Shown piece by piece: positions 1-52,261 of a DNA stretch of 52,261 bases (positions are counted from its first letter, which is position 1; each line of letters begins with the position of its first letter). Made by a program: the position numbers and the translations under genes. Below the pieces are notes generated by a model, which saw only the letters and a list, made by a program, of their open reading frames with translations, was not told where the DNA came from and searched no databases. Origin of the DNA: an uncultured Flammeovirgaceae bacterium (lineage in GTDB: Bacteria > Bacteroidota > Bacteroidia > Cytophagales > Cyclobacteriaceae); contig CAKZYA010000019.1 in the NCBI GenBank assembly GCA_937883755.1, forward strand, positions 1-52,261, given 5' to 3'.

Positions 1-256
1 TTACCCAAAGATACTGACACCTGTTTTTATTAAGTCAAGTCTCCAAACACGCTCTTAAAGTTTAGAGTACGTGTAGGGTTTTAAGCACCGTACTATTAGG
101 CCTTATAAAAAACAGGATAAAAGGCGGAGAATGGCTTGTTCGTAGAAAATTTGATTGATGAGAACATTAAAATCAGTATCATATCCTAAGATTGATTTGA
201 GATTAACTGTTCAAAAATTCAACCCCAAACCAAGAAAACTCAACCGTTACTATCAA
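1..256. other. non-coding stretch at left edge
   Basis: No convincing coding frame is seen before the stop codon of the asparagine synthase gene. The sequence is AT-rich without an obvious hairpin-plus-T-run terminator. The left neighbour lies outside the window. Confidence 0.4.
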
Positions 257-2167
257 TTAACCTCCGTATCGCTTCCACCACCACTGGAAAACTACTAGAG
301 CCCAGGTCGTTGCGTGGGCATCTCCCGGATTGTTAGAGAATAGCTGCTGTTTCAATTGTCTGATCTCTTCCACATCAAAAATGCCCTGCTCTTCTACGTA
401 ATTATCAGCTAGTAAATCGTTAGTGATAGTGTTCTTTAGCTCGGTGCGGAACCAGCCTAGCAATGGTACTTCAAAACCATGCTTGGGTCGCTGGTACAGT
501 TCTTTCGGCAATATATCCCGAAAAGTATCCTGTACAATACGTTTTTTCATCTGACGGTTAATTTTACTTTCTTCCGGTAACTGAAAGGCAAACTCTACCA
601 CTTCATGATCTAAAAATGGAACTCGCACCTCTAAGCCATTTGCCATCGACATTAAGTCCACTTTTGTTAGCATATCATTAGGTAGCACTAGCTGGGTATC
701 AGCTAGTAAAAACTGATTCATGCTTTCACCCGAAATAGACTCTAACCACTTTGTCCGACGATCATCAGCTTGCTCAAAAGCAAGTTGCTCTAGTGACTGA
801 CTACTCAACAAACGACTAGCTTGCTCTGAAGAAAGAAACGTAGCCCACTGCCAGTAGCGATCCTTAGGGCTTAGCTGCATTCCTTCGGAAAATCGCTGAA
901 ACTGACGAGCTTTGTTTGATAGCCAACCATTTCTGGATTTAGGCATTTGCTGCCAAAGTGGTAACCCCGAGGTCACCATTTTTTCCTGCCAGCCAGGGTG
1001 CATTGCTCGGTAAGCTGCCATATGCTTATTGTATCCCGAAAAAATCTCATCAGCCCCATCGCCCGAAAGGGCTACGGTTACCCGCTGTTTGGTTTCTTTA
1101 CTTAGGATATAGACTGGTAAGGCGGAAGAATCTGCAAACGGTTCACTCAGATAGTTTAATACATCATGCAAGTGACGATAAAGATCATCGTTGGTCAGTG
1201 AGAATACAGTGTGATTAGTCTCAAACTTATCAGCAACCAGTTTAGCATAGCGGGTTTCGTCAAAAAATTTCTCATCACGGTAGCCGATTGAAAAGGTACT
1301 AAATGAATCTACGTGTTGCCTAGCCAATCCAGTGATTACCGAAGAATCAATGCCTCCGCTCAGGAAAGAGCCAAGTGGCACATCGGCTACTAGCCGACGC
1401 TGTACTGACTGATCAAGTAATTCTCGTAAGTGTTGCTGCTGCTGTTCGTAAGAGAGATTAGCTACTGATTGATCCGATGAGTTGAGTTGAAGCTCATAAT
1501 ACGTACCCACTCGTACCCGCTCTTCATTACCTTTCGCAACTTCCAGATACTGCCCCGGAATCAGTTTTCTCACATTCTTGAGAATGGTGTACGGTGCCGG
1601 AATGTAATTGAGTTGCAAATAATGATAGAGCGATGAATAATCTAGTTGTTTTTCTGCTCCGAAAGTAAGCATCGACTTTATCTCAGAGGCAAAGAAGAAC
1701 TTATCTTCATCGTAGTAGTACAGCAATGGTTTAATGCCAAACCGATCGCGAGCCAACCACATTCGGTTTTCCTCCTTATCATAAAAGGCAAAAGCGAAAA
1801 ATCCGTTTACTTCAGCTAGCCCAGATATACCACGGTGAATCAGCCAATACAGTAATACTTCAGTATCGGATTGAGAAACAAAGTCAATATTTGATCCGTC
1901 CAGCTTTTGCCGTAGCTCGCGGTAGTTGTAAATTTCGCCGTTGAAGACAATAGTATAACGTCCACTGGCATCCTTCATAGGCTGACTGCCTTCCCGCGAC
2001 GTATCGATAATAGACAAACGGCGGTGCCCTAGTCCCACGTGATCTAACAAATCATGCTGCCCAAAATCGGGGCCACGCGACTCCAATGCATCCGTAGCCG
2101 CAGCTAACTTGATCATATGAAACTTACCTAGCTCGTTAAAAGCGTACAATCCGGTGATTCCGCACAC
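257..2167 (-). CDS. asnB: asparagine synthase (glutamine-hydrolysing)
   Basis: Makes asparagine from aspartate, glutamine and ATP in the cytoplasm. The N-terminal class II glutamine amidotransferase domain (about residues 2-210) starts MCGITG, with catalytic Cys2, R49, the FNGEIYNY strand (75-82) and SDTEV (100-104). The synthetase domain carries the PP-loop SGGIDSS at 270-276. Cys2 must be exposed by removal of residue 1, so the GTG codon at 2167 is fixed as the start. 636 residues fits the long AsnB type found in Bacteroidota, which also occurs in surface-polysaccharide loci, where it may amidate sugar acids. It stands alone here with 255 bp before the next gene, so plain asparagine synthesis is equally likely. 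Confidence 0.95.
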   Translation of the reverse strand: MCGITGLYAFNELGKFHMIKLAAATDALESRGPDFGQHDLLDHVGLGHRRLSIIDTSREGSQPMKDASGRYTIVFNGEIYNYRELRQKLDGSNIDFVSQSDTEVLLYWLIHRGISGLAEVNGFFAFAFYDKEENRMWLARDRFGIKPLLYYYDEDKFFFASEIKSMLTFGAEKQLDYSSLYHYLQLNYIPAPYTILKNVRKLIPGQYLEVAKGNEERVRVGTYYELQLNSSDQSVANLSYEQQQQHLRELLDQSVQRRLVADVPLGSFLSGGIDSSVITGLARQHVDSFSTFSIGYRDEKFFDETRYAKLVADKFETNHTVFSLTNDDLYRHLHDVLNYLSEPFADSSALPVYILSKETKQRVTVALSGDGADEIFSGYNKHMAAYRAMHPGWQEKMVTSGLPLWQQMPKSRNGWLSNKARQFQRFSEGMQLSPKDRYWQWATFLSSEQASRLLSSQSLEQLAFEQADDRRTKWLESISGESMNQFLLADTQLVLPNDMLTKVDLMSMANGLEVRVPFLDHEVVEFAFQLPEESKINRQMKKRIVQDTFRDILPKELYQRPKHGFEVPLLGWFRTELKNTITNDLLADNYVEEQGIFDVEEIRQLKQQLFSNNPGDAHATTWALVVFQWWWKRYGG

Positions 2168-2422
2168 AATTATTCAGTTGAAAGGTGATAATTAAAAATG
2201 GACAATTCTATTGGTTTTGCTTGCGATTTAGCAGGATTTGAGGGAATATCCTAGCTAAGTGACTTAGTGCTATTGTGTTAAAGTATTGTAGTGTAGGGAA
2301 CATGAGAAAATTGATTAATTGTGGCTTAACCTTTGGTAGTAATCACTAATCATCTGTCTTTCTACCCTCTTCCCATCTTCTGACTTCGTGCGAGGCACTT
2401 CGCATTTTCAACCCTTTTACCA

Positions 2423-2845
2423 TCAATCTTCATTACTCATTGAGTTTTTCAAACGATCCGCGACTTCAGCAGGTAGCGCAGCTTTCACCGTTACTGGAGC
2501 GACCCCAGCTTGAATGATACCAATCTGCTGAGCAGCTGCCCGCGATAAATCAATAATACGCTGGGGGTGATACGGTCCCCGGTCATTAATAATAACGGTT
2601 ACTTCTTGTTGCGTAGCGGGATTAATCACTTGTACTTTTGTTCCAAAAGGAAGGTGACGGTGAGCAGCAGTTAAACTGTCGGGGTGGTAAAGTACTCCAC
2701 TAGCGGTTGGTCTACCAGCGAGTGAGTTAGCGTAGTAAGAAGCCTTTCCGTTTTGAGTAAAATTATACGTAGGTTCTTCAGTTACCCACGATGAACATGC
2801 CAGTATCAGCAACCAGCTCCCTAAAAACCATCCGTTTAGCTTCAT
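2423..2845 (-). CDS. RlpA-like double-psi beta-barrel lipoprotein
   Basis: The signal peptide ends in a lipobox (ILAC, Cys17), so the protein is probably a lipoprotein of the cell envelope. Residues about 32-122 form an RlpA/double-psi beta-barrel domain: GKASYYAN, then RPTASG, LPFGTKVQV, VIINDRGPY and RIIDLSRAAA. These match the core that binds denuded peptidoglycan glycan strands and, in some RlpA proteins, acts as a lytic transglycosylase; the Asp of NDRGP is the position needed in active members. There is no SPOR domain, so this is the short single-domain form (140 residues). It is monocistronic. Confidence 0.85.
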   Translation of the reverse strand: MKLNGWFLGSWLLILACSSWVTEEPTYNFTQNGKASYYANSLAGRPTASGVLYHPDSLTAAHRHLPFGTKVQVINPATQQEVTVIINDRGPYHPQRIIDLSRAAAQQIGIIQAGVAPVTVKAALPAEVADRLKNSMSNED

Positions 2846-2942
2846 AATACAACCAAATTAACGGTGAAATCTTAGAGCGTATTTGAACTTTACCTTTTAG
2901 TTTTCTTATGGTTATTTTTCGCCTATTCTTCGGCTTTTTTTC

Positions 2943-2984
2943 AGACGATAGCTCCGGCTATCCTCCTCAAAAAGAGCCTCGTCT
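2943..2984. other. small structured inverted-repeat element
   Basis: Arms AGACGA (2943-2948) and TCGTCT (2979-2984) enclose a second hairpin TAGC-tccg-GCTA (2949-2960) and a weak third one (2966-2976), giving a possible three-way junction. It lies between the GNAT gene and rlpA. No T-run follows it on the minus strand, so it is not a standard terminator. Confidence 0.25.
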
Positions 2985-3081
2985 AAACGCAAAATTCCTC
3001 ATAATAAATTCTAAAAATAAAATCCAAACACACTCTGAATTAAAATTGGTTGCGTAGTGATGAATTATGGGATATACTTAT

Positions 3082-3591
3082 TTAATTATCTTTATCCAAG
3101 CGATAAAAAGCCGTAGGTTTACCCAGCTCAGTACGTTCTTCCACAAATTGCATACCTAATCGTTCAGCAACTTTTCGGGATGCAGCATGAGGGCTGTCGC
3201 AACTGGCAATTAGGTACGAAAAACCAGCTTCTTCAAACGCATAGTTAATAATTGCTCTCGATGCCTCGGTAGCGTAGCCTTCTTTGGTAGCAGTTTGCAA
3301 TAATCCGTATAGTAGCTGCGGCTGATCTTCTTCAAAGAAATACCATAAACCTACGAACCCTAGGTACGTGTCATCAGTCTTCTGGGTAATTTTCCAAAGT
3401 CCCCAATGGTCATCGCGAAAATACTGCTCATTTTGTTTCAAAATTTCTTGAACCTGAGCTTCAGAAATAATTTCGTCATCCCATAAGAACTCACGGACAA
3501 AAGGATCGATAAACGTTTGGTGTAATAGCTCTTGATCAGCTTTAGAAAACGGGACAAGCTGTAACCGGGAAGTAAGTAGAATGGGATTCAT
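3082..3591 (-). CDS. GNAT family N-acetyltransferase (RimJ/RimL-like)
   Basis: 169 residues starting LTSRLQLVPF, the usual opening of RimJ/RimL-type acetyltransferases that transfer acetyl from acetyl-CoA to amino groups. The core contains WGLWKI, LGFVGLWYF and the acetyl-CoA region YGLLQTATKEGYATEASRA (about 95-113), followed by ASCDSPHAASRKVAERLGM. The substrate cannot be read from sequence. Its start overlaps the stop of the upstream YdeI-like gene by 4 nt (ATGA), so the two are translationally coupled. Confidence 0.85.
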   Translation of the reverse strand: MNPILLTSRLQLVPFSKADQELLHQTFIDPFVREFLWDDEIISEAQVQEILKQNEQYFRDDHWGLWKITQKTDDTYLGFVGLWYFFEEDQPQLLYGLLQTATKEGYATEASRAIINYAFEEAGFSYLIASCDSPHAASRKVAERLGMQFVEERTELGKPTAFYRLDKDN

Positions 3592-4172
3592 CCGTCAAAG
3601 TTAGCTTTTAAATTTTGTTCGGCCATGGCTACTGTCTTAGCTACTCGCTTCTGACGGGTTTTCGGGCGTTTCGCACTGATGACCCACCATAAAATTCCCT
3701 TTTTGTAGGTTGGGGCAAAAGCAGTAAAGTACTCGTTAGCTAAAGGATTTGCCATCAAGGCCTGTTGTAGATCATCTGGAATTTCTAACGCTTCTACTGG
3801 ATCATAGATTGTCCAATAACCGTTTTCTTTGGCGACTTCAATTTTAGCTAGTCCGGCAGCGGTTATGCTTCCGTTTTCCAACAATCGAGCTACTCGCTCT
3901 TTATTCAGCTTACTCCAAGGGCTCTTAATATTACGCGGCGAAAATAACTGCTTAAACCGTTCATCATCCAATTTATTAGGTACACTGTCAATCCAGCCAA
4001 AGCAGAGGGCTTCTTCTACAGCTTCATCGTAGGTAACGGTAGGTTTGCCCGAGTCTTTCTTGTAATACACCAGCCACACTCCATCAGAACTTGCGTAATT
4101 CTCAGCCAACCACTTACGCCACTGCTGTCGAGTCTCAGGATAGTACTGCGGAATGTCCCTACGAATTGCCAT
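3588..4172 (-). CDS. YdeI/OmpD-associated (bacteriocin-protection type) protein
   Basis: 194 residues of the YdeI/OmdA family: an N-terminal block (QWRKWLAENY, GVWLVYYKK, ALCFGWIDS) and a C-terminal helical block rich in Lys and Arg (PTYKKGILWWVISAKRPKTRQKR). Members are cytoplasmic and widespread; a link to bacteriocin or peptide resistance is known for a few, and the biochemical role is unknown. It is the first gene of a two-gene unit with the GNAT enzyme, and the small membrane protein 8 bp upstream may be co-transcribed. Confidence 0.8.
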   Translation of the reverse strand: MAIRRDIPQYYPETRQQWRKWLAENYASSDGVWLVYYKKDSGKPTVTYDEAVEEALCFGWIDSVPNKLDDERFKQLFSPRNIKSPWSKLNKERVARLLENGSITAAGLAKIEVAKENGYWTIYDPVEALEIPDDLQQALMANPLANEYFTAFAPTYKKGILWWVISAKRPKTRQKRVAKTVAMAEQNLKANFDG

Positions 4173-4180
4173 GCTAAATA

Positions 4181-4549
4181 TTATGTTTCCGAAGGTTTTT
4201 TGGCCTCTAAATACTGCACTGATTGCCTAATTTCTTTTAGTTCTTGCTGAATATCACGTAACACTGGATTGGAACTAGATAGATTGCGCAGTTCTTCTTC
4301 CCGCAACCCGAAGCGGGAATCCAAGTAGCCAATAATAATAGAACCAACGATGAATAGTATGAATAAGATTGGAATAGAGATGTATATGTATTGAAAGATA
4401 AACTGCCCAAAGGATTGATCTCGAAAGGCCTCCATAAAAACAACGCCGATCATAAAAAACTGAATGTAGCCGATATACATCCGAGCCCGGTCAATGTACA
4501 CTTTCCAGCGAATGAGCGTAGGTTTATTTAATTTAATGTGTGATAGCAT
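4181..4549 (-). CDS. small two-helix membrane protein of unknown function
   Basis: 122 residues with two predicted transmembrane segments (about 27-40 and 50-75, the second very Ile/Phe-rich) and a charged C-terminal tail that looks helical or coiled-coil (EEELRNLSS to EIRQSVQYLEAK). The layout recalls 2TM-domain proteins of Bacteroidota (often annotated DUF2061/2TM), but I cannot assign a family. It lies 8 bp upstream of the YdeI-like gene on the same strand, probably in one transcript. Confidence 0.65.
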   Translation of the reverse strand: MLSHIKLNKPTLIRWKVYIDRARMYIGYIQFFMIGVVFMEAFRDQSFGQFIFQYIYISIPILFILFIVGSIIIGYLDSRFGLREEELRNLSSSNPVLRDIQQELKEIRQSVQYLEAKKPSET

Positions 4550-4650
4550 AGGAGTTTCGTTTTTACCAAAATACGACGAAATACCCGAAAATTAGTTTAT
4601 CGTAAGTATCCTTTCTTTTGATTTTGTAACTTCCGCAGTAAAGAATAATT

Positions 4651-5628
4651 ATGAGTAACAAAATCATCCGGTGGGGCATGATTGGCGCGGGCGATGTAGC
4701 CGAAGTAAAAAGTGGTCCGGCCTTTCAAAGAGTAGAGCACTCTCAATTAGTAGCTCTAATGCGGCGTAACACTGAAAAGGCCGCTGATTTTGCTCGTCGT
4801 CATCAGGTTCCTGAGTGGTACGATGATGCCGCCAAGATGCTCGGGCAAGCTGACATTAACGCCGTTTACATCGCTACCCCACCCGATTCGCATCTAGAGT
4901 ACGCCCTAATGGCATTGGAAGCAGGGAAAGATGTATACTTAGAAAAGCCGATGGCGATGAGTGTCGAGGAATGTCAAACTATAAATAAAGCCGTAGCCCA
5001 AAGTGGCCGTAAATTGGTAATAGCTCACTATCGCCGAGCATTACCGGCTTTCCAAAAAGTAAAAGATCTACTGGAAGAAGGGGCGATCGGCACTCCTAAA
5101 CTAGCGTTGCTACGGATTTTGCAACCTGCTAAGTCATCCATCATCGCTCAAACTGAAACCAACTGGCGGGTACAGCCCGAAGTATCGGGGGGTGGACTAT
5201 TTCACGATATTGCCCCTCATCAGATTGATTTGATGTTGAACTACTTTGGTAATCCAATTTCTTTCGCTGGCAATTCCCTAAATCAAGCTAATTTATATGA
5301 AGCCGATGATACGGTAAATGGTACTATCGTTTTTGAGAATCAGGTTTTGTTTCAAGGAACCTGGTGTTTTTCAGTGCCCGAAGCTTTTGCTCAAGAAGAA
5401 GTGCAAATTGTCGGCAGCGAAGGAAAAATTACGTTTACTTTTTACGGTAGCGAGATTCATCTTCGGCAGGGCGACCAGCAGCAAACATTCTCTTTTGATC
5501 ATCCACCCCATATTCAACAACCCATGATTGAGCAAGTGGTTAGTTACTTTCGGGGCGAAGCCGGAAACCCTTGTTCGGGTGAGGTTGGGGAAGAGGTAAT
5601 TCAGATTATGGAGGCTTTTAGTGCCTAA
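4651..5628 (+). CDS. Gfo/Idh/MocA family NAD(P)-dependent oxidoreductase
   Basis: 325 residues. The N-terminal Rossmann fold has IGAGDVA (11-17) and the EKPMA motif (98-102), whose Lys is the conserved catalytic residue of this family. The C-terminal alpha/beta domain holds GGGLFHDIAPHQID (180-193) with the conserved D and H of the active site. Such enzymes oxidise or reduce sugars, inositols or related polyols with NAD(P). The substrate cannot be told. It is divergent from the membrane-protein operon with about 100 bp between them and seems monocistronic. Confidence 0.9.
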   Translation: MSNKIIRWGMIGAGDVAEVKSGPAFQRVEHSQLVALMRRNTEKAADFARRHQVPEWYDDAAKMLGQADINAVYIATPPDSHLEYALMALEAGKDVYLEKPMAMSVEECQTINKAVAQSGRKLVIAHYRRALPAFQKVKDLLEEGAIGTPKLALLRILQPAKSSIIAQTETNWRVQPEVSGGGLFHDIAPHQIDLMLNYFGNPISFAGNSLNQANLYEADDTVNGTIVFENQVLFQGTWCFSVPEAFAQEEVQIVGSEGKITFTFYGSEIHLRQGDQQQTFSFDHPPHIQQPMIEQVVSYFRGEAGNPCSGEVGEEVIQIMEAFSA

Positions 5629-5673
5629 GATTTTATGACACTGAAAATCACTTATTTTAGAAAGTGAGTTAAC

Positions 5674-6147
5674 ATGAGAAGGGTCTATTTGCTACTTCTG
5701 GTATGGTTGACTACCACTATAAATGCTTGTACTCAGCCGTCTGACCAGCTAATTGCCGACCGCTTAGCATTCTGTGATTCTAATTTTCCTGAAAATTTGA
5801 TTCCGGAATTAAAAGAAGAGTTTAATCAACTAGAGCAGTACTTTGTTCAGTCTGGATTACTTACGGATAAATCAGGGGAAAGCTACTATACTGTTTATCA
5901 GAAGATTAGTAAAGAAAATGATCTAATATTCAATAGGACTCAGTTTTTTCCAATACTTGATTCCTTAGATTATTTTCTACTGCAAAAGTGCTTCTACAAG
6001 TTACTTACTGAAAAGCAACTATTGGAAATGACCCCTCGCCATCTTAAAGCTACTGAAGCGATTGCTCAAGCTTACGAAGGAAATGTAACTCCTGGAATGA
6101 TAACTAAACGAATTACAGATAGAAGTGATTTAAACTTTTGGTATTAG
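5674..6147 (+). CDS. putative lipoprotein, unknown function
   Basis: 157 residues beginning with a hydrophobic signal segment ending INAC (Cys19), so probably a lipoprotein. The rest is acidic and helical (ELKEEFNQLEQYF, KISKENDLIF, LLTEKQLLEM), with no domain I recognise. It lies 45 bp after the oxidoreductase; the spacer holds a hairpin (TCACTT 5648-5653 with AAGTGA 5662-5667). Bacteroidota carry many such short lineage-specific lipoproteins. Confidence 0.6.
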   Translation: MRRVYLLLLVWLTTTINACTQPSDQLIADRLAFCDSNFPENLIPELKEEFNQLEQYFVQSGLLTDKSGESYYTVYQKISKENDLIFNRTQFFPILDSLDYFLLQKCFYKLLTEKQLLEMTPRHLKATEAIAQAYEGNVTPGMITKRITDRSDLNFWY

Positions 6148-6377
6148 ATTCATAGGAATAGCTTCATACTCAGTAAGTTTAAGTGATACAAAGTATAGCA
6201 TAAATTGTATCAAAAGCTGAGCAAATTATTCGTTTTAATGAATTGAAAATCAAAGCTTTAGCATAAATATTCTCTAAAAAGTTTAAATCACTTTATAATC
6301 TAACACCCGATGACTTCAACCTGGAATACTACCGGATTTCTTCACTCCTGATATTTCATTACCTAACGACAACTTAC

Positions 6378-6737
6378 ATGCCACTCGATCAACCAGAAAC
6401 GGATTTATCCGATAAGGAAGTACTGCTAATTGAAATAAACGGAGATCAAATTACTGCCTCGAGCAAACCGATAACAATAAATCAACTTACAGATGTAATT
6501 AATGACTTCACCGTCGAATTTTCAGACAAAAAAGTGATTAAAATTGTCTCCACCCGAGACACTGGATACGATCTTCACCTTAGAGTGATAGATCTCGCTA
6601 ATGCGACTTTTGATGAACATAGGAATAAATTGGCTCAAGAAAAATTTTCTACTGAATATTCAGCATTATCGGCTCAGCAAAAGCAAGAGATTGATGATAC
6701 TATACCTAAGAATATTATAATAAGTGAGCCACAATAA
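6378..6737 (+). CDS. ExbD/TolR periplasmic domain lacking its membrane anchor (probable remnant)
   Basis: 119 residues matching only the C-terminal periplasmic part of Bacteroidota ExbD: the beta-strand block VLLIEINGDQI, the LTDVINDF helix, KVIKIVSTRDTGYDLHLRVID and a C-terminal extension (KFSTEYSALSAQQKQEI, PKNIIISEPQ) typical of Bacteroidota ExbD. Full ExbD has an N-terminal tail and one transmembrane helix feeding on the ExbB proton channel; both are absent after the only ATG. The same frame stays open upstream to 6267 without ATG/GTG/TTG and encodes LLIFHYLTTTY just before the Met, resembling the end of the ExbD helix. I take it as a 5'-truncated exbD paralogue. No exbB or tonB is adjacent. 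Confidence 0.55.
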   Translation: MPLDQPETDLSDKEVLLIEINGDQITASSKPITINQLTDVINDFTVEFSDKKVIKIVSTRDTGYDLHLRVIDLANATFDEHRNKLAQEKFSTEYSALSAQQKQEIDDTIPKNIIISEPQ

Positions 6738-6771
6738 CTAGGAAATTATTGGTTATCAGGAGCTGTATTTC

Positions 6772-7206
6772 CTACCCACTATGTTCTACCACAATTCCTT
6801 CATTGGCTATCTCCATTGATTCAATTACTACTTCGCTGGCTGATGCTTTTAAATCAGACCAGGTAACTTTTACCGGAAAAGCGTTGCGTACCTTCCAAAC
6901 GACCACTGGCTCGTGGGCTTCATTTAGTAGGCTGATGATAATATCCCTTCGTTCAACCTTGTTCAGGGCAATGGAATTCCACCAATCGTAAAACTCATTA
7001 TCACCCGAAACTACACCACGTTTTAAGATGATATTACTGAACTTGGGACGTCCCGGCATCTTAATTGATCCGTGCTCAACGAGACTACCTTCGCGGTACT
7101 CAATAACTTCAACATCAAAACTTAGGTTCTGTACTTCAGAAAAGCCTATTCTCGTCCCACCCCAATCTACCTGAAAATGAAATTTTGGAAGCGGATACTG
7201 TGCCAT
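6772..7206 (-). CDS. phage-like tail tube protein (T4 gp19 / eCIS tube family)
   Basis: 144 residues of the T4-like tail tube family also found as inner-tube subunits of extracellular contractile injection systems (Afp1/Pvc1) and Hcp-like tubes. Visible hallmarks are PLPKFHFQVDWGG at the N-terminus, GFSEVQNLSFDVEVIEYREG, MPGRPKFSNIILKRGV, FYDWWNSI and the C-terminal VIESMEIANEGI. Size is normal for the family. No sheath, baseplate, spike, ATPase or other tail gene is present within the window, so this is an orphan. It lies 4 bp downstream of an unknown gene with which it must be co-transcribed. Confidence 0.85.
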   Translation of the reverse strand: MAQYPLPKFHFQVDWGGTRIGFSEVQNLSFDVEVIEYREGSLVEHGSIKMPGRPKFSNIILKRGVVSGDNEFYDWWNSIALNKVERRDIIISLLNEAHEPVVVWKVRNAFPVKVTWSDLKASASEVVIESMEIANEGIVVEHSG

Positions 7207-7210
7207 ATTT

Positions 7211-7606
7211 TTACGGTTTTAAAATGATAGGTAAGTCGTGGTATATCGCTAAATCGTGGATAATTTCTTTCTTGAAGAATTTTCGCTCGGCATTGTAACA
7301 GAGAATAGTAAACTGAACGATGGTTTTCTCGAGAGTACTCAAAAACTGGGATGCTTCATCAATATACAGCAAAAATTCTTTCTTTGGGGCAAAGTAGGCG
7401 AGTTTCCGAAAGAGATTGATTTGTGCTAAATCCTTCGACTGATTTAAGGCTAAAATTGGCTGACTAAAATTAACTGATACATCATATGCTTCAGCATCAG
7501 AAATGTTAGCAAAACGGAGATATAACTTCTCTCCTACTAATACAAAATCAATAAGCAAGTTAGGCAGCTGCCGATCCATTACCATTGGGAAAACGTGGTT
7601 GCTCAT
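7211..7606 (-). CDS. unknown protein paired with the tail tube gene
   Basis: 131 residues, no family recognised. The sequence alternates hydrophobic strands (LLIDFVLVGEKLYLRFAN, YDVSVNFSQPIL, EFLLYIDEA, IVQFTILCYNA), suggesting a beta-sandwich. No signal peptide or transmembrane helix is seen. It is the first gene of the two-gene unit with the tail-tube protein, so a role as adaptor, chaperone or cap of the tube is a reasonable guess, but only from position. Confidence 0.55.
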   Translation of the reverse strand: MSNHVFPMVMDRQLPNLLIDFVLVGEKLYLRFANISDAEAYDVSVNFSQPILALNQSKDLAQINLFRKLAYFAPKKEFLLYIDEASQFLSTLEKTIVQFTILCYNAERKFFKKEIIHDLAIYHDLPIILKP

Positions 7607-7831
7607 TAAATATACGCATCCGAGCAGAATAATACCACTTCTTATAAATAGTCATCATATGACTCGTAATCCTCTGGGACTTGCGTAAGTTTCATTTAAA
7701 GACGTAAAACTGTTACTCAATAGTAAATCCTATTATTGCGAAAGACTTTTATTTTTACAGTTTCTTGAACAGAATACCTACGATAAACATTATTACTTTT
7801 AGACTTATTAATCGCACAAATAAATCTAACT

Positions 7832-8212
7832 ATGTACAGCGTAATTATTCGCGATCACATGATGATTGCCCATTCATTAGATAGTGAAGCCTTCGGTCCG
7901 GCTCAGAAACTGCACGGAGCTACCTACGTAGTAGATGCCGAATTTAAGACTGAGCAGTTGGATGAAAATAATATCGTTATTGATATTGATATTGCTACCA
8001 AAGAATTGCAAAAAGCACTGTCTCCTCTCAAGTACCAGAACCTGGATAACTTAGAACAGTTTAATGGCAAACTAACCACTACTGAGTTTTTGGCAAAATA
8101 TGTTCACGACACGATTAGCAATGCTGTTCGCAGTCGGTTTAACGGGAGCTTGAAAATCACATTGGGCGAATCGCACGTAGCCTGGGCTACTTATGAAGCT
8201 CCTATAAAGTAA
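7832..8212 (+). CDS. 6-pyruvoyl-tetrahydropterin synthase/QueD homologue with altered active site
   Basis: 126 residues with the PTPS/QueD fold. Canonical enzymes use three Zn-binding His and a Cys; here H14 and H28 remain, but the motif is FGPAQKLHGATY (21-32) instead of C-x3-HGHxY, so the catalytic Cys maps to Ala24 and the third His to Ala30. T83/E85 and E113/H115 of the second half are kept. It is therefore unlikely to be a normal queuosine or biopterin enzyme. I recall a near-identical FGPAQ-LHGAT variant in actinobacterial clusters with the same glycosyltransferase and methyltransferase that follow here; that needs a database check. Confidence 0.8.
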   Translation: MYSVIIRDHMMIAHSLDSEAFGPAQKLHGATYVVDAEFKTEQLDENNIVIDIDIATKELQKALSPLKYQNLDNLEQFNGKLTTTEFLAKYVHDTISNAVRSRFNGSLKITLGESHVAWATYEAPIK

Positions 8213-8286
8213 TCTATACTGTTTGCTACTAAGGCAGACTATCTTAACGAACGTAGAACACCAATATATTCTTGACTAATATTACA

Positions 8287-8814
8287 ATGAAAGAATACTT
8301 TCGCCGTCCTCTTTTTTTCCTTTTACTTTTTATTAAGCTAATAACGGGTCTCTCTGTAGTAGCTCAATCAACAGTAGCTATCCAAAATATTGGTTCGTCG
8401 AACACTGATCAAGCTATTATCAATAATAGTGAGAGATATGATGTTAAACCGGATCAACTTTTATCGGTTGATGCACTATTATCAGGAACACCCGAAGAAG
8501 TAGTACAGCGACAGCTCAACGCTTACAATGCCCGAGATATTGATGCTTTTCTTGCTACCTACTCTGACAGCGTGGAAGTTTGTAACTTTCCTAACCAACT
8601 TTCCATGAAGGGAAAAGAAGAAATGCGGGTTACCTATACCGGATTATTTGAGAGAGCACCTAACCTGCACGCTGAAATAAAGAATAGAATAGTCATTGGA
8701 AATAAAGTGATTGATGAGGAATGTGTGCGAGCTGGCGAACGCTTTTTCAGTGCAGTAGCCATCTACGAAGTAGCTGACGGAAAAATTATACGAGTAACGT
8801 TTGTTCGAGGCTGA
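8287..8814 (+). CDS. secreted SnoaL/NTF2-like protein
   Basis: A TTG codon at 8272 is in frame, but ATG 8287 gives a clean signal peptide (KEYFRRPLFFLLLFIKL, cleavage near VVAQS), so I prefer it: 175 residues. After a 40-residue linker comes a SnoaL/NTF2-like domain (about residues 78-175): VVQRQLNAYNARDIDAFLATY, MKGKEEMRVTYTGLF and VADGKIIRVTFVRG. These domains are cone-shaped folds that bind small hydrophobic molecules or act as isomerases or cyclases; the ligand is unknown. It lies 60-70 bp from both neighbours on the same strand, inside the pterin-homologue/glycosyltransferase cluster. Confidence 0.75.
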   Translation: MKEYFRRPLFFLLLFIKLITGLSVVAQSTVAIQNIGSSNTDQAIINNSERYDVKPDQLLSVDALLSGTPEEVVQRQLNAYNARDIDAFLATYSDSVEVCNFPNQLSMKGKEEMRVTYTGLFERAPNLHAEIKNRIVIGNKVIDEECVRAGERFFSAVAIYEVADGKIIRVTFVRG

Positions 8815-8876
8815 TACGGGTAGAAGATAAAAACCTACTCCCTGCTCAGAATTATCTACGAAGATCCAATAAAGTA

Positions 8877-9902
8877 ATGCGCCTGCCTTGGTACTTTGTG
8901 CTACCGAAAGAAAGAAGCCAACCTTCGGGTGGGAATATTTATAATGAGCGCATTATTCAGGCACTCCGGCAAGCAGAACAATCGGTAGAAATTATTTCAG
9001 CAAACGATTACCTACGAGCAATTTATCAAGGTCAGTCAGGTACTTATTGGGTAGATACTCTGATCTTAGAATCTATCCGGGAAGTATTATTACTACAACC
9101 ATTCCGGGCACGTTCACTGCTTATTGCTCATCATCTGGAAAGTCTAGCTCCACCCGCAGGACAATCTGCCAAAGACCTTCGGGCAAAAGAGAAACCCTGG
9201 TTAGACTGGTTTCAGGGTTTTTTAGCAACTAGCCACTTCACAAAAGCTTATCTCTTAGAACAGAGAGTTTCTCAATCCATTATAGTCGCTGAGCCGGGTA
9301 CTGATATTTCTGCCAACAATATTCCCGATCGGGATACAACTACCATTCGGGTTCTAATAGTCGCTAATTTAGTAGAGCGGAAAGGTATATTACCTTGGTT
9401 GAAATGGCTAGCAAAGAACCTGAAAGACCGTGATCAATTCTCGCTAACGATCGTGGGGCGAACGGATATTGAGCCAGCTTACGCTCAATACTGCCAGTCT
9501 ACGATAGAAAATCACCCGATGCTGCGTAAACAACTCCGCTTAGTCGGCAGTCAGCCCTCGCACCAAATGGCTGCTTTTTATCAGAAATCTAATCTATTTA
9601 TTTCAGTTGCTTCTATGGAAACCTTCGGGATGGCATTACAAGAAGCTCGGATGTATCGCCTGCCGATATTAGCTCTGGAGGGAGGATATAGTGCCCATCA
9701 TGTTGAGGCAGGAGACAACGGGTACGTATTTAACAATGTGCTTTCGCTGGGAGATTTTTTCCTGAATTTGATACGGGAACCCGCAAAATTTACTACTTTA
9801 TACCAACGAACCCAACAGGATTCGGTCACTTACTCAAGTTGGTCGCAAACTGCCCGTTCGCTCGTTCAGCAATTTGATCAATTTTTTCGCTATGCACCTT
9901 AA
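8877..9902 (+). CDS. GT4-like glycosyltransferase
   Basis: 341 residues of the GT-B fold. The N-terminal acceptor-side motif QPSGGNIYNERII (15-27) recalls the PSGGN start of a glycosyltransferase subgroup I know from actinobacterial clusters of unknown product. The C-terminal donor domain shows IRVLIVANLVERKGI, LTIVGRTD and SMETFGMALQEARMYRLPI, the usual E-x7-E-like loop that holds the nucleotide-sugar. No transmembrane helix; cytoplasmic. Its end overlaps the methyltransferase gene by 11 bp, so the two are coupled. Confidence 0.85.
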   Translation: MRLPWYFVLPKERSQPSGGNIYNERIIQALRQAEQSVEIISANDYLRAIYQGQSGTYWVDTLILESIREVLLLQPFRARSLLIAHHLESLAPPAGQSAKDLRAKEKPWLDWFQGFLATSHFTKAYLLEQRVSQSIIVAEPGTDISANNIPDRDTTTIRVLIVANLVERKGILPWLKWLAKNLKDRDQFSLTIVGRTDIEPAYAQYCQSTIENHPMLRKQLRLVGSQPSHQMAAFYQKSNLFISVASMETFGMALQEARMYRLPILALEGGYSAHHVEAGDNGYVFNNVLSLGDFFLNLIREPAKFTTLYQRTQQDSVTYSSWSQTARSLVQQFDQFFRYAP

Positions 9903-10770
9903 CTATGATGACCCAATCGCCTGGCTCGACCATCGATACACCTGCGACGTGCAAGCCCGTAACGCCAGCATTGAGAAGAAATTTGTTTCTTTTTTTAACC
10001 CCCATGAGTCCGTATTACATATCACTGACGTTGGAGCGGGCACAGCTACCAATGTATGCTACTATTTTGATAAACTAAAACATCAGCAAGAGTGGACGTT
10101 GATTGAACGATACGATTTTCTACTGCAAGCAGCTCGTGAACGACTGAGAAAACTTGCTGAACAGCAGGGGTATTTATGGGATGAACAATCGGATCGGGTC
10201 CAACTCATTGATAATAATAAAAGAGCAACTATTCGGTTTGTTAACGGAGACGTAGAGCATTTGGAAGAGCTGACAGATATGGAGCAGACCGATGTACTGG
10301 TTGCCAATGCTTTTTACGACCTTATTTCTTTCGATCAGTTTGATGCCCTTATTGGTAAGATTGCTCGCCACAACATCGCTTTTTTGTCTACCCTTAATTA
10401 CTACGAGACCTCATTCTACCCGTTTCAAGAAGAAGATCACCAGGTTATGCGCTGGTATCATATGCACATGAAGCGTCCGCAGCCCTTCGGTATTGCTATG
10501 GGTGCTGACTGCTGCGAAGAAATGTTGGACTTGCTTACCCAGCATCACCTCATGATTGAGCAGGAGAGCAGTCAATGGCACCTAAAGCGAAGTAATACGA
10601 CGATGCAGCATTATATTTTGCATTTTATAGAAATTGCTTTGGCTGAGCTGAATCTGACTTTTGAAGAACAAGACCTGTTCAGCCAGTGGTTAAAGACCCG
10701 CAAAAAACAACTACACGATCGCTCTCTGGAAATCATTGTTGACCACAACGATATTTTCGCTACCGAGTAG
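9892..10770 (+). CDS. class I SAM-dependent methyltransferase-like protein
   Basis: The in-frame TTG at 9874 lies deeper in the glycosyltransferase gene; ATG 9892 is the better start (292 residues). Residues 9-25 (IAWLDHRYTCDVQARNA) resemble the WL-x-R-x-P-x-D-x2-AR opening of the methyltransferases I recall beside the PSGGN glycosyltransferase. The SAM motif is DVGAGTATN (46-54), with an acidic motif II at TLIERYDFLL and motif IV near DVLVANAFYDLI. The acceptor is unknown; the overlap with the glycosyltransferase suggests it modifies the same product. Confidence 0.75.
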   Translation: MHLNYDDPIAWLDHRYTCDVQARNASIEKKFVSFFNPHESVLHITDVGAGTATNVCYYFDKLKHQQEWTLIERYDFLLQAARERLRKLAEQQGYLWDEQSDRVQLIDNNKRATIRFVNGDVEHLEELTDMEQTDVLVANAFYDLISFDQFDALIGKIARHNIAFLSTLNYYETSFYPFQEEDHQVMRWYHMHMKRPQPFGIAMGADCCEEMLDLLTQHHLMIEQESSQWHLKRSNTTMQHYILHFIEIALAELNLTFEEQDLFSQWLKTRKKQLHDRSLEIIVDHNDIFATE

Positions 10771-10772
10771 TA

Positions 10773-11078
10773 CTACTTTTCCCAAACTACCGAAGTAGGC
10801 CTATAATGCTTCATCTCCTGAATATTATTATAGTAAGGGCGAATATGCCCTAAGAACTTACTAAAGTCGCTGCTTTTGCGGAAGCCATTCAAATGGTCTT
10901 GCGTGGATGTCCAGGTGATTCTTAAAATGAAATTGTTGGGTTCTTCTTCGCCCTGTGTCAAATCATAACCCAAACAAACTGGTGAAACTTGAAGAAACTC
11001 AGCTGCCTTAGCATAATCGCTTAGAAATTGCTCATGCTGGCTAACTGGTATAGTATAGCGAATATATTCAATACTCAT
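10773..11078 (-). CDS. antibiotic-biosynthesis-monooxygenase (ABM) domain protein
   Basis: Starting at ATG 11078 gives 101 residues, the normal size of ABM-fold proteins (SIEYIRYTIP, FLSDYAKAAEFLQVSPVCLGYDL, FILRITWTSTQDHLNGFRKS, IRPYYNNIQEMKHYRPT). An earlier in-frame ATG at 11171 would add a hydrophobic 31-residue leader (YLLSAPIYLGFLFLF), possibly a signal peptide, so export cannot be excluded. ABM proteins are dimeric ferredoxin-like folds acting as cofactor-free monooxygenases or haem/quinone-related enzymes. It is divergent from the HxlR regulator, which probably controls it, and ends 2 bp from the methyltransferase on the other strand. Confidence 0.8.
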   Translation of the reverse strand: MSIEYIRYTIPVSQHEQFLSDYAKAAEFLQVSPVCLGYDLTQGEEEPNNFILRITWTSTQDHLNGFRKSSDFSKFLGHIRPYYNNIQEMKHYRPTSVVWEK

Positions 11079-11391
11079 ATTAGAAAAATTGGAGGTTAAG
11101 TCGTTGCTAGAGGAACTTCCCATAAACAGGAATAAAAAGCCAAGATAAATAGGCGCAGACAGAAGATACATAACCTTGTTATTTTATTGCTTTTATGATA
11201 TATAAGAGCCGTCCGCTTCACCCTGGCCTATTCGTATACGGATGAGGTGATGGTAGACATTTGTTTTACGTTTTTGCCTATTTTTAGCTTAAGGTAATAG
11301 CTTCTTTTTGCAAAAGAAAGAACGGACTGACAAGACTGTAACGGACATTCTAGTCTGTTTTGGTGATTATCAGCAAATTAAAGAATCGTCT
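11079..11391. promoter_or_regulatory. divergent ABM/hxlR intergenic region
   Basis: About 310 bp with the two preferred starts. It must carry the promoters of both genes and probably the HxlR operator. T-rich tracts are present (for example around 11258-11290), but no convincing TTTG/TAnnTTTG pair with Bacteroidota spacing was found. If the alternative long starts (11171 and TTG 11308) are used it shrinks to about 136 bp. Confidence 0.35.
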
Positions 11392-11763
11392 ATGCAGAAA
11401 AACGGAGAAAATTTTATAATTGAGGTGACCGGTAAGAGTTACTACTGTCCCGTTGAACTTTCAATGGATGTGATCGGCGGAAAATGGAAGGCTGTTATTC
11501 TGTGGTACCTCATAGATAACACCTTACGATTTCACGAGTTGAAAAAAGAAATTTCTTCCATCTCGGAGCGAGTGCTAACTCGCGAGTTGCGTCAGTTAGA
11601 AAACTATCGTCTTATCAAACGAAAAGTATACCCAGAAGTACCACCTCGGGTTGAGTATTGCCTAACGGATTTTGGTAAAAACCTGATTCCGCTGCTTAAT
11701 CAAATTAGTAAGTTTGGTGAGACTTATGCCAAGAACTACGGAGAAATCAGAAAAGATTCTTGA
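11392..11763 (+). CDS. HxlR family winged-helix transcriptional regulator
   Basis: An in-frame TTG at 11308 extends the frame, but ATG 11392 gives a typical HxlR length (123 residues). The family pattern is complete: YYCPVELSMDVIGGKWKAVIL with the conserved N-terminal Cys, then LRFHELKKEISSISERVLTREL (recognition helix region) and the wing VPPRVEYCLTDFGKNLIPLL. HxlR proteins are dimers that often sense redox or electrophiles through the Cys. Its divergent partner is the ABM monooxygenase, the usual HxlR arrangement of regulator and oxidoreductase target. Confidence 0.9.
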   Translation: MQKNGENFIIEVTGKSYYCPVELSMDVIGGKWKAVILWYLIDNTLRFHELKKEISSISERVLTRELRQLENYRLIKRKVYPEVPPRVEYCLTDFGKNLIPLLNQISKFGETYAKNYGEIRKDS

Positions 11764-11777
11764 ACATACTTGGACAA

Positions 11778-12470
11778 TTATAAGTCACTAGTTTTCCACG
11801 AACTGCGAATATCTACTATGAAAGAATAGAGGATCATAATAATAGCAGCAACGAGACACGGAACGTATGCCCAGGCAGGAAATGCAAAAGGTGCCAATAG
11901 TGTTCCCATCATCCACATTCCTACAAAGCGGCGTCGAAACGAATAGCCTACTGGAGTAGGCGGCTTATCAACGTAAGCCAGAATGATTACATAACCATAA
12001 CGCAGTAAACCGGGTAACAAGACCCAACTACTGGCCAGACCCGAAATAACTATTATGACTCCAAAGGCCAACACAAAAAACGCATCGACTTCTTTGTCAA
12101 AAACATCACCAAACTCGGAAGTAGTCTGATACTTGCGGGCGTAGTAGCCGTCTAGGCCATCTAACACTAGTACCAAAATGCCCAATACCAAAATAGCGTA
12201 AGAATGTAGTTGCGAACAAAACCCAACTAACATCGCAATTCCTAACCACCGCACTCCCGTCAGCGTATTCGCAACACCACCCATCAATCCAAACATCTGC
12301 CATTGCTCTCGATGCCAAAGTACCCAGCTAATCACGCTGATTACCGAAACCCCCAGAAACCAAAACAGAGAATTTGTAAGCACGAATAAAAAAGCCGCGA
12401 ATATCATCGCCAGTGATAAAAATTTCACACTCGTCTCCAGCGAGTGCAGGGCAATAGTAGGTTGACTCAT
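11778..12470 (-). CDS. CDP-alcohol phosphatidyltransferase family membrane enzyme
   Basis: The frame could start at GTG 12509, but ATG 12470 (SQPTIALHS) is preferred, giving 230 residues with about six transmembrane helices. The signature D-G-x2-A-R-x8-G-x3-D-x3-D is complete: DGYYARKYQTTSEFGDVFDK, then EVD. Such enzymes move a phospho-alcohol head group from a CDP-linked donor to an acceptor alcohol. The extension EVDAFFVLAFG and RYGYVIILAY with PPTPVGYSFRRR resembles the subgroup I recall in the actinobacterial PTPS-GT-MT clusters rather than PgsA or PssA. It ends 14 bp from hxlR, convergent. Confidence 0.85.
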   Translation of the reverse strand: MSQPTIALHSLETSVKFLSLAMIFAAFLFVLTNSLFWFLGVSVISVISWVLWHREQWQMFGLMGGVANTLTGVRWLGIAMLVGFCSQLHSYAILVLGILVLVLDGLDGYYARKYQTTSEFGDVFDKEVDAFFVLAFGVIIVISGLASSWVLLPGLLRYGYVIILAYVDKPPTPVGYSFRRRFVGMWMMGTLLAPFAFPAWAYVPCLVAAIIMILYSFIVDIRSSWKTSDL

Positions 12471-12677
12471 CAAACGTAATAGGTGTAAGTTGTGAAGTGT
12501 AAAGTACACCCACTAGGTTGAAAATGCAAAAAGTTAGGATGTAGGAACTATAATGCCTAGCTGATGACAATTTATCCGATTTACGGTAAAAAAAGTGACG
12601 GTTTCCAGTTACTGAACTGTCTACCGCCACTTAGATATTTACTAGTCTTCTTTACAGTACTTAAGCCAGTTTCATGC

Positions 12678-12887
12678 TCACGCCTTTTTTACTGAGCATG
12701 TCTTCAGGCCAAAAGGTGCGTAGAGTGGGCAAAAACTGACTAAGCTCGTCAGTACAAATACTCCAGCAAGAACTAAGAGTACAATACCCACAGTCCCGGT
12801 TAAAATACCAGTGAAATAAAGGGTTGCAATCACTGCGGCAATTATTATTCGGATAATCCGGTCGGCTGATCCCATGTTTTTTTTCAT
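12678..12887 (-). CDS. DUF2892 (YgaP-like transmembrane) protein
   Basis: 69 residues matching the DUF2892 family: an N-terminal MKKNMGSADRIIRIIIAA, two hydrophobic helices (about 12-30 and 33-52) and the terminal SFCPLYAPFGLKTC motif with two Cys. These proteins occur alone or fused to rhodanese domains (YgaP) and are thought to handle sulfur or redox species at the inner membrane. A short spacer separates it from a 31-residue membrane peptide, and a Crp/Fnr regulator follows further upstream on the same strand. Confidence 0.85.
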   Translation of the reverse strand: MKKNMGSADRIIRIIIAAVIATLYFTGILTGTVGIVLLVLAGVFVLTSLVSFCPLYAPFGLKTCSVKKA

Positions 12888-12899
12888 GATAATAGGTTT

Positions 12900-12995
12900 T
12901 TAATTTGACAAATACTGAACGAGCAGTACGGTACCTGTCACCAACGCAATGCAGGTCAGACAAACCAATAGAAATTTTACTGCTTTATTGTTCAT
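12900..12995 (-). CDS. 31-residue single-helix membrane peptide
   Basis: A short frame from ATG 12995 to TAA 12900 encodes MNNKAVKFLLVCLTCIAL, then a further hydrophobic stretch (VTGTVLLVQYL) and SN. It has a positive N-terminus and one transmembrane segment with two Cys inside it. It lies 12 bp upstream of the DUF2892 start and 55 bp after the Crp/Fnr stop, all on one strand, so it may be a small membrane peptide of the same operon. No homologue is recalled with certainty. Confidence 0.45.
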   Translation of the reverse strand: MNNKAVKFLLVCLTCIALVTGTVLLVQYLSN

Positions 12996-13050
12996 GCTTT
13001 TTGTCAAAACTACTCATAGGGTAGCTGCTATGCAGTGACCATTGTCACCA

Positions 13051-13677
13051 CTACAGTATTTTTATACTATTAGTACCTTGTACTACTTTTCCTTCTTTCT
13101 CGAGTTTTTTCATTATTCTGCTTATTACCTCCCGAGCGGTTCCTAGTTCATTGGCAATCTGACGATGCGATATTTTCAGTGGGTTTTTGTTGGTCAAGCT
13201 TACTTTTTCTTTTAGATAATCGTACAGTCGTTTATCCATCTTATCAAACAACAGGTGATTGATGGTTTCAAGCAATTCGCTGTACCGCAGATTGTACTGC
13301 TGAAAAAACAAAGTATTAATATCTGGGAATTGCCGAGTCCAGCTACTGACTTTATCAGCTGGAAGCAGCAAAGCCGTAGTATCTTCTTCGGTGTATGCAA
13401 ACACTTTACTAGGCTCATTCTTCAAACTAGCCGAGAATGACATGATGCAACTTTCATTAGGCTTGATATAATACAGCAGTAGCTCCTTCCCCTCGTAGCT
13501 AGTAAAAACCCGGATTAATCCTTTTAAGACAACCGGAACCACTTTTACGTACTGCCCTTCTCTAAGTATCTCAGTGTTTTTCGGAATGTCTTGGGTAGAG
13601 CCCGAAACCATTATTTCTGAGACCAGATCAGGATTTAAACTTGACAGGGCACGAGATATGTCCGGTTTTGTAATCAT
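13051..13677 (-). CDS. Crp/Fnr family transcriptional regulator
   Basis: 208 residues: an N-terminal cyclic-nucleotide-binding-like beta-barrel (about 15-125; ILREGQYVKVVPVVLKGLIRVF, YIKPNESCIMSF) and a C-terminal helix-turn-helix (about 165-205; ISHRQIANELGTAREVISRIMK). No N-terminal Cys cluster for an Fe-S centre is present, so the signal is not oxygen by the FNR mechanism. The DUF2892 gene and membrane peptide downstream on the same strand are probable targets. Confidence 0.9.
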   Translation of the reverse strand: MITKPDISRALSSLNPDLVSEIMVSGSTQDIPKNTEILREGQYVKVVPVVLKGLIRVFTSYEGKELLLYYIKPNESCIMSFSASLKNEPSKVFAYTEEDTTALLLPADKVSSWTRQFPDINTLFFQQYNLRYSELLETINHLLFDKMDKRLYDYLKEKVSLTNKNPLKISHRQIANELGTAREVISRIMKKLEKEGKVVQGTNSIKIL

Positions 13678-13710
13678 TTATCTTAGGTCTTATGGCTAAC
13701 ACTCAAATAC

Positions 13711-16239
13711 TTATACCTCCCTCCTCAAAATCTCTAGTGGTGGATTGTTGACAATACTACGACTATTAGCTAGTCCGATGAGTACCGTCAGCCCAGTGAT
13801 GGCCAAATATACTAACAGCACTACCAGCAATGAGGGAGTAAAGGGAGTTTCAAAACTGTACTGAGCCAACAGCCATCCACCGAGTAAGGCGATACCGATT
13901 CCGGCTAACGAGGCCAGGCTGCCCAAAAAGAAATATTCCAGTACATTAATACCAAAAATTTGTTTTCGGGTTGCCCCAATCGTTCGCAATAATACACTTT
14001 CTTGAATCCGCTGATATTTGCTGATAATGACCGAACCGATTAGTACAATGATTCCGGTGATAATGCTGAAGAACGCCATAAAGCGAATGACAAAGGCGAT
14101 TTTATTCAGAATATCATCCACCGTTTGCAGAATCAACTTGAGATCAATGACTGATACATTTGGATATTGCTTCACTACGGCTTGCTGAAAATCCGCTGCC
14201 GTTTGGTCGGACTCTACTCGGGTGATAATGACATGAAACTTAGGGGCTCGCTCTAGCACTCCAGTTGGGAAAAGTACCAGAAAGTTGGTCTGTACCCGCT
14301 GCCAGTCCACCTTACGAATGCTACCTACGTAAGTATCAATTAGCGCACCCTGTACATTGAAAGTCACTTTATCACCAATATCCACCTGCATAGATTCTGC
14401 TAAACCATCTTCCAGTGAAACAAAAACTGAGTCGTTAGGACTATTTACTGAACTGACCCATTCACCTCGCACAATTTCTTCAGAATCAATCAGGCTGTCG
14501 CGGTAAGTAACCCGGTACTCGCGGTTAAGCACCCAACCCCGCACTTGATCGGTGGTGTCTTCCTTAATCTGAGTTACAGTACGTCCTTCCAAACCTCCCA
14601 ACCGCATCGTTACAACCGGAACCTGTTGGATGAGTGGTAAATCAAACGATTGAGTTAACTGAGCCAATTCTTCTTCCTGATCGGATTGAATATCAAACAA
14701 TACCATATTCGGCTGATGCTCGCTTCCAGTGAGCGCAACTTTATCAATGAGCACTTGCTGCACAAAAAACAGCACGCCAATCAAGGCGGTGCCTAACCCA
14801 ATGGTAACGATCAGCACCAGCGTCTGATTATTGGGGCGATACAAATTAGCTAAGCTCTGTCGCCACAAATAGCTCCAGCCTGTTGGAAAGAACTTTCTAA
14901 CTGCCAGCATGAGTAAACGAGCCATACCGCCCAGAATCAGAAAGGCGATGAAAGTGCCACCAGTAAATAGTAAAGCATCTAACCAATTATTTAGCTGAAA
15001 GTACGAGAACAGAAAGACAAACACAGCAATTAACCCAAAGACCAAGAACCGCAATGGGTCAGGTGATTGGTCACTCTCAAACGAAGCTCGCAAGGTTCGT
15101 AGCGGAGATACTTTCCGCACCGAGAGTAATGGCAATAAGGCGAATAGCACGGCAATCAGCAGTCCGGTAATAATTCCCTGGAAAATGGCTGACCACGAAA
15201 GCGCAATATCTACTTCGACTGGGATAAAATCAGCAAATAATTCTGGTAACACAAACTGAATAGCTGTTCCTAGTGCTGCCCCTACAATGGCTCCGAGTAG
15301 CCCCATTATCGTAATTTGAACTAGAAAAATCCAGACTCCGTAAGAGCCTTTCCCACCTAAGCAACGCAGAACTGCCACTGAGAGCACTTTTTCCCGAAGA
15401 TAAATATGTACGGCACTAGCTACCCCCAGGCAGCCTAACAGCAAAGCGATAAATGCTACCAGATTCAAAAACCCAGTCAGGTTCTGGTAGCTCTCGCCAA
15501 TTTCTTCTTTGCGTTCATCTACGGTATCAAAACGAATTTCCTCCTCTTGTAGAAACGGCTCAATAGTTTCTTCCATCAGTTGAGCTACATTGGCTCTATC
15601 TGGAAATTTGAGATACAGCTTGTAGTTAACCCGGCTGCCTTTTTGCAACAATCCCGTTTCTTCCAAATACGAAAGAGGAATATAGACGGGTGGAGCTACG
15701 GTAGCGGCAATACCCGGCTGACCCGGCACTTTATGAATGCTGCCGTCCAAGGTAAAAGTAAGCTCACCAACTTTTATTGGATCGCCCGCCTGGGCATCAA
15801 ATTGTAGCATCAGCGTATTATCGGCTAAGGCCTCCTGCCCGGTTCGAAACGACCGACTAGCTTCTACTGGCTTCGTTTCAATGGCTCCATAATAAGGAAA
15901 CTCTCCCTCTAAGGCTCGCACTTGTACTAATCGCGTCCCACCACTTTCGGGAAATAGCACCATAGAAGCGAAGCTAATTTCTTCAGATTGTTCTGTACCT
16001 AGCGAGTCAAAGAAGGTGCGTACAGTATCGGTTATTGGAAAGCGACTTTCCACAACCAGATCAGCTCCTAGCAACTTTTTTGCCTCGCCGTCAATCTCTC
16101 GTCGCATATTATCGCCAAAGGAGTTAATCGCAACTAATGCCGCAATGCCCAGCACCATACTACTCATGAACAGCAGCAAACGCGAGCGATTCTTACGGCT
16201 ATCACGCCACGCCATCTTTAAAAACCAAGAGAAGTTCAT
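13711..16239 (-). CDS. ybbP: ABC transporter permease, FtsX/MacB-like (YbbP type)
   Basis: 842 residues with an N-terminal helix (about 20-40), a large MacB-like periplasmic domain, three helices with FtsX motif (about 250-380), a central helix pair (about 400-440), another helix (about 475), a second periplasmic domain and a final FtsX helix triplet (about 720-830). This ten-helix duplicated layout is that of YbbP rather than the four-helix MacB. The cognate ATPase is encoded upstream at 17097-17807 and the TesA-like esterase is divergent beyond it, the synteny known from E. coli ybbAP-tesA. Substrates are probably lipids or envelope products, unproven. Two foreign-looking genes separate it from the ATPase. 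Confidence 0.9.
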   Translation of the reverse strand: MNFSWFLKMAWRDSRKNRSRLLLFMSSMVLGIAALVAINSFGDNMRREIDGEAKKLLGADLVVESRFPITDTVRTFFDSLGTEQSEEISFASMVLFPESGGTRLVQVRALEGEFPYYGAIETKPVEASRSFRTGQEALADNTLMLQFDAQAGDPIKVGELTFTLDGSIHKVPGQPGIAATVAPPVYIPLSYLEETGLLQKGSRVNYKLYLKFPDRANVAQLMEETIEPFLQEEEIRFDTVDERKEEIGESYQNLTGFLNLVAFIALLLGCLGVASAVHIYLREKVLSVAVLRCLGGKGSYGVWIFLVQITIMGLLGAIVGAALGTAIQFVLPELFADFIPVEVDIALSWSAIFQGIITGLLIAVLFALLPLLSVRKVSPLRTLRASFESDQSPDPLRFLVFGLIAVFVFLFSYFQLNNWLDALLFTGGTFIAFLILGGMARLLMLAVRKFFPTGWSYLWRQSLANLYRPNNQTLVLIVTIGLGTALIGVLFFVQQVLIDKVALTGSEHQPNMVLFDIQSDQEEELAQLTQSFDLPLIQQVPVVTMRLGGLEGRTVTQIKEDTTDQVRGWVLNREYRVTYRDSLIDSEEIVRGEWVSSVNSPNDSVFVSLEDGLAESMQVDIGDKVTFNVQGALIDTYVGSIRKVDWQRVQTNFLVLFPTGVLERAPKFHVIITRVESDQTAADFQQAVVKQYPNVSVIDLKLILQTVDDILNKIAFVIRFMAFFSIITGIIVLIGSVIISKYQRIQESVLLRTIGATRKQIFGINVLEYFFLGSLASLAGIGIALLGGWLLAQYSFETPFTPSLLVVLLVYLAITGLTVLIGLANSRSIVNNPPLEILRREV

Positions 16240-16260
16240 TTTGTACTAGTTGAAAGGTTT

Positions 16261-16284
16261 ATCCCGGACGAGTTCCGGGGGGAT
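16261..16284. other. GC-rich hairpin ahead of the permease start
   Basis: ATCCCGGA (16261-16268) pairs with TCCGGggggAT (16274-16284) with a small bulge and a short loop. In the permease transcript it lies about 21 nt upstream of the ATG. It has no following U-run, so it would act on translation or mRNA stability, if at all. Confidence 0.3.
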
Positions 16285-16358
16285 AATTGAAAATTGGTAG
16301 TGAGCAAATTGTATTCATAAAATATGCTCTCAAAAGAGGACTTCAGGGAGTTTTGGAA

Positions 16359-16877
16359 TCAGTGTTTGGTCACTCTACTAGCATTTGCCCATTCACTGCG
16401 ATTCCAATGAGGACATCTCCCACCGATACTGCCAACCTCTAAATCTGGATCGTGGGATTGTAACATACAAATCAATCGCTGATCTACTAACAGCCAATCC
16501 CAAGCAACTGTCGAGATCGTATCTAGCAATGCCTCACTAAATTGTTTATTATCAGAATAAAAACTATCAAACCGACGAAATACAATAGCTAGACCTCTGT
16601 ATCTCCGATCAAACATATCGTCTAAACAGTCTCTAAAAGCGTTGAGGTTCTCACCGTAATATTCTGGAAAATCAAAGTTCTCTTGGAGGTGCTTATGAAC
16701 TGTCTTTGAAGTCCATTTAAACATATTCATATCTAAAACCTGATATCTCAGATTATATAGTCCGTCTATATCTTCGTTCAGTATATCCTGACTAAAATAT
16801 TTTACTACTGATCCACTACGAAGAAGTAACCAATCTAAACTTGCACTTTCATCATAACTACTATTGCTACTTGCCAT
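16359..16877 (-). CDS. barstar-family (ribonuclease inhibitor) protein
   Basis: 172 residues. The barstar domain spans about 45-135: VLDMNMFKWTSKTVHKHLQ, then the family hallmark FPEYYGENLNAFRDCLDDM (70-88). Barstars bind and block secreted RNases of the barnase type; many in contact-dependent systems are immunity proteins. Here the domain has a 45-residue N-terminal and a 40-residue C-terminal extension (SIGGRCPHWNRSEWA). No RNase or polymorphic toxin gene is nearby. It sits between ABC ATPase and permease genes, 23 bp after a small antitoxin-like gene. Confidence 0.85.
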   Translation of the reverse strand: MASSNSSYDESASLDWLLLRSGSVVKYFSQDILNEDIDGLYNLRYQVLDMNMFKWTSKTVHKHLQENFDFPEYYGENLNAFRDCLDDMFDRRYRGLAIVFRRFDSFYSDNKQFSEALLDTISTVAWDWLLVDQRLICMLQSHDPDLEVGSIGGRCPHWNRSEWANASRVTKH

Positions 16878-16900
16878 CTCTCTTTTAAAAGGTTATTAGT

Positions 16901-17095
16901 TTATTGTTTGTACCATTCGTCCTCAGTTGGTTCGTAGAAAGGTGGTTTCGCAATACCTCTAAATTTCTGAATAATCGCTATCTTTTCTTCTTTGGATTGG
17001 ACTTTATCATCAGCATTTTCAAATTCCTCTGGCAGTTCAATTGTCAGAGTACGTCCTTTGATCTTTGTCTTTACTTTATATGCTTCTAACCTCAT
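16901..17095 (-). CDS. small antitoxin-like protein (DUF2281-like)
   Basis: 64 residues. KVKTKIKGRTLTIELPEEFENAD looks like the N-terminal swapped-strand domain of the small antitoxins found beside RelE- or PIN-type toxins in Bacteroidota and Cyanobacteria. The tail KEEKIAIIQKFRGIAKPPFY and EPTEDEW looks like a toxin-binding C-terminus. The usual linker (a VEVIVLP-like strand) seems shortened. No toxin gene follows; the next gene is a barstar. It begins 1 bp after the stop of the ABC ATPase, so it is co-transcribed. Confidence 0.6.
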   Translation of the reverse strand: MRLEAYKVKTKIKGRTLTIELPEEFENADDKVQSKEEKIAIIQKFRGIAKPPFYEPTEDEWYKQ

Positions 17096-17096
17096 A

Positions 17097-17807
17097 TTAT
17101 ACCGCCTTCCGATTCACCGTACTTTCCACAAGTCTATCCTCTATCAATCGCCCACCTTTGATGCGGAGTATACGCTGGGTTTTCTCGGCTAATGCCAAAT
17201 CGTGCGTAACGATGACTAGCGTAGTTCCGGCTTCTCGGTTGAGATCAAAGATTAGAGATTCGATATGCTGTCCGGTTTCTTCATCTAAGTTGCCCGTAGG
17301 CTCATCGGCGAATAATATTTTCGGTTGGTTAGAAAATGCCCGAGCTATGGACACTCGCTGCTGCTCACCTCCTGAAAGCTGGCTAGGATAATGATGTTGC
17401 CGATCCGCCAGCCCAACTTTATCCAGCAACTCTAATGCGTAGCGGCTCACATTAGTTTTACCTTGTAACTCTAAAGGAACCATCACATTCTCGAGAGCAG
17501 TAAGTGTAGGCATCAGATTAAAACTCTGAAAGATAAAACCCACGTGTTGGCCTCGAGCCTCAGCTCGCTCGTCTTCACTAAGATTATCTAAAGTCACTCC
17601 ATTCAAAATTACCGAGCCAGAAGTCGCCCGATCCAATCCGGCACATAGCCCCAACAAAGTAGTTTTTCCGCTACCCGATGGCCCCACGATAGAGCAGGTT
17701 GCGCCTGTTTCTAGAGAAAATGAAACATCGTGCAGCACGGTAAGTTGCCGACTACCACTTTGATAGGTTTTACTAAGATTTTGTATTTGTAAGATAGAAT
17801 GACTCAT
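17097..17807 (-). CDS. ybbA: ABC transporter ATP-binding protein (YbbA/LolD-like)
   Basis: 236 residues with all ABC ATPase motifs: Walker A GPSGSGKT (42-49), Q-loop IFQSFNLMP (92-100), signature LSGGEQQR (144-151), Walker B ILFADEP (164-170) and the H-loop VTHD near 200. The MacB/LolD/YbbA branch is indicated by SFNLMPTLTALENVMVPLEL. It powers the FtsX-like permease at 13711-16239. The gene is divergent from the tesA-like gene with about 90 bp between starts. Confidence 0.92.
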   Translation of the reverse strand: MSHSILQIQNLSKTYQSGSRQLTVLHDVSFSLETGATCSIVGPSGSGKTTLLGLCAGLDRATSGSVILNGVTLDNLSEDERAEARGQHVGFIFQSFNLMPTLTALENVMVPLELQGKTNVSRYALELLDKVGLADRQHHYPSQLSGGEQQRVSIARAFSNQPKILFADEPTGNLDEETGQHIESLIFDLNREAGTTLVIVTHDLALAEKTQRILRIKGGRLIEDRLVESTVNRKAV

Positions 17808-17895
17808 ACTACTTTTTCAGGGAGTATATTGATAACTGAATAAAGGATACTTCGTTAGTAAGTTACGATAAGTATCAACAAAAGATTTTGCACCT

Positions 17896-18597
17896 ATGCG
17901 ATTTGCTGCTCTAGTTTTTATCTGGCTAACTGCTTTCATAAGCTTTTCCTGTCAACCACCTACCGAACAGACTTCAACAGAAACGGATTCGCCAACGGTT
18001 GAAACCAAAACGGCTACTGAAGAGGAGACGGATAAACCTGTCATTTTATTTTTCGGTAATAGTTTAACGGCGGGTTACGGCCTAGATCCTTCAGAAGCAT
18101 TTTCGGCAGTGATTGAAAGGAAAATAGATTCCCTAAAGTTAACTTATCAAGTGGTAAATGCTGGTTTGAGCGGGGAGACTACTGCTAGTGGCAATACCCG
18201 TTTGGATTGGGTGCTAGAGCGTCAGCCGGTAGATATTTTTGTGTTGGAGTTGGGAGCCAACGATGGTTTACGGGGAATCAGCCCGGAAGAAACTTACAAG
18301 AACCTGAACGCAATGATTGATAAGGTGCAGGCAACATATCCCGAAGCTCAAATTATTCTGTCGGGTATGATGGTTCCACCTAATATGGGATCGGAGTATG
18401 CCGCCGAGTTCCAGAAAATATTTCCTGAAGTGGCAGAAAACCAAGAAGTGGCACTGATACCGTTTCTATTAGAGGGTGTAGCCGGAGAATCGGAACTAAA
18501 CCTGCCTGATGGCATCCACCCTACTGCCGAAGGCCAACAGATCGTAGCAAATAACATTTGGGAAGTGCTCTATCCGTTGCTGGAAACCGAAAGTTAG
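17896..18597 (+). CDS. tesA: GDSL-type arylesterase/lysophospholipase (TesA-like) lipoprotein
   Basis: 233 residues. The signal peptide ends ISFSC (Cys19), so it is a lipoprotein, followed by an acidic Thr/Glu-rich linker. The SGNH hydrolase domain has block I LFFGNSLTAGYGL with catalytic Ser56 (GNSL instead of GDSL), block II GLSGETTASG, block III LELGANDGLRG and block V DGIHPTAEG (D205, H208). Such enzymes hydrolyse thioesters, lysophospholipids or aryl esters. The divergent position to ybbA/ybbP is conserved from E. coli, suggesting joint handling of lipid products at the envelope. Confidence 0.9.
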   Translation: MRFAALVFIWLTAFISFSCQPPTEQTSTETDSPTVETKTATEEETDKPVILFFGNSLTAGYGLDPSEAFSAVIERKIDSLKLTYQVVNAGLSGETTASGNTRLDWVLERQPVDIFVLELGANDGLRGISPEETYKNLNAMIDKVQATYPEAQIILSGMMVPPNMGSEYAAEFQKIFPEVAENQEVALIPFLLEGVAGESELNLPDGIHPTAEGQQIVANNIWEVLYPLLETES

Positions 18598-19166
18598 TGT
18601 CCCTCGGCTTTAGATATTTTTCTTGCTTGCCAATCTTCTTCCAAAATAGCGTATTCGTAGTTATCGACCCATTCGCCCCGAATAGGTAACACTTTTCGTT
18701 TACTTCCTTCCTGCTGCATTCCCGCTTTTTCTAACACTCGAGCAGAAGCAACATTTTCGGTAGCACAGCCGGCTTCAACTCGATGCAGATGTAACTCTTC
18801 AAAGCTAAATCTAAGTACTTCATTCAGAGCCTCAGTCGCTAAGCCCTGTCGCCAAAATTCAGGCAGCAGTTTATACCAGACCGTTCCCAAACGGAACCGT
18901 TCTGCACCCAAATCCAGTGCAACCAACCCAACAAAACTCTTTGATTTGTTATCAGATATTCGCCAAACGAAGTGTTGGTTAGGTCTATCGAGCTGTTGCC
19001 GAAGCCAGTGCTGTATAAGATTGTGAGTTGCCGCTTTATCCTTAGGGATACCTAAAGTATTGTAACGATCAGTTTCAGGCAGAGAGTGTAAGTAATGAAT
19101 ATCGTCCAGATCATCCATGGTGATCATCTGTAAGGAAAGCCGGGAGGTGGTTAATTTAGTTAACAA
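18594..19166 (-). CDS. GNAT family N-acetyltransferase (RimJ/RimL-like)
   Basis: 190 residues. It begins at a TTG codon (19166) giving TKLTTSRLSLQMITMDDLDDI, the conserved first strand; the next ATG (residue 15) would cut this strand, so TTG is preferred. Later motifs: FVGLVALDL, YKLLPEFWRQGLATEALNEV (acetyl-CoA loop) and AGCATENVASARVLEKAGM. The substrate is unknown. Its stop overlaps the stop of the convergent tesA-like gene by 4 bp. Confidence 0.85.
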   Translation of the reverse strand: MLTKLTTSRLSLQMITMDDLDDIHYLHSLPETDRYNTLGIPKDKAATHNLIQHWLRQQLDRPNQHFVWRISDNKSKSFVGLVALDLGAERFRLGTVWYKLLPEFWRQGLATEALNEVLRFSFEELHLHRVEAGCATENVASARVLEKAGMQQEGSKRKVLPIRGEWVDNYEYAILEEDWQARKISKAEGH

Positions 19167-19218
19167 TTAGATGAAACTGCTTTAAAGAATTGAATGCGAA
19201 TGAAAAGAAGCATTCTAA

Positions 19219-20001
19219 TTATTTTTCCCATATTTTCTTAATCAGCTTCACTGGTTTCAAGTCAGAAAAGTTGATTCCTGAATTAGGAACACTGATTTTC
19301 TTTCCAGTAATTAGTCTTTCTCTCTCACATTGGGTCATTTCCGCTTTCCAAAGCTGTTCCTCACTAATAGGCTGAACTAAATTAGCTCCTCCATTATGTG
19401 GATGCTGAATATAATTTTCAGGAGGATGTGGTAACTCTTCTTTACACTCATTAGAGCATAAATTAGCTAATAGAGGCACAACATCAGTTCCAATCAGCAA
19501 AGTAATCCAAAGCTGATTAGTCTCTCCGTATGTTATTTCTTTTTCGCATACACTACATCTTAGCACTCTGCCACTATATCGTACCGGATTGTGTTCTAAA
19601 CGAGGAAACTTCTTGCGAGTCTTGAAATTTCCGTAGAGTGCGCGCGTACTAATTCGACTATCCTTCAGATTTTTGCATTTTGTTATTTCATAAGGTAGCC
19701 AGTGTAAATCGTAAGAAGTATAGAGGTCAAGATACTCTAACGAATCCATCTGACCAACCTCTGGTGGAAGTCGCTTTAATTTGCTCCCATAAAGTCCTAC
19801 CTTCTTAACCTTTTTTAGTTTTGAAATTGATTCTGGTAGAGTATAGATCTGAAAAAATAAATCTTTTCCAAGCTCCTCGCTTGGCACAAATTCGTCCGAT
19901 CCAATTGCTTCAATTTGATCAATATAGTCACATAAAGTTCTCCAAGCTACCGAGTTTCGATCCTGTACATCATTCAGTATCTTAGGTATTCGATCGCTCA
20001 T
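19219..20001 (-). CDS. leucine-rich-repeat protein with Cys-rich C-terminal part
   Basis: 260 residues. About residues 55-120 hold three or four leucine-rich repeats (LPESISKLKKVKKVGLYGS, LKRLPPEVGQMDSLEYLDL, LPYEITKCKNLK). A Cys motif follows (RCSVCEKEI and later LCSNECKEEL), which could bind zinc. No signal peptide. Repeat proteins of this type bind other proteins, but the partner is unknown. It ends before the GNAT gene and starts 14 bp downstream of the SDR gene on the same strand. Confidence 0.65.
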   Translation of the reverse strand: MSDRIPKILNDVQDRNSVAWRTLCDYIDQIEAIGSDEFVPSEELGKDLFFQIYTLPESISKLKKVKKVGLYGSKLKRLPPEVGQMDSLEYLDLYTSYDLHWLPYEITKCKNLKDSRISTRALYGNFKTRKKFPRLEHNPVRYSGRVLRCSVCEKEITYGETNQLWITLLIGTDVVPLLANLCSNECKEELPHPPENYIQHPHNGGANLVQPISEEQLWKAEMTQCERERLITGKKISVPNSGINFSDLKPVKLIKKIWEK

Positions 20002-20015
20002 ACTAGAAATTCATC

Positions 20016-21014
20016 TCACTGAATCAACTCCAGCCGCTTTTTTAGCGTACGAAGCCGCACGAATTGGTCACCGTCAAAATCTTGCTCGTTAAATTGGTGC
20101 TCTACTAATTTCTGATATAGCTCCTGCATTCCTTTTTTCAGAGTGTATTCCAATTGAAAACCAGGTAGTACTGAATTGAGTAGGTCAAAATTCACTTTGT
20201 AGTTACGGGGGTCTTCGCCTACTTCTCCGGTGTAGACAATTTCGGCATCAGGTAATAGTTTTTGCACTTCATCGGCCACGTCTCTCACCTGATAATTTTC
20301 TTCATTACCCCCTACATTGACGATTAGATTATGCACTTTACCGCGAGGGGCTTCTCCTAAAGCCACAAAAGCCCGGGCAATATCCTTACAGTGAATCAGC
20401 GGACGCCAGGGCGAACCATCACTTTTAATAGCAATATTGCCTTTAGATACCGCACAGGCTAGCAGGTTGTTCACGACCAGATCAATACGAAGCATGGGTG
20501 AATGTCCGTAGGCAGTAGCATTTCGTAAAAAGGTTGGCGAGAAATTTTCATCGGCCAAGGCAGAGATGCGCTTTTCCGATTCAATCTTAGATTTAGCGTA
20601 AGCGGTGAGTGGGTTCACCGGGTCGCTTTCATCCATATCTAATTTAGCCCCTTTTCCGTAGATGGAGCAACTGCTAGCAAATAGAAAACGAGATACTCCC
20701 GCTTCTTTCGCCAACTCCGCTAGCTTCACCGAGCCTTCCAGATTGATCTGATACGTTAACTCAGGATCAATATCTCCCATCGGATCGTTAGACAAGGCCG
20801 CCAGGTGCATCACCGCATCGTAACCCTGCAAATGTTCCACTGAGAGATCGCGCACATCGTAGCTATGTTGTTGGTCAGGCAAAGTCATCTCCTCCCAAGC
20901 GGTTCCCTGGTAAAGGTTAATATCGTAGCCAGTAACCGTATGCCCATTCGCTTTCAATAGTGGTACCAGATGAGCACCAATGTATCCATTATGTCCGGTG
21001 ACTAATACGTTCAT
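20016..21014 (-). CDS. NAD-dependent epimerase/dehydratase (extended SDR)
   Basis: 332 residues. Rossmann motif TGHNGYIG (6-13), the SSCSIYG strand (114-120, catalytic Ser) and YAKSK (Y139, K143) are complete, so it should be active on a nucleotide-linked sugar. The C-terminus FVRLRTLKKRLELIQ is typical of a subgroup that acts on dehydrated deoxysugars. It overlaps the next SDR gene by 4 bp and is transcribed with it; the cytidylyltransferase further upstream suggests a CDP-hexose substrate. Confidence 0.85.
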   Translation of the reverse strand: MNVLVTGHNGYIGAHLVPLLKANGHTVTGYDINLYQGTAWEEMTLPDQQHSYDVRDLSVEHLQGYDAVMHLAALSNDPMGDIDPELTYQINLEGSVKLAELAKEAGVSRFLFASSCSIYGKGAKLDMDESDPVNPLTAYAKSKIESEKRISALADENFSPTFLRNATAYGHSPMLRIDLVVNNLLACAVSKGNIAIKSDGSPWRPLIHCKDIARAFVALGEAPRGKVHNLIVNVGGNEENYQVRDVADEVQKLLPDAEIVYTGEVGEDPRNYKVNFDLLNSVLPGFQLEYTLKKGMQELYQKLVEHQFNEQDFDGDQFVRLRTLKKRLELIQ

Positions 21015-21958
21015 GGTATATTATTTAACATGTGAAAAATAGCCGTAGCCTCTTCTTGAAAACGTTGGGTGAGGGAGTAGTTGATAATTGATTTTAGCTT
21101 CTGGGCACTTACTTGCAAATCATCGGGGTACTGAGTGGTATCCTGCTCATTCGTGGTAATGGGTAATTGTTCACCGTACTCTTTCTGATAAGCGGCTTGC
21201 ACTTCCTGGGCTACATCTAGCATAGAAAACGTTTGCTCACCGCAGATATTGAATGTATCATTCGGGGCTTGGGAAAGTTGCATCACTTTTTCTACAATCT
21301 GGCAAACATCGCCCATCCAAATGAAATCACGAGTAGCTTTCCCGTTAGATTTGAGTACAATCTTTTTCTCAGTGGCTGCCATCCGCGCCAGATCATTCAG
21401 TACCAAATACCACTTAGAAGAATCATAATCTTTGGGGCAGCCGTAGCTATTGGTCAACCGGAAAATAGTGTAGGGTAATTGTTGATTGGCGTGAAACTGC
21501 TTTACGTAGTATTCAGCAAACAGATGGGTAGTACCATAGTCGTTTTTGGGTTCGGGAGGCAAATCCTCCGTAATCAATCCGCTACGCCTACCGTAAATCT
21601 GAAAAGTGGAAAAGTAAACAAAATGCGGTTTGGCCTCCGAGTAATTAGCAAAGTGCTCCAGCAAATTGCGAGTGCCCAAAGCATTTACCAGCAAAGCATC
21701 CCGTGCGAAATTGGGTTTGAAGTAATCATTAACACTAGCAGTGTGAACTATAACATCGAACTGGTACGGGCTTAGTGCCGAATTCACTTGCTCAGAATCA
21801 GAAATATCGCAGGTAATGAACTTGAAACTAGCTTCGGATAGAATATTTCGTTGCCGGCTGGCTAGTACAAATACTTCGTAATCCGGCTGTTTGGCAAAAT
21901 AGTCAGTGAGCCAACTACCGAGGTTACCGAGTCCCCCAGTGATGAGTAGTTTCTTCAT
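21011..21958 (-). CDS. extended SDR protein with altered catalytic motif
   Basis: TTG 21973 is in frame, but ATG 21958 starts directly at KKLLITGGLGNLGSW (Rossmann motif GGLGNLG, 8-14), so I use it (315 residues). The catalytic Ser region is YFSTFQIYG. The Tyr-x3-Lys motif reads YGTTH, with His145 in place of Lys; the codon reads CAC/CAT clearly. Lys normally lowers the Tyr pKa and binds the nicotinamide ribose, so activity may be weak or different. The rest (FRLTNSYG, TRDFIWMGDVCQ, FNICGE) is a normal NDP-sugar SDR. Confidence 0.8.
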   Translation of the reverse strand: MKKLLITGGLGNLGSWLTDYFAKQPDYEVFVLASRQRNILSEASFKFITCDISDSEQVNSALSPYQFDVIVHTASVNDYFKPNFARDALLVNALGTRNLLEHFANYSEAKPHFVYFSTFQIYGRRSGLITEDLPPEPKNDYGTTHLFAEYYVKQFHANQQLPYTIFRLTNSYGCPKDYDSSKWYLVLNDLARMAATEKKIVLKSNGKATRDFIWMGDVCQIVEKVMQLSQAPNDTFNICGEQTFSMLDVAQEVQAAYQKEYGEQLPITTNEQDTTQYPDDLQVSAQKLKSIINYSLTQRFQEEATAIFHMLNNIP

Positions 21959-22122
21959 ACAGTGTTTTTTCAAAAAACTTCAGCCCAAATATGAACATTT
22001 TTATCTTGACACAAAAGCAAATCATCACTCGCTATCGCGCCAAACGGTGGGCACTAAAAAAGTCAATTGAACCACCAAGCAGAAAGTACAAAGAAGGTCT
22101 TCCAGACCGGGATACGATTAGG

Positions 22123-22692
22123 TTAAGCACCTGCAGCTATCCGCCTCTTCCTTAACCAAAAAAACAGTAAAACAGAGGCCAGGGCAAATACTAGCCCGAA
22201 TAAGAATCCTTTAAAAGTATACTTTATCGTCTGATTGGTATCTATATCGTGCCGATGATTCCAAAACTCAACAATCTTTCCGTCTTCAATTCTAAACACA
22301 TTAATGATCGGAATTTTACCTTCACCAATAAAGATTTTGCCTACTAGCGTTTCAGGTCCAAAATCACTAATCCAGCGAGTGGCAACCAGGTTTCCTTCGG
22401 CTATTTGATAGTCAATCTTGCCGTTCAATCGTCCGTTTTCCCAAAAGAAATCAGCAATCTCTTTTTGTCTAAAAGCAACTTCCCGGCTATTTTTTCGGTC
22501 ACCAATGTCGTGGGCAGTATACGTTTCAGCTACGTACTTATTATACTGGTCAGTGTTGTTGGTAAACCATAAATCTTGATAAAAATCTCGGGCAATTTGC
22601 TTGTTTTGCGCTTCCACACTTAGCAAACTATCAGGCTGACCGATAAGAGAAAGAGGAAGAAAGAGAACGGAGATAAGTGTAATAGTTTTCAT
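22123..22692 (-). CDS. secreted SnoaL-like protein with C-terminal membrane anchor
   Basis: 189 residues: signal peptide (KTITLISVLFLPLSLIGQ), a SnoaL/NTF2-like domain (about 25-150; ARDFYQDLWF, YVAETYTAHDIGD, FRIEDGKIVEFWNHRHDI) and a C-terminal transmembrane helix with a basic tail (FLFGLVFALASVLLFFWLRKRR). The topology is an outside-facing ligand-binding or ester-cyclase-like domain tethered by its C-terminus. It lies 83 bp downstream of the AraC regulator, same strand, which may control it. Confidence 0.75.
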   Translation of the reverse strand: MKTITLISVLFLPLSLIGQPDSLLSVEAQNKQIARDFYQDLWFTNNTDQYNKYVAETYTAHDIGDRKNSREVAFRQKEIADFFWENGRLNGKIDYQIAEGNLVATRWISDFGPETLVGKIFIGEGKIPIINVFRIEDGKIVEFWNHRHDIDTNQTIKYTFKGFLFGLVFALASVLLFFWLRKRRIAAGA

Positions 22693-22775
22693 CGTTGTTT
22701 TTCCTCAAAATTACTTGCTTATCGAGCAAGTATGTTAGTGCTAGAGGTTGAAACGTTAGTGCTAAAAGGCAAACT

Positions 22776-23717
22776 TTAATGAGCAGAGGGAGTCTTCCCA
22801 AAGTACTTTTTGTAGGCAGCAGTAAAATTAGAGGGGTGGGAGTAGCCCAGGAGATAACTCAGTTCGGTAGGTGTTTGCCGCTGACGAACCAGCTCTTCGT
22901 TGGCAAACTCCATCCGTACCCGGTTACGATACTCCATGGGAGGTTTGCCAAATACTTTTTTGAAGGTCATTTTAAACTTACTAACCCCCATATTGGCCTG
23001 CTTGGCGAGTTCTTGAAGAGAAGGTACCTCATTATTGAGAGGGTCTCGTAATAGGGTAGAAATCTTGAATACTGCTCTTAAATCGTCTGGATGTACATCC
23101 TCTAATTCTTGAGATTGATCATGCTTTTTGGTTTTCTCAAAAAATGCCTTTAAAAACTCTAGCACCCGTAGATGGCATTCTAGCTTATTATCAAATGCCT
23201 TGAGAGCCTGTTGAAACTTACTTGCAAGGTTTTGATCCAGGTCTTCAAAAACAATATTTCGATTGAGATCAATTACCTGTTCAACTCCACCAAAATAGGT
23301 TTTCAGAAACTGCCGACTGAAACGGACGGTAGCCACTTCGGAGTCTACTCCGGGCGGTATCAAAGTATCAATCTTCAGATTAGGTCCATACAATAATAAT
23401 CCAATAGGCAGGTACTTCTGAAATGCTATAGTTGATCCATTGACCACTTTTTCCTGCCGAATGTTAGATAAGTTCACATGAATGATGAACCAATTAGTAT
23501 CTGGCGGGTTGACCGAGCGCATGTTAATCGGCACCTTAAATTGGGTAAGACCGAAATGGTAAATCTCTAATTCGCCGGGGAACGATACACATCGAGTTAT
23601 TGCATTATTGGTACCGATATCAGGAGGAATAATGAAACAGCCCCCTTGAGGTATTAGTCGAAAATACTTGGCAAACTGATCGATTAGATTTTTGGTGACG
23701 TCAATAAGTACGTCCAT
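22776..23717 (-). CDS. AraC family transcriptional regulator
   Basis: A TTG at 23732 is in frame, but ATG 23717 (DVLIDVTKNLIDQFA) is preferred, giving 313 residues. The C-terminal AraC HTH pair spans about 220-313: SLQELAKQANMGVSKFKMTFK and ELSYLLGYSHPSNFTAAYKKYFGKTP. The N-terminal 200 residues are a probable cupin-like sensor. The organisation is that of Bacteroidota AraC regulators controlling a neighbouring small gene; the SnoaL protein downstream is the best target candidate. Confidence 0.88.
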   Translation of the reverse strand: MDVLIDVTKNLIDQFAKYFRLIPQGGCFIIPPDIGTNNAITRCVSFPGELEIYHFGLTQFKVPINMRSVNPPDTNWFIIHVNLSNIRQEKVVNGSTIAFQKYLPIGLLLYGPNLKIDTLIPPGVDSEVATVRFSRQFLKTYFGGVEQVIDLNRNIVFEDLDQNLASKFQQALKAFDNKLECHLRVLEFLKAFFEKTKKHDQSQELEDVHPDDLRAVFKISTLLRDPLNNEVPSLQELAKQANMGVSKFKMTFKKVFGKPPMEYRNRVRMEFANEELVRQRQTPTELSYLLGYSHPSNFTAAYKKYFGKTPSAH

Positions 23718-23809
23718 ACCTTTTCTATTCAAACACTATTACAATATTGTAGATTTCTCGATTTGAGGTTCACCAATATACGTATAGTTAAAAATAGAAT
23801 TTTTTGAAA

Positions 23810-24583
23810 CTACCAGATTTTCCACTGAGGGCTACCCTCGTTCCACATAGTTTCCAATGCTCTTTTATCGCGCAAAGTGTCCATACACTGCCAGAACTGG
23901 TGGTGCTTGTACGCGGCTAACTGACTATCAACCACTAACTGCCGCATGGGTTCGCGCTCAAACATGATATGATCTCCGGCTACGTAGTCCAGAGCTTCCG
24001 GTTGACAGACGAAAAAACCGCCGTTAATCCAGCCACCCTCACCCTCAGGTTTTTCTTCAAAACTTTCCACCACCTGATTCTCACCAAACTTCATCGCCCC
24101 GAAACGTCCCTCGGGTTGTACAGCGGTCATAGTCACTAACTTGCCATGGCTTTGATGAAATTTTACCAGTTCGTTAATATTGACATCTGATACCCCATCG
24201 CCGTAGGTGAACATAAAGGGTCCATTGTTCAGGTAGGCTTTCGCCCGTTTTAATCTCCCTCCGGTCATCGTTTCTAGCCCGGTATTGATCAGGGTTACTT
24301 TCCAAGGTTCAGCATCGTGCTGGCTATGCGATTCAATCTGATTGTGAGCAATATCAATGGTCACATCATTTTGATGAAGAAAATAATTGGCAAAATATTC
24401 TTTAATGACGTAGCCTTTGTAGCCTAATAAAATGACGAATTCGTTGTAACCAAAGCTAGAATAGATTTTCATGATATGCCACAGAATGGGCCGCCCCCCG
24501 ATCTCTACCATTGGCTTGGGAATCAGATGGGTTTCTTCGCTTAATCGGGTACCAAACCCTCCGGCTAAAATGAGTACTTTCAT
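23810..24583 (-). CDS. rfbF: glucose-1-phosphate cytidylyltransferase
   Basis: 257 residues. Transfers CMP from CTP to glucose-1-phosphate, giving CDP-glucose, the start of CDP-3,6-dideoxyhexose and related pathways. Motifs: LAGGFGTRLSEETHLIPKP (6-24), VEIGGRPILWHIMKIYSSFG, the family-specific VILLGYKGYVIKEYFANYF and TYGDGVSDV (active-site metal Asp) and EEKPEGEGGWINGGFFV. The downstream 4,6-dehydratase (rfbG) is not in the window; the two SDR genes and a methyltransferase are nearby. Confidence 0.93.
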   Translation of the reverse strand: MKVLILAGGFGTRLSEETHLIPKPMVEIGGRPILWHIMKIYSSFGYNEFVILLGYKGYVIKEYFANYFLHQNDVTIDIAHNQIESHSQHDAEPWKVTLINTGLETMTGGRLKRAKAYLNNGPFMFTYGDGVSDVNINELVKFHQSHGKLVTMTAVQPEGRFGAMKFGENQVVESFEEKPEGEGGWINGGFFVCQPEALDYVAGDHIMFEREPMRQLVVDSQLAAYKHHQFWQCMDTLRDKRALETMWNEGSPQWKIW

Positions 24584-24650
24584 ATCTTAGTTATCAGTCA
24601 ATAGTCCACAGCAAGCAGTCGTTATTATTAATTCCGGTTTCCAGTTTCCG

Positions 24651-25430
24651 TTATCCGTTATCCGTTTCAGGTTTCTGGCAAAAGTATATAATCTCATTAT
24701 CCAGCAAGGCGTATCGTTGAATTTGTTCGGGTGTAAAATGTTTTACATAGTCGTCTTCAGTAACCTGAAAACCTCCTTGGCGTAATCGATCACCGTAATC
24801 ATGTCCGTAGCGACGTACGTGATCGTCTTGCCCGTAGAGTCGTTCTCGCTCTTTAGGATCAGTTATCAATGGGTCTTCCTGGGTTACCGGAATATCGTAG
24901 GTTGGGGACTGGATAATCGCCCAGCCACCCGGTTTCAGCACCCGACAAATTTCACTCATACAACGAATATCATCTTGCACATGCTCCATCACGTGGTTGC
25001 AAAGCACCACATCAAAAGTATTTTCTGAAAACGGAATATCGTGCAAATCCATTTTTATATCCGCCCAGGGCGAATCCAGATCAGCTGTAGTATATTCTAA
25101 CGACTTCATCGCTGAGAATTTTGGAATATAGCAGATTTCGGGAGCTACGTGTAGTAGCTTTTTAGACTCAACAAAGAAGTCGGTTTTGTCCTGTAAATAG
25201 AGCCAAAGCAGGCGATGGCGCTCTAGTGTGAGTGAACCTGGGCAGAGCGCATTTTGGCGGGTTTCAATGCGTCCGTAAGGTAAAAACTTGCGATAACTTC
25301 GCTCATCAACCGGGCAAAATACCTGGTCACCCTGATAAAAAAAGGCTATCAAACGCAACAAAGGTTGACTAATTAACTGCAAATACTTACGAGGCACATA
25401 ACGGATTGCCCACTGGATCAACCACTTCAT
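24651..25430 (-). CDS. SAM-dependent methyltransferase
   Basis: 259 residues. The class I core appears as LLHVAPE (motif I variant), YTTADLDS, VVLCNHVMEHVQDD (motif IV) and ICRVLKPGGWAIIQSP. The region CPVDERSYRKFLPYGRIETRQNALCPGS at 39-66 is a common N-terminal zinc-ribbon-like module of O- or N-methyltransferases in polysaccharide loci. The motif I loop lacks the usual G-x-G. It starts the stretch leading to rfbF on the same strand, so it may methylate a CDP-derived sugar. Confidence 0.82.
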   Translation of the reverse strand: MKWLIQWAIRYVPRKYLQLISQPLLRLIAFFYQGDQVFCPVDERSYRKFLPYGRIETRQNALCPGSLTLERHRLLWLYLQDKTDFFVESKKLLHVAPEICYIPKFSAMKSLEYTTADLDSPWADIKMDLHDIPFSENTFDVVLCNHVMEHVQDDIRCMSEICRVLKPGGWAIIQSPTYDIPVTQEDPLITDPKERERLYGQDDHVRRYGHDYGDRLRQGGFQVTEDDYVKHFTPEQIQRYALLDNEIIYFCQKPETDNG

Positions 25431-25662
25431 AGCGCAAAGATAGTAGAAGGAAAGAGACGACCTAATTATATTATTCGGAGAAAAAATATAATATTAATTT
25501 TCCAATATATCATGTTGATTAATATTGCTTCTAGGTAAATAGATACTTTTTTTAGTACAAAAAAGTAAATAGTACATATTGACTTTTTACTCAATTTGAC
25601 TTAGGAGCTTTCTTTGTACAAAAGAAATTTATATGATTGTCTTTTAATTCTCGCTTATTGGT

Positions 25663-25908
25663 ATGAGAACATTGAAGTTTAAGACCAACATCCAGGAGAT
25701 GAACTGTGTAGAGCGAATTGCCTCCTACCTGGATAATGTCAAGGACATTGTAACTTGGTCAATCGACACGAATACAGAGGATCATTTGCTCACAGTACAA
25801 GGCTGCGAGCGGCTTCACCCTCAAGATGTAGTTAGTATTGTAAACCTGGCGGGCTTCTACGCAAAACCAGTGAAGACCGGATTACTCACTCGCCTGTTAG
25901 GCGTTTAA
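25663..25908 (+). CDS. heavy-metal-associated (HMA)-like domain protein without CxxC
   Basis: 81 residues with the ferredoxin-like HMA pattern (LKFKTNIQEMNCVERIASYLD, VTWSIDTNTEDHLLTV, VVSIVNLAGFYAKPV). In Bacteroidota relatives the metal loop reads KTNI-CGGC; here it is EMNC (12-15), so only one Cys is left and copper transfer by the usual route is unlikely. It is convergent with the arginyltransferase-like gene and overlaps it by 4 bp. The upstream 230 bp are very AT-rich with a near-palindrome around 25611-25630. Confidence 0.7.
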   Translation: MRTLKFKTNIQEMNCVERIASYLDNVKDIVTWSIDTNTEDHLLTVQGCERLHPQDVVSIVNLAGFYAKPVKTGLLTRLLGV

Positions 25909-26696
25909 TCACCATCTTCGGAGAAATACTCCTTTCCCAATTGATATTTTCGTTCCGACTTAAGTAAGTCAATAGGCTTGGCTTGCTCATCGGTACGACA
26001 GAGTTCCTTTAGCAGGCTCGTATCAGTATTCCATTGTAGCCCATCAAAGAACTCCGCGCCTTTGTGGTCACGCACTTTGTACAGTGATTTCTCACGGTAG
26101 CAAGTGCCAATGTATACGTAGGCTAAGCCCTGCTCCTTAGCCCAATCGATGACTTTCCACATCATCCACTTACCCAGTGAATGAGAGCGCATATACTCGG
26201 TCTCGTAAAAGGAAAACCAGTAGTGCAAAGTATTGTCTTCCACGATAGCAAATACATAGCCGAGTATCTGCTCAGTATTACGAAAGGTAAAGATATGACT
26301 GATAAGTTGGCGACTTAGTACGTACTGCAAGCGTGAGGCATCCATATTACCCCCAGCAAAGCGTTCCTCAGCATAGTTAGTACAGAAAGTTATAAACTCA
26401 GGATTGTTAGTATCAAATTCTAACTTGGGCTGCACCAACATTCCAGCTTGCAGCGGTTCCATCTTTCGGTCTATCCGGCGGTTTTCTGAGAGTGTTTTAA
26501 ATTCAGCCAGATTCACCCGCAGGCTACGAGCTAAGTAAAATACGTCCTCCTTCCAGTCGGTATCACCAGTATAGGGCAGAAAGCCTTTAGTGTAAATTTC
26601 TGGTAGTTCTTCCTGACTCTCTTTCACACAGTAAACCGCGTAGGAGAAGGTATAACTTGAGTAGTCAGTTTGGTGTTCAGAGAATAATATCTTCAT
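25905..26696 (-). CDS. arginyl-tRNA-protein transferase-like (GNAT-fold) protein
   Basis: ATG 26696 (KILFSEHQTDYSSYTFSYAV) is preferred over ATG 26759, which adds 21 unconserved residues; 263 residues. The start FSEHQTDYSSYTFSY, the segment GFLPYTGDTDWKEDVFYLARSLRVNL and the C-terminal GNAT half (VFAIVEDNTLHYWFSFYET, SLGKWMMWKVIDWAKEQGL, YVYIGTCYREKSLYKVRD) are those of bacterial ATE/Bpt-like proteins, which add Arg or Leu to protein N-termini. The Cys-rich N-terminal zinc part of eukaryotic ATE is absent. The substrate cannot be confirmed. Confidence 0.75.
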   Translation of the reverse strand: MKILFSEHQTDYSSYTFSYAVYCVKESQEELPEIYTKGFLPYTGDTDWKEDVFYLARSLRVNLAEFKTLSENRRIDRKMEPLQAGMLVQPKLEFDTNNPEFITFCTNYAEERFAGGNMDASRLQYVLSRQLISHIFTFRNTEQILGYVFAIVEDNTLHYWFSFYETEYMRSHSLGKWMMWKVIDWAKEQGLAYVYIGTCYREKSLYKVRDHKGAEFFDGLQWNTDTSLLKELCRTDEQAKPIDLLKSERKYQLGKEYFSEDGD

Positions 26697-26778
26697 GACT
26701 CGATGATTCGATTTGGGATTAGGTACCGGAGACCGAAATTTCTCAATTTCTAAACACACCTACAAATCTTAATTTCTA

Positions 26779-26839
26779 TCGCACGGCGGGTCAGACGGCC
26801 GATGCGGGGCATCCTATGCCGCCGCCTCGGCGAACCGTC
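26779..26839. repeat. GC-rich palindromic patch, possible insertion element remnant
   Basis: About 61 bp of markedly higher GC than its surroundings. Contains nested inverted repeats: GACGG (26794) with CCGTC (26835), GATGC-ggg-GCATC (26801-26813) and GGCAT-cct-ATGCC (26808-26820), the last two mutually exclusive. The octamer AATTTCTA flanks it at 26771-26778 and 26840-26847, as a target duplication would, though AATTTCT recurs nearby by low complexity. Confidence 0.35.
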
Positions 26840-26883
26840 AATTTCTAGTTTCTAATTTCTTCCCTCTTCCAACTTCTCACATT

Positions 26884-27333
26884 TCATATCTCCATCTTTT
26901 CTCTGGTATAAAAAATATAGTCCATTGGCTCAGGCGCTAATCCTTGCTGACGAATAATCGTGCTGATTTGTCCCCGATGATGGGTAGAGTGGTTCAGTAC
27001 ATGCCAAAGTATATCATCTATCTGGTTTTGAAATGAACTTCCTTTAGTATTCTGATAGATGATGGTTTGCGTCAGATCATCAGTATTATCTAAAAATTGC
27101 TGTGTTGCTTCCCAGGCCTGCAGATTGATATTAAGCCACTGCGAACGATCATGCTGCTGCCAGACAGTGTAAGGCGACACTTCCTCTTTGAGTCGGGATA
27201 GCCAAACGAAGTGAGCATTCAGTAGGTGACTCATCCATAGGTTGATTTGCTCATGGCCTACCGCGTTCTCATCCATATAATGAATGAGTTTTTCATTGGT
27301 ATCGTGGTTGTATTTATAAAGACGATGAAACAT
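26884..27333 (-). CDS. DinB family protein
   Basis: 149 residues of the DinB/YfiT-like four-helix bundle: KYNHDTNEKLIHYM, HLLNAHFVWLSRLKEEVSP, ILWHVLNHSTHHRGQISTIIRQ. The three conserved metal-binding His are visible (one in LLNAHFVW, two in NHSTHHRGQ). Members include thiol-dependent transferases (bacillithiol or mycothiol); for this one the thiol and substrate are unknown. It is divergent from the ECF sigma gene across 88 bp. Confidence 0.85.
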   Translation of the reverse strand: MFHRLYKYNHDTNEKLIHYMDENAVGHEQINLWMSHLLNAHFVWLSRLKEEVSPYTVWQQHDRSQWLNINLQAWEATQQFLDNTDDLTQTIIYQNTKGSSFQNQIDDILWHVLNHSTHHRGQISTIIRQQGLAPEPMDYIFYTREKMEI

Positions 27334-27421
27334 GGTAAGAGGCTAATTTTTTTATCAAAACTACTAAGTATTTTTCAAGCCTAACGACTAACAGGGTAAA
27401 GAGTAATTAAAATTACGGGTC

Positions 27422-27910
27422 TTGGAGCAGGAATTCACAAAGTTGGTGAGAGAAAATGAGCAAATTCTCATTAAGGTTTGCAATGTCTATTGTCGCGAAA
27501 CCGAAGATCGGGAGGATTTGTATCAGGATATTCTTATTCAGTTATGGAAATCCTTTCCGAAATTCAATCACCGAGCGAAAGTATCTACGTGGATCTACCG
27601 AGTTGCCCTGAATACTGCTATATCGAGATATCGAAAAGTAAAGAGGCTACCTACCAAAGAGTCAATAACTGAGCATTTGGTCATGCATCATCTCGATTCT
27701 AATAATACCAAAAAGGAAGCTGTTAGCTCTCTACACACTGCCATTGAGAGCCTAACGAAAGTAGAGAAAGCTATTATCACGCTTTATCTGGAAGAATTGA
27801 AGTATCAGGAAATCGCAGAAATCATTGGTATTAGTGTATCAAACGTTGGCTTCAAGATCAATAAAATAAAAAATAAACTACGCGATAAACTAAAAGAAAA
27901 AGAGTTATGA
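27422..27910 (+). CDS. ECF RNA polymerase sigma factor
   Basis: 162 residues starting at TTG 27422: the frame is closed 18 bp upstream, with no ATG or GTG available before region 2. Region 2 shows EDLYQDILIQLWKSFPKF and STWIYRVALNTAIS; region 4 shows VEKAIITLYLEELKYQEIAEIIG and SVSNVGFKINKIKNKL. It directs transcription of an unknown regulon. The next gene overlaps its stop by ATGA, as is usual for sigma/anti-sigma pairs. Confidence 0.9.
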   Translation: MEQEFTKLVRENEQILIKVCNVYCRETEDREDLYQDILIQLWKSFPKFNHRAKVSTWIYRVALNTAISRYRKVKRLPTKESITEHLVMHHLDSNNTKKEAVSSLHTAIESLTKVEKAIITLYLEELKYQEIAEIIGISVSNVGFKINKIKNKLRDKLKEKEL

Positions 27911-28530
27911 ACATGGATGAATTAAAAAGCAACTGGGAAGGATTTCATGCCGAGGGACTGGATATGCATAACCCCAGTGATATTAAAAACATCATAAGTC
28001 AGGGAACATCTCAACTGGTGGCGGGAATCAATAAAAAGCTGTTCAACGGTATGGTGCTAACGGCAATGGCAACAATTATCAGTAGCCTGGCTTTAGTATT
28101 TTTCTATTTTTTCTACGATCCTACTCACCATCCCTGGATCGATACTTCTAAACTTATGCCTATTCAATTGTTGGCGTTTGTCATTTTCTCATTACTGTTT
28201 CTAGCTGGTTTTGCGGAATATAGATTGGTAAACAAAAAATTTACCTCGTCATCGGTCAGTAGCTTTATCGCAAACGTTCTTGCTGGTTTCCGGCGGTATT
28301 TTTGGGTATTTACTGTTATTATTTTGCTGCTACTTTTTACCGTATATCTTCTAGAGCTCAATTACTTTATCGCTCCCGATACTCCATTGGCGTTCATCGT
28401 GACAATTGGTATTTCACTGCTTCTAACCACGGTAAGCTTCTTTGTAATTAGGAAGTATTATAAAAGTACGTTTGCTACTTATTTTGCAGACTTACAGAGC
28501 TATCTGGATGAACTAGAGAAGGACGGTTAG
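27907..28530 (+). CDS. four-helix membrane protein, probable anti-sigma partner
   Basis: 207 residues: a soluble N-terminal helix pair (DELKSNWEGF and IKNIISQGTSQLV) and four transmembrane helices (about 45-70, 78-100, 125-150, 158-180), then a charged tail. The overlap with the sigma gene and the cytoplasmic N-terminus suggest an anti-sigma factor, but it does not show the usual ZAS or FecR-type motif, so this is by position only. Confidence 0.65.
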   Translation: MNMDELKSNWEGFHAEGLDMHNPSDIKNIISQGTSQLVAGINKKLFNGMVLTAMATIISSLALVFFYFFYDPTHHPWIDTSKLMPIQLLAFVIFSLLFLAGFAEYRLVNKKFTSSSVSSFIANVLAGFRRYFWVFTVIILLLLFTVYLLELNYFIAPDTPLAFIVTIGISLLLTTVSFFVIRKYYKSTFATYFADLQSYLDELEKDG

Positions 28531-29238
28531 CTATTTTTTTCTTCCCCCGAAGATCGCATGCCCGGCAAACATCCAGTAAACATCTACTGAGTGGAATCCA
28601 GCTTCTCGCAACCAGTTCAACTGATCTGGTAGCGTAGAAGGCTGGTCAATGGGGTCTTCGTCAGGGTAAGCAAAGTAGTTCCAGTGGTCTTGGACAAAAA
28701 TTTGGTAAGCATCCTCGTACTGTTGTCCTTGCACGTAAGTATCCCACTGTTGAGCGGCAATGGAAAAGCCAATCTCGGTAGCAGGTTGAATGATATCGGC
28801 AATCACTAGCGCCCCACCCGGTTCTAGTGCTTGGTAAAGATCAGAGAACAACTGTGCTTTTCCAGCATTATCTAAATGATGAATCACCAGCGAGGAAACG
28901 AAAGCATGTACCGGAAAAGCAGGCTGTCGCCAGTCAATAGCTGCTAAATCAAATAGCTGGGTACGAAAGCGGTCTTGATACTGCCCTACCTGTCGGGTAG
29001 CTTGATCTAACATGGTAGGTGAACCATCGTAGCCGTACACCGTAGCCTGCGGATATTCTTTCAGTAGGTGATAACTCAACAAACCTGCCCCACAGCCTAA
29101 CTCAACCACATTAGCAGAGGATGGTAATGGTTTAATTAACTCACTGATAATGTGCTGCTGCTCAGCACGGTACGGAACAAAGTCGTTCCCGTACTGTATA
29201 AAATCTTTTGAATTCTCTTCAGTCCAAGTAGTATTCAT
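28531..29238 (-). CDS. class I SAM-dependent methyltransferase
   Basis: 235 residues. Motif I VVELGCGAGLLSYHLL (about 40-55), VYGYDGSPTMLDQA (motif II), FVSSLVIHHLDNAGKAQLF (motif IV) and ALEPGGALVIADIIQP (motif V) are all good. The substrate is unknown. It is convergent with the sigma/membrane gene pair and ends directly at its stop. A UbiE/trans-aconitate-type small-molecule methyltransferase is a fair description. Confidence 0.88.
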   Translation of the reverse strand: MNTTWTEENSKDFIQYGNDFVPYRAEQQHIISELIKPLPSSANVVELGCGAGLLSYHLLKEYPQATVYGYDGSPTMLDQATRQVGQYQDRFRTQLFDLAAIDWRQPAFPVHAFVSSLVIHHLDNAGKAQLFSDLYQALEPGGALVIADIIQPATEIGFSIAAQQWDTYVQGQQYEDAYQIFVQDHWNYFAYPDEDPIDQPSTLPDQLNWLREAGFHSVDVYWMFAGHAIFGGRKK

Positions 29239-29361
29239 AAGAGATAATTGAAGGGTGTTTGAAACGCGTACTGGTATTGTTATATCAACACAATCGTATT
29301 GATAATTAACTTCATATTACGCCTTTCTTAATCAAGGGGTTGTAATGAATCTATCTGAGAA

Positions 29362-29811
29362 TCACTTCTCTCCTCCAGCCGGAGCAAGATACGTCAGGAT
29401 AGAAGAAAAATCGTAAGTACGTTTATCCAGGTACACACCTTGGCATTGAGTTCGAAACATATCCTCGCCCAGAATTTCCAGGATGGCTTTTCGTAAACTG
29501 ACCGCCCGACCGAACTCTCCCCATTGGTCGGAGACGCTACGGTCAGCTTTAGAGAAGATGTACAATTTAGGACTCACATTACTCTGGATATAGTAGGTCT
29601 GATTGTCATCCTGGGCAATGGCAAAAAACAGTTCATGCACTCTAGACTCAGAGAACACCGTCAGATCAGCACTGTAAATAAGTGTATCACTGTCCCACTC
29701 GGTTTCCCGCGCTAGGTTACAGGTACAAAAATCTTGGGCAAACCCGGATTGCATAGTGAATATAAAGAATAAGGCTCCTATTCCTAACTTTAGACTACTT
29801 AACTTCTTCAT
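29362..29811 (-). CDS. secreted protein of unknown function
   Basis: An in-frame ATG at 29835 exists, but ATG 29811 begins a clean signal peptide (KKLSSLKLGIGALFFIFTM, cleavage after GFAQ), giving 149 residues. The mature part starts DFCTCNLARE with paired Cys and includes YIQSNVSPKLYIFSKADR and VYLDKRTYDFSSILTYLAP. No family recognised. Monocistronic. Confidence 0.6.
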   Translation of the reverse strand: MKKLSSLKLGIGALFFIFTMQSGFAQDFCTCNLARETEWDSDTLIYSADLTVFSESRVHELFFAIAQDDNQTYYIQSNVSPKLYIFSKADRSVSDQWGEFGRAVSLRKAILEILGEDMFRTQCQGVYLDKRTYDFSSILTYLAPAGGEK

Positions 29812-30190
29812 AGGTACGTTGTGTTTAATGAACAACTTGGTAGTATATTTATCAACTTCTCTCCGTTACATCTTAAAGGACGAACCGAAAGACTTTGCTA
29901 TCTATAATCTTCAGTATTTATTGGTGCTTTACTTCTTTTGGTAGCATTTGCAAAGATTGGTTTGGTTGTATTACACTAAAAAATTCCACCCTTTTTATCG
30001 TCCAACAGGTAAAATGGCTTATTATTAGCTCATTGCACCGAATCACTTTGGAACGAAAAATTACCAACTTGCGACGAGGAATTTGTAATGGCTAAGGTAC
30101 GCAAAACTTCCCACAATCAGGAAAATATTTTTGCTTCGCTCCCAAAACCTGTATATTGCCTACTTGGGCAACCAGGTCTAATTAGCCATT
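29812..30190. other. gene-free stretch of about 380 bp
   Basis: Lies between divergent genes. Frames here have no sound start. One short frame after the TAA at about 29906 reads SSVFIGALLLLVAFAKIG and ends VVLH-stop near 29974, resembling a single membrane helix, and an adjacent frame reads DEPKDFAIYNLQ. Together they could be remnants of a decayed membrane protein gene, but chance is possible. Promoters for the flanking genes must be here. Confidence 0.3.
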
Positions 30191-30877
30191 ATGATAACTA
30201 CACGACGATCCGCCCTAAAAGGTTTAGCAGGCACAGCAACACTATTATCAACTGGAATAGCTTATTCCCAAACTACCTCTGTCGCCCAAGAAATACAGAA
30301 TACTGCAAGTAACATCCCTAAACGTATTGCTTACATTGTTTTTAACGGAATCACCTGGTTAGATTTTTTCGGAATTTACGATCCTCTAAGCCGACTGAAA
30401 TCCATGAATTTTTTGCCTGATCTTAGCTGGGATATTTGTGCGTACACTGATATGGCAACCGATAACTTCGATTTGCAGGTGAAGCCACATAAAGTTCGAG
30501 AGTCGTTAGCTGACTACGATGCTATTATCGTCCCAGGTGGGTTTGGAACTCGCCAGCTAAGGTACGATGAAGGTTTTATGAATTGGATAAAGACTGCCAA
30601 TCAAGTACCGCTTAAGACATCAATTTGTACAGGTAGTCTACTTCTAGGTGCCGCAGGCTTTCTAAAAGGGAAAACTGCCACCACCAACTTTAACGAATAC
30701 GAAACGCTCAAGCCCTATTGCCAGCGAGTAGCTACCGACAGAATTGTTGAGGACAGTGGCATTATCACGGCAGGTGCTGTCTCCGCCTCTCTAGATTTGG
30801 GATTGTATCTGTGCGAAAAATGGGTAGGCAAGGAAGCAGCTACTGAAATAAGAACCCGTATGAACTACCAAGGTTAA
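30191..30877 (+). CDS. Tat-exported DJ-1/PfpI family (isonitrile-hydratase-like) protein
   Basis: 228 residues. The N-terminus TTRRSALKGLAGTATLLS is a Tat signal (twin Arg, S/T-R-R-x-x-L-K). The DJ-1/PfpI domain (about 50-228) has KRIAYIVFNGITWLDFFGI, YDAIIVPGGFGTRQL and the nucleophile elbow SICTGSLLLGAAGFLKG with Cys146. This is the subgroup of isonitrile hydratase and AraC-fused GATase domains; the usual ATTHW following the Cys helix is ATTNF here. Probably periplasmic. A second Tat protein follows 31 bp later. Confidence 0.85.
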   Translation: MITTRRSALKGLAGTATLLSTGIAYSQTTSVAQEIQNTASNIPKRIAYIVFNGITWLDFFGIYDPLSRLKSMNFLPDLSWDICAYTDMATDNFDLQVKPHKVRESLADYDAIIVPGGFGTRQLRYDEGFMNWIKTANQVPLKTSICTGSLLLGAAGFLKGKTATTNFNEYETLKPYCQRVATDRIVEDSGIITAGAVSASLDLGLYLCEKWVGKEAATEIRTRMNYQG

Positions 30878-30908
30878 ATATTATTAACTACACTAAGAAA
30901 AATATCAT

Positions 30909-31784
30909 ATGAAAACCAACCGACGATCTGCAATCAAACATATGGCGGGCAGTGCTGCCTTATTTTCTACTTCATCAATCGCTCAATCTATGCCACATTC
31001 TTCCGATACTTCTTTGAAAGGCAATATCAATCATTCTGTTTGTAAGTGGTGCTACGGTAACATACCGCTAGAGGAATTCTGTGTTTCAGCTAAGAAAATG
31101 GGTATTAAGTCGGTAGAGTTGCTTGGGCCCGAAGAGTGGCCAATAGTAGAAAAACATGGACTTACCTGCGCCTTAGCTTCGGTTTTGAGAGATGGCTACA
31201 GTATTGAAAAGTGCTGGAACCGTACTGACCATCATAGTGATCTAATTAAAATCTACGAAGAGAGTATTCCCATGGTAGCCGAAGCCGGACTTAAGCAAGT
31301 CATCACTTTCTCGGGTAATCGCGATGGTATGGATGACGAAACGGGTATGAAGAACTGCGCGGAAGGCTTAAAGAAAATAATGTCACTAGCCGAGAAGAAC
31401 AATGTACTAGTAGTGATGGAGCTACTCAACAGTAAAGTCAACCACCCCGACTATATGTGTGACCATACCGAATGGGGCGTTGAACTCTGTAAGATGATTG
31501 GTTCAGAAAACTTTAAGCTGCTCTACGACATCTATCATATGCAGATTATGGAAGGGGATGTAATTGCTACTATTCAAAAATACCACTCTTATATTTCTCA
31601 CTACCATACTGGTGGCGTACCCGGCCGTGCTGAAATTGACGAAACCCAAGAGCTCTACTACCCCGCCATCATGCGAGCCATCGTAGATACTGGCTTTGAC
31701 GGCTACGTAGCTCAAGAATTTATTCCTAAGGAAGAGGATGCTTTGGCTTCGTTACAGCAAGGAGTTGAAATTTGTGATGTGTAA
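30909..31784 (+). CDS. Tat-exported hydroxypyruvate-isomerase-like TIM-barrel protein
   Basis: 291 residues with a Tat-type leader (TNRRSAIKHMAGSAALFS). The domain is the AP-endonuclease-2-like TIM barrel of hydroxypyruvate isomerase and related sugar isomerases. Likely metal ligands are in VVMELLNSK, LLYDIYHMQIMEGD, SHYHTGGVPGRAEID and GYVAQEFIP. Hyi itself is cytoplasmic; Tat-exported relatives are common in Bacteroidota and act on unknown sugars. Probably one operon with the DJ-1 gene. Confidence 0.88.
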   Translation: MKTNRRSAIKHMAGSAALFSTSSIAQSMPHSSDTSLKGNINHSVCKWCYGNIPLEEFCVSAKKMGIKSVELLGPEEWPIVEKHGLTCALASVLRDGYSIEKCWNRTDHHSDLIKIYEESIPMVAEAGLKQVITFSGNRDGMDDETGMKNCAEGLKKIMSLAEKNNVLVVMELLNSKVNHPDYMCDHTEWGVELCKMIGSENFKLLYDIYHMQIMEGDVIATIQKYHSYISHYHTGGVPGRAEIDETQELYYPAIMRAIVDTGFDGYVAQEFIPKEEDALASLQQGVEICDV

Positions 31785-31987
31785 CATTTTGTAGTAAACG
31801 TACTATTTTTAGTCTATCGATTGCAACTTTCACAAGAATTGAGTCCTTTCTCAGTGAATAATTGCACTTTTCAGCCTTATTTTTTGTCTGAATAATAGTC
31901 AGATACGATCGTCTTAATTATCTGTGATTGTAATATTTTTATATAAATCAATATAATTTTTTTAATTTGCTGTTTTAAATATATAAA

Positions 31988-32001
31988 TTTACATCTGTAA
32001 A
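31988..32001. promoter_or_regulatory. palindrome upstream of the polysaccharide locus
   Basis: TTTACA-tc-TGTAAA lies 83 bp upstream of the Wzc-like gene within a 299-bp AT-rich leader that must carry the locus promoter. It could be an operator for a dimeric regulator. A -7-like TTAATTTG is at 31962-31969, but I see no matching -33 element. Nothing else is recognised in this leader. Confidence 0.3.
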
Positions 32002-32083
32002 TGTAAGTAGATGTGGTTATCTCAGCACTTTTGGCTATTGGTCGTCAAAGACTGAAATACGTGTACATAAAGATGAGTTATTT

Positions 32084-34252
32084 ATGGAGCTAATTAGGTT
32101 TGTTAGAGTTATTTGGAGAAAAAAGTGGCTCATCTTAACAGTAGTTGCCATTGCTGCAATAACTGCCATCTTAGTCACGTTTATCACACCAGATATATAC
32201 AAATCTTCTGCTCAACTCGCTACCGGAATTACGGATAATCAAGACATCTCGCTGAGTCAAGAGCAACAGGCCATGACGTTTTTTGCTACGCAAAATAAGT
32301 TCAGCAACCTCATCGAGAATATGAACTCTCGTCAAATGTTGAGTCTACTTTCATATCAGTTAGCCCTTCACGACTTACGCGAAAATACTCCTTTTCAGGA
32401 TTTGACAAAATTCCGTGAGAAATATGCATCAGTAGATCTCTCTACGTATGCAGTCGCCTTACAAAACAAACTAGACTCAATACAAGTACTAAGTCGGCTC
32501 AACGAAGAGGATATTCCTCTCATAGCCCTTCTAAAAGACCTTAACTATGATGTTGCCACCATCGAAGAGAACCTGACTATCACCCGTATTCCAAGTACTG
32601 ATTATGTAAAGATTGAATACTTTTCCAAGAACCCTTTACTTTCAGCATTTTCAGTCAACACCTTGAGTCAGGAATTTATTCGATACTACTTAACCGCCCG
32701 AGGCGAACGTACCAACAGTTCAATCCAGTTTTTAGTCAGTTTGGTTCAGGATAAACGCGAGGAGTTAGAATCTAGAGTGAATGATTTAAAGAATTTCAAG
32801 TCCTCTAACGAAGTGGTAAACCTAGACATGCAAAGTGAATCGATTATTCAGCAAATAACCGATCTTGAGAAAAGCCGGGAAGGTGAAAGGAAAAAGATTA
32901 TCGGATACGAACAGGCTATTAAGAAAATCAATGAACAGCTTTCCCGGGGCGACTTGAGTGTATTGGAACGGCAGGCCCAACTCATTAATAGTCGGATTGT
33001 CCGCTTGAAAGATAAGATCAATGAGCTTAATAATCGTATTATCCGCTCAGGGCAAAATGAGGCTTTATTAAGCCAACTGGATCAGCTCCGTAAAGAACTT
33101 AATGAACAGATTTTAATTGCAGGTGAAGCTACTTCCCAAAGTATCAATACTGGATCATCCCGACAAAAGTTACTCACTGATAGGGTGAACAGTGAGGTAG
33201 AACTAGAAATTGCCAAAGCTAGTCTAGCTTCTATTAACCGTGAAATTAGTCGCTTGAGAGGTAACGTCTCAGGTTTTGCCTCCAAAGAAGCGCAAATCAA
33301 AGCATATGAACGGGATATCGAAGTTTCCCAGGATGAATATATCAACGCTGTTAATAAACTGAATGAAGCCCGACTACTATCCCAAAACCTCGGAGGCTCT
33401 CTACGCCAAGTCGAGTTTGGTTACCCTGCCGATGATCCAGTTCAGTCCCGAGATATATTGATTGTGGTAATATCTACCGCAGTAAGCTTTTTCCTAACCG
33501 TGATTACCCTAGTTATATTAACATATGTTGACTTGTCTCCTAGCAATCTAGTCCTTTTCAAGCGGCTGACTGCTCTTCCTACATTAGGGTTTCTTAACAA
33601 GGTTCCGGCAAAATATACTAGTCCTGAATATTTCTTTCACCCTGACCTGAAAGATAGTGCGATAAATAAGTTTAGGGAATTACTTAAAAATATTCGTCAT
33701 GAGATTGAGTCCACCAACTCTCAGGTTTGGCTGGTAAGTAGTCTTAAACCAAAAGAAGGCAAAACAACTTTTATTTTATCAATGGCTCTAGCTCTTAGTT
33801 TGAAGCGAAATCGAGTACTGATTATTGATACTAACTTTAAAAGCAACTCACTTACTAAGCTTTTTTCTACCAAGTCCCTACTTGAGCGTATTCCCTATGG
33901 TGAGCAAGGTAGTTTTACCCAATACCCCTCTGGTACTGGATTTAAGGGTATTGAAGTCATTGGCTGTGAGGGAGGTACAGCTACCCCTGAAGAACTATTC
34001 TCTAAAGATACCCTTACTTCCATTATTGTAAACCTGAGAGCTAAATATGACTATATTTTCTTGGAAGGGCCAGCCTTAAATTACTTTGCAGATACTAAAG
34101 AGCTGCTCTCTTACGCCGATCAACTACTACTGGTAACATCTGCTGAAAAACCTATTAATTCTCATGACCAGGAATCTCTGGATTTTCTAAAAGAGAGCTC
34201 TGAAAAGTTCTTGGGTGCTGTTCTCAATAAATGCAACCTTGACAATATTTAG
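32084..34252 (+). CDS. Wzz/Wzc-type polysaccharide co-polymerase with C-terminal ATPase domain
   Basis: 722 residues. N-terminal Wzz domain with a first transmembrane helix (about 15-36), a long periplasmic coiled-coil region (about 215-430), a second helix (457-482) and a C-terminal BY-kinase-like domain: Walker A KPKEGKTT (555-562), Walker A' LIIDTNF, and a Walker B-like YIFLEGP where the normal acidic DxPP reads EGP. The C-terminus (GAVLNKCNLDNI) has no Tyr cluster, so autophosphorylation as in Wzc/CpsD is doubtful. It controls chain length and export of the polysaccharide made by this locus. Confidence 0.88.
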   Translation: MELIRFVRVIWRKKWLILTVVAIAAITAILVTFITPDIYKSSAQLATGITDNQDISLSQEQQAMTFFATQNKFSNLIENMNSRQMLSLLSYQLALHDLRENTPFQDLTKFREKYASVDLSTYAVALQNKLDSIQVLSRLNEEDIPLIALLKDLNYDVATIEENLTITRIPSTDYVKIEYFSKNPLLSAFSVNTLSQEFIRYYLTARGERTNSSIQFLVSLVQDKREELESRVNDLKNFKSSNEVVNLDMQSESIIQQITDLEKSREGERKKIIGYEQAIKKINEQLSRGDLSVLERQAQLINSRIVRLKDKINELNNRIIRSGQNEALLSQLDQLRKELNEQILIAGEATSQSINTGSSRQKLLTDRVNSEVELEIAKASLASINREISRLRGNVSGFASKEAQIKAYERDIEVSQDEYINAVNKLNEARLLSQNLGGSLRQVEFGYPADDPVQSRDILIVVISTAVSFFLTVITLVILTYVDLSPSNLVLFKRLTALPTLGFLNKVPAKYTSPEYFFHPDLKDSAINKFRELLKNIRHEIESTNSQVWLVSSLKPKEGKTTFILSMALALSLKRNRVLIIDTNFKSNSLTKLFSTKSLLERIPYGEQGSFTQYPSGTGFKGIEVIGCEGGTATPEELFSKDTLTSIIVNLRAKYDYIFLEGPALNYFADTKELLSYADQLLLVTSAEKPINSHDQESLDFLKESSEKFLGAVLNKCNLDNI

Positions 34253-34275
34253 TCAATCTATTAATATTAATAGTA

Positions 34276-34986
34276 ATGAAGAAGATTTTCTTGCTACTTA
34301 GCATATGGTATAGTGCCCATGTCGCTATTGCTCAGGTAGCACCTCCACCATACTCCTCTCAGGATTCTTATGAAAATCTCTCTGTTGAGGAAAAACTGGT
34401 ATGGCTAGCCTGGAATACACGAGCTGATAAAAAGATTCTGAATAGCGAACTGGTTATCGCCAATAAAGAAATTGGCGTAGCTCGCTGGTCGTGGAGTGAT
34501 AATCTTCAAGCTTCCTTCAATTTAAATGAATTTACAATCCGTGATGATTTTGAGCCGGGCGAAGGTTTCCCTTTTTTCCCTCGATATAACTTAGGGTTAA
34601 CGCTAGCTTTTGGCGACCTGATTAGCAATCCGGCGCAGGTAAGAATAGCCCAGGAGCAAAAATCCATTATACAAGCCCGAATGAATGATGCTCAGCTAGA
34701 TTTACGTACTGAAGTACTAGAAGCCTACCAAAACTATCTTCTTTCTGTATCCCTCTATCAAATTGGCACCGAACAAAATGAGGAGGCGTATACTAACTTT
34801 CTGCTAATATCAGAAAAATTTAAAACAGGGGAGGAAACCCTAGTCAACTATAATTCAGCCCAACAGCTTTACACTGCATCCCAAGCTGAAGTAATAAAAT
34901 TAGAGTCTCAAGTAGCAATTGCCCGCTTGCGAATAGAGCGTTTCATAAGCATTCCTTTAGAAGAAGTACTTGCAGAAGAAGAATAA
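34276..34986 (+). CDS. half-length TolC-like outer membrane efflux protein
   Basis: 236 residues with a signal peptide (KKIFLLLSIWYSAHVAIAQ). The mature part has a TolC/OEP repeat: helix NSELVIANKEIGVARW, strands SWSDNLQASFNLNEF and YNLGLTLAFGD, then helices QVRIAQEQKSIIQARMNDAQ to YQNYLLSVSLYQ and YNSAQQLYTASQAEVIKLE. A full TolC has two such repeats in about 430 residues; this carries one. It takes the place of a Wza-like export porin between Wzc and Wzx. The Wzc stop is 23 bp upstream. Confidence 0.8.
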   Translation: MKKIFLLLSIWYSAHVAIAQVAPPPYSSQDSYENLSVEEKLVWLAWNTRADKKILNSELVIANKEIGVARWSWSDNLQASFNLNEFTIRDDFEPGEGFPFFPRYNLGLTLAFGDLISNPAQVRIAQEQKSIIQARMNDAQLDLRTEVLEAYQNYLLSVSLYQIGTEQNEEAYTNFLLISEKFKTGEETLVNYNSAQQLYTASQAEVIKLESQVAIARLRIERFISIPLEEVLAEEE

Positions 34987-34995
34987 TCTATTTTC

Positions 34996-36348
34996 TTGAA
35001 AAGAATTGTTCAACTTATACAAAAGTCATATTGGCTCCGCTCAGGTTTTTTCACTTTCCTGCAACGGTTTTCTATTACTCTGTTCGGTTTCTTTTCCTTT
35101 ATCATTCTGGTTCGGTTTTTAGATGTTAATGACTTTGGAACATGGGTTCTTTATATGTCATTTACTGCAGTAGTCGAGTTAGTACGGGAAGGTTTCATTA
35201 AAAACCCCTTAATTCGTCAGTTCGTATCCTGTGACACTAAAGATCAGGCGGCAGTAGCAGGTTCAGCATTGATTCTAAATATTATTTTATTTCTGGTGCT
35301 TTCACTAGTGTTGATTTTTCTGGCAGCACCGCTTAGTAGCTGGATGAGTGCCCCCGACTTACAGTTACTTTGCTATGTATACGTAGCTCATGCATTTTTC
35401 TATACTTTCTTTCTTCATTATAACGTATTACACGAGGCTCACCTAAATTTTAAAGCCTCTTTCTGGTCTTACTTCGTACAAAAACTACTTTTCCTACTTT
35501 ATGTCGCTTTGGCATTTTTTTATGAGAATATCTCTTTGTCATTATTCAATTTAGCAGTCGCTCAGATTATTGCTATCATTTTCAGTATTGGGGTATCCGT
35601 ATGGCATATTAGAAAATATCAAGCTTTCCGCTTTAGTTATCAACTAGAGTATTTACGGGCAATTTTTAAGCATGGAAAATATTCCTTCGGTACGAACTTA
35701 AGTTCCATGATACTGAATAATATTGACAGTTGGATGCTAGGAGGTATGATTTCACCTGCAGCAGTAGCCATTTATAACCCCGCTCTCAGAATTACGAGAC
35801 TTGTAGAAGTGCCCATGTCCTCCGTAGCTGCTATTACGTATCCAAAATTAGTAGGGTCAGATAAAAACTCTCTGAGCAATGCTAAAGTACTATACGAGAA
35901 ATCAGTGGCTGCCATATTGGCGACCATGATTCCTATTGTATTAGGAGTGATCATTTTAGCAAAGACTATCGTAGTTTTTATTGCTGGAGAGGGGTACGAA
36001 GAGGCTGGGTCGATACTTCAAATTGTTATGCTATATGGGGTAATTGCCCCTTTTAATCGCCAATTTGGAAATACCCTAGATGCTATTGGAAAAGCTCACT
36101 GGACATTCTATTTTGTGCTCAGTAGTGCAGTGCTTAATATTGTACTGAATTATTTTATGATACATTCCTTCGGGGTTATGGGGGCAGCAGTAGCTACTGT
36201 CACTACCCACTTACTCGGATTTTTCATTCGCCAATATTTCTTAAATCAAATAATCGGAGTGAACCTTCTCGAGATAATAAACCAGACGGGGTACTGGTAT
36301 AAATTTGGTATTGACAAGTTAGTAGCTCTTCGCTCCCGAAACTTATAA
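34996..36348 (+). CDS. wzx: polysaccharide flippase (Wzx, MATE/PST superfamily)
   Basis: 450 residues, about 12-14 transmembrane helices. It begins at TTG 34996, 9 bp after the TolC-like stop; no better start is near. The N-terminal LQRFSITLFGFFSFIILVRFLDVNDFGTWVLY and the central YSFGTNLSSMILNNIDSWMLGG and GVMGAAVATVTTHLLGF are typical of PST/Wzx flippases, which move undecaprenyl-linked repeat units across the inner membrane. The positions of wzc, wzx and wzy agree with a Wzy-dependent pathway. Confidence 0.9.
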   Translation: MKRIVQLIQKSYWLRSGFFTFLQRFSITLFGFFSFIILVRFLDVNDFGTWVLYMSFTAVVELVREGFIKNPLIRQFVSCDTKDQAAVAGSALILNIILFLVLSLVLIFLAAPLSSWMSAPDLQLLCYVYVAHAFFYTFFLHYNVLHEAHLNFKASFWSYFVQKLLFLLYVALAFFYENISLSLFNLAVAQIIAIIFSIGVSVWHIRKYQAFRFSYQLEYLRAIFKHGKYSFGTNLSSMILNNIDSWMLGGMISPAAVAIYNPALRITRLVEVPMSSVAAITYPKLVGSDKNSLSNAKVLYEKSVAAILATMIPIVLGVIILAKTIVVFIAGEGYEEAGSILQIVMLYGVIAPFNRQFGNTLDAIGKAHWTFYFVLSSAVLNIVLNYFMIHSFGVMGAAVATVTTHLLGFFIRQYFLNQIIGVNLLEIINQTGYWYKFGIDKLVALRSRNL

Positions 36349-36360
36349 TCATAACTCACT

Positions 36361-36465
36361 ATGAAGAGATTGACCGAAGAACCTGAATATGTTAGTGTAC
36401 TACTTACTATTCTATTTGTGGCAGCTACCTATGCTTATATATTAGTAAAAATCGTTTTCTTGTGA
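36361..36465 (+). CDS. 34-residue membrane peptide between wzx and wzy
   Basis: ATG 36361 to TGA 36465 encodes MKRLTEEPEYVSVLLTIL followed by FVAATYAYILVKIVFL: a charged head and one transmembrane helix. Its stop overlaps the GTG start of wzy (GTGA, 4 nt) and it begins 12 bp after wzx, so the tight spacing supports real translation. No family known. It could aid the polymerase or just couple its translation. Confidence 0.5.
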   Translation: MKRLTEEPEYVSVLLTILFVAATYAYILVKIVFL

Positions 36466-37991
36466 TTACTACTATTAACCATATACTAAAGCAGTTTGTC
36501 ATCTGGAAAGATCTGATTTACCGTTGGATAGCTAAAAAGCTCTATCGACACTTTATTATTGAGAAACTAAACAACCCTTTGGGATATGTTTTATTAGGTG
36601 CATTCTCGGTTTTTGCGGCTTGGGCTACGGCGCGAATAGGGATAGAAATTGGTGCATTCTTGCTTATACTCATTACAGGCACTCCAATCGCCCTAGCCTG
36701 TCTACTAAACATACGAATTGGATTCATCCTGATCGTTATTATTTCCTCGTTTACCTTCTTTATCCCTCGTATCATTGGTATTTATGATTTCCCATTCGGC
36801 TCCCTTCCCGATGTCCTTTTGCTGCTCACCTTTTGTGGTATCTTTGTCAATAAAGAGCATCATTTTCAGAAAATAACTGCATATAATAGCATCATTTTCT
36901 ATATGGTGTTGCTATGGATAAGTTATTTATTAATACAATTATTTAACCCTAACAACCCGTCTCTTCAAGCTTCTCTTTTTAGTGTGCGCGGAATCCTTGG
37001 TTACATAATCACCTACTTTATACTCATTAGGCTTTTTGATACCCAGCATTATGTGAAGGTATTTACCATCACTTGGCTAGCTATTAGCTTGTTGGCTGCC
37101 TTATATGCCTTTTATCAGGAGTTTGCGGGGCTTCCTGCCTATGATTTAGCGTGGATTAGTCGTAGCCCTAAGAGTATAGGTTTGAACTTTATACGAGGGC
37201 GCTGGCGTAAATGGTCATTTTTATCTGATCCAGCAACTTTTGGGATGTTTATGTCATTTGCTGGCATATTTTCAGTTGTATTGGCTATGGGGATACGAGA
37301 CTTGAAGAAAAAGGCCGTCTTACTAGTCATGGGCGGGCTTTTTATAGTGTCTATGACCTACTCGGGAACCCGTACAGCCGTAGCTATGACCGTGGTGGGT
37401 ATTGTATTTTACGGATTTTTGACCTTACACCGAAAAAGCACACTGGTCTTAGGTGTCTGTACGGTCTTTGCCATACTAGCTATTATGTACGTTCCCTATT
37501 ACGGCAGTGCTACTATCAATTCTATTCGGTCTACCTTCTCTCCTACCGAGGATGCCTCATTTAACGTGAGGGTGGCAAATAAAGAAAGGATTCAGCCTTA
37601 TATGCGCTCTCATCCTATTGGAGGCGGATTAAACACTACTGGAGCATTAGGGGAAGAAATTGTGCCGGATCATCCCTTAGCCGGATTTCCTCCTGATAGC
37701 TACTATATGGCTCTTGCTTTAGAATTAGGGTGGATTGGTATTAGTCTCTACTTACTAGTATTCTTCGTAATACTCACCGTGGGTCTTCTCAACTATAGGA
37801 GATGTAATGACCCAAGAGTCAAAGCTCTGTATGCAGCATACCTTGCCAGTTTCTTTGCCCTAACCGTAGCAGGATACGTACAGGAATCAATTACTCAACG
37901 TCCTATGGGCTTTGTATTCTACGCCTGTTTTGTGCTAATGGATAGACTAAGGTATCTCGATCAATCTACTCCTGATGCTGAGCATAAATAA
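36462..37991 (+). CDS. wzy: O-antigen polymerase/ligase family protein (Wzy)
   Basis: 509 residues, GTG start coupled to the 34-residue peptide. About 12 transmembrane helices; the large periplasmic loop near 370-420 carries GGGLNTTGALGEE and DSYYMALALELGWIG, matching the WaaL/Wzy signature. Earlier parts include GILGYIITYFILIRLF and SDPATFGMFMS. It joins repeat units on the periplasmic face. Its 3' end overlaps the convergent hydrolase gene by 26 bp. Confidence 0.85.
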   Translation: MITTINHILKQFVIWKDLIYRWIAKKLYRHFIIEKLNNPLGYVLLGAFSVFAAWATARIGIEIGAFLLILITGTPIALACLLNIRIGFILIVIISSFTFFIPRIIGIYDFPFGSLPDVLLLLTFCGIFVNKEHHFQKITAYNSIIFYMVLLWISYLLIQLFNPNNPSLQASLFSVRGILGYIITYFILIRLFDTQHYVKVFTITWLAISLLAALYAFYQEFAGLPAYDLAWISRSPKSIGLNFIRGRWRKWSFLSDPATFGMFMSFAGIFSVVLAMGIRDLKKKAVLLVMGGLFIVSMTYSGTRTAVAMTVVGIVFYGFLTLHRKSTLVLGVCTVFAILAIMYVPYYGSATINSIRSTFSPTEDASFNVRVANKERIQPYMRSHPIGGGLNTTGALGEEIVPDHPLAGFPPDSYYMALALELGWIGISLYLLVFFVILTVGLLNYRRCNDPRVKALYAAYLASFFALTVAGYVQESITQRPMGFVFYACFVLMDRLRYLDQSTPDAEHK

Positions 37992-40431
37992 CTACTTCTC
38001 CTACATTGGCTGAAGGACTATGTTTGGTTAATCTGATATAGCGCGTAGCAGAGTTAACAATATGATGACTCCACTTTTTGTATTGTTGCAGCCGATCAGT
38101 AGCTATAGTTTGCCAATTACCTGACTCACCTACTGAAATTGAGAAATCCCCCTCATTATTAGTATCAAATAAGCTAACAATACTCACTTCCGTAATCTCT
38201 CCCAAATCTAAGTAGGCTGAGTAAGGATATGCTTCGGGCTTTAGCTTCATTGTTTTCCAATTAGTCTTAGGATCAGTAGTGCCTCCCATAATTGGGTTAC
38301 CTACCACTTCTTGCTCGTCGACTAACCCTAACATTCCATCGACCTGAGTATCATCAGAGCCATCAAAGGACAGCATGGACGGGGTTAACTCAACTTTGTA
38401 TCTTCCATTAACAGTAAAAAGAGACTTATTAAACATCTGGTCATTCACCAGAACCACGGTTGGTTTCTCCGTTACTGAAAGGAGAATTATATTGTTAACC
38501 TGCTGTATATCAGTATTTTGATCTTGCGAATTGTTGGAAGGTAGTCCTACCACCAAACCATATTTTTCCTGAGGGAGAAGTTTGAGTTGATATTCGTCAA
38601 CAACTTTACCTTCAGAAGTCCCACTCCATACAACGTAGGCTGACCTAGGGCGGGATTCATCAGGAGTTTTTCGGATGAACTTATATACGAAAACACCTTC
38701 CTGATTAGTTGAAGATATGACCTGCTCAAATTGCATTCCTTTCAAGTATCCTGACAGTGCTTTCAGGTAGTACCAAGCAGGTTTGGGTTGCCAACCACTT
38801 TTCTTGCTACTGGTAATACCACTGGTATTGTATAACGATGGATCATCGTCTTTAACATCCTTTAACATATAAATAGATGCCCGATCAATACCTGCTGCTG
38901 ATATAGCTAATAAACTTCTTACTAACCAAATGCCCTGCACCTCTTCGTTGGTAAAACTACCAATGGCCGGAACTCCTTGGGGTGAGTTAGGATTAGTATC
39001 ATAACCAAATTCAGTGAGCCAAAGCTCATGAGTAGGAAGGTGTTGATCCCGATAAGCAACTAGTTCTTCTAATTGCGCCTGTAAACTATCATCCTCCGGA
39101 CTAATAGCATGGCGTTTATTACCCTTTTGGTAACGACTGTAGTGGTGGAAGTTTAGCACATCAACCGGAAAACTACCATTGCGATGATGATCTGACCAGA
39201 ACTTCATTGCTTTCACGTAATCCAGATTTAGGCTAGCTAACCCGCTCATTACTAACTTAGCTTCTGGATCGGCATTTTTCAGCCCAATAGTAGTCCCAAG
39301 TTCTTGCATGTGACCATCATAATCAGCACTACTCATGGCAGCAAACTCATAGGGTGTGAAGTATTCCGCCCGACCTTTCCACCAAATATTTTGCTCATTC
39401 CAATTCTCAAAATATTGCAGATAACCTAATCCGCTTTTTACTACCTGGTCATCGGCTAATTTTAATAAAGAATCAGCAATTTGTCTGGAACCATAGCGGG
39501 CAGCGTACTGAAACATATGATCAGCATGAGCGATATAAGAGCGAGGATCGCTAGCATCATCATCTGGCAGTGCCGGACGAGTATTAATTTCCCAATGGTT
39601 ACGACGAAGCCACTTGAGGTTTTCTTTGATCGAAGGACAGGCCAGTATATCGGCCTTATGCATATTCCGGTAAAACTGGTCAAAATCCCACTTGCTATTT
39701 CCCGGACTCCAATGGTTTACATTGTTCGGAAAAGGGGTATCATCTTCATGTTCTACCCACCGCCAGTTATGATACTCGCGGATGAAGCCAAAATAATCTA
39801 ACCGACCAATGGGATCATCGATAAATGCGTTGATCCCCAACATTTCATCAAAGGTTGTTTTTTCAGACACACTGGTTGTTACAGTATCAACTGAAAGATC
39901 AGTAGCAACTTTACTAACCAGGTCACCAAAGCAAAATAACTCACCAAGGTTAACCTTGCCACCTTCTATTTTAATTCTGAGAAATCGGGTTTCAGTGGGT
40001 TCAAAGGTAAGTTGTTGCCATTTATTTCGCTCAATTGATTCCCTTTCTAATAGGGGCTTCCAATCAAAAGGTTCTCCGTAGTAAATACTGACTTCACCTT
40101 CAATATCATCCAAAAATTCAGCATCTCGATATAAGGCGATCCTTTGTACTTGGTAAGTAGCCTGTAAGTCAATAGCTAGGTGCAATGGCTCATTCCAAGA
40201 AAAATCGGGTCGCCATATACTTTGGGGCTGGAAGGCAAGTGATTTAGATTTCCAATTGGCCTGTTCATCAACGAGATGCTGTGATTTACCTACTGCATTT
40301 TCGTTAATAACCATATCTGGTTTTAGTAGAATTCGCTTTTCCAGACTACATTCTGGACACGAAGATCCGCAACCGGGCGATGCTAAAAGTATAAAGCCAA
40401 AAAGAATGGCACTGAAAGAGGTATTACGCAT
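37966..40431 (-). CDS. secreted clan GH-A glycoside hydrolase with F5/8C-like domain (lipoprotein)
   Basis: 821 residues. The lipobox is LASPGC (Cys21). Residues about 35-170 are a discoidin/F5/8C-like sandwich that binds sugars; 195-570 form a TIM barrel with NWNEQN (E346, acid/base) and LTEFGYDT (E474, nucleophile), the clan GH-A pair (GH39/GH5-like); the rest is beta-rich, ending in another F5/8C-like part (NPIMGGTTDPKTNW, DFSISVGESGNW, RYIRLTKHSP). Likely an outer-surface hydrolase that trims or degrades the polymer of the locus. Substrate not deducible. Confidence 0.8.
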   Translation of the reverse strand: MRNTSFSAILFGFILLASPGCGSSCPECSLEKRILLKPDMVINENAVGKSQHLVDEQANWKSKSLAFQPQSIWRPDFSWNEPLHLAIDLQATYQVQRIALYRDAEFLDDIEGEVSIYYGEPFDWKPLLERESIERNKWQQLTFEPTETRFLRIKIEGGKVNLGELFCFGDLVSKVATDLSVDTVTTSVSEKTTFDEMLGINAFIDDPIGRLDYFGFIREYHNWRWVEHEDDTPFPNNVNHWSPGNSKWDFDQFYRNMHKADILACPSIKENLKWLRRNHWEINTRPALPDDDASDPRSYIAHADHMFQYAARYGSRQIADSLLKLADDQVVKSGLGYLQYFENWNEQNIWWKGRAEYFTPYEFAAMSSADYDGHMQELGTTIGLKNADPEAKLVMSGLASLNLDYVKAMKFWSDHHRNGSFPVDVLNFHHYSRYQKGNKRHAISPEDDSLQAQLEELVAYRDQHLPTHELWLTEFGYDTNPNSPQGVPAIGSFTNEEVQGIWLVRSLLAISAAGIDRASIYMLKDVKDDDPSLYNTSGITSSKKSGWQPKPAWYYLKALSGYLKGMQFEQVISSTNQEGVFVYKFIRKTPDESRPRSAYVVWSGTSEGKVVDEYQLKLLPQEKYGLVVGLPSNNSQDQNTDIQQVNNIILLSVTEKPTVVLVNDQMFNKSLFTVNGRYKVELTPSMLSFDGSDDTQVDGMLGLVDEQEVVGNPIMGGTTDPKTNWKTMKLKPEAYPYSAYLDLGEITEVSIVSLFDTNNEGDFSISVGESGNWQTIATDRLQQYKKWSHHIVNSATRYIRLTKHSPSANVGEVVIYAQHQE

Positions 40432-40438
40432 GGTTAAG

Positions 40439-41347
40439 TCAATTCAGCCAGGGCAGCGTTCGCCCTAGTAATTCTTCTAGTTTGGCCTTCTCATCCAAAA
40501 ACTCTCCCTTTAGTATATCAGCAATTTCTGGTGAAATCTCCATTCGCTGCAGATTGCGGGTCAACATTTTATTAGACGTTTGTTGCCGGAATTTTTGGGA
40601 TGTGAGTCGGTAAGTAATTGGGCGGACTGATCGTTTCAACCAGTTTTCCTCAAACAGAAAGTTATGAAGCCAATTGCTATGAGGAACTCCCGAGGCATTG
40701 TATCGAATGCTAGTATCTACGGTAAAATCAGTATTTACTTCCAGAAAAGTAAACACATTCTGAAAGACTCCTTTCTCATCTCTACGAATATCTTCATTGA
40801 TGATAATGTGTACCTGAGCAAAGTTATCTATAAAAGCTTTTACAGCTTCATAGTAACGACTTACTCCTCGATAGTACCATATTAACTCATAATTATTTTG
40901 AGTACGTTCTTCTTCTTTACGCAATCCTTCTTCAAAAGAAGCAGTTTCCCGCTGATCGCGAATAAGATGCTGATAAGCAGAGAATGCTCGCTTCACCGGA
41001 TCTCGTAGCATGATAATAATCTTTGGCTGTTCATCTACGTATTGTTTGATAGCTGGAATAGTTTTTTGGTAGTAGTACAAGGTATCGGCACTGGCCTCTC
41101 CTATTGCTAGTTGACCGTTGGCTGATTGGAATAGTTGCTGATAATCAGCGTACTTCTTAATGTATCTACTCTCGCGCTTAGCATCCCCTGGTCCATTGAG
41201 TGGAAACGAATGGGCTTGGCTAGAAAAAAAGCGGGGCTCTTTTACTTCACTGATAAATATTTGTGGGTGCTGTTTCAGGTACTCGCTCATAGATGTAGTA
41301 CCACATTTTGCAGCCCCTACTATCAGAAAGTTAGGCAGTTTAGTCAT
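40439..41347 (-). CDS. PAPS-dependent carbohydrate sulfotransferase
   Basis: 302 residues. The 5'-phosphosulfate loop FLIVGAAKCGTTSMSEYL (K14-S19) and the 3'-phosphate motif LRDPVKRAFSAYQH (R115, S123) are complete, with KEPRFFS near residue 36. It is of the NDST/HS-sulfotransferase type found in bacterial polysaccharide loci. No transmembrane helix: cytoplasmic, acting on lipid-linked sugar. It indicates that the exopolysaccharide is sulfated. It starts 114 bp from the divergent glycosyltransferase. Confidence 0.9.
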   Translation of the reverse strand: MTKLPNFLIVGAAKCGTTSMSEYLKQHPQIFISEVKEPRFFSSQAHSFPLNGPGDAKRESRYIKKYADYQQLFQSANGQLAIGEASADTLYYYQKTIPAIKQYVDEQPKIIIMLRDPVKRAFSAYQHLIRDQRETASFEEGLRKEEERTQNNYELIWYYRGVSRYYEAVKAFIDNFAQVHIIINEDIRRDEKGVFQNVFTFLEVNTDFTVDTSIRYNASGVPHSNWLHNFLFEENWLKRSVRPITYRLTSQKFRQQTSNKMLTRNLQRMEISPEIADILKGEFLDEKAKLEELLGRTLPWLN

Positions 41348-41460
41348 TCTAAAATTATTTCTGGTTAAATTTACAGTTTTTAAAGTAAAATATTCAATGT
41401 ATTTTACTATTTCCGAAATAGATCAACTAATACTCATATTGTTTAACAGTATTCTTGCCA

Positions 41461-42669
41461 ATGGATTTGATTTTTATTAGCATGTCAAGCTGGGATAATG
41501 ACATTTCTTCAGCAGCATTATCCTTAGCTAAAGAATTCTCTAAACAACACCGGGTATTTTATTTCGATAACCCCTTCACTGTTAAAGATTTTATTGCTGA
41601 TTTCCAGCAACCCAAAATTAGAACCCGGCTTAAGCGTTTCTTTTCTACAAAACATCGTTATCAACACTTACCAACTCTCGGCGCTAAATTTTATGCAGTA
41701 ACTCCATCGCTAACATTACCCATTAACTTTTTACCTAAAGGGAGCTGGTTATACCGATTTTTTCTACGGAAGAATCGCCGAATTATTCAAAAGAATTTAC
41801 AGTCTCTACTTCAGCATTACGACGTTCGTCACTATATCTTTTTCAACTCTTTTAATCCATTTTATCACGCAATTCTTCCCAAAGACCAATTGCCAGCCTT
41901 CGCTGTCTACCAGTCACGCGATGATATAAGTCAGGTCACTTACGGGGCAAAACACGGGGTTCAACTAGAAAAGGAAGCCATTCAGGAATCTGATATTGCC
42001 TTTGCTACCTCTAAAGAATTAGCACGAAAGCTTCAATCATTAACCCAATGCCCAGTACACCATTTACCAAATGCGGTAGACCTTAACTCTTTTCCCTACC
42101 CTCCACCTAATAATGAAAAACCTTCTGAAATTGCTTCTGTTAAAGAAGAAATCGTCTGCTTTGTTGGCAACTTAGACCAGCGAGTGGATTATCCTCTTTT
42201 ATTCAAGATAGCCCGGAATCACCCCGATAAACTATTGTTAATCATAGGCCCCAGAAACGACCAAGGCTATCATCAGTTAGACTTTAGTAGCTTGCCAAAT
42301 ATTTTATTCATCGGCCCTAAGCCCCACCATCAGCTTCACCACTACCTACAGTTTGTCTCCTGTACTATCATTCCTTTCGTGAAGACTACACTGACCGCAA
42401 GTATATATCCTCTAAAAATTAACGAGTACCTAGCAATGGGAAAACCGGTAGTCACTACTGACTTTTCTAAAGATGTACTTTCTTTCAAAGATATCTGCCA
42501 TATTTCTTCCGACCATGCTTCTTTCTCTCAATTAATTACCTACGCTGTTATCCAAGCTAATGACAATGACTTAGTTCAACAGCGAGTTTCCTTTGCCCAG
42601 CAAAATAGCTGGAAAGCCCGAGTTGTCTCCTTCTGGGAAACGGTAAAATCCTCACTGAATCATTTCTGA
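41461..42669 (+). CDS. glycosyltransferase (GT-B, TuaH-like)
   Basis: 402 residues from ATG 41461 (an in-frame TTG at 41455 is less likely). The N-terminus LIFISMSSWDNDISSAALSL and SKQHRVFYFDNPF resemble TuaH-like glycosyltransferases; the donor domain shows VCFVGNLDQRVDYPLLFK, KLLLIIGP, FIGPKPHHQLHHYLQ and LKINEYLAMGKPVVTTDF. Adds one sugar to the lipid-linked repeat unit. Convergent with the 552-residue membrane protein with a 10-bp overlap. Confidence 0.85.
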   Translation: MDLIFISMSSWDNDISSAALSLAKEFSKQHRVFYFDNPFTVKDFIADFQQPKIRTRLKRFFSTKHRYQHLPTLGAKFYAVTPSLTLPINFLPKGSWLYRFFLRKNRRIIQKNLQSLLQHYDVRHYIFFNSFNPFYHAILPKDQLPAFAVYQSRDDISQVTYGAKHGVQLEKEAIQESDIAFATSKELARKLQSLTQCPVHHLPNAVDLNSFPYPPPNNEKPSEIASVKEEIVCFVGNLDQRVDYPLLFKIARNHPDKLLLIIGPRNDQGYHQLDFSSLPNILFIGPKPHHQLHHYLQFVSCTIIPFVKTTLTASIYPLKINEYLAMGKPVVTTDFSKDVLSFKDICHISSDHASFSQLITYAVIQANDNDLVQQRVSFAQQNSWKARVVSFWETVKSSLNHF

Positions 42670-44318
42670 TTTCTTATATAAACCTCAACGTGGGCGTTAT
42701 GCTTTATTCTGGGGGCTAAAAAACGGTCAATCATTTTGTAATTCTGCTGCAAACAATTTTGCACCTGTTCGGGATAAAAATTATTCAGGTTGGGAATTGT
42801 TTCAAACAATACCAAATCATATTCTTGCTGCTCTATTTTCTTGCAAAACATATCTACTTCCCGATCAAACATAGAAACTCCGTAGTGAAACCATAATGGA
42901 TAATCAGTCCCGGTTTCTAGTGTATAATCCAGAATCTGGGCTAATGGTGTTAGCTCAGACATATTCAATGCCCTCAGCTTTCCTCCTTTCTGCTGAACTA
43001 CCTCGAGACTCTCTATATTCTTTATACCCTGAATAGTTTCTTCAGGCAATTTTACATCCTCAAATACTTCATAGTCTGACTCCACCCAATTGGCTCGGGT
43101 TGGTTGTTCTTCATCATCACTAGCCGACCAAGAACTTTTAGAAATGACATTTTCGCTACTTTGCTGGGATAATATCTTTCGGAAGACTCGGTTAGTATAC
43201 AGCCAGTAGTCCCCTGAAAAACAAAAGAATGTCAAAAAAATTGAAAGTAACACCCCGACTACGCTATTCCATTGGAAAAGGGTATTACCAGCCAGAAATA
43301 ACAGCATAGCGATAGCAAAGCTATGAAAGTAGACATTTACATTATGCGGAATATAGCTGGTTACCTGAATGAGTAAGGCTTGCCCTAGTATACCGAAACT
43401 AAGCAGGGCAAACATAACCATTTTCTCATCTTGCCAGAAACTAACCCAACTACGATAGCGATATATTAGGAGAGTTAGTATTAAAGCCAAGTATAGTTTG
43501 ATAACCAGGGAACCCCCAAAAATATCACCCAGGAAATCGTATAGATTGATGCGGGAATAATGGGGCGGCTGACCAAAATTGAACCAATAGCTAAAATCAT
43601 GGGATAGAAATGGAACAATAAATAGTGCTCCCCAAAGAGTACCACTCACTACGTAGCTACCTAATAGCTGCCACTTACGGTGTCTATACGTATAAAGTAG
43701 TGCTAGTGCTGACACTAGCATGAGTGTTAAACCACCACCATCTTGCTTAGTAAAAATGGACAGTACAACAAACAGCGTAGATAGAGCTATAAACAAATGA
43801 GTTTTCCAATGCTGAAAACGATAACAGCCTAGCAATAGCATCTGAACTGCTAACAGCTCGTACACAAAGACCATATTGTTATACCAGGGCCAAAAATTGA
43901 CTAGCACATACGTGAGCCCCATTACCAACAATACTATTATTCTACGATCAGCTCCTAACCCCAAAGTTTTTATAATGGATCGAAACGAAATAAAGGTAAT
44001 AGCATTGATAAATACCTGAGCTTTAATCAGAGTAATCATTTGAGGGCCAAACAGCTTAAAAAATAATGCAGGAATGATCCAAAAACCAAAACCCAGGGGC
44101 ATACCAAAATCACGAAAGGGTATTTGGCCTTCAGCCAAGCGATACGCCCCCTCCCAGGCAAGAAACAGATTGATTCTGAAGGGAAATTTTACAAATAACG
44201 GAATGACACAGAAACCAACAATGAGTAGCCATTCGCCCCACTGCCAATAGTGTTCACTAATGGTTGTGAATAAGAGTTTGGGCTTCTGTTTTTGACGTAC
44301 TACAGTATTATTATTCAT
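42660..44318 (-). CDS. multi-spanning membrane protein, GT-C-like
   Basis: 552 residues with about 11 transmembrane helices followed by a soluble C-terminal domain of about 160 residues (EDVKLPEETIQGI to NAHVEVYIRN). The N-terminal part has AWEGAYRLAEGQIPFRDFG, as in GT-C glycosyltransferases that use polyprenyl-phosphate sugars, where the acidic residue after the first helix is catalytic. I cannot assign a family. It overlaps the 3' end of the upstream gene by 8 bp, so both are coupled. Confidence 0.65.
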   Translation of the reverse strand: MNNNTVVRQKQKPKLLFTTISEHYWQWGEWLLIVGFCVIPLFVKFPFRINLFLAWEGAYRLAEGQIPFRDFGMPLGFGFWIIPALFFKLFGPQMITLIKAQVFINAITFISFRSIIKTLGLGADRRIIVLLVMGLTYVLVNFWPWYNNMVFVYELLAVQMLLLGCYRFQHWKTHLFIALSTLFVVLSIFTKQDGGGLTLMLVSALALLYTYRHRKWQLLGSYVVSGTLWGALFIVPFLSHDFSYWFNFGQPPHYSRINLYDFLGDIFGGSLVIKLYLALILTLLIYRYRSWVSFWQDEKMVMFALLSFGILGQALLIQVTSYIPHNVNVYFHSFAIAMLLFLAGNTLFQWNSVVGVLLSIFLTFFCFSGDYWLYTNRVFRKILSQQSSENVISKSSWSASDDEEQPTRANWVESDYEVFEDVKLPEETIQGIKNIESLEVVQQKGGKLRALNMSELTPLAQILDYTLETGTDYPLWFHYGVSMFDREVDMFCKKIEQQEYDLVLFETIPNLNNFYPEQVQNCLQQNYKMIDRFLAPRIKHNAHVEVYIRNQK

Positions 44319-45516
44319 GAAAATTTAGACTAAGTGTACGTTGCCTATGAGCAACCCCAATAAGCAGTAATATTGCGACCGTTATCGTAGTCATTACTAA
44401 CCCTATTGTTAGCCAAATAAGCACTGGAATATCATGCTGGGTAATTGCTAGAAGAGCATCCTGATTTTTAAAGATAAAATAGTACCCTACACCAGCGAGC
44501 AAAATTAATCCTGTAATGCCTCTAATGTAGCCTTTAGAATTTATGGCTGATCTTAATTGATCTTGATAGGCTTTTATAAAAACTAATGATAAGCTAATCA
44601 CCCATGGAAACCCTAGATAAAGAAGTCTAATTTCGTTATAAATTCCACCTAAAAAGGTAGTAACTATAATCAAGGTCAACGCCCAGGGTGCGGATCTTGC
44701 CAACATCTGAACTCTCTCATTCATATTTTTAGAGCTTTCTTTTCGTAAGACGAGTTTTCGCCCTCCTAACCACAATATCCATAGCGGACCAAAAGTAATA
44801 AAAGCAAATACCACGACCTGTGCTGGGTTGGCTAAGTTCCATTTGAACCCCTCCAGGGGGTCATAGGCTGCTTTATTCGTTTCTACCAGTATCCGTAGGG
44901 CAAGCCAGGCTACTATAGGAAGTGATGCTAAGAATGCTCGCTTCCAGAATGAAAAATCTTTGACAAAGAACAGGAATATAAAGGGCAAAATCAGCAAAGT
45001 CTCCCGACACAGAACACCAATCAAACAAATACTAAAGAACCAAACGTACTGTTTTCTCAATAGAAAAAGTAACCCCAGACATAGAATGAGATATGCTAAT
45101 GTATCTTCGCGTGTATGTACTGGCAGAGTATAGGCCAGTAGTAAAGGAGGTAGTAATAAGAAAATGATTACCCCCGTTAATGAAAGTCGACGGGAAAACC
45201 TTAATTCCAGCAAAAGTTGGAAGAATGCTAAAGCTGCCCCAATAAAAAAAATTAGACTTATTGATACATAAGACCAATAAAAGGCTGTGTTCTCTCCTCG
45301 GGTAGCCGTCCATGCGGACAGCACAATAGCCGGAAAAAGTATTCGGTACTCAAAAGGAGCTTTTTTATTTAAATGCCATTCGTGTAACGCGTCAGCTGGA
45401 GCAGCAATCTCATCACCTAATGACTGATAAGATGACAGGTAGCCATTCAGTAGCATATTGCTAACTATGAACACCAGACAAGCAAAAACAACAATGATCA
45501 ATCTATCTTTTATCAT
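44311..45516 (-). CDS. multi-spanning membrane protein, GT-C/mannosyltransferase-like
   Basis: 401 residues, about 10 transmembrane helices. First loop with the HLNKKAPFEYRILFPAIVL pattern, then HTREDTLAYLILCLGLLFLL and GVLCRETLLILPFIFLFF. The sequence style (aromatic loop, YRILFP, RETLLILP) fits EpsG/GT-C-like proteins of Bacteroidota polysaccharide loci. Role inferred only from topology and place. Its start is 30 bp from the acyltransferase gene that precedes it in the same orientation. Confidence 0.6.
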   Translation of the reverse strand: MIKDRLIIVVFACLVFIVSNMLLNGYLSSYQSLGDEIAAPADALHEWHLNKKAPFEYRILFPAIVLSAWTATRGENTAFYWSYVSISLIFFIGAALAFFQLLLELRFSRRLSLTGVIIFLLLPPLLLAYTLPVHTREDTLAYLILCLGLLFLLRKQYVWFFSICLIGVLCRETLLILPFIFLFFVKDFSFWKRAFLASLPIVAWLALRILVETNKAAYDPLEGFKWNLANPAQVVVFAFITFGPLWILWLGGRKLVLRKESSKNMNERVQMLARSAPWALTLIIVTTFLGGIYNEIRLLYLGFPWVISLSLVFIKAYQDQLRSAINSKGYIRGITGLILLAGVGYYFIFKNQDALLAITQHDIPVLIWLTIGLVMTTITVAILLLIGVAHRQRTLSLNFHE

Positions 45517-45545
45517 CCAATTTCAAGAATAGACCCTAATAAACT

Positions 45546-46666
45546 CTAACAACCAATCAAATAGCGACTTTTCTTTCCTGTAACTATCTTGACCAACCAA
45601 ACAATCACCAAACAAATAATAATGATTAAACCGACGTGCCCTAGGTATACTATGCTATTAAAAATAATATCTATATTCACCCTGGCGACTATAATTTCTA
45701 CAAACCGGATCAAGTACAGGTGAACGAAGAATATTCCGAAACTACAGGTAGCTAGTACCCCCCAAATACCTGCTTTTATATGCCGTAAACGGTGAAGCAA
45801 TAGCATGAAGATAATGCAGAGGAAAGATGCCTTTAATTTACCAAGGTTGAATAGGTAAGCATTGTCCTTTAGATCTTCACCATAGGCGTATGACTTACCT
45901 ATTGCTAGTATATCGAGTATTTCTAGACACGTGATTGCACTGTAAAATACAACCAGAGGAATAAGTAAGTGGTATCCTTTACTCAAGATTGATTCCCGAT
46001 AGCGACTCGCCCACATGCCAAATATATAGATAGGCAGGAAATACAAAAATGACTCAACGATTGAAGAGTTGTAACCAAACCGATATAGAAAGCAGCCTGC
46101 TAAAAATATTATTGGGAAAAGGTAACGATAAAACCAGGAGAGCCGATCTAAAAATAGTAATACTGGAGCTATAAGATAGATTAGGGTAATCATGGGAATA
46201 AACCAGAACGGGCCAAAGTGCTTGCCTGTAATCAACATGAATACTACTTGAACTAGCCAGTTACTTTCCTCAATAGCCGATGGCATCCAGGGAAAGTTAG
46301 ATGCTGAAAAATAAAACTTATCTATAATTGCTGGTATTGAGGCAAGTATATAAGGAAGAATAACATAAGCTATTTTTTTTTTAAGTAGACCTTAAAATTA
46401 AAGTCATTATGGTGGTGATTAGCATTGAGGTGCTGAAATAAAAATCCGGCAATAAAAACGAAAAGCACTGTTCCATACACCACTAATGAATTACAGATTC
46501 TTTTCTCTAGAATATTGTCTCCCCAACCAAATGAACTCAAGCAATGAAAAGCTACGATATACAAAATAGCTATTCCCCGAAAATTATGAATATACGGAAG
46601 AAACTGACTCTTACGTTTACTGTCGTCAATATTGGCAACACTTTTTGAGTTGTCTAACGTAATCAT
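45546..46666 (-). pseudogene. acyltransferase-3 family membrane protein, split by a frameshift in an A10 tract
   Basis: The N-terminal part (from ATG 46666) has the family start HNFRGIAILYIVAFHCLSSFG and ends at TAG 46370-46372 right after a run of ten A on the coding strand (46373-46382). One base gained, or a -1 slip, restores the frame and continues IAYVILPYILASIPAII to the remaining helices (PFWFIPMITLIYLIAPVL, TCSFGIFFVHLYLIRFVE), ending at 45546. The intact protein would be a 10-helix O-acyltransferase that acylates sugars. The frameshift may be real, phase-variable, transcriptionally repaired or a sequencing error. Confidence 0.75.
46373..46382. other. T10 homopolymer (A10 on coding strand) at the acyltransferase frameshift
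   Basis: Ten consecutive T. This is the exact place where the acyltransferase frame is lost; adding one A on the coding strand would restore it. Confidence 0.9.
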
Positions 46667-47115
46667 ACTAGTGGTTGAAGGTTGCTGTAATATATGCTGG
46701 AGAAGGGATTACTACAAGCTCTTTTATACGGATGATAGAGTTTCACATATCGTATTGGCTTGGTTTCATCCATCTTGTTGAGGAAGAAGTCGGTAGAAAG
46801 CAAAAAAGTAGCTAATATCTGTTCTTCATACTGTAAATATTTGTATCGATATGGTAGTATCTGTTTTCCTATACTTCCCACTAGAAAGTGAGTCCGGATA
46901 AACCACTCCTTACTAAAACCAAACTGGGTTATTGCTTTTTCTTCTCTAACGTCTGCGATAAAACTCGAGAGCACATCTTCATTAATTGGTAAATAAGAGA
47001 GCTCCTGCCGAATTATCTTTTCCACCACATCGTAAAAATCCGTGAATACCAAGTAAGTGGTTCCAGCAACAGCTCCAGCTCCTCCAATTATCTTGATAAA
47101 GTTTCTCCGGTTCAT
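46663..47115 (-). CDS. Tat-exported gluconate 2-dehydrogenase subunit 3-like protein
   Basis: ATG 47115 gives NRRNFIKIIGGAGAVAG, a Tat signal; the longer in-frame start at 47208 would lie inside the upstream gene. 150 residues. The rest (LPINEDVLSSFIADVREE, EEQILATFLLSTDFFLN) fits gluconate 2-dehydrogenase subunit 3-like small subunits. It starts 10 bp after the GMC dehydrogenase stop, its natural partner, and overlaps the acyltransferase start by 4 nt. No cytochrome subunit is present. Confidence 0.72.
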   Translation of the reverse strand: MNRRNFIKIIGGAGAVAGTTYLVFTDFYDVVEKIIRQELSYLPINEDVLSSFIADVREEKAITQFGFSKEWFIRTHFLVGSIGKQILPYRYKYLQYEEQILATFLLSTDFFLNKMDETKPIRYVKLYHPYKRACSNPFSSIYYSNLQPLV

Positions 47116-47125
47116 AGGTTCGTAT

Positions 47126-48574
47126 TCACAGATGATCAGCTGCCCTAAGCGATAACGCCGACAGGGTAAGCGTTGGGTTAGCAGCCGAAATTGTCGGATA
47201 TACCCCACTACCTAGTACTAATAAATTTCGATATTGATGATGTATTAAATTTGCATCAACTACACCTTCGTCAGGGTTTTTACTCATCCGGGTAGTAGAG
47301 CAAATATGAGCCTCCGTTTTCTGAATATAACTATCCTTTATCACCTTTTCTACTGGAAGTACACTGAAGAACTTCTCAATGTCTGTACTCAGCTGGTCTA
47401 TTGCTCGCAAAGTATAGGATGAATGCCCTTCAAAATTGACCTTAGGTAAAAATAAATCATCTGAAGGCATCACCTTATTACCATCGTCAGGAATATCTTC
47501 ATACACAAACTTAAATTTGGAAAGCATTCGCCATTTTCCTCGTTCATTGCGAATGTACGGCAAGTTATGATGCTCAATCAAACAGGCGGCTCTATCCTTT
47601 CGATGACCTCCATCGTACATCATGAATCCATTAGCAGGAATAACCGACCCTCCCCCTACGTTCTCTAGTCCGTCGTAGTGTAAATAGACGTACACACCGG
47701 CTTGCTCACACAGCCCTCGTCCAGTATTTTTATTAGCATCTCCTGAATTGAGAAGAATGTGAGCGTTAAAGATGGCATTAGCCCCTAAAGCGATAATTTC
47801 CCCATGGGCTTCCTTTCGTTTCCCGTCTATTTCATATAGTACTGAACGAGCTACATTTCCTGATAGATCTAAACCGTAAACTTTTGCTCCTAGTAGTACT
47901 TCAATATCAGCCTTTTCATATAAGTACGCTAGTGTGTTCTCAATAGTGAACTTAGCATTGACCGGGCAGAGATTACAAACAGCACTACTACAACAGGCTG
48001 CCCTTTTTCCTACAGCCTGACTAGCTCGAGCCGTAGGCTGGCTGATGTACAAATTTCCGTATTCTTTTTGTAGTATTTGATCTACTGAAGAAAGTTGGTG
48101 GGGTGGAAGGGGATATTTACCTTTTTTGGGAAAAGGAGTTGCATCGGGTCCTGACACAGACATAATTTCCTCAGCCTCTTCATAGTAAGTTTCTAGATCA
48201 GTATATGATAACGGCCAGTCCTCACCTACGCCATACGTTGATTTTAGCTTGAAATCACTCGGCATAAACCGGGGCGTACACCCTGTCCAGCAATTAGAAC
48301 TCCCTCCGAAGTTAGGATCAAATACCCACTCTTTTTCGGGTGTTTCATTAATAATTGCTTTCCGAGCACTTTTCCAACTTATACCATTGTAAGTGTCGTC
48401 AGTTTGTTTAAAGTGTAGTCTTTCTCTATGAGTAAACTTTACCCCCCTTTCCAATACCAAAACCTTAACTGGCTGCTCTTTCTTCTCTAAATATTTTTTT
48501 AGAAAGAAAGAGGAGGCAAAACCAGTACCAACTAAGATCAGATCGAAACTCTCCGATTGGGCTTGAACTACCAT
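47126..48574 (-). CDS. GMC family FAD-dependent oxidoreductase
   Basis: 482 residues. FAD motif VGTGFASSFF (15-24), a GGSSNCWTGCTPR loop, a CCSSAVCNLCPVNAKF Cys segment and a C-terminal domain ending HICSTTRMS, then VLGSGVYPTISAANPTLT, with the active-site His and Asn typical of the family. With the small Tat subunit it resembles membrane-bound gluconate or fructose dehydrogenases; the large subunit has no signal and may travel by Tat in complex with its partner. Placed in the polysaccharide locus, it may oxidise an exposed sugar. The acceptor is unknown. Confidence 0.88.
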   Translation of the reverse strand: MVVQAQSESFDLILVGTGFASSFFLKKYLEKKEQPVKVLVLERGVKFTHRERLHFKQTDDTYNGISWKSARKAIINETPEKEWVFDPNFGGSSNCWTGCTPRFMPSDFKLKSTYGVGEDWPLSYTDLETYYEEAEEIMSVSGPDATPFPKKGKYPLPPHQLSSVDQILQKEYGNLYISQPTARASQAVGKRAACCSSAVCNLCPVNAKFTIENTLAYLYEKADIEVLLGAKVYGLDLSGNVARSVLYEIDGKRKEAHGEIIALGANAIFNAHILLNSGDANKNTGRGLCEQAGVYVYLHYDGLENVGGGSVIPANGFMMYDGGHRKDRAACLIEHHNLPYIRNERGKWRMLSKFKFVYEDIPDDGNKVMPSDDLFLPKVNFEGHSSYTLRAIDQLSTDIEKFFSVLPVEKVIKDSYIQKTEAHICSTTRMSKNPDEGVVDANLIHHQYRNLLVLGSGVYPTISAANPTLTLSALSLRAADHL

Positions 48575-48623
48575 TATTTAACCTTAAATGAAAGGGGGCT
48601 TGTTCTATATCCCCCGTAATATA

Positions 48624-51600
48624 TCAATAAACGACTAATCTTTCTTGTACGACTGAAGAACCTTGAGTAATTCTAACAAAATACACTCCACTACCAATAT
48701 CATCTACCATGTCCAACTTTAGTACTTCAACTTCATCTCCGCTTGAGACATATCCTTGACTAAATACTATGTTACCCATAGCGTTAATCAACTCTATTGA
48801 CAATGCTGACTCATCGTTATAATTATTAAGCACAAGCTGAATATTATTATACGTTGCTGGGTTAGGAACTAGCTCAAGGCTGGGTATATTCTGCCCAAAC
48901 TCTTCTATCAACTCTTCATCTGACAGAGATGCTTCTGAAGCAGTTGCAACTCTTGCATTATTGTTAGCAGAATAAGCGTCAACAATCATTGCGTTTAATA
49001 CACCTCGGTTACCACTACCTTTACTTACAGTAATGTCTATTGTTCCAGATGGTGTGGGACTTACTCCAGTAATGGATACAGTTTCAGTGGCGTTACCACT
49101 AACATTCAGAGTTACTGATTGTCCACCAATTCGGTATTCAGCGGTTCGGTTACTTTCGTTAGTGCCACCATAGAAAGTGAAGTCATACATTAATGCCGGA
49201 TTCAGTCCTTCTAATGTCATAGTGACTGGCGACCAGAAATCAACAGAATAATAACTATCCATAACTTCAGAAGGGTAGAGACTACCACCTACTCCGTTGT
49301 TACTACTGCCGTTCCATCGGTCACCACTGGCTGTCGAGGCGAATAATTTCAAGTTAACCCCGGTAGATGCGCCATTCACATCTTTTAGATCATTAATTCT
49401 TGGGTTCTGACTAGTTGCTCGTCCGGTATAGTTCCAGGGGGCTACAAATCGTTGTGGACTGAACCCATCATTACTGAAGTTCACATGAATGGCATACCCG
49501 GCTACTGACCCTGGATCTTGTATTGATATTTCGACCTCATCAGAATCAGTATTTCCATCGTTATCAGTCACCGTCAAAGTGATAATATAATCACCGACTG
49601 TCAAATCTATAGTGGGATTGATGCCCGTTGCCAACTGTGTACCACTCTCTGTCCATACATAGTCAGTTATAGTTCCATCAGCATCCGTTGAGCCACTCCC
49701 ATTCAATGTAATACTCTCGGTACCATTCTCGTCAGAGTCTACTACAATCTGGTCTGAACCAGCATCTGCTACTGGAATAGTGGGTAGAGGCGTATCTACC
49801 GTTATAAGAACCACATCGTTTCCTGTCGCCCCATCATCATCAGTCACCGTCAACGTAATGGTATGACTACCTACACTTAAGTCAACATCGGGGTTCACCC
49901 CAGTTGCAATTTGCGAGCCGTTCTCAACCCACTCATAACTAACGATCGTACCATCACTATCACTAGAGCCACTGCCGTCCAAACTCACCGTCTCACTACC
50001 ACTGTTATCTGTATCGACTACCACTTGGTCTGAACCGGCATCTGCTACTGGTCCTTGATTGACAGGGGTGGAATCAAGAACTGTAATTTGAACATTCTCG
50101 GTATCACTCTGGCCGTCATTATCGGTCACTGTCAGACTGACGGTATACGTACCCGGAGTTGTGTACTGATAGCTCACTTGAGCACCACTACCCGTAGCAC
50201 CTGCTTCCCCAAAGTTCCATGCATAGCTTACAATCGTTCCATCTGTATCCCGAGAAGTGCTACCATCAAAGTTGACTGTCAATGGCGCAATCCCTTCGGT
50301 GGTGCTAGCTATGATAGTCGCTTTCGGGGTACCTGAGCAACCTTCTGGGCCACCCAGTCCCGTAGGCACTGTACCATCCAGATTCAGGTGCAACTTATCT
50401 AACCGAACCCCATTCTCCCGGTAGGCAAACTCAATGGTATTGGTGCCTACTTGCAAGCTAAAAGGCGAATTCGGTACCTGGTTCCAGTTGTACTGTGATC
50501 CTCGGGTAATACCACTTGACCAACGGATCCAGTTACCCCCGTTCACCCGTACCCAATACGAGTCACTAGACGATGAAGGTGCTTGAATTCGGGCGAATAG
50601 ATGATAATTAGCCGCTTGCCCTACTTCTACTTCAAACCGCAATCGGCTATCATTGCCCGTTGGGGGGTTGAAAAAACTGTTAGGTTGTCCAGTCACTACA
50701 GCATATTGACCGCCTGAAGCACTACCATCACTGTTTATCTGCCAATCGCCACCTATCACACTCGCACACTCTGCCTCTATTACAATTTGCCCCGGAACAG
50801 GCTCATCTGAGGTTACTTGAATATCTGTAGTCGCAATATCACTCTGGCCGTCATTATCGGTCACTGTCAGACTGACGGTATACGTACCCGGAGTTGTGTA
50901 CTGATAGCTCACTTGAGCACCACTACCCGTAGCACCTGCTTCCCCAAAGTTCCATGCATAGCTTACAATCGTTCCATCTGTATCCCGAGAAGTGCTACCA
51001 TCAAAGTTGACTGTCAATGGCGCAATCCCTTCGGTGGTGCTAGCTATGATAGTCGCTTTCGGGGTACCTGAGCAACCTTCTGGGCCACCCAGTCCCGTAG
51101 GCACTGTACCATCCAGATTCAGGTGCAACTTATCTAACCGAACCCCATTCTCCCGGTAGGCAAACTCAATGGTATTGGTGCCTACTTGCAAGCTAAAAGG
51201 CGAATTCGGTACCTGGTTCCAGTTGTACTGTGATCCTCGGGTAATACCACTTGACCAACGGATCCAGTTACCCCCGTTCACCCGTACCCAATACGAGTCA
51301 CTAGACGATGAAGGTGCTTGAATTCGGGCGAATAGATGATAATTAGCCGCTTGCCCTACTTCTACTTCAAACCGCAATCGGCTATCATTGCCCGTTGGGG
51401 GGTTGAAAAAACTGTTAGGTTGTCCAGTCACTACAGCATATTGACCGCCTGAAGCACTACCATCACTGTTTATCTGCCAATCGCCACCTATCACACTCGC
51501 ACACTCTGCCTCTATTACGATCTCCGAAGGATTCGTCACTGGACTATTGACCGTAATAACTACATTATCACTTCCCGTTGCCCCATCATCATCAGTTACC

Positions 51601-52261
51601 GTCAGCGTGATCGTATGGACACCTACTGATAAGTCAACATTTGGATTCACCCCAGTTGCAATTTGCGAGCCGTTCTCAACCCACTCATAACTAACGATCG
51701 TACCATCACTATCGCTAGAACCGCTACCATCTAGTGATACACTTTCTGTACCATTTTCGTCTGTATCTTCCACTGTTTGATCTGCCCCAGCATTGGCAAT
51801 TGGTATACTGTTTGGTGCCGTCACGGTAATGATAATCTCATCAGTATCGGTAGCTCCTTCATCATCGGTTACCGTCAGAACTGCTGTGTAGCTTCCCGCC
51901 GTAGCATAGGTGTTAGAAACCGTTGCCCCAGTTCCAGTTTGACCGTCCCCAAAGTTCCAGCCATAGCTAACGATCGTGCCATCACTATCATTAGAGAAGC
52001 TACCATCAAAGTCCACAGTCAAGGCAGCAATTCCACTGGTCGGGTTCGCATCGGCCACGGCTGTCGGCGGAACATTCGCCGGACTATTCACCGTAATGAC
52101 CACTTCATCACTTCCCGTCGCCCCATCATCATCAGTCACCGTTAATGTAATGGTATGGACACCTACTGATAAGTCAACATTTGGATTCACCCCAGTTGCA
52201 ATTTGTGAGCCGTTCTCAACCCACTCATAACTAACGATCGTACCATCACTATCACTAGAAC
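48624..52261 (-). CDS. giant T9SS-secreted PKD/CBM-repeat protein, 5' end outside window
   Basis: Open from the right edge to the stop at 48624; only the C-terminal 1,212 residues are seen, with no start. From N to C: PKD domains (EWVENGSQIATG and DGTIVSYAWNFG cores), two copies of a CBM6/malectin-like sandwich (EAECASVIGGDWQINSDG to FAYRENGVRLDKLHL), each followed by PKD, three more PKD domains, a malectin-like domain (IHVNFSNDGF, DFTFYGGTNESN) and a T9SS sorting domain (ELVPNPATYNNIQLVLNN, SGVYFVRITQG). It is a secreted, sugar-binding surface protein, perhaps anchoring the exopolysaccharide or an enzyme. The N-terminal part beyond the window decides. Confidence 0.9.
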   Translation of the reverse strand, partial: SSDSDGTIVSYEWVENGSQIATGVNPNVDLSVGVHTITLTVTDDDGATGSDEVVITVNSPANVPPTAVADANPTSGIAALTVDFDGSFSNDSDGTIVSYGWNFGDGQTGTGATVSNTYATAGSYTAVLTVTDDEGATDTDEIIITVTAPNSIPIANAGADQTVEDTDENGTESVSLDGSGSSDSDGTIVSYEWVENGSQIATGVNPNVDLSVGVHTITLTVTDDDGATGSDNVVITVNSPVTNPSEIVIEAECASVIGGDWQINSDGSASGGQYAVVTGQPNSFFNPPTGNDSRLRFEVEVGQAANYHLFARIQAPSSSSDSYWVRVNGGNWIRWSSGITRGSQYNWNQVPNSPFSLQVGTNTIEFAYRENGVRLDKLHLNLDGTVPTGLGGPEGCSGTPKATIIASTTEGIAPLTVNFDGSTSRDTDGTIVSYAWNFGEAGATGSGAQVSYQYTTPGTYTVSLTVTDNDGQSDIATTDIQVTSDEPVPGQIVIEAECASVIGGDWQINSDGSASGGQYAVVTGQPNSFFNPPTGNDSRLRFEVEVGQAANYHLFARIQAPSSSSDSYWVRVNGGNWIRWSSGITRGSQYNWNQVPNSPFSLQVGTNTIEFAYRENGVRLDKLHLNLDGTVPTGLGGPEGCSGTPKATIIASTTEGIAPLTVNFDGSTSRDTDGTIVSYAWNFGEAGATGSGAQVSYQYTTPGTYTVSLTVTDNDGQSDTENVQITVLDSTPVNQGPVADAGSDQVVVDTDNSGSETVSLDGSGSSDSDGTIVSYEWVENGSQIATGVNPDVDLSVGSHTITLTVTDDDGATGNDVVLITVDTPLPTIPVADAGSDQIVVDSDENGTESITLNGSGSTDADGTITDYVWTESGTQLATGINPTIDLTVGDYIITLTVTDNDGNTDSDEVEISIQDPGSVAGYAIHVNFSNDGFSPQRFVAPWNYTGRATSQNPRINDLKDVNGASTGVNLKLFASTASGDRWNGSSNNGVGGSLYPSEVMDSYYSVDFWSPVTMTLEGLNPALMYDFTFYGGTNESNRTAEYRIGGQSVTLNVSGNATETVSITGVSPTPSGTIDITVSKGSGNRGVLNAMIVDAYSANNNARVATASEASLSDEELIEEFGQNIPSLELVPNPATYNNIQLVLNNYNDESALSIELINAMGNIVFSQGYVSSGDEVEVLKLDMVDDIGSGVYFVRITQGSSVVQERLVVY
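50102..50783. repeat. 682-bp direct repeat, copy 1 (CBM6-like plus PKD)
   Basis: Appears identical by eye to 50837-51518 (offset 735 bp, that is 245 codons, in frame). It encodes one CBM6/malectin-like domain followed by one PKD domain. Exact synonymous identity points to a recent duplication or gene conversion. Confidence 0.85.
50837..51518. repeat. 682-bp direct repeat, copy 2
   Basis: Second copy of the CBM6-like plus PKD module of 50102-50783. The PKD segments 51541-51720 and 52081-52260 form another close pair (offset 540 bp) with scattered synonymous changes, so the array was built in steps. Confidence 0.85.

Follow-up and report, generated by a model that had tools for sequence, protein, structure and literature searches.

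Genes around an atypical PTPS homologue in a Flammeovirgaceae bacterium probably make up half of a bacterial pathway, common to many lineages, to a sugar-bearing, GTP-derived (pterin-like) compound

The window analysed here, a stretch of 52,261 nucleotides from an uncultured Flammeovirgaceae bacterium, features genes for a PTPS homologue, a glycosyltransferase, a methyltransferase (MT) and a CDP-alcohol phosphatidyltransferase (CAPT) close together, which raises the question of whether these genes belong to one pathway, and to which product it would lead. The gene set is probably one half of a bacterial pathway, shared by many lineages, to a sugar-bearing, GTP-derived (pterin-like) compound. 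No described product for it was found in the open-licence literature.

Genes of the locus

The four genes were found in the window with the features attributed to them in the first-pass annotation, including the PSGGN motif of the glycosyltransferase (Table 1), which combines an E-x7-E motif with a Glycos_transf_1 domain. The methyltransferase, matched by Pfam methyltransferase domains below cut-off only, has an alternative TTG start at 9874 in the open reading frame listing; the 11-base overlap with the GT4 gene is borne out if the ATG at 9892 is taken. In the CAPT, whose alternative GTG start would extend the gene to 12509 on the reverse strand, the motif described as full is indeed an exact match to D-x2-DG-x2-AR-x8-G-x3-D-x3-D. 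Of the subgroup signature proposed for it, D-x-E-x-D-A is invariant in 8/8 aligned CAPTs, but PPTP does not hold (PPAP in the same-genus genome G003, other residues elsewhere).

Table 1. Features of the locus in the window.
Feature	Position	Strand	Characteristics
PTPS homologue, PTPS-IV (FGPAQ) subgroup	7832..8212	+	reads FGPAQKLHGATY; PF01242, 78 bits
SnoaL_2-fold protein	8272..8814	+	between PTPS and GT4; outside conserved set
GT4-type glycosyltransferase	8877..9902	+	PSGGN; E-x7-E (ETFGMALQE); PF00534, 63 bits
Class I SAM-type methyltransferase subfamily	9892..10770	+	ATG start at 9892
ABM-domain protein	10773..11171	-	between methyltransferase and CAPT; outside conserved set
HxlR-type regulator	11308..11763	+	inserted together with ABM; outside conserved set
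CAPT (CDP-alcohol phosphatidyltransferase)	11778..12470	-	ATG start; PF01066, 50 bits (cut-off 22)

Three genes of the locus are insertions outside the conserved set. Among the stretches of relatives compared, a SnoaL homologue (56% identical) was seen at the same place in G003 and in none elsewhere, and HxlR and ABM genes in none. A Gfo/Idh/MocA gene (4651-5628) considered as a further member was rejected: although adjacent in G002, it is without a close counterpart in the stretch from G003.

A split locus and co-occurrence in related genomes

Elsewhere in this genome, at approximately 95.7-98.2 kb of contig C3, genes for a GTP cyclohydrolase II (GCH2), a RibD-type reductase (RIBD) and a dehydrogenase (ADH) lie adjacent. 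The locus of the window is split, with its other half on C3. The version described beforehand as "rearranged or reduced" is thus rearranged, a reduced pathway being ruled out by this row of three genes. The GCH2 on C3 can be regarded as dedicated because the genome has two further PF00925 genes, one in a longer 395-aa frame; a second RibD is found in a 343-aa frame on contig C49. In the relative G015, all seven genes occur in one stretch in the order GCH2-RIBD-ADH-PTPS-GT4-MT, with CAPT convergent.

Of 59 related genomes, the same 11 (from 8 of 55 genera) carry genes for PTPS, ADH, CAPT and the dedicated RIBD (score above 250 bits, the next best being 134), a joint presence beyond chance. GT4 reaches at least 100 bits in 7 of these 11 Bacteroidota relatives and MT is found in 6, both being replaced or missing in several. 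PTPS and ADH are both present without being adjacent in G000-G003, and in G002, G007 and G028 CAPT is 20 kb distant or on a different contig. Such split arrangements mean that the genes are found together without being linked, and the pathway is therefore testable stepwise from GTP.

Every protein concerned has common housekeeping relatives, and the locus could be taken for a chance neighbourhood of genes resembling queD, pgsA and a general methyltransferase gene. This reading has practically no probability. Scores in the window lie far under the NCBIfam equivalog cut-offs, both for the PTPS homologue (QueD, 38 vs 89 bits) and for the CAPT (PgsA, 38 vs 109; PssA, 26 vs 107), which together with co-occurrence rules out a QueD/PgsA housekeeping identity. 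The same 11/59 distribution and the recurring neighbourhoods contradict chance. Unlinked QueD- or PgsA-like genes lacking co-occurrence, named in the first-pass annotation as its refutation, are clearly not what was found.

A PTPS subgroup with replaced active-site residues

The window protein, with FGPAQ at residues 21-25, is assigned by its sequence to the known PTPS-IV/FGPAQ subgroup of COG0720; the family profile also matches PDB 3D7J (SCO6650 of Streptomyces coelicolor) with 195 bits. PTPS-IV shares the fold family of PTPS and QueD and retains zinc histidines 1 and 2 (His14 and His28) as well as Glu113, which we take to stand at the position of the pterin-anchor Glu, each in 103/103 proteins. 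In contrast, the Cys region before HGH is replaced by F-G-P/S-A-Q in 103/103 (the scan pattern itself favours FGPAQ), the third zinc position is Ala in 103/103, and the Asp/His dyad is replaced, the D-H of 2g64 aligning to K-Y, with Tyr at the place of the His in 93/103. For residues covered by the genome scan patterns, FGPAQx[LM]HG and M[YF][STA][VIL]x[IV]RDH[MI], the invariance arises partly by selection. In a second PTPS subtype (n=9), H-G-H is kept in 7/9 and H-A-H is found in 2/9.

A PTPS/QueD homologue adjoining a GTP cyclohydrolase could also belong to a 7-deazapurine-type natural product pathway. This is most improbable, given that PTPS-IV is devoid of the Cys and Asp/His of QueD and that no QueE- or QueC-like family was detected among the recurrent neighbours identified, which are part of all recurrent families.

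The locus had been presented as possibly undescribed, which is true in part only. Section 19 of PMC5445326 (2017) already notes the FGPAQ subgroup, as PTPS-IV, with its PF00925 and RibD_C neighbourhood (PF00925 being termed FolE2 there and GTP cyclohydrolase II in Pfam), and structure 3D7J has been solved. That section makes no mention of GT4, methyltransferase, dehydrogenase, CAPT, split loci or haloarchaeal members.

Loci across phyla and domains

At least 585 PTPS-IV-like stretches were detected in one genome collection, and the 80 scanned loci most like the window were kept. PTPS is flanked by 5 kb on either side in 79 of the 93 loci mapped; 12 of 21 plasmid records are within the 93, L019 from another search being a 13th plasmid locus, and the remaining plasmid records (3 read later and 6 others) lie outside the locus counts. 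Antisense open reading frames, which gave false clusters in GC-rich loci, were filtered out, and single-sequence structure predictions (mean pLDDT 59 and 36) were left out of the evidence.

By record title, the mapped loci span nine phyla and two domains. Association of the four subfamilies with ADH, RIBD and GCH2 genes, stated in the first-pass annotation, recurs in mapped loci and related genomes and extends to distant phyla, as its proposed neighbourhood search bore out. It is not limited to the actinobacteria named there: besides Actinobacteria, it occurs in Pseudomonadota, Bacteroidota, Cyanobacteriota, Gemmatimonadota, Acidobacteriota, Planctomycetota and Spirochaetota and in haloarchaea (by record title; the Planctomycetota, Spirochaetota, Acidobacteriota and Gemmatimonadota assignments rest on metagenome-assembled genomes). 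One gene set of this breadth, with its 585 or more stretches, joins hitherto separate loose ends, namely a COG0720 subgroup, a solved structure that carries the label uncharacterized (3D7J), and the GCH2 paralogues whose active site is altered.

Within the 79 full loci, ADH is present in 77, GT4 in 73, MT in 68, CAPT in 52, GCH2 in 43 and RIBD in 37, the counts using score thresholds because the initial GCH2 and RIBD profiles were cross-contaminated (low GCH2 scores with the initial profile are partly RibD, also in the haloarchaeal locus comparison). One source of this contamination was a 582-aa frame, present in two Nostoc loci, that combines GCH2 and RibD. In the two haloarchaeal loci, neither GCH2 nor RIBD was seen within roughly 10 kb, and on two Streptomyces plasmids PTPS-IV stands without the gene set. 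The families show correlated pairwise distances (rho 0.57-0.89; 0.33-0.81 for cross-phylum pairs only).

RIBD was dropped as an invariant member for most actinobacteria, where it occurs in 1/29 full loci. Of 10 such genomes searched, nine carry weaker RibD-like genes, one or two each, and the tenth is without any; a Streptomyces globisporus plasmid has RIBD inside the locus. Among 42 actinobacterial genomes with ADH of at least 200 bits, 31 show a PTPS hit directly beside it (pairs counted by hand from coordinates); the other 11 have no adjacent PTPS at threshold, with a weak one in two (G704, G576). Conversely, ADH went undetected in 23 of the 56 actinobacterial genomes that gave a PTPS hit, and these PTPS hits are perhaps QueD.

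GCH2, reductase and dehydrogenase families

The C3 GCH2 (PF00925; TIGR00505, 244 vs a cut-off of 205.85 bits) keeps the zinc cysteines (C-x10-C-x-C) and the active-site Tyr (MRAY). Aligned with a clean profile across 64 loci, this position is Met in 23, His in 3, Tyr in 37 (including the unlinked C58 paralogue, L162) and Ile in L102, a locus with a creatininase; L028, L090, L137 and L157 each had one segment left out as a partial or second one. A creatininase-family gene is present in 26/26 loci whose GCH2 has Met or His, all of them actinobacterial, and in 8/37 with Tyr. This pairing fits a separate deformylation step, and GCH2 in many actinobacteria probably stops at the formyl intermediate, with a creatininase-family formamidase finishing the reaction. 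SCO6655, which is listed as a GTP cyclohydrolase II, reportedly releases this formyl intermediate (Spoonamore et al. 2006), and the PTPS-to-GCH2 order of Streptomyces loci fits SCO6650 to SCO6655. Unlike the 23 GCH2s with Met, that of the window genome has Tyr, and therefore should complete deformylation itself. PMC9478397 describes deformylation of a formyl-diaminopyrimidine intermediate by BrbF, a creatininase-family formamidase of Sinorhizobium, which the locus creatininases resemble at family level. One locus creatininase scanned gave 141 bits with MftE (below cut-off) and 37 with ArfB.

The RIBD proteins scanned feature RibD_C without a deaminase domain (3/3), and their nearest solved relatives, 6p8c and 2azn, are labelled diaminopyrimidinone- and uracil-type reductases. 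For the C3 dehydrogenase (MDR), the best NCBIfam match is BchC, albeit far under cut-off (63 vs 291 bits). Among 96 such dehydrogenases, 91 have the Ser of an S-x-GTE motif, presumably at the place of the zinc Cys, and 5 have no such motif; the best Cys column reaches 67/96. This BchC-like enzyme thus seems, from its residues, to lack the catalytic zinc.

GCH2 and RibD_C being riboflavin-pathway families, the set could also form a branch of the flavin or deazaflavin (F0/F420) pathways, and PMC5041015, on unpublished data, places archaeal PTPS-IV in F420 synthesis. Such a branch is improbable, however: a second RibD and two additional GCH2 genes are already present in the window genome, and no lumazine or riboflavin synthase was found among the recurrent neighbours identified (a comparison that bears on the flavin side and covers part of the recurrent families, with gaps mainly in Streptomyces).

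A proposed pathway

A phospho-linked, glycosylated, methylated, pterin-related product, as suggested in the first-pass annotation, is a reasonable candidate. With confidence a little better than even, we propose that the window encodes the late half, and C3 the early half, of a dedicated pathway from GTP through a dihydropterin-type ring to a glycosylated, methylated and often lipid-linked compound, the order of steps following gene order in relatives. Judging from published or established family functions, GCH2 would open GTP to 2,5-diamino-6-ribosylaminopyrimidinone phosphate, and the RibD_C enzyme without deaminase domain would reduce ribosyl to ribityl. For the steps beyond, up to the product itself, we infer that the BchC-like dehydrogenase would oxidise the side chain, by chemical reasoning most simply at C2'; the resulting ketone would then react with the 5-amino group, and ring closure would yield a 7,8-dihydropterin whose side chain is phosphorylated, in place of the Amadori step that GTP cyclohydrolase I carries out. 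PTPS-IV, devoid of the residues for PTPS/QueD chemistry, would bind the pteridine and close or rearrange the ring, after which GT4 would add a sugar, the methyltransferase a methyl group and the CAPT, where present, a lipid from CDP-diacylglycerol. Several of the observations above weigh against this proposal: the rarity of RIBD in actinobacterial loci, the haloarchaeal loci with neither GCH2 nor RIBD nearby, the loss or replacement of GT4 and MT in some Bacteroidota, the two plasmids with PTPS-IV by itself, the loci lacking CAPT, and the actinobacterial genomes in which PTPS and ADH are not found together or side by side.

A bolder proposal, which we regard as doubtful, is that of a second natural dihydropterin route without GTP cyclohydrolase I, ending in a glycosylated, methylated, membrane-anchored pteridine lipid. 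GCH2, followed by RibD-type reduction and re-oxidation at C2' by the dehydrogenase, would do the work of the Amadori step and PTPS-IV would handle ring closure, and the lipid would perhaps serve as redox carrier or pigment in several bacterial phyla and haloarchaea; cytochrome b561 and YceI are further members of some loci. Cyanobacterial pterin glucosylation yields a glycosylated pterin from pterins of GTP cyclohydrolase I; it is not known to involve GCH2, a dehydrogenase or CAPT.

The proposed lipid link and the CAPT

Within 4.5 kb of PTPS, CAPT is absent in 31/79 loci, 13 of which have MdoH instead: 48 loci have CAPT only, 13 MdoH only, 18 neither and none both (Fisher 8e-7, the loci not being independent). 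Further, all 9/9 second-subtype actinobacterial loci feature RibD-ADH-PTPS-GT4 without detected CAPT or MT (diverged ones could be missed), and on C58 a CAPT paralogue is paired with a sulfatase-type gene, beside genes that by eye look polysaccharide-related. This absence or replacement, together with the C58 paralogue, implies that CAPT may serve another purpose. The product could then be a soluble pteridine glycoside, made by GCH2, RibD, ADH, PTPS and GT4 as a cofactor or for secretion, with CAPT as a separate, co-travelling envelope module, which we consider possible but somewhat unlikely. Nevertheless, CAPT occurs in exactly the 11/59 genomes with PTPS-IV, including the three where it is distant, and its pairwise distances run parallel to those of ADH (rho 0.89) and GT4 (rho 0.88). 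Other lineages have flippase-like and sulfatase-superfamily membrane proteins, which in the proposed pathway would handle the product further.

The split gene set and its conserved neighbourhoods

The first-pass annotation had placed a PTPS homologue, a glycosyltransferase, a methyltransferase (MT) and a CDP-alcohol phosphatidyltransferase (CAPT) in the window, and a check of genes and motifs found all four, with the named motifs, to be present as claimed. Family scans back the assignments of PTPS, of the glycosyltransferase (GT4) and of CAPT, and assign the methyltransferase weakly to class I. The window's contig, C19, is part of a 7.6 Mb genome, and a search of this genome for the missing half, using the MDR dehydrogenase (ADH) of Candidatus Thiodictyon as query, returned one strong match, on contig C3 (see table). 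In the relative G015, GTP cyclohydrolase II (GCH2), a RibD_C-type reductase (RIBD), ADH, PTPS, GT4 and MT form a single row in this order, with CAPT convergent; in G028, from the same family as the window's genome, one extra frame separates ADH from PTPS in an otherwise identical row, and CAPT is approximately 20 kb away. The split seen in the window recurs in G003, where about 588 kb of a single contig separates the two parts. In G095, from another family, ADH and GCH2 share a contig and PTPS-GT4-MT occupies a different one. Methyltransferase and CAPT are tail to tail in G003, in G001, which is of the same genus as the window's genome, and in G015. Among the stretches searched, G003 was the only one with a SnoaL gene, and HxlR and ABM turned up in none of the seven. 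The dehydrogenase frame of G002 is broken by one stop.

A scan of genome contigs recovered at least 585 stretches resembling PTPS-IV (the FGPAQ subgroup), of which the 80 most like the window were retained and mapped together with 13 plasmid loci (93 in all). Counts rest on the 79 loci with at least 5 kb on either side, a locus reaching no further than about 10 to 12 kb in either direction. They hold ADH (77 loci), GT4 (73), MT (68), CAPT (52), a flippase-like LPG_TM protein (44), GCH2 (43), RIBD (37), creatininase (36), a sulfatase-superfamily membrane protein (20), FkbM methyltransferase (17), MdoH (16), cytochrome b561 (10) and YceI (9). By arithmetic from three PF00925 genes in 7.6 Mb, fewer than 1% of genes would have one at a distance of 10 kb or less. 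The fullest locus seen, on a plasmid of Rhizobium sp. SL42, packs eleven genes into about 10 kb (sulfatase, LPG_TM, FkbM, CAPT, GCH2, ADH, PTPS, GT4, MT, RibD and cytochrome b561), and an Agrobacterium pAt plasmid carries ten of them. In two Nostoc loci GCH2 and RibD_C share a single open frame of 582 aa, which would support consecutive steps. Orphan PTPS-IV genes occur on Streptomyces plasmids, with no partners detected within about 10 kb.

PMC5445326 describes 561 clustered FGPAQ sequences with PF00925 and RibD_C in their neighbourhood, and names PF00925 GTP cyclohydrolase I/FolE2. In Pfam, PF00925 is GTP cyclohydrolase II, which alters the reading of the PTPS-IV neighbourhood. PMC5041015, on the basis of unpublished data, gives PTPS-IV a part in archaeal F420 synthesis. 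A description of the wider gene set was not found in the open-licence papers searched.

Coordinates of features in the window and in related stretches
Feature	Stretch	Position	Strand	Remarks
Tail-tube protein, T4 gp19 family	window	6772-7206		PF06841, 150 bits
Small protein of unknown family	window	7211-7606		adjoins tail-tube gene
Barstar-domain protein	window	16359-16877		PF01337, 54 bits
GCH2, RIBD, ADH in a row	C3	about 95.7-98.2 kb	minus	around ADH match
CAPT paralogue and sulfatase-superfamily membrane protein; another GCH2	C58 (L162)	4652-7061 and 12587-13180		GCH2 5.5 kb off
Dehydrogenase frame	G002 (L164)	2244-3203
GCH2/RibD_C frame	Nostoc (L029, L030)	about 7.2-8.9 kb
Orphan PTPS-IV	Streptomyces plasmid (L022)	10001-10426
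Orphan PTPS-IV	Streptomyces plasmid (L126)	12001-12399

Co-occurrence and PTPS subtypes

In the 59-genome set of relatives, PTPS, ADH and CAPT each occur in 11 genomes, the identical 11 (8 of 55 when counted by genus), although these genomes share ancestry and the co-presence does not represent independent events; several carriers nevertheless keep the genes unlinked. The long form of RIBD scores 257-433 bits in these carriers and at most 134 in the rest. Between-locus pairwise distances correlate in all 15 family pairs tested, as expected for co-inheritance; shared species history contributes too.

Among 395 Bacteroidota sampled, the window's own genome included, PTPS-IV was found in 2 and ADH in 10, namely both PTPS-IV genomes and 8 more; in the four of these eight that were read (G250, G254, G309, G383), ADH adjoins a second PTPS subtype, with GCH2, RIBD, GT4 or MT nearby. 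In 396 Actinomycetota, ADH reached at least 200 bits in 42 genomes, 31 of which have a co-oriented PTPS match directly adjoining (9 are PTPS-IV and 22 weaker, the latter of the second subtype in all 7 read). Reading of two further ADH genomes with no listed PTPS match (G704, G576) revealed a weak one. RIBD, ADH, PTPS and GT4 are present in all nine actinobacterial second-subtype stretches read and GCH2 in two; CAPT and MT were detected in none of the nine. A tenth stretch (L156) has a weak secondary ADH match and lacks the partners. The second subtype was seen in an ADH setting at L132, L133, L134, L137, L149-L155, L157 and L158.

The PTPS-IV profile matches 3D7J (SCO6650) at 195 bits, against 37 for the runner-up, the putative PTPS 2g64. 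The structure paper on 3D7J reportedly describes zinc and the triad as absent and the pterin site as retained. Whereas 2g64 has H-G-H as zinc motif and D-H-x-N-L-D, PTPS-IV has H-G-A and K-Y-x-N-L-D; His14, His28, Ala30, Asn70, Leu71, Asp72, Glu85 and Glu113 are invariant in 103 PTPS-IV sequences. Of the nine actinobacterial second-subtype (FGPA) sequences read, 7 have H-G-H and 2 have H-A-H, and both haloarchaeal sequences have H-S-H; the absence of the third zinc ligand therefore appears to be a derived trait, in a family already without the Cys.

Proposed chemistry and destination

The pathway would convert GTP to a diaminopyrimidine and then to its ribityl form, a start likely set by the GCH2 and RibD_C families. 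Oxidation of the ribityl-diaminopyrimidine at C2' by the dehydrogenase, then closure to a dihydropterin with the pterin-binding protein, would be the simplest use of these two proteins, by reasoning only, and the gene order of G015 and G028 agrees with this route. The sharpest internal test of the chemistry is the link between creatininase and a GCH2 residue: a creatininase gene lies in the loci of all 26 GCH2s in which Met or His replaces the active-site Tyr and of 8 of the 37 that have Tyr, the Met/His cases being all actinobacterial, mostly Streptomyces, and therefore few independent events. Spoonamore et al., in 2006, are said to have found that Met-form GCH2 releases the formyl intermediate. 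This intermediate is the substrate of a published creatininase-family formamidase (PMC9478397).

The presence of CAPT together with the flippase-like and sulfatase-superfamily proteins suggests that the product is bound for a lipid or the envelope, the alternative being a soluble pteridine glycoside. However, some loci lack CAPT, and MdoH appears as an alternative to it: near PTPS the two are mutually exclusive (79 loci: both 0, CAPT alone 48, MdoH alone 13, neither 18). Moreover, contig C58 of the window's genome has a CAPT paralogue adjoining a sulfatase-type gene, in company that looks by eye like polysaccharide genes. Given a pathway from GTP to a glycosylated, methylated pterin-like compound, we consider the chances of a lipid link to be evenly balanced. 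By eye, the intervening genes on C58 resemble a polysaccharide flippase and a glycosyltransferase, and those upstream resemble integrases.

Other genes in the window

The tail-tube gene and its small neighbour may be part of a contractile injection or tail system, and the Barstar-domain protein is a possible immunity protein.
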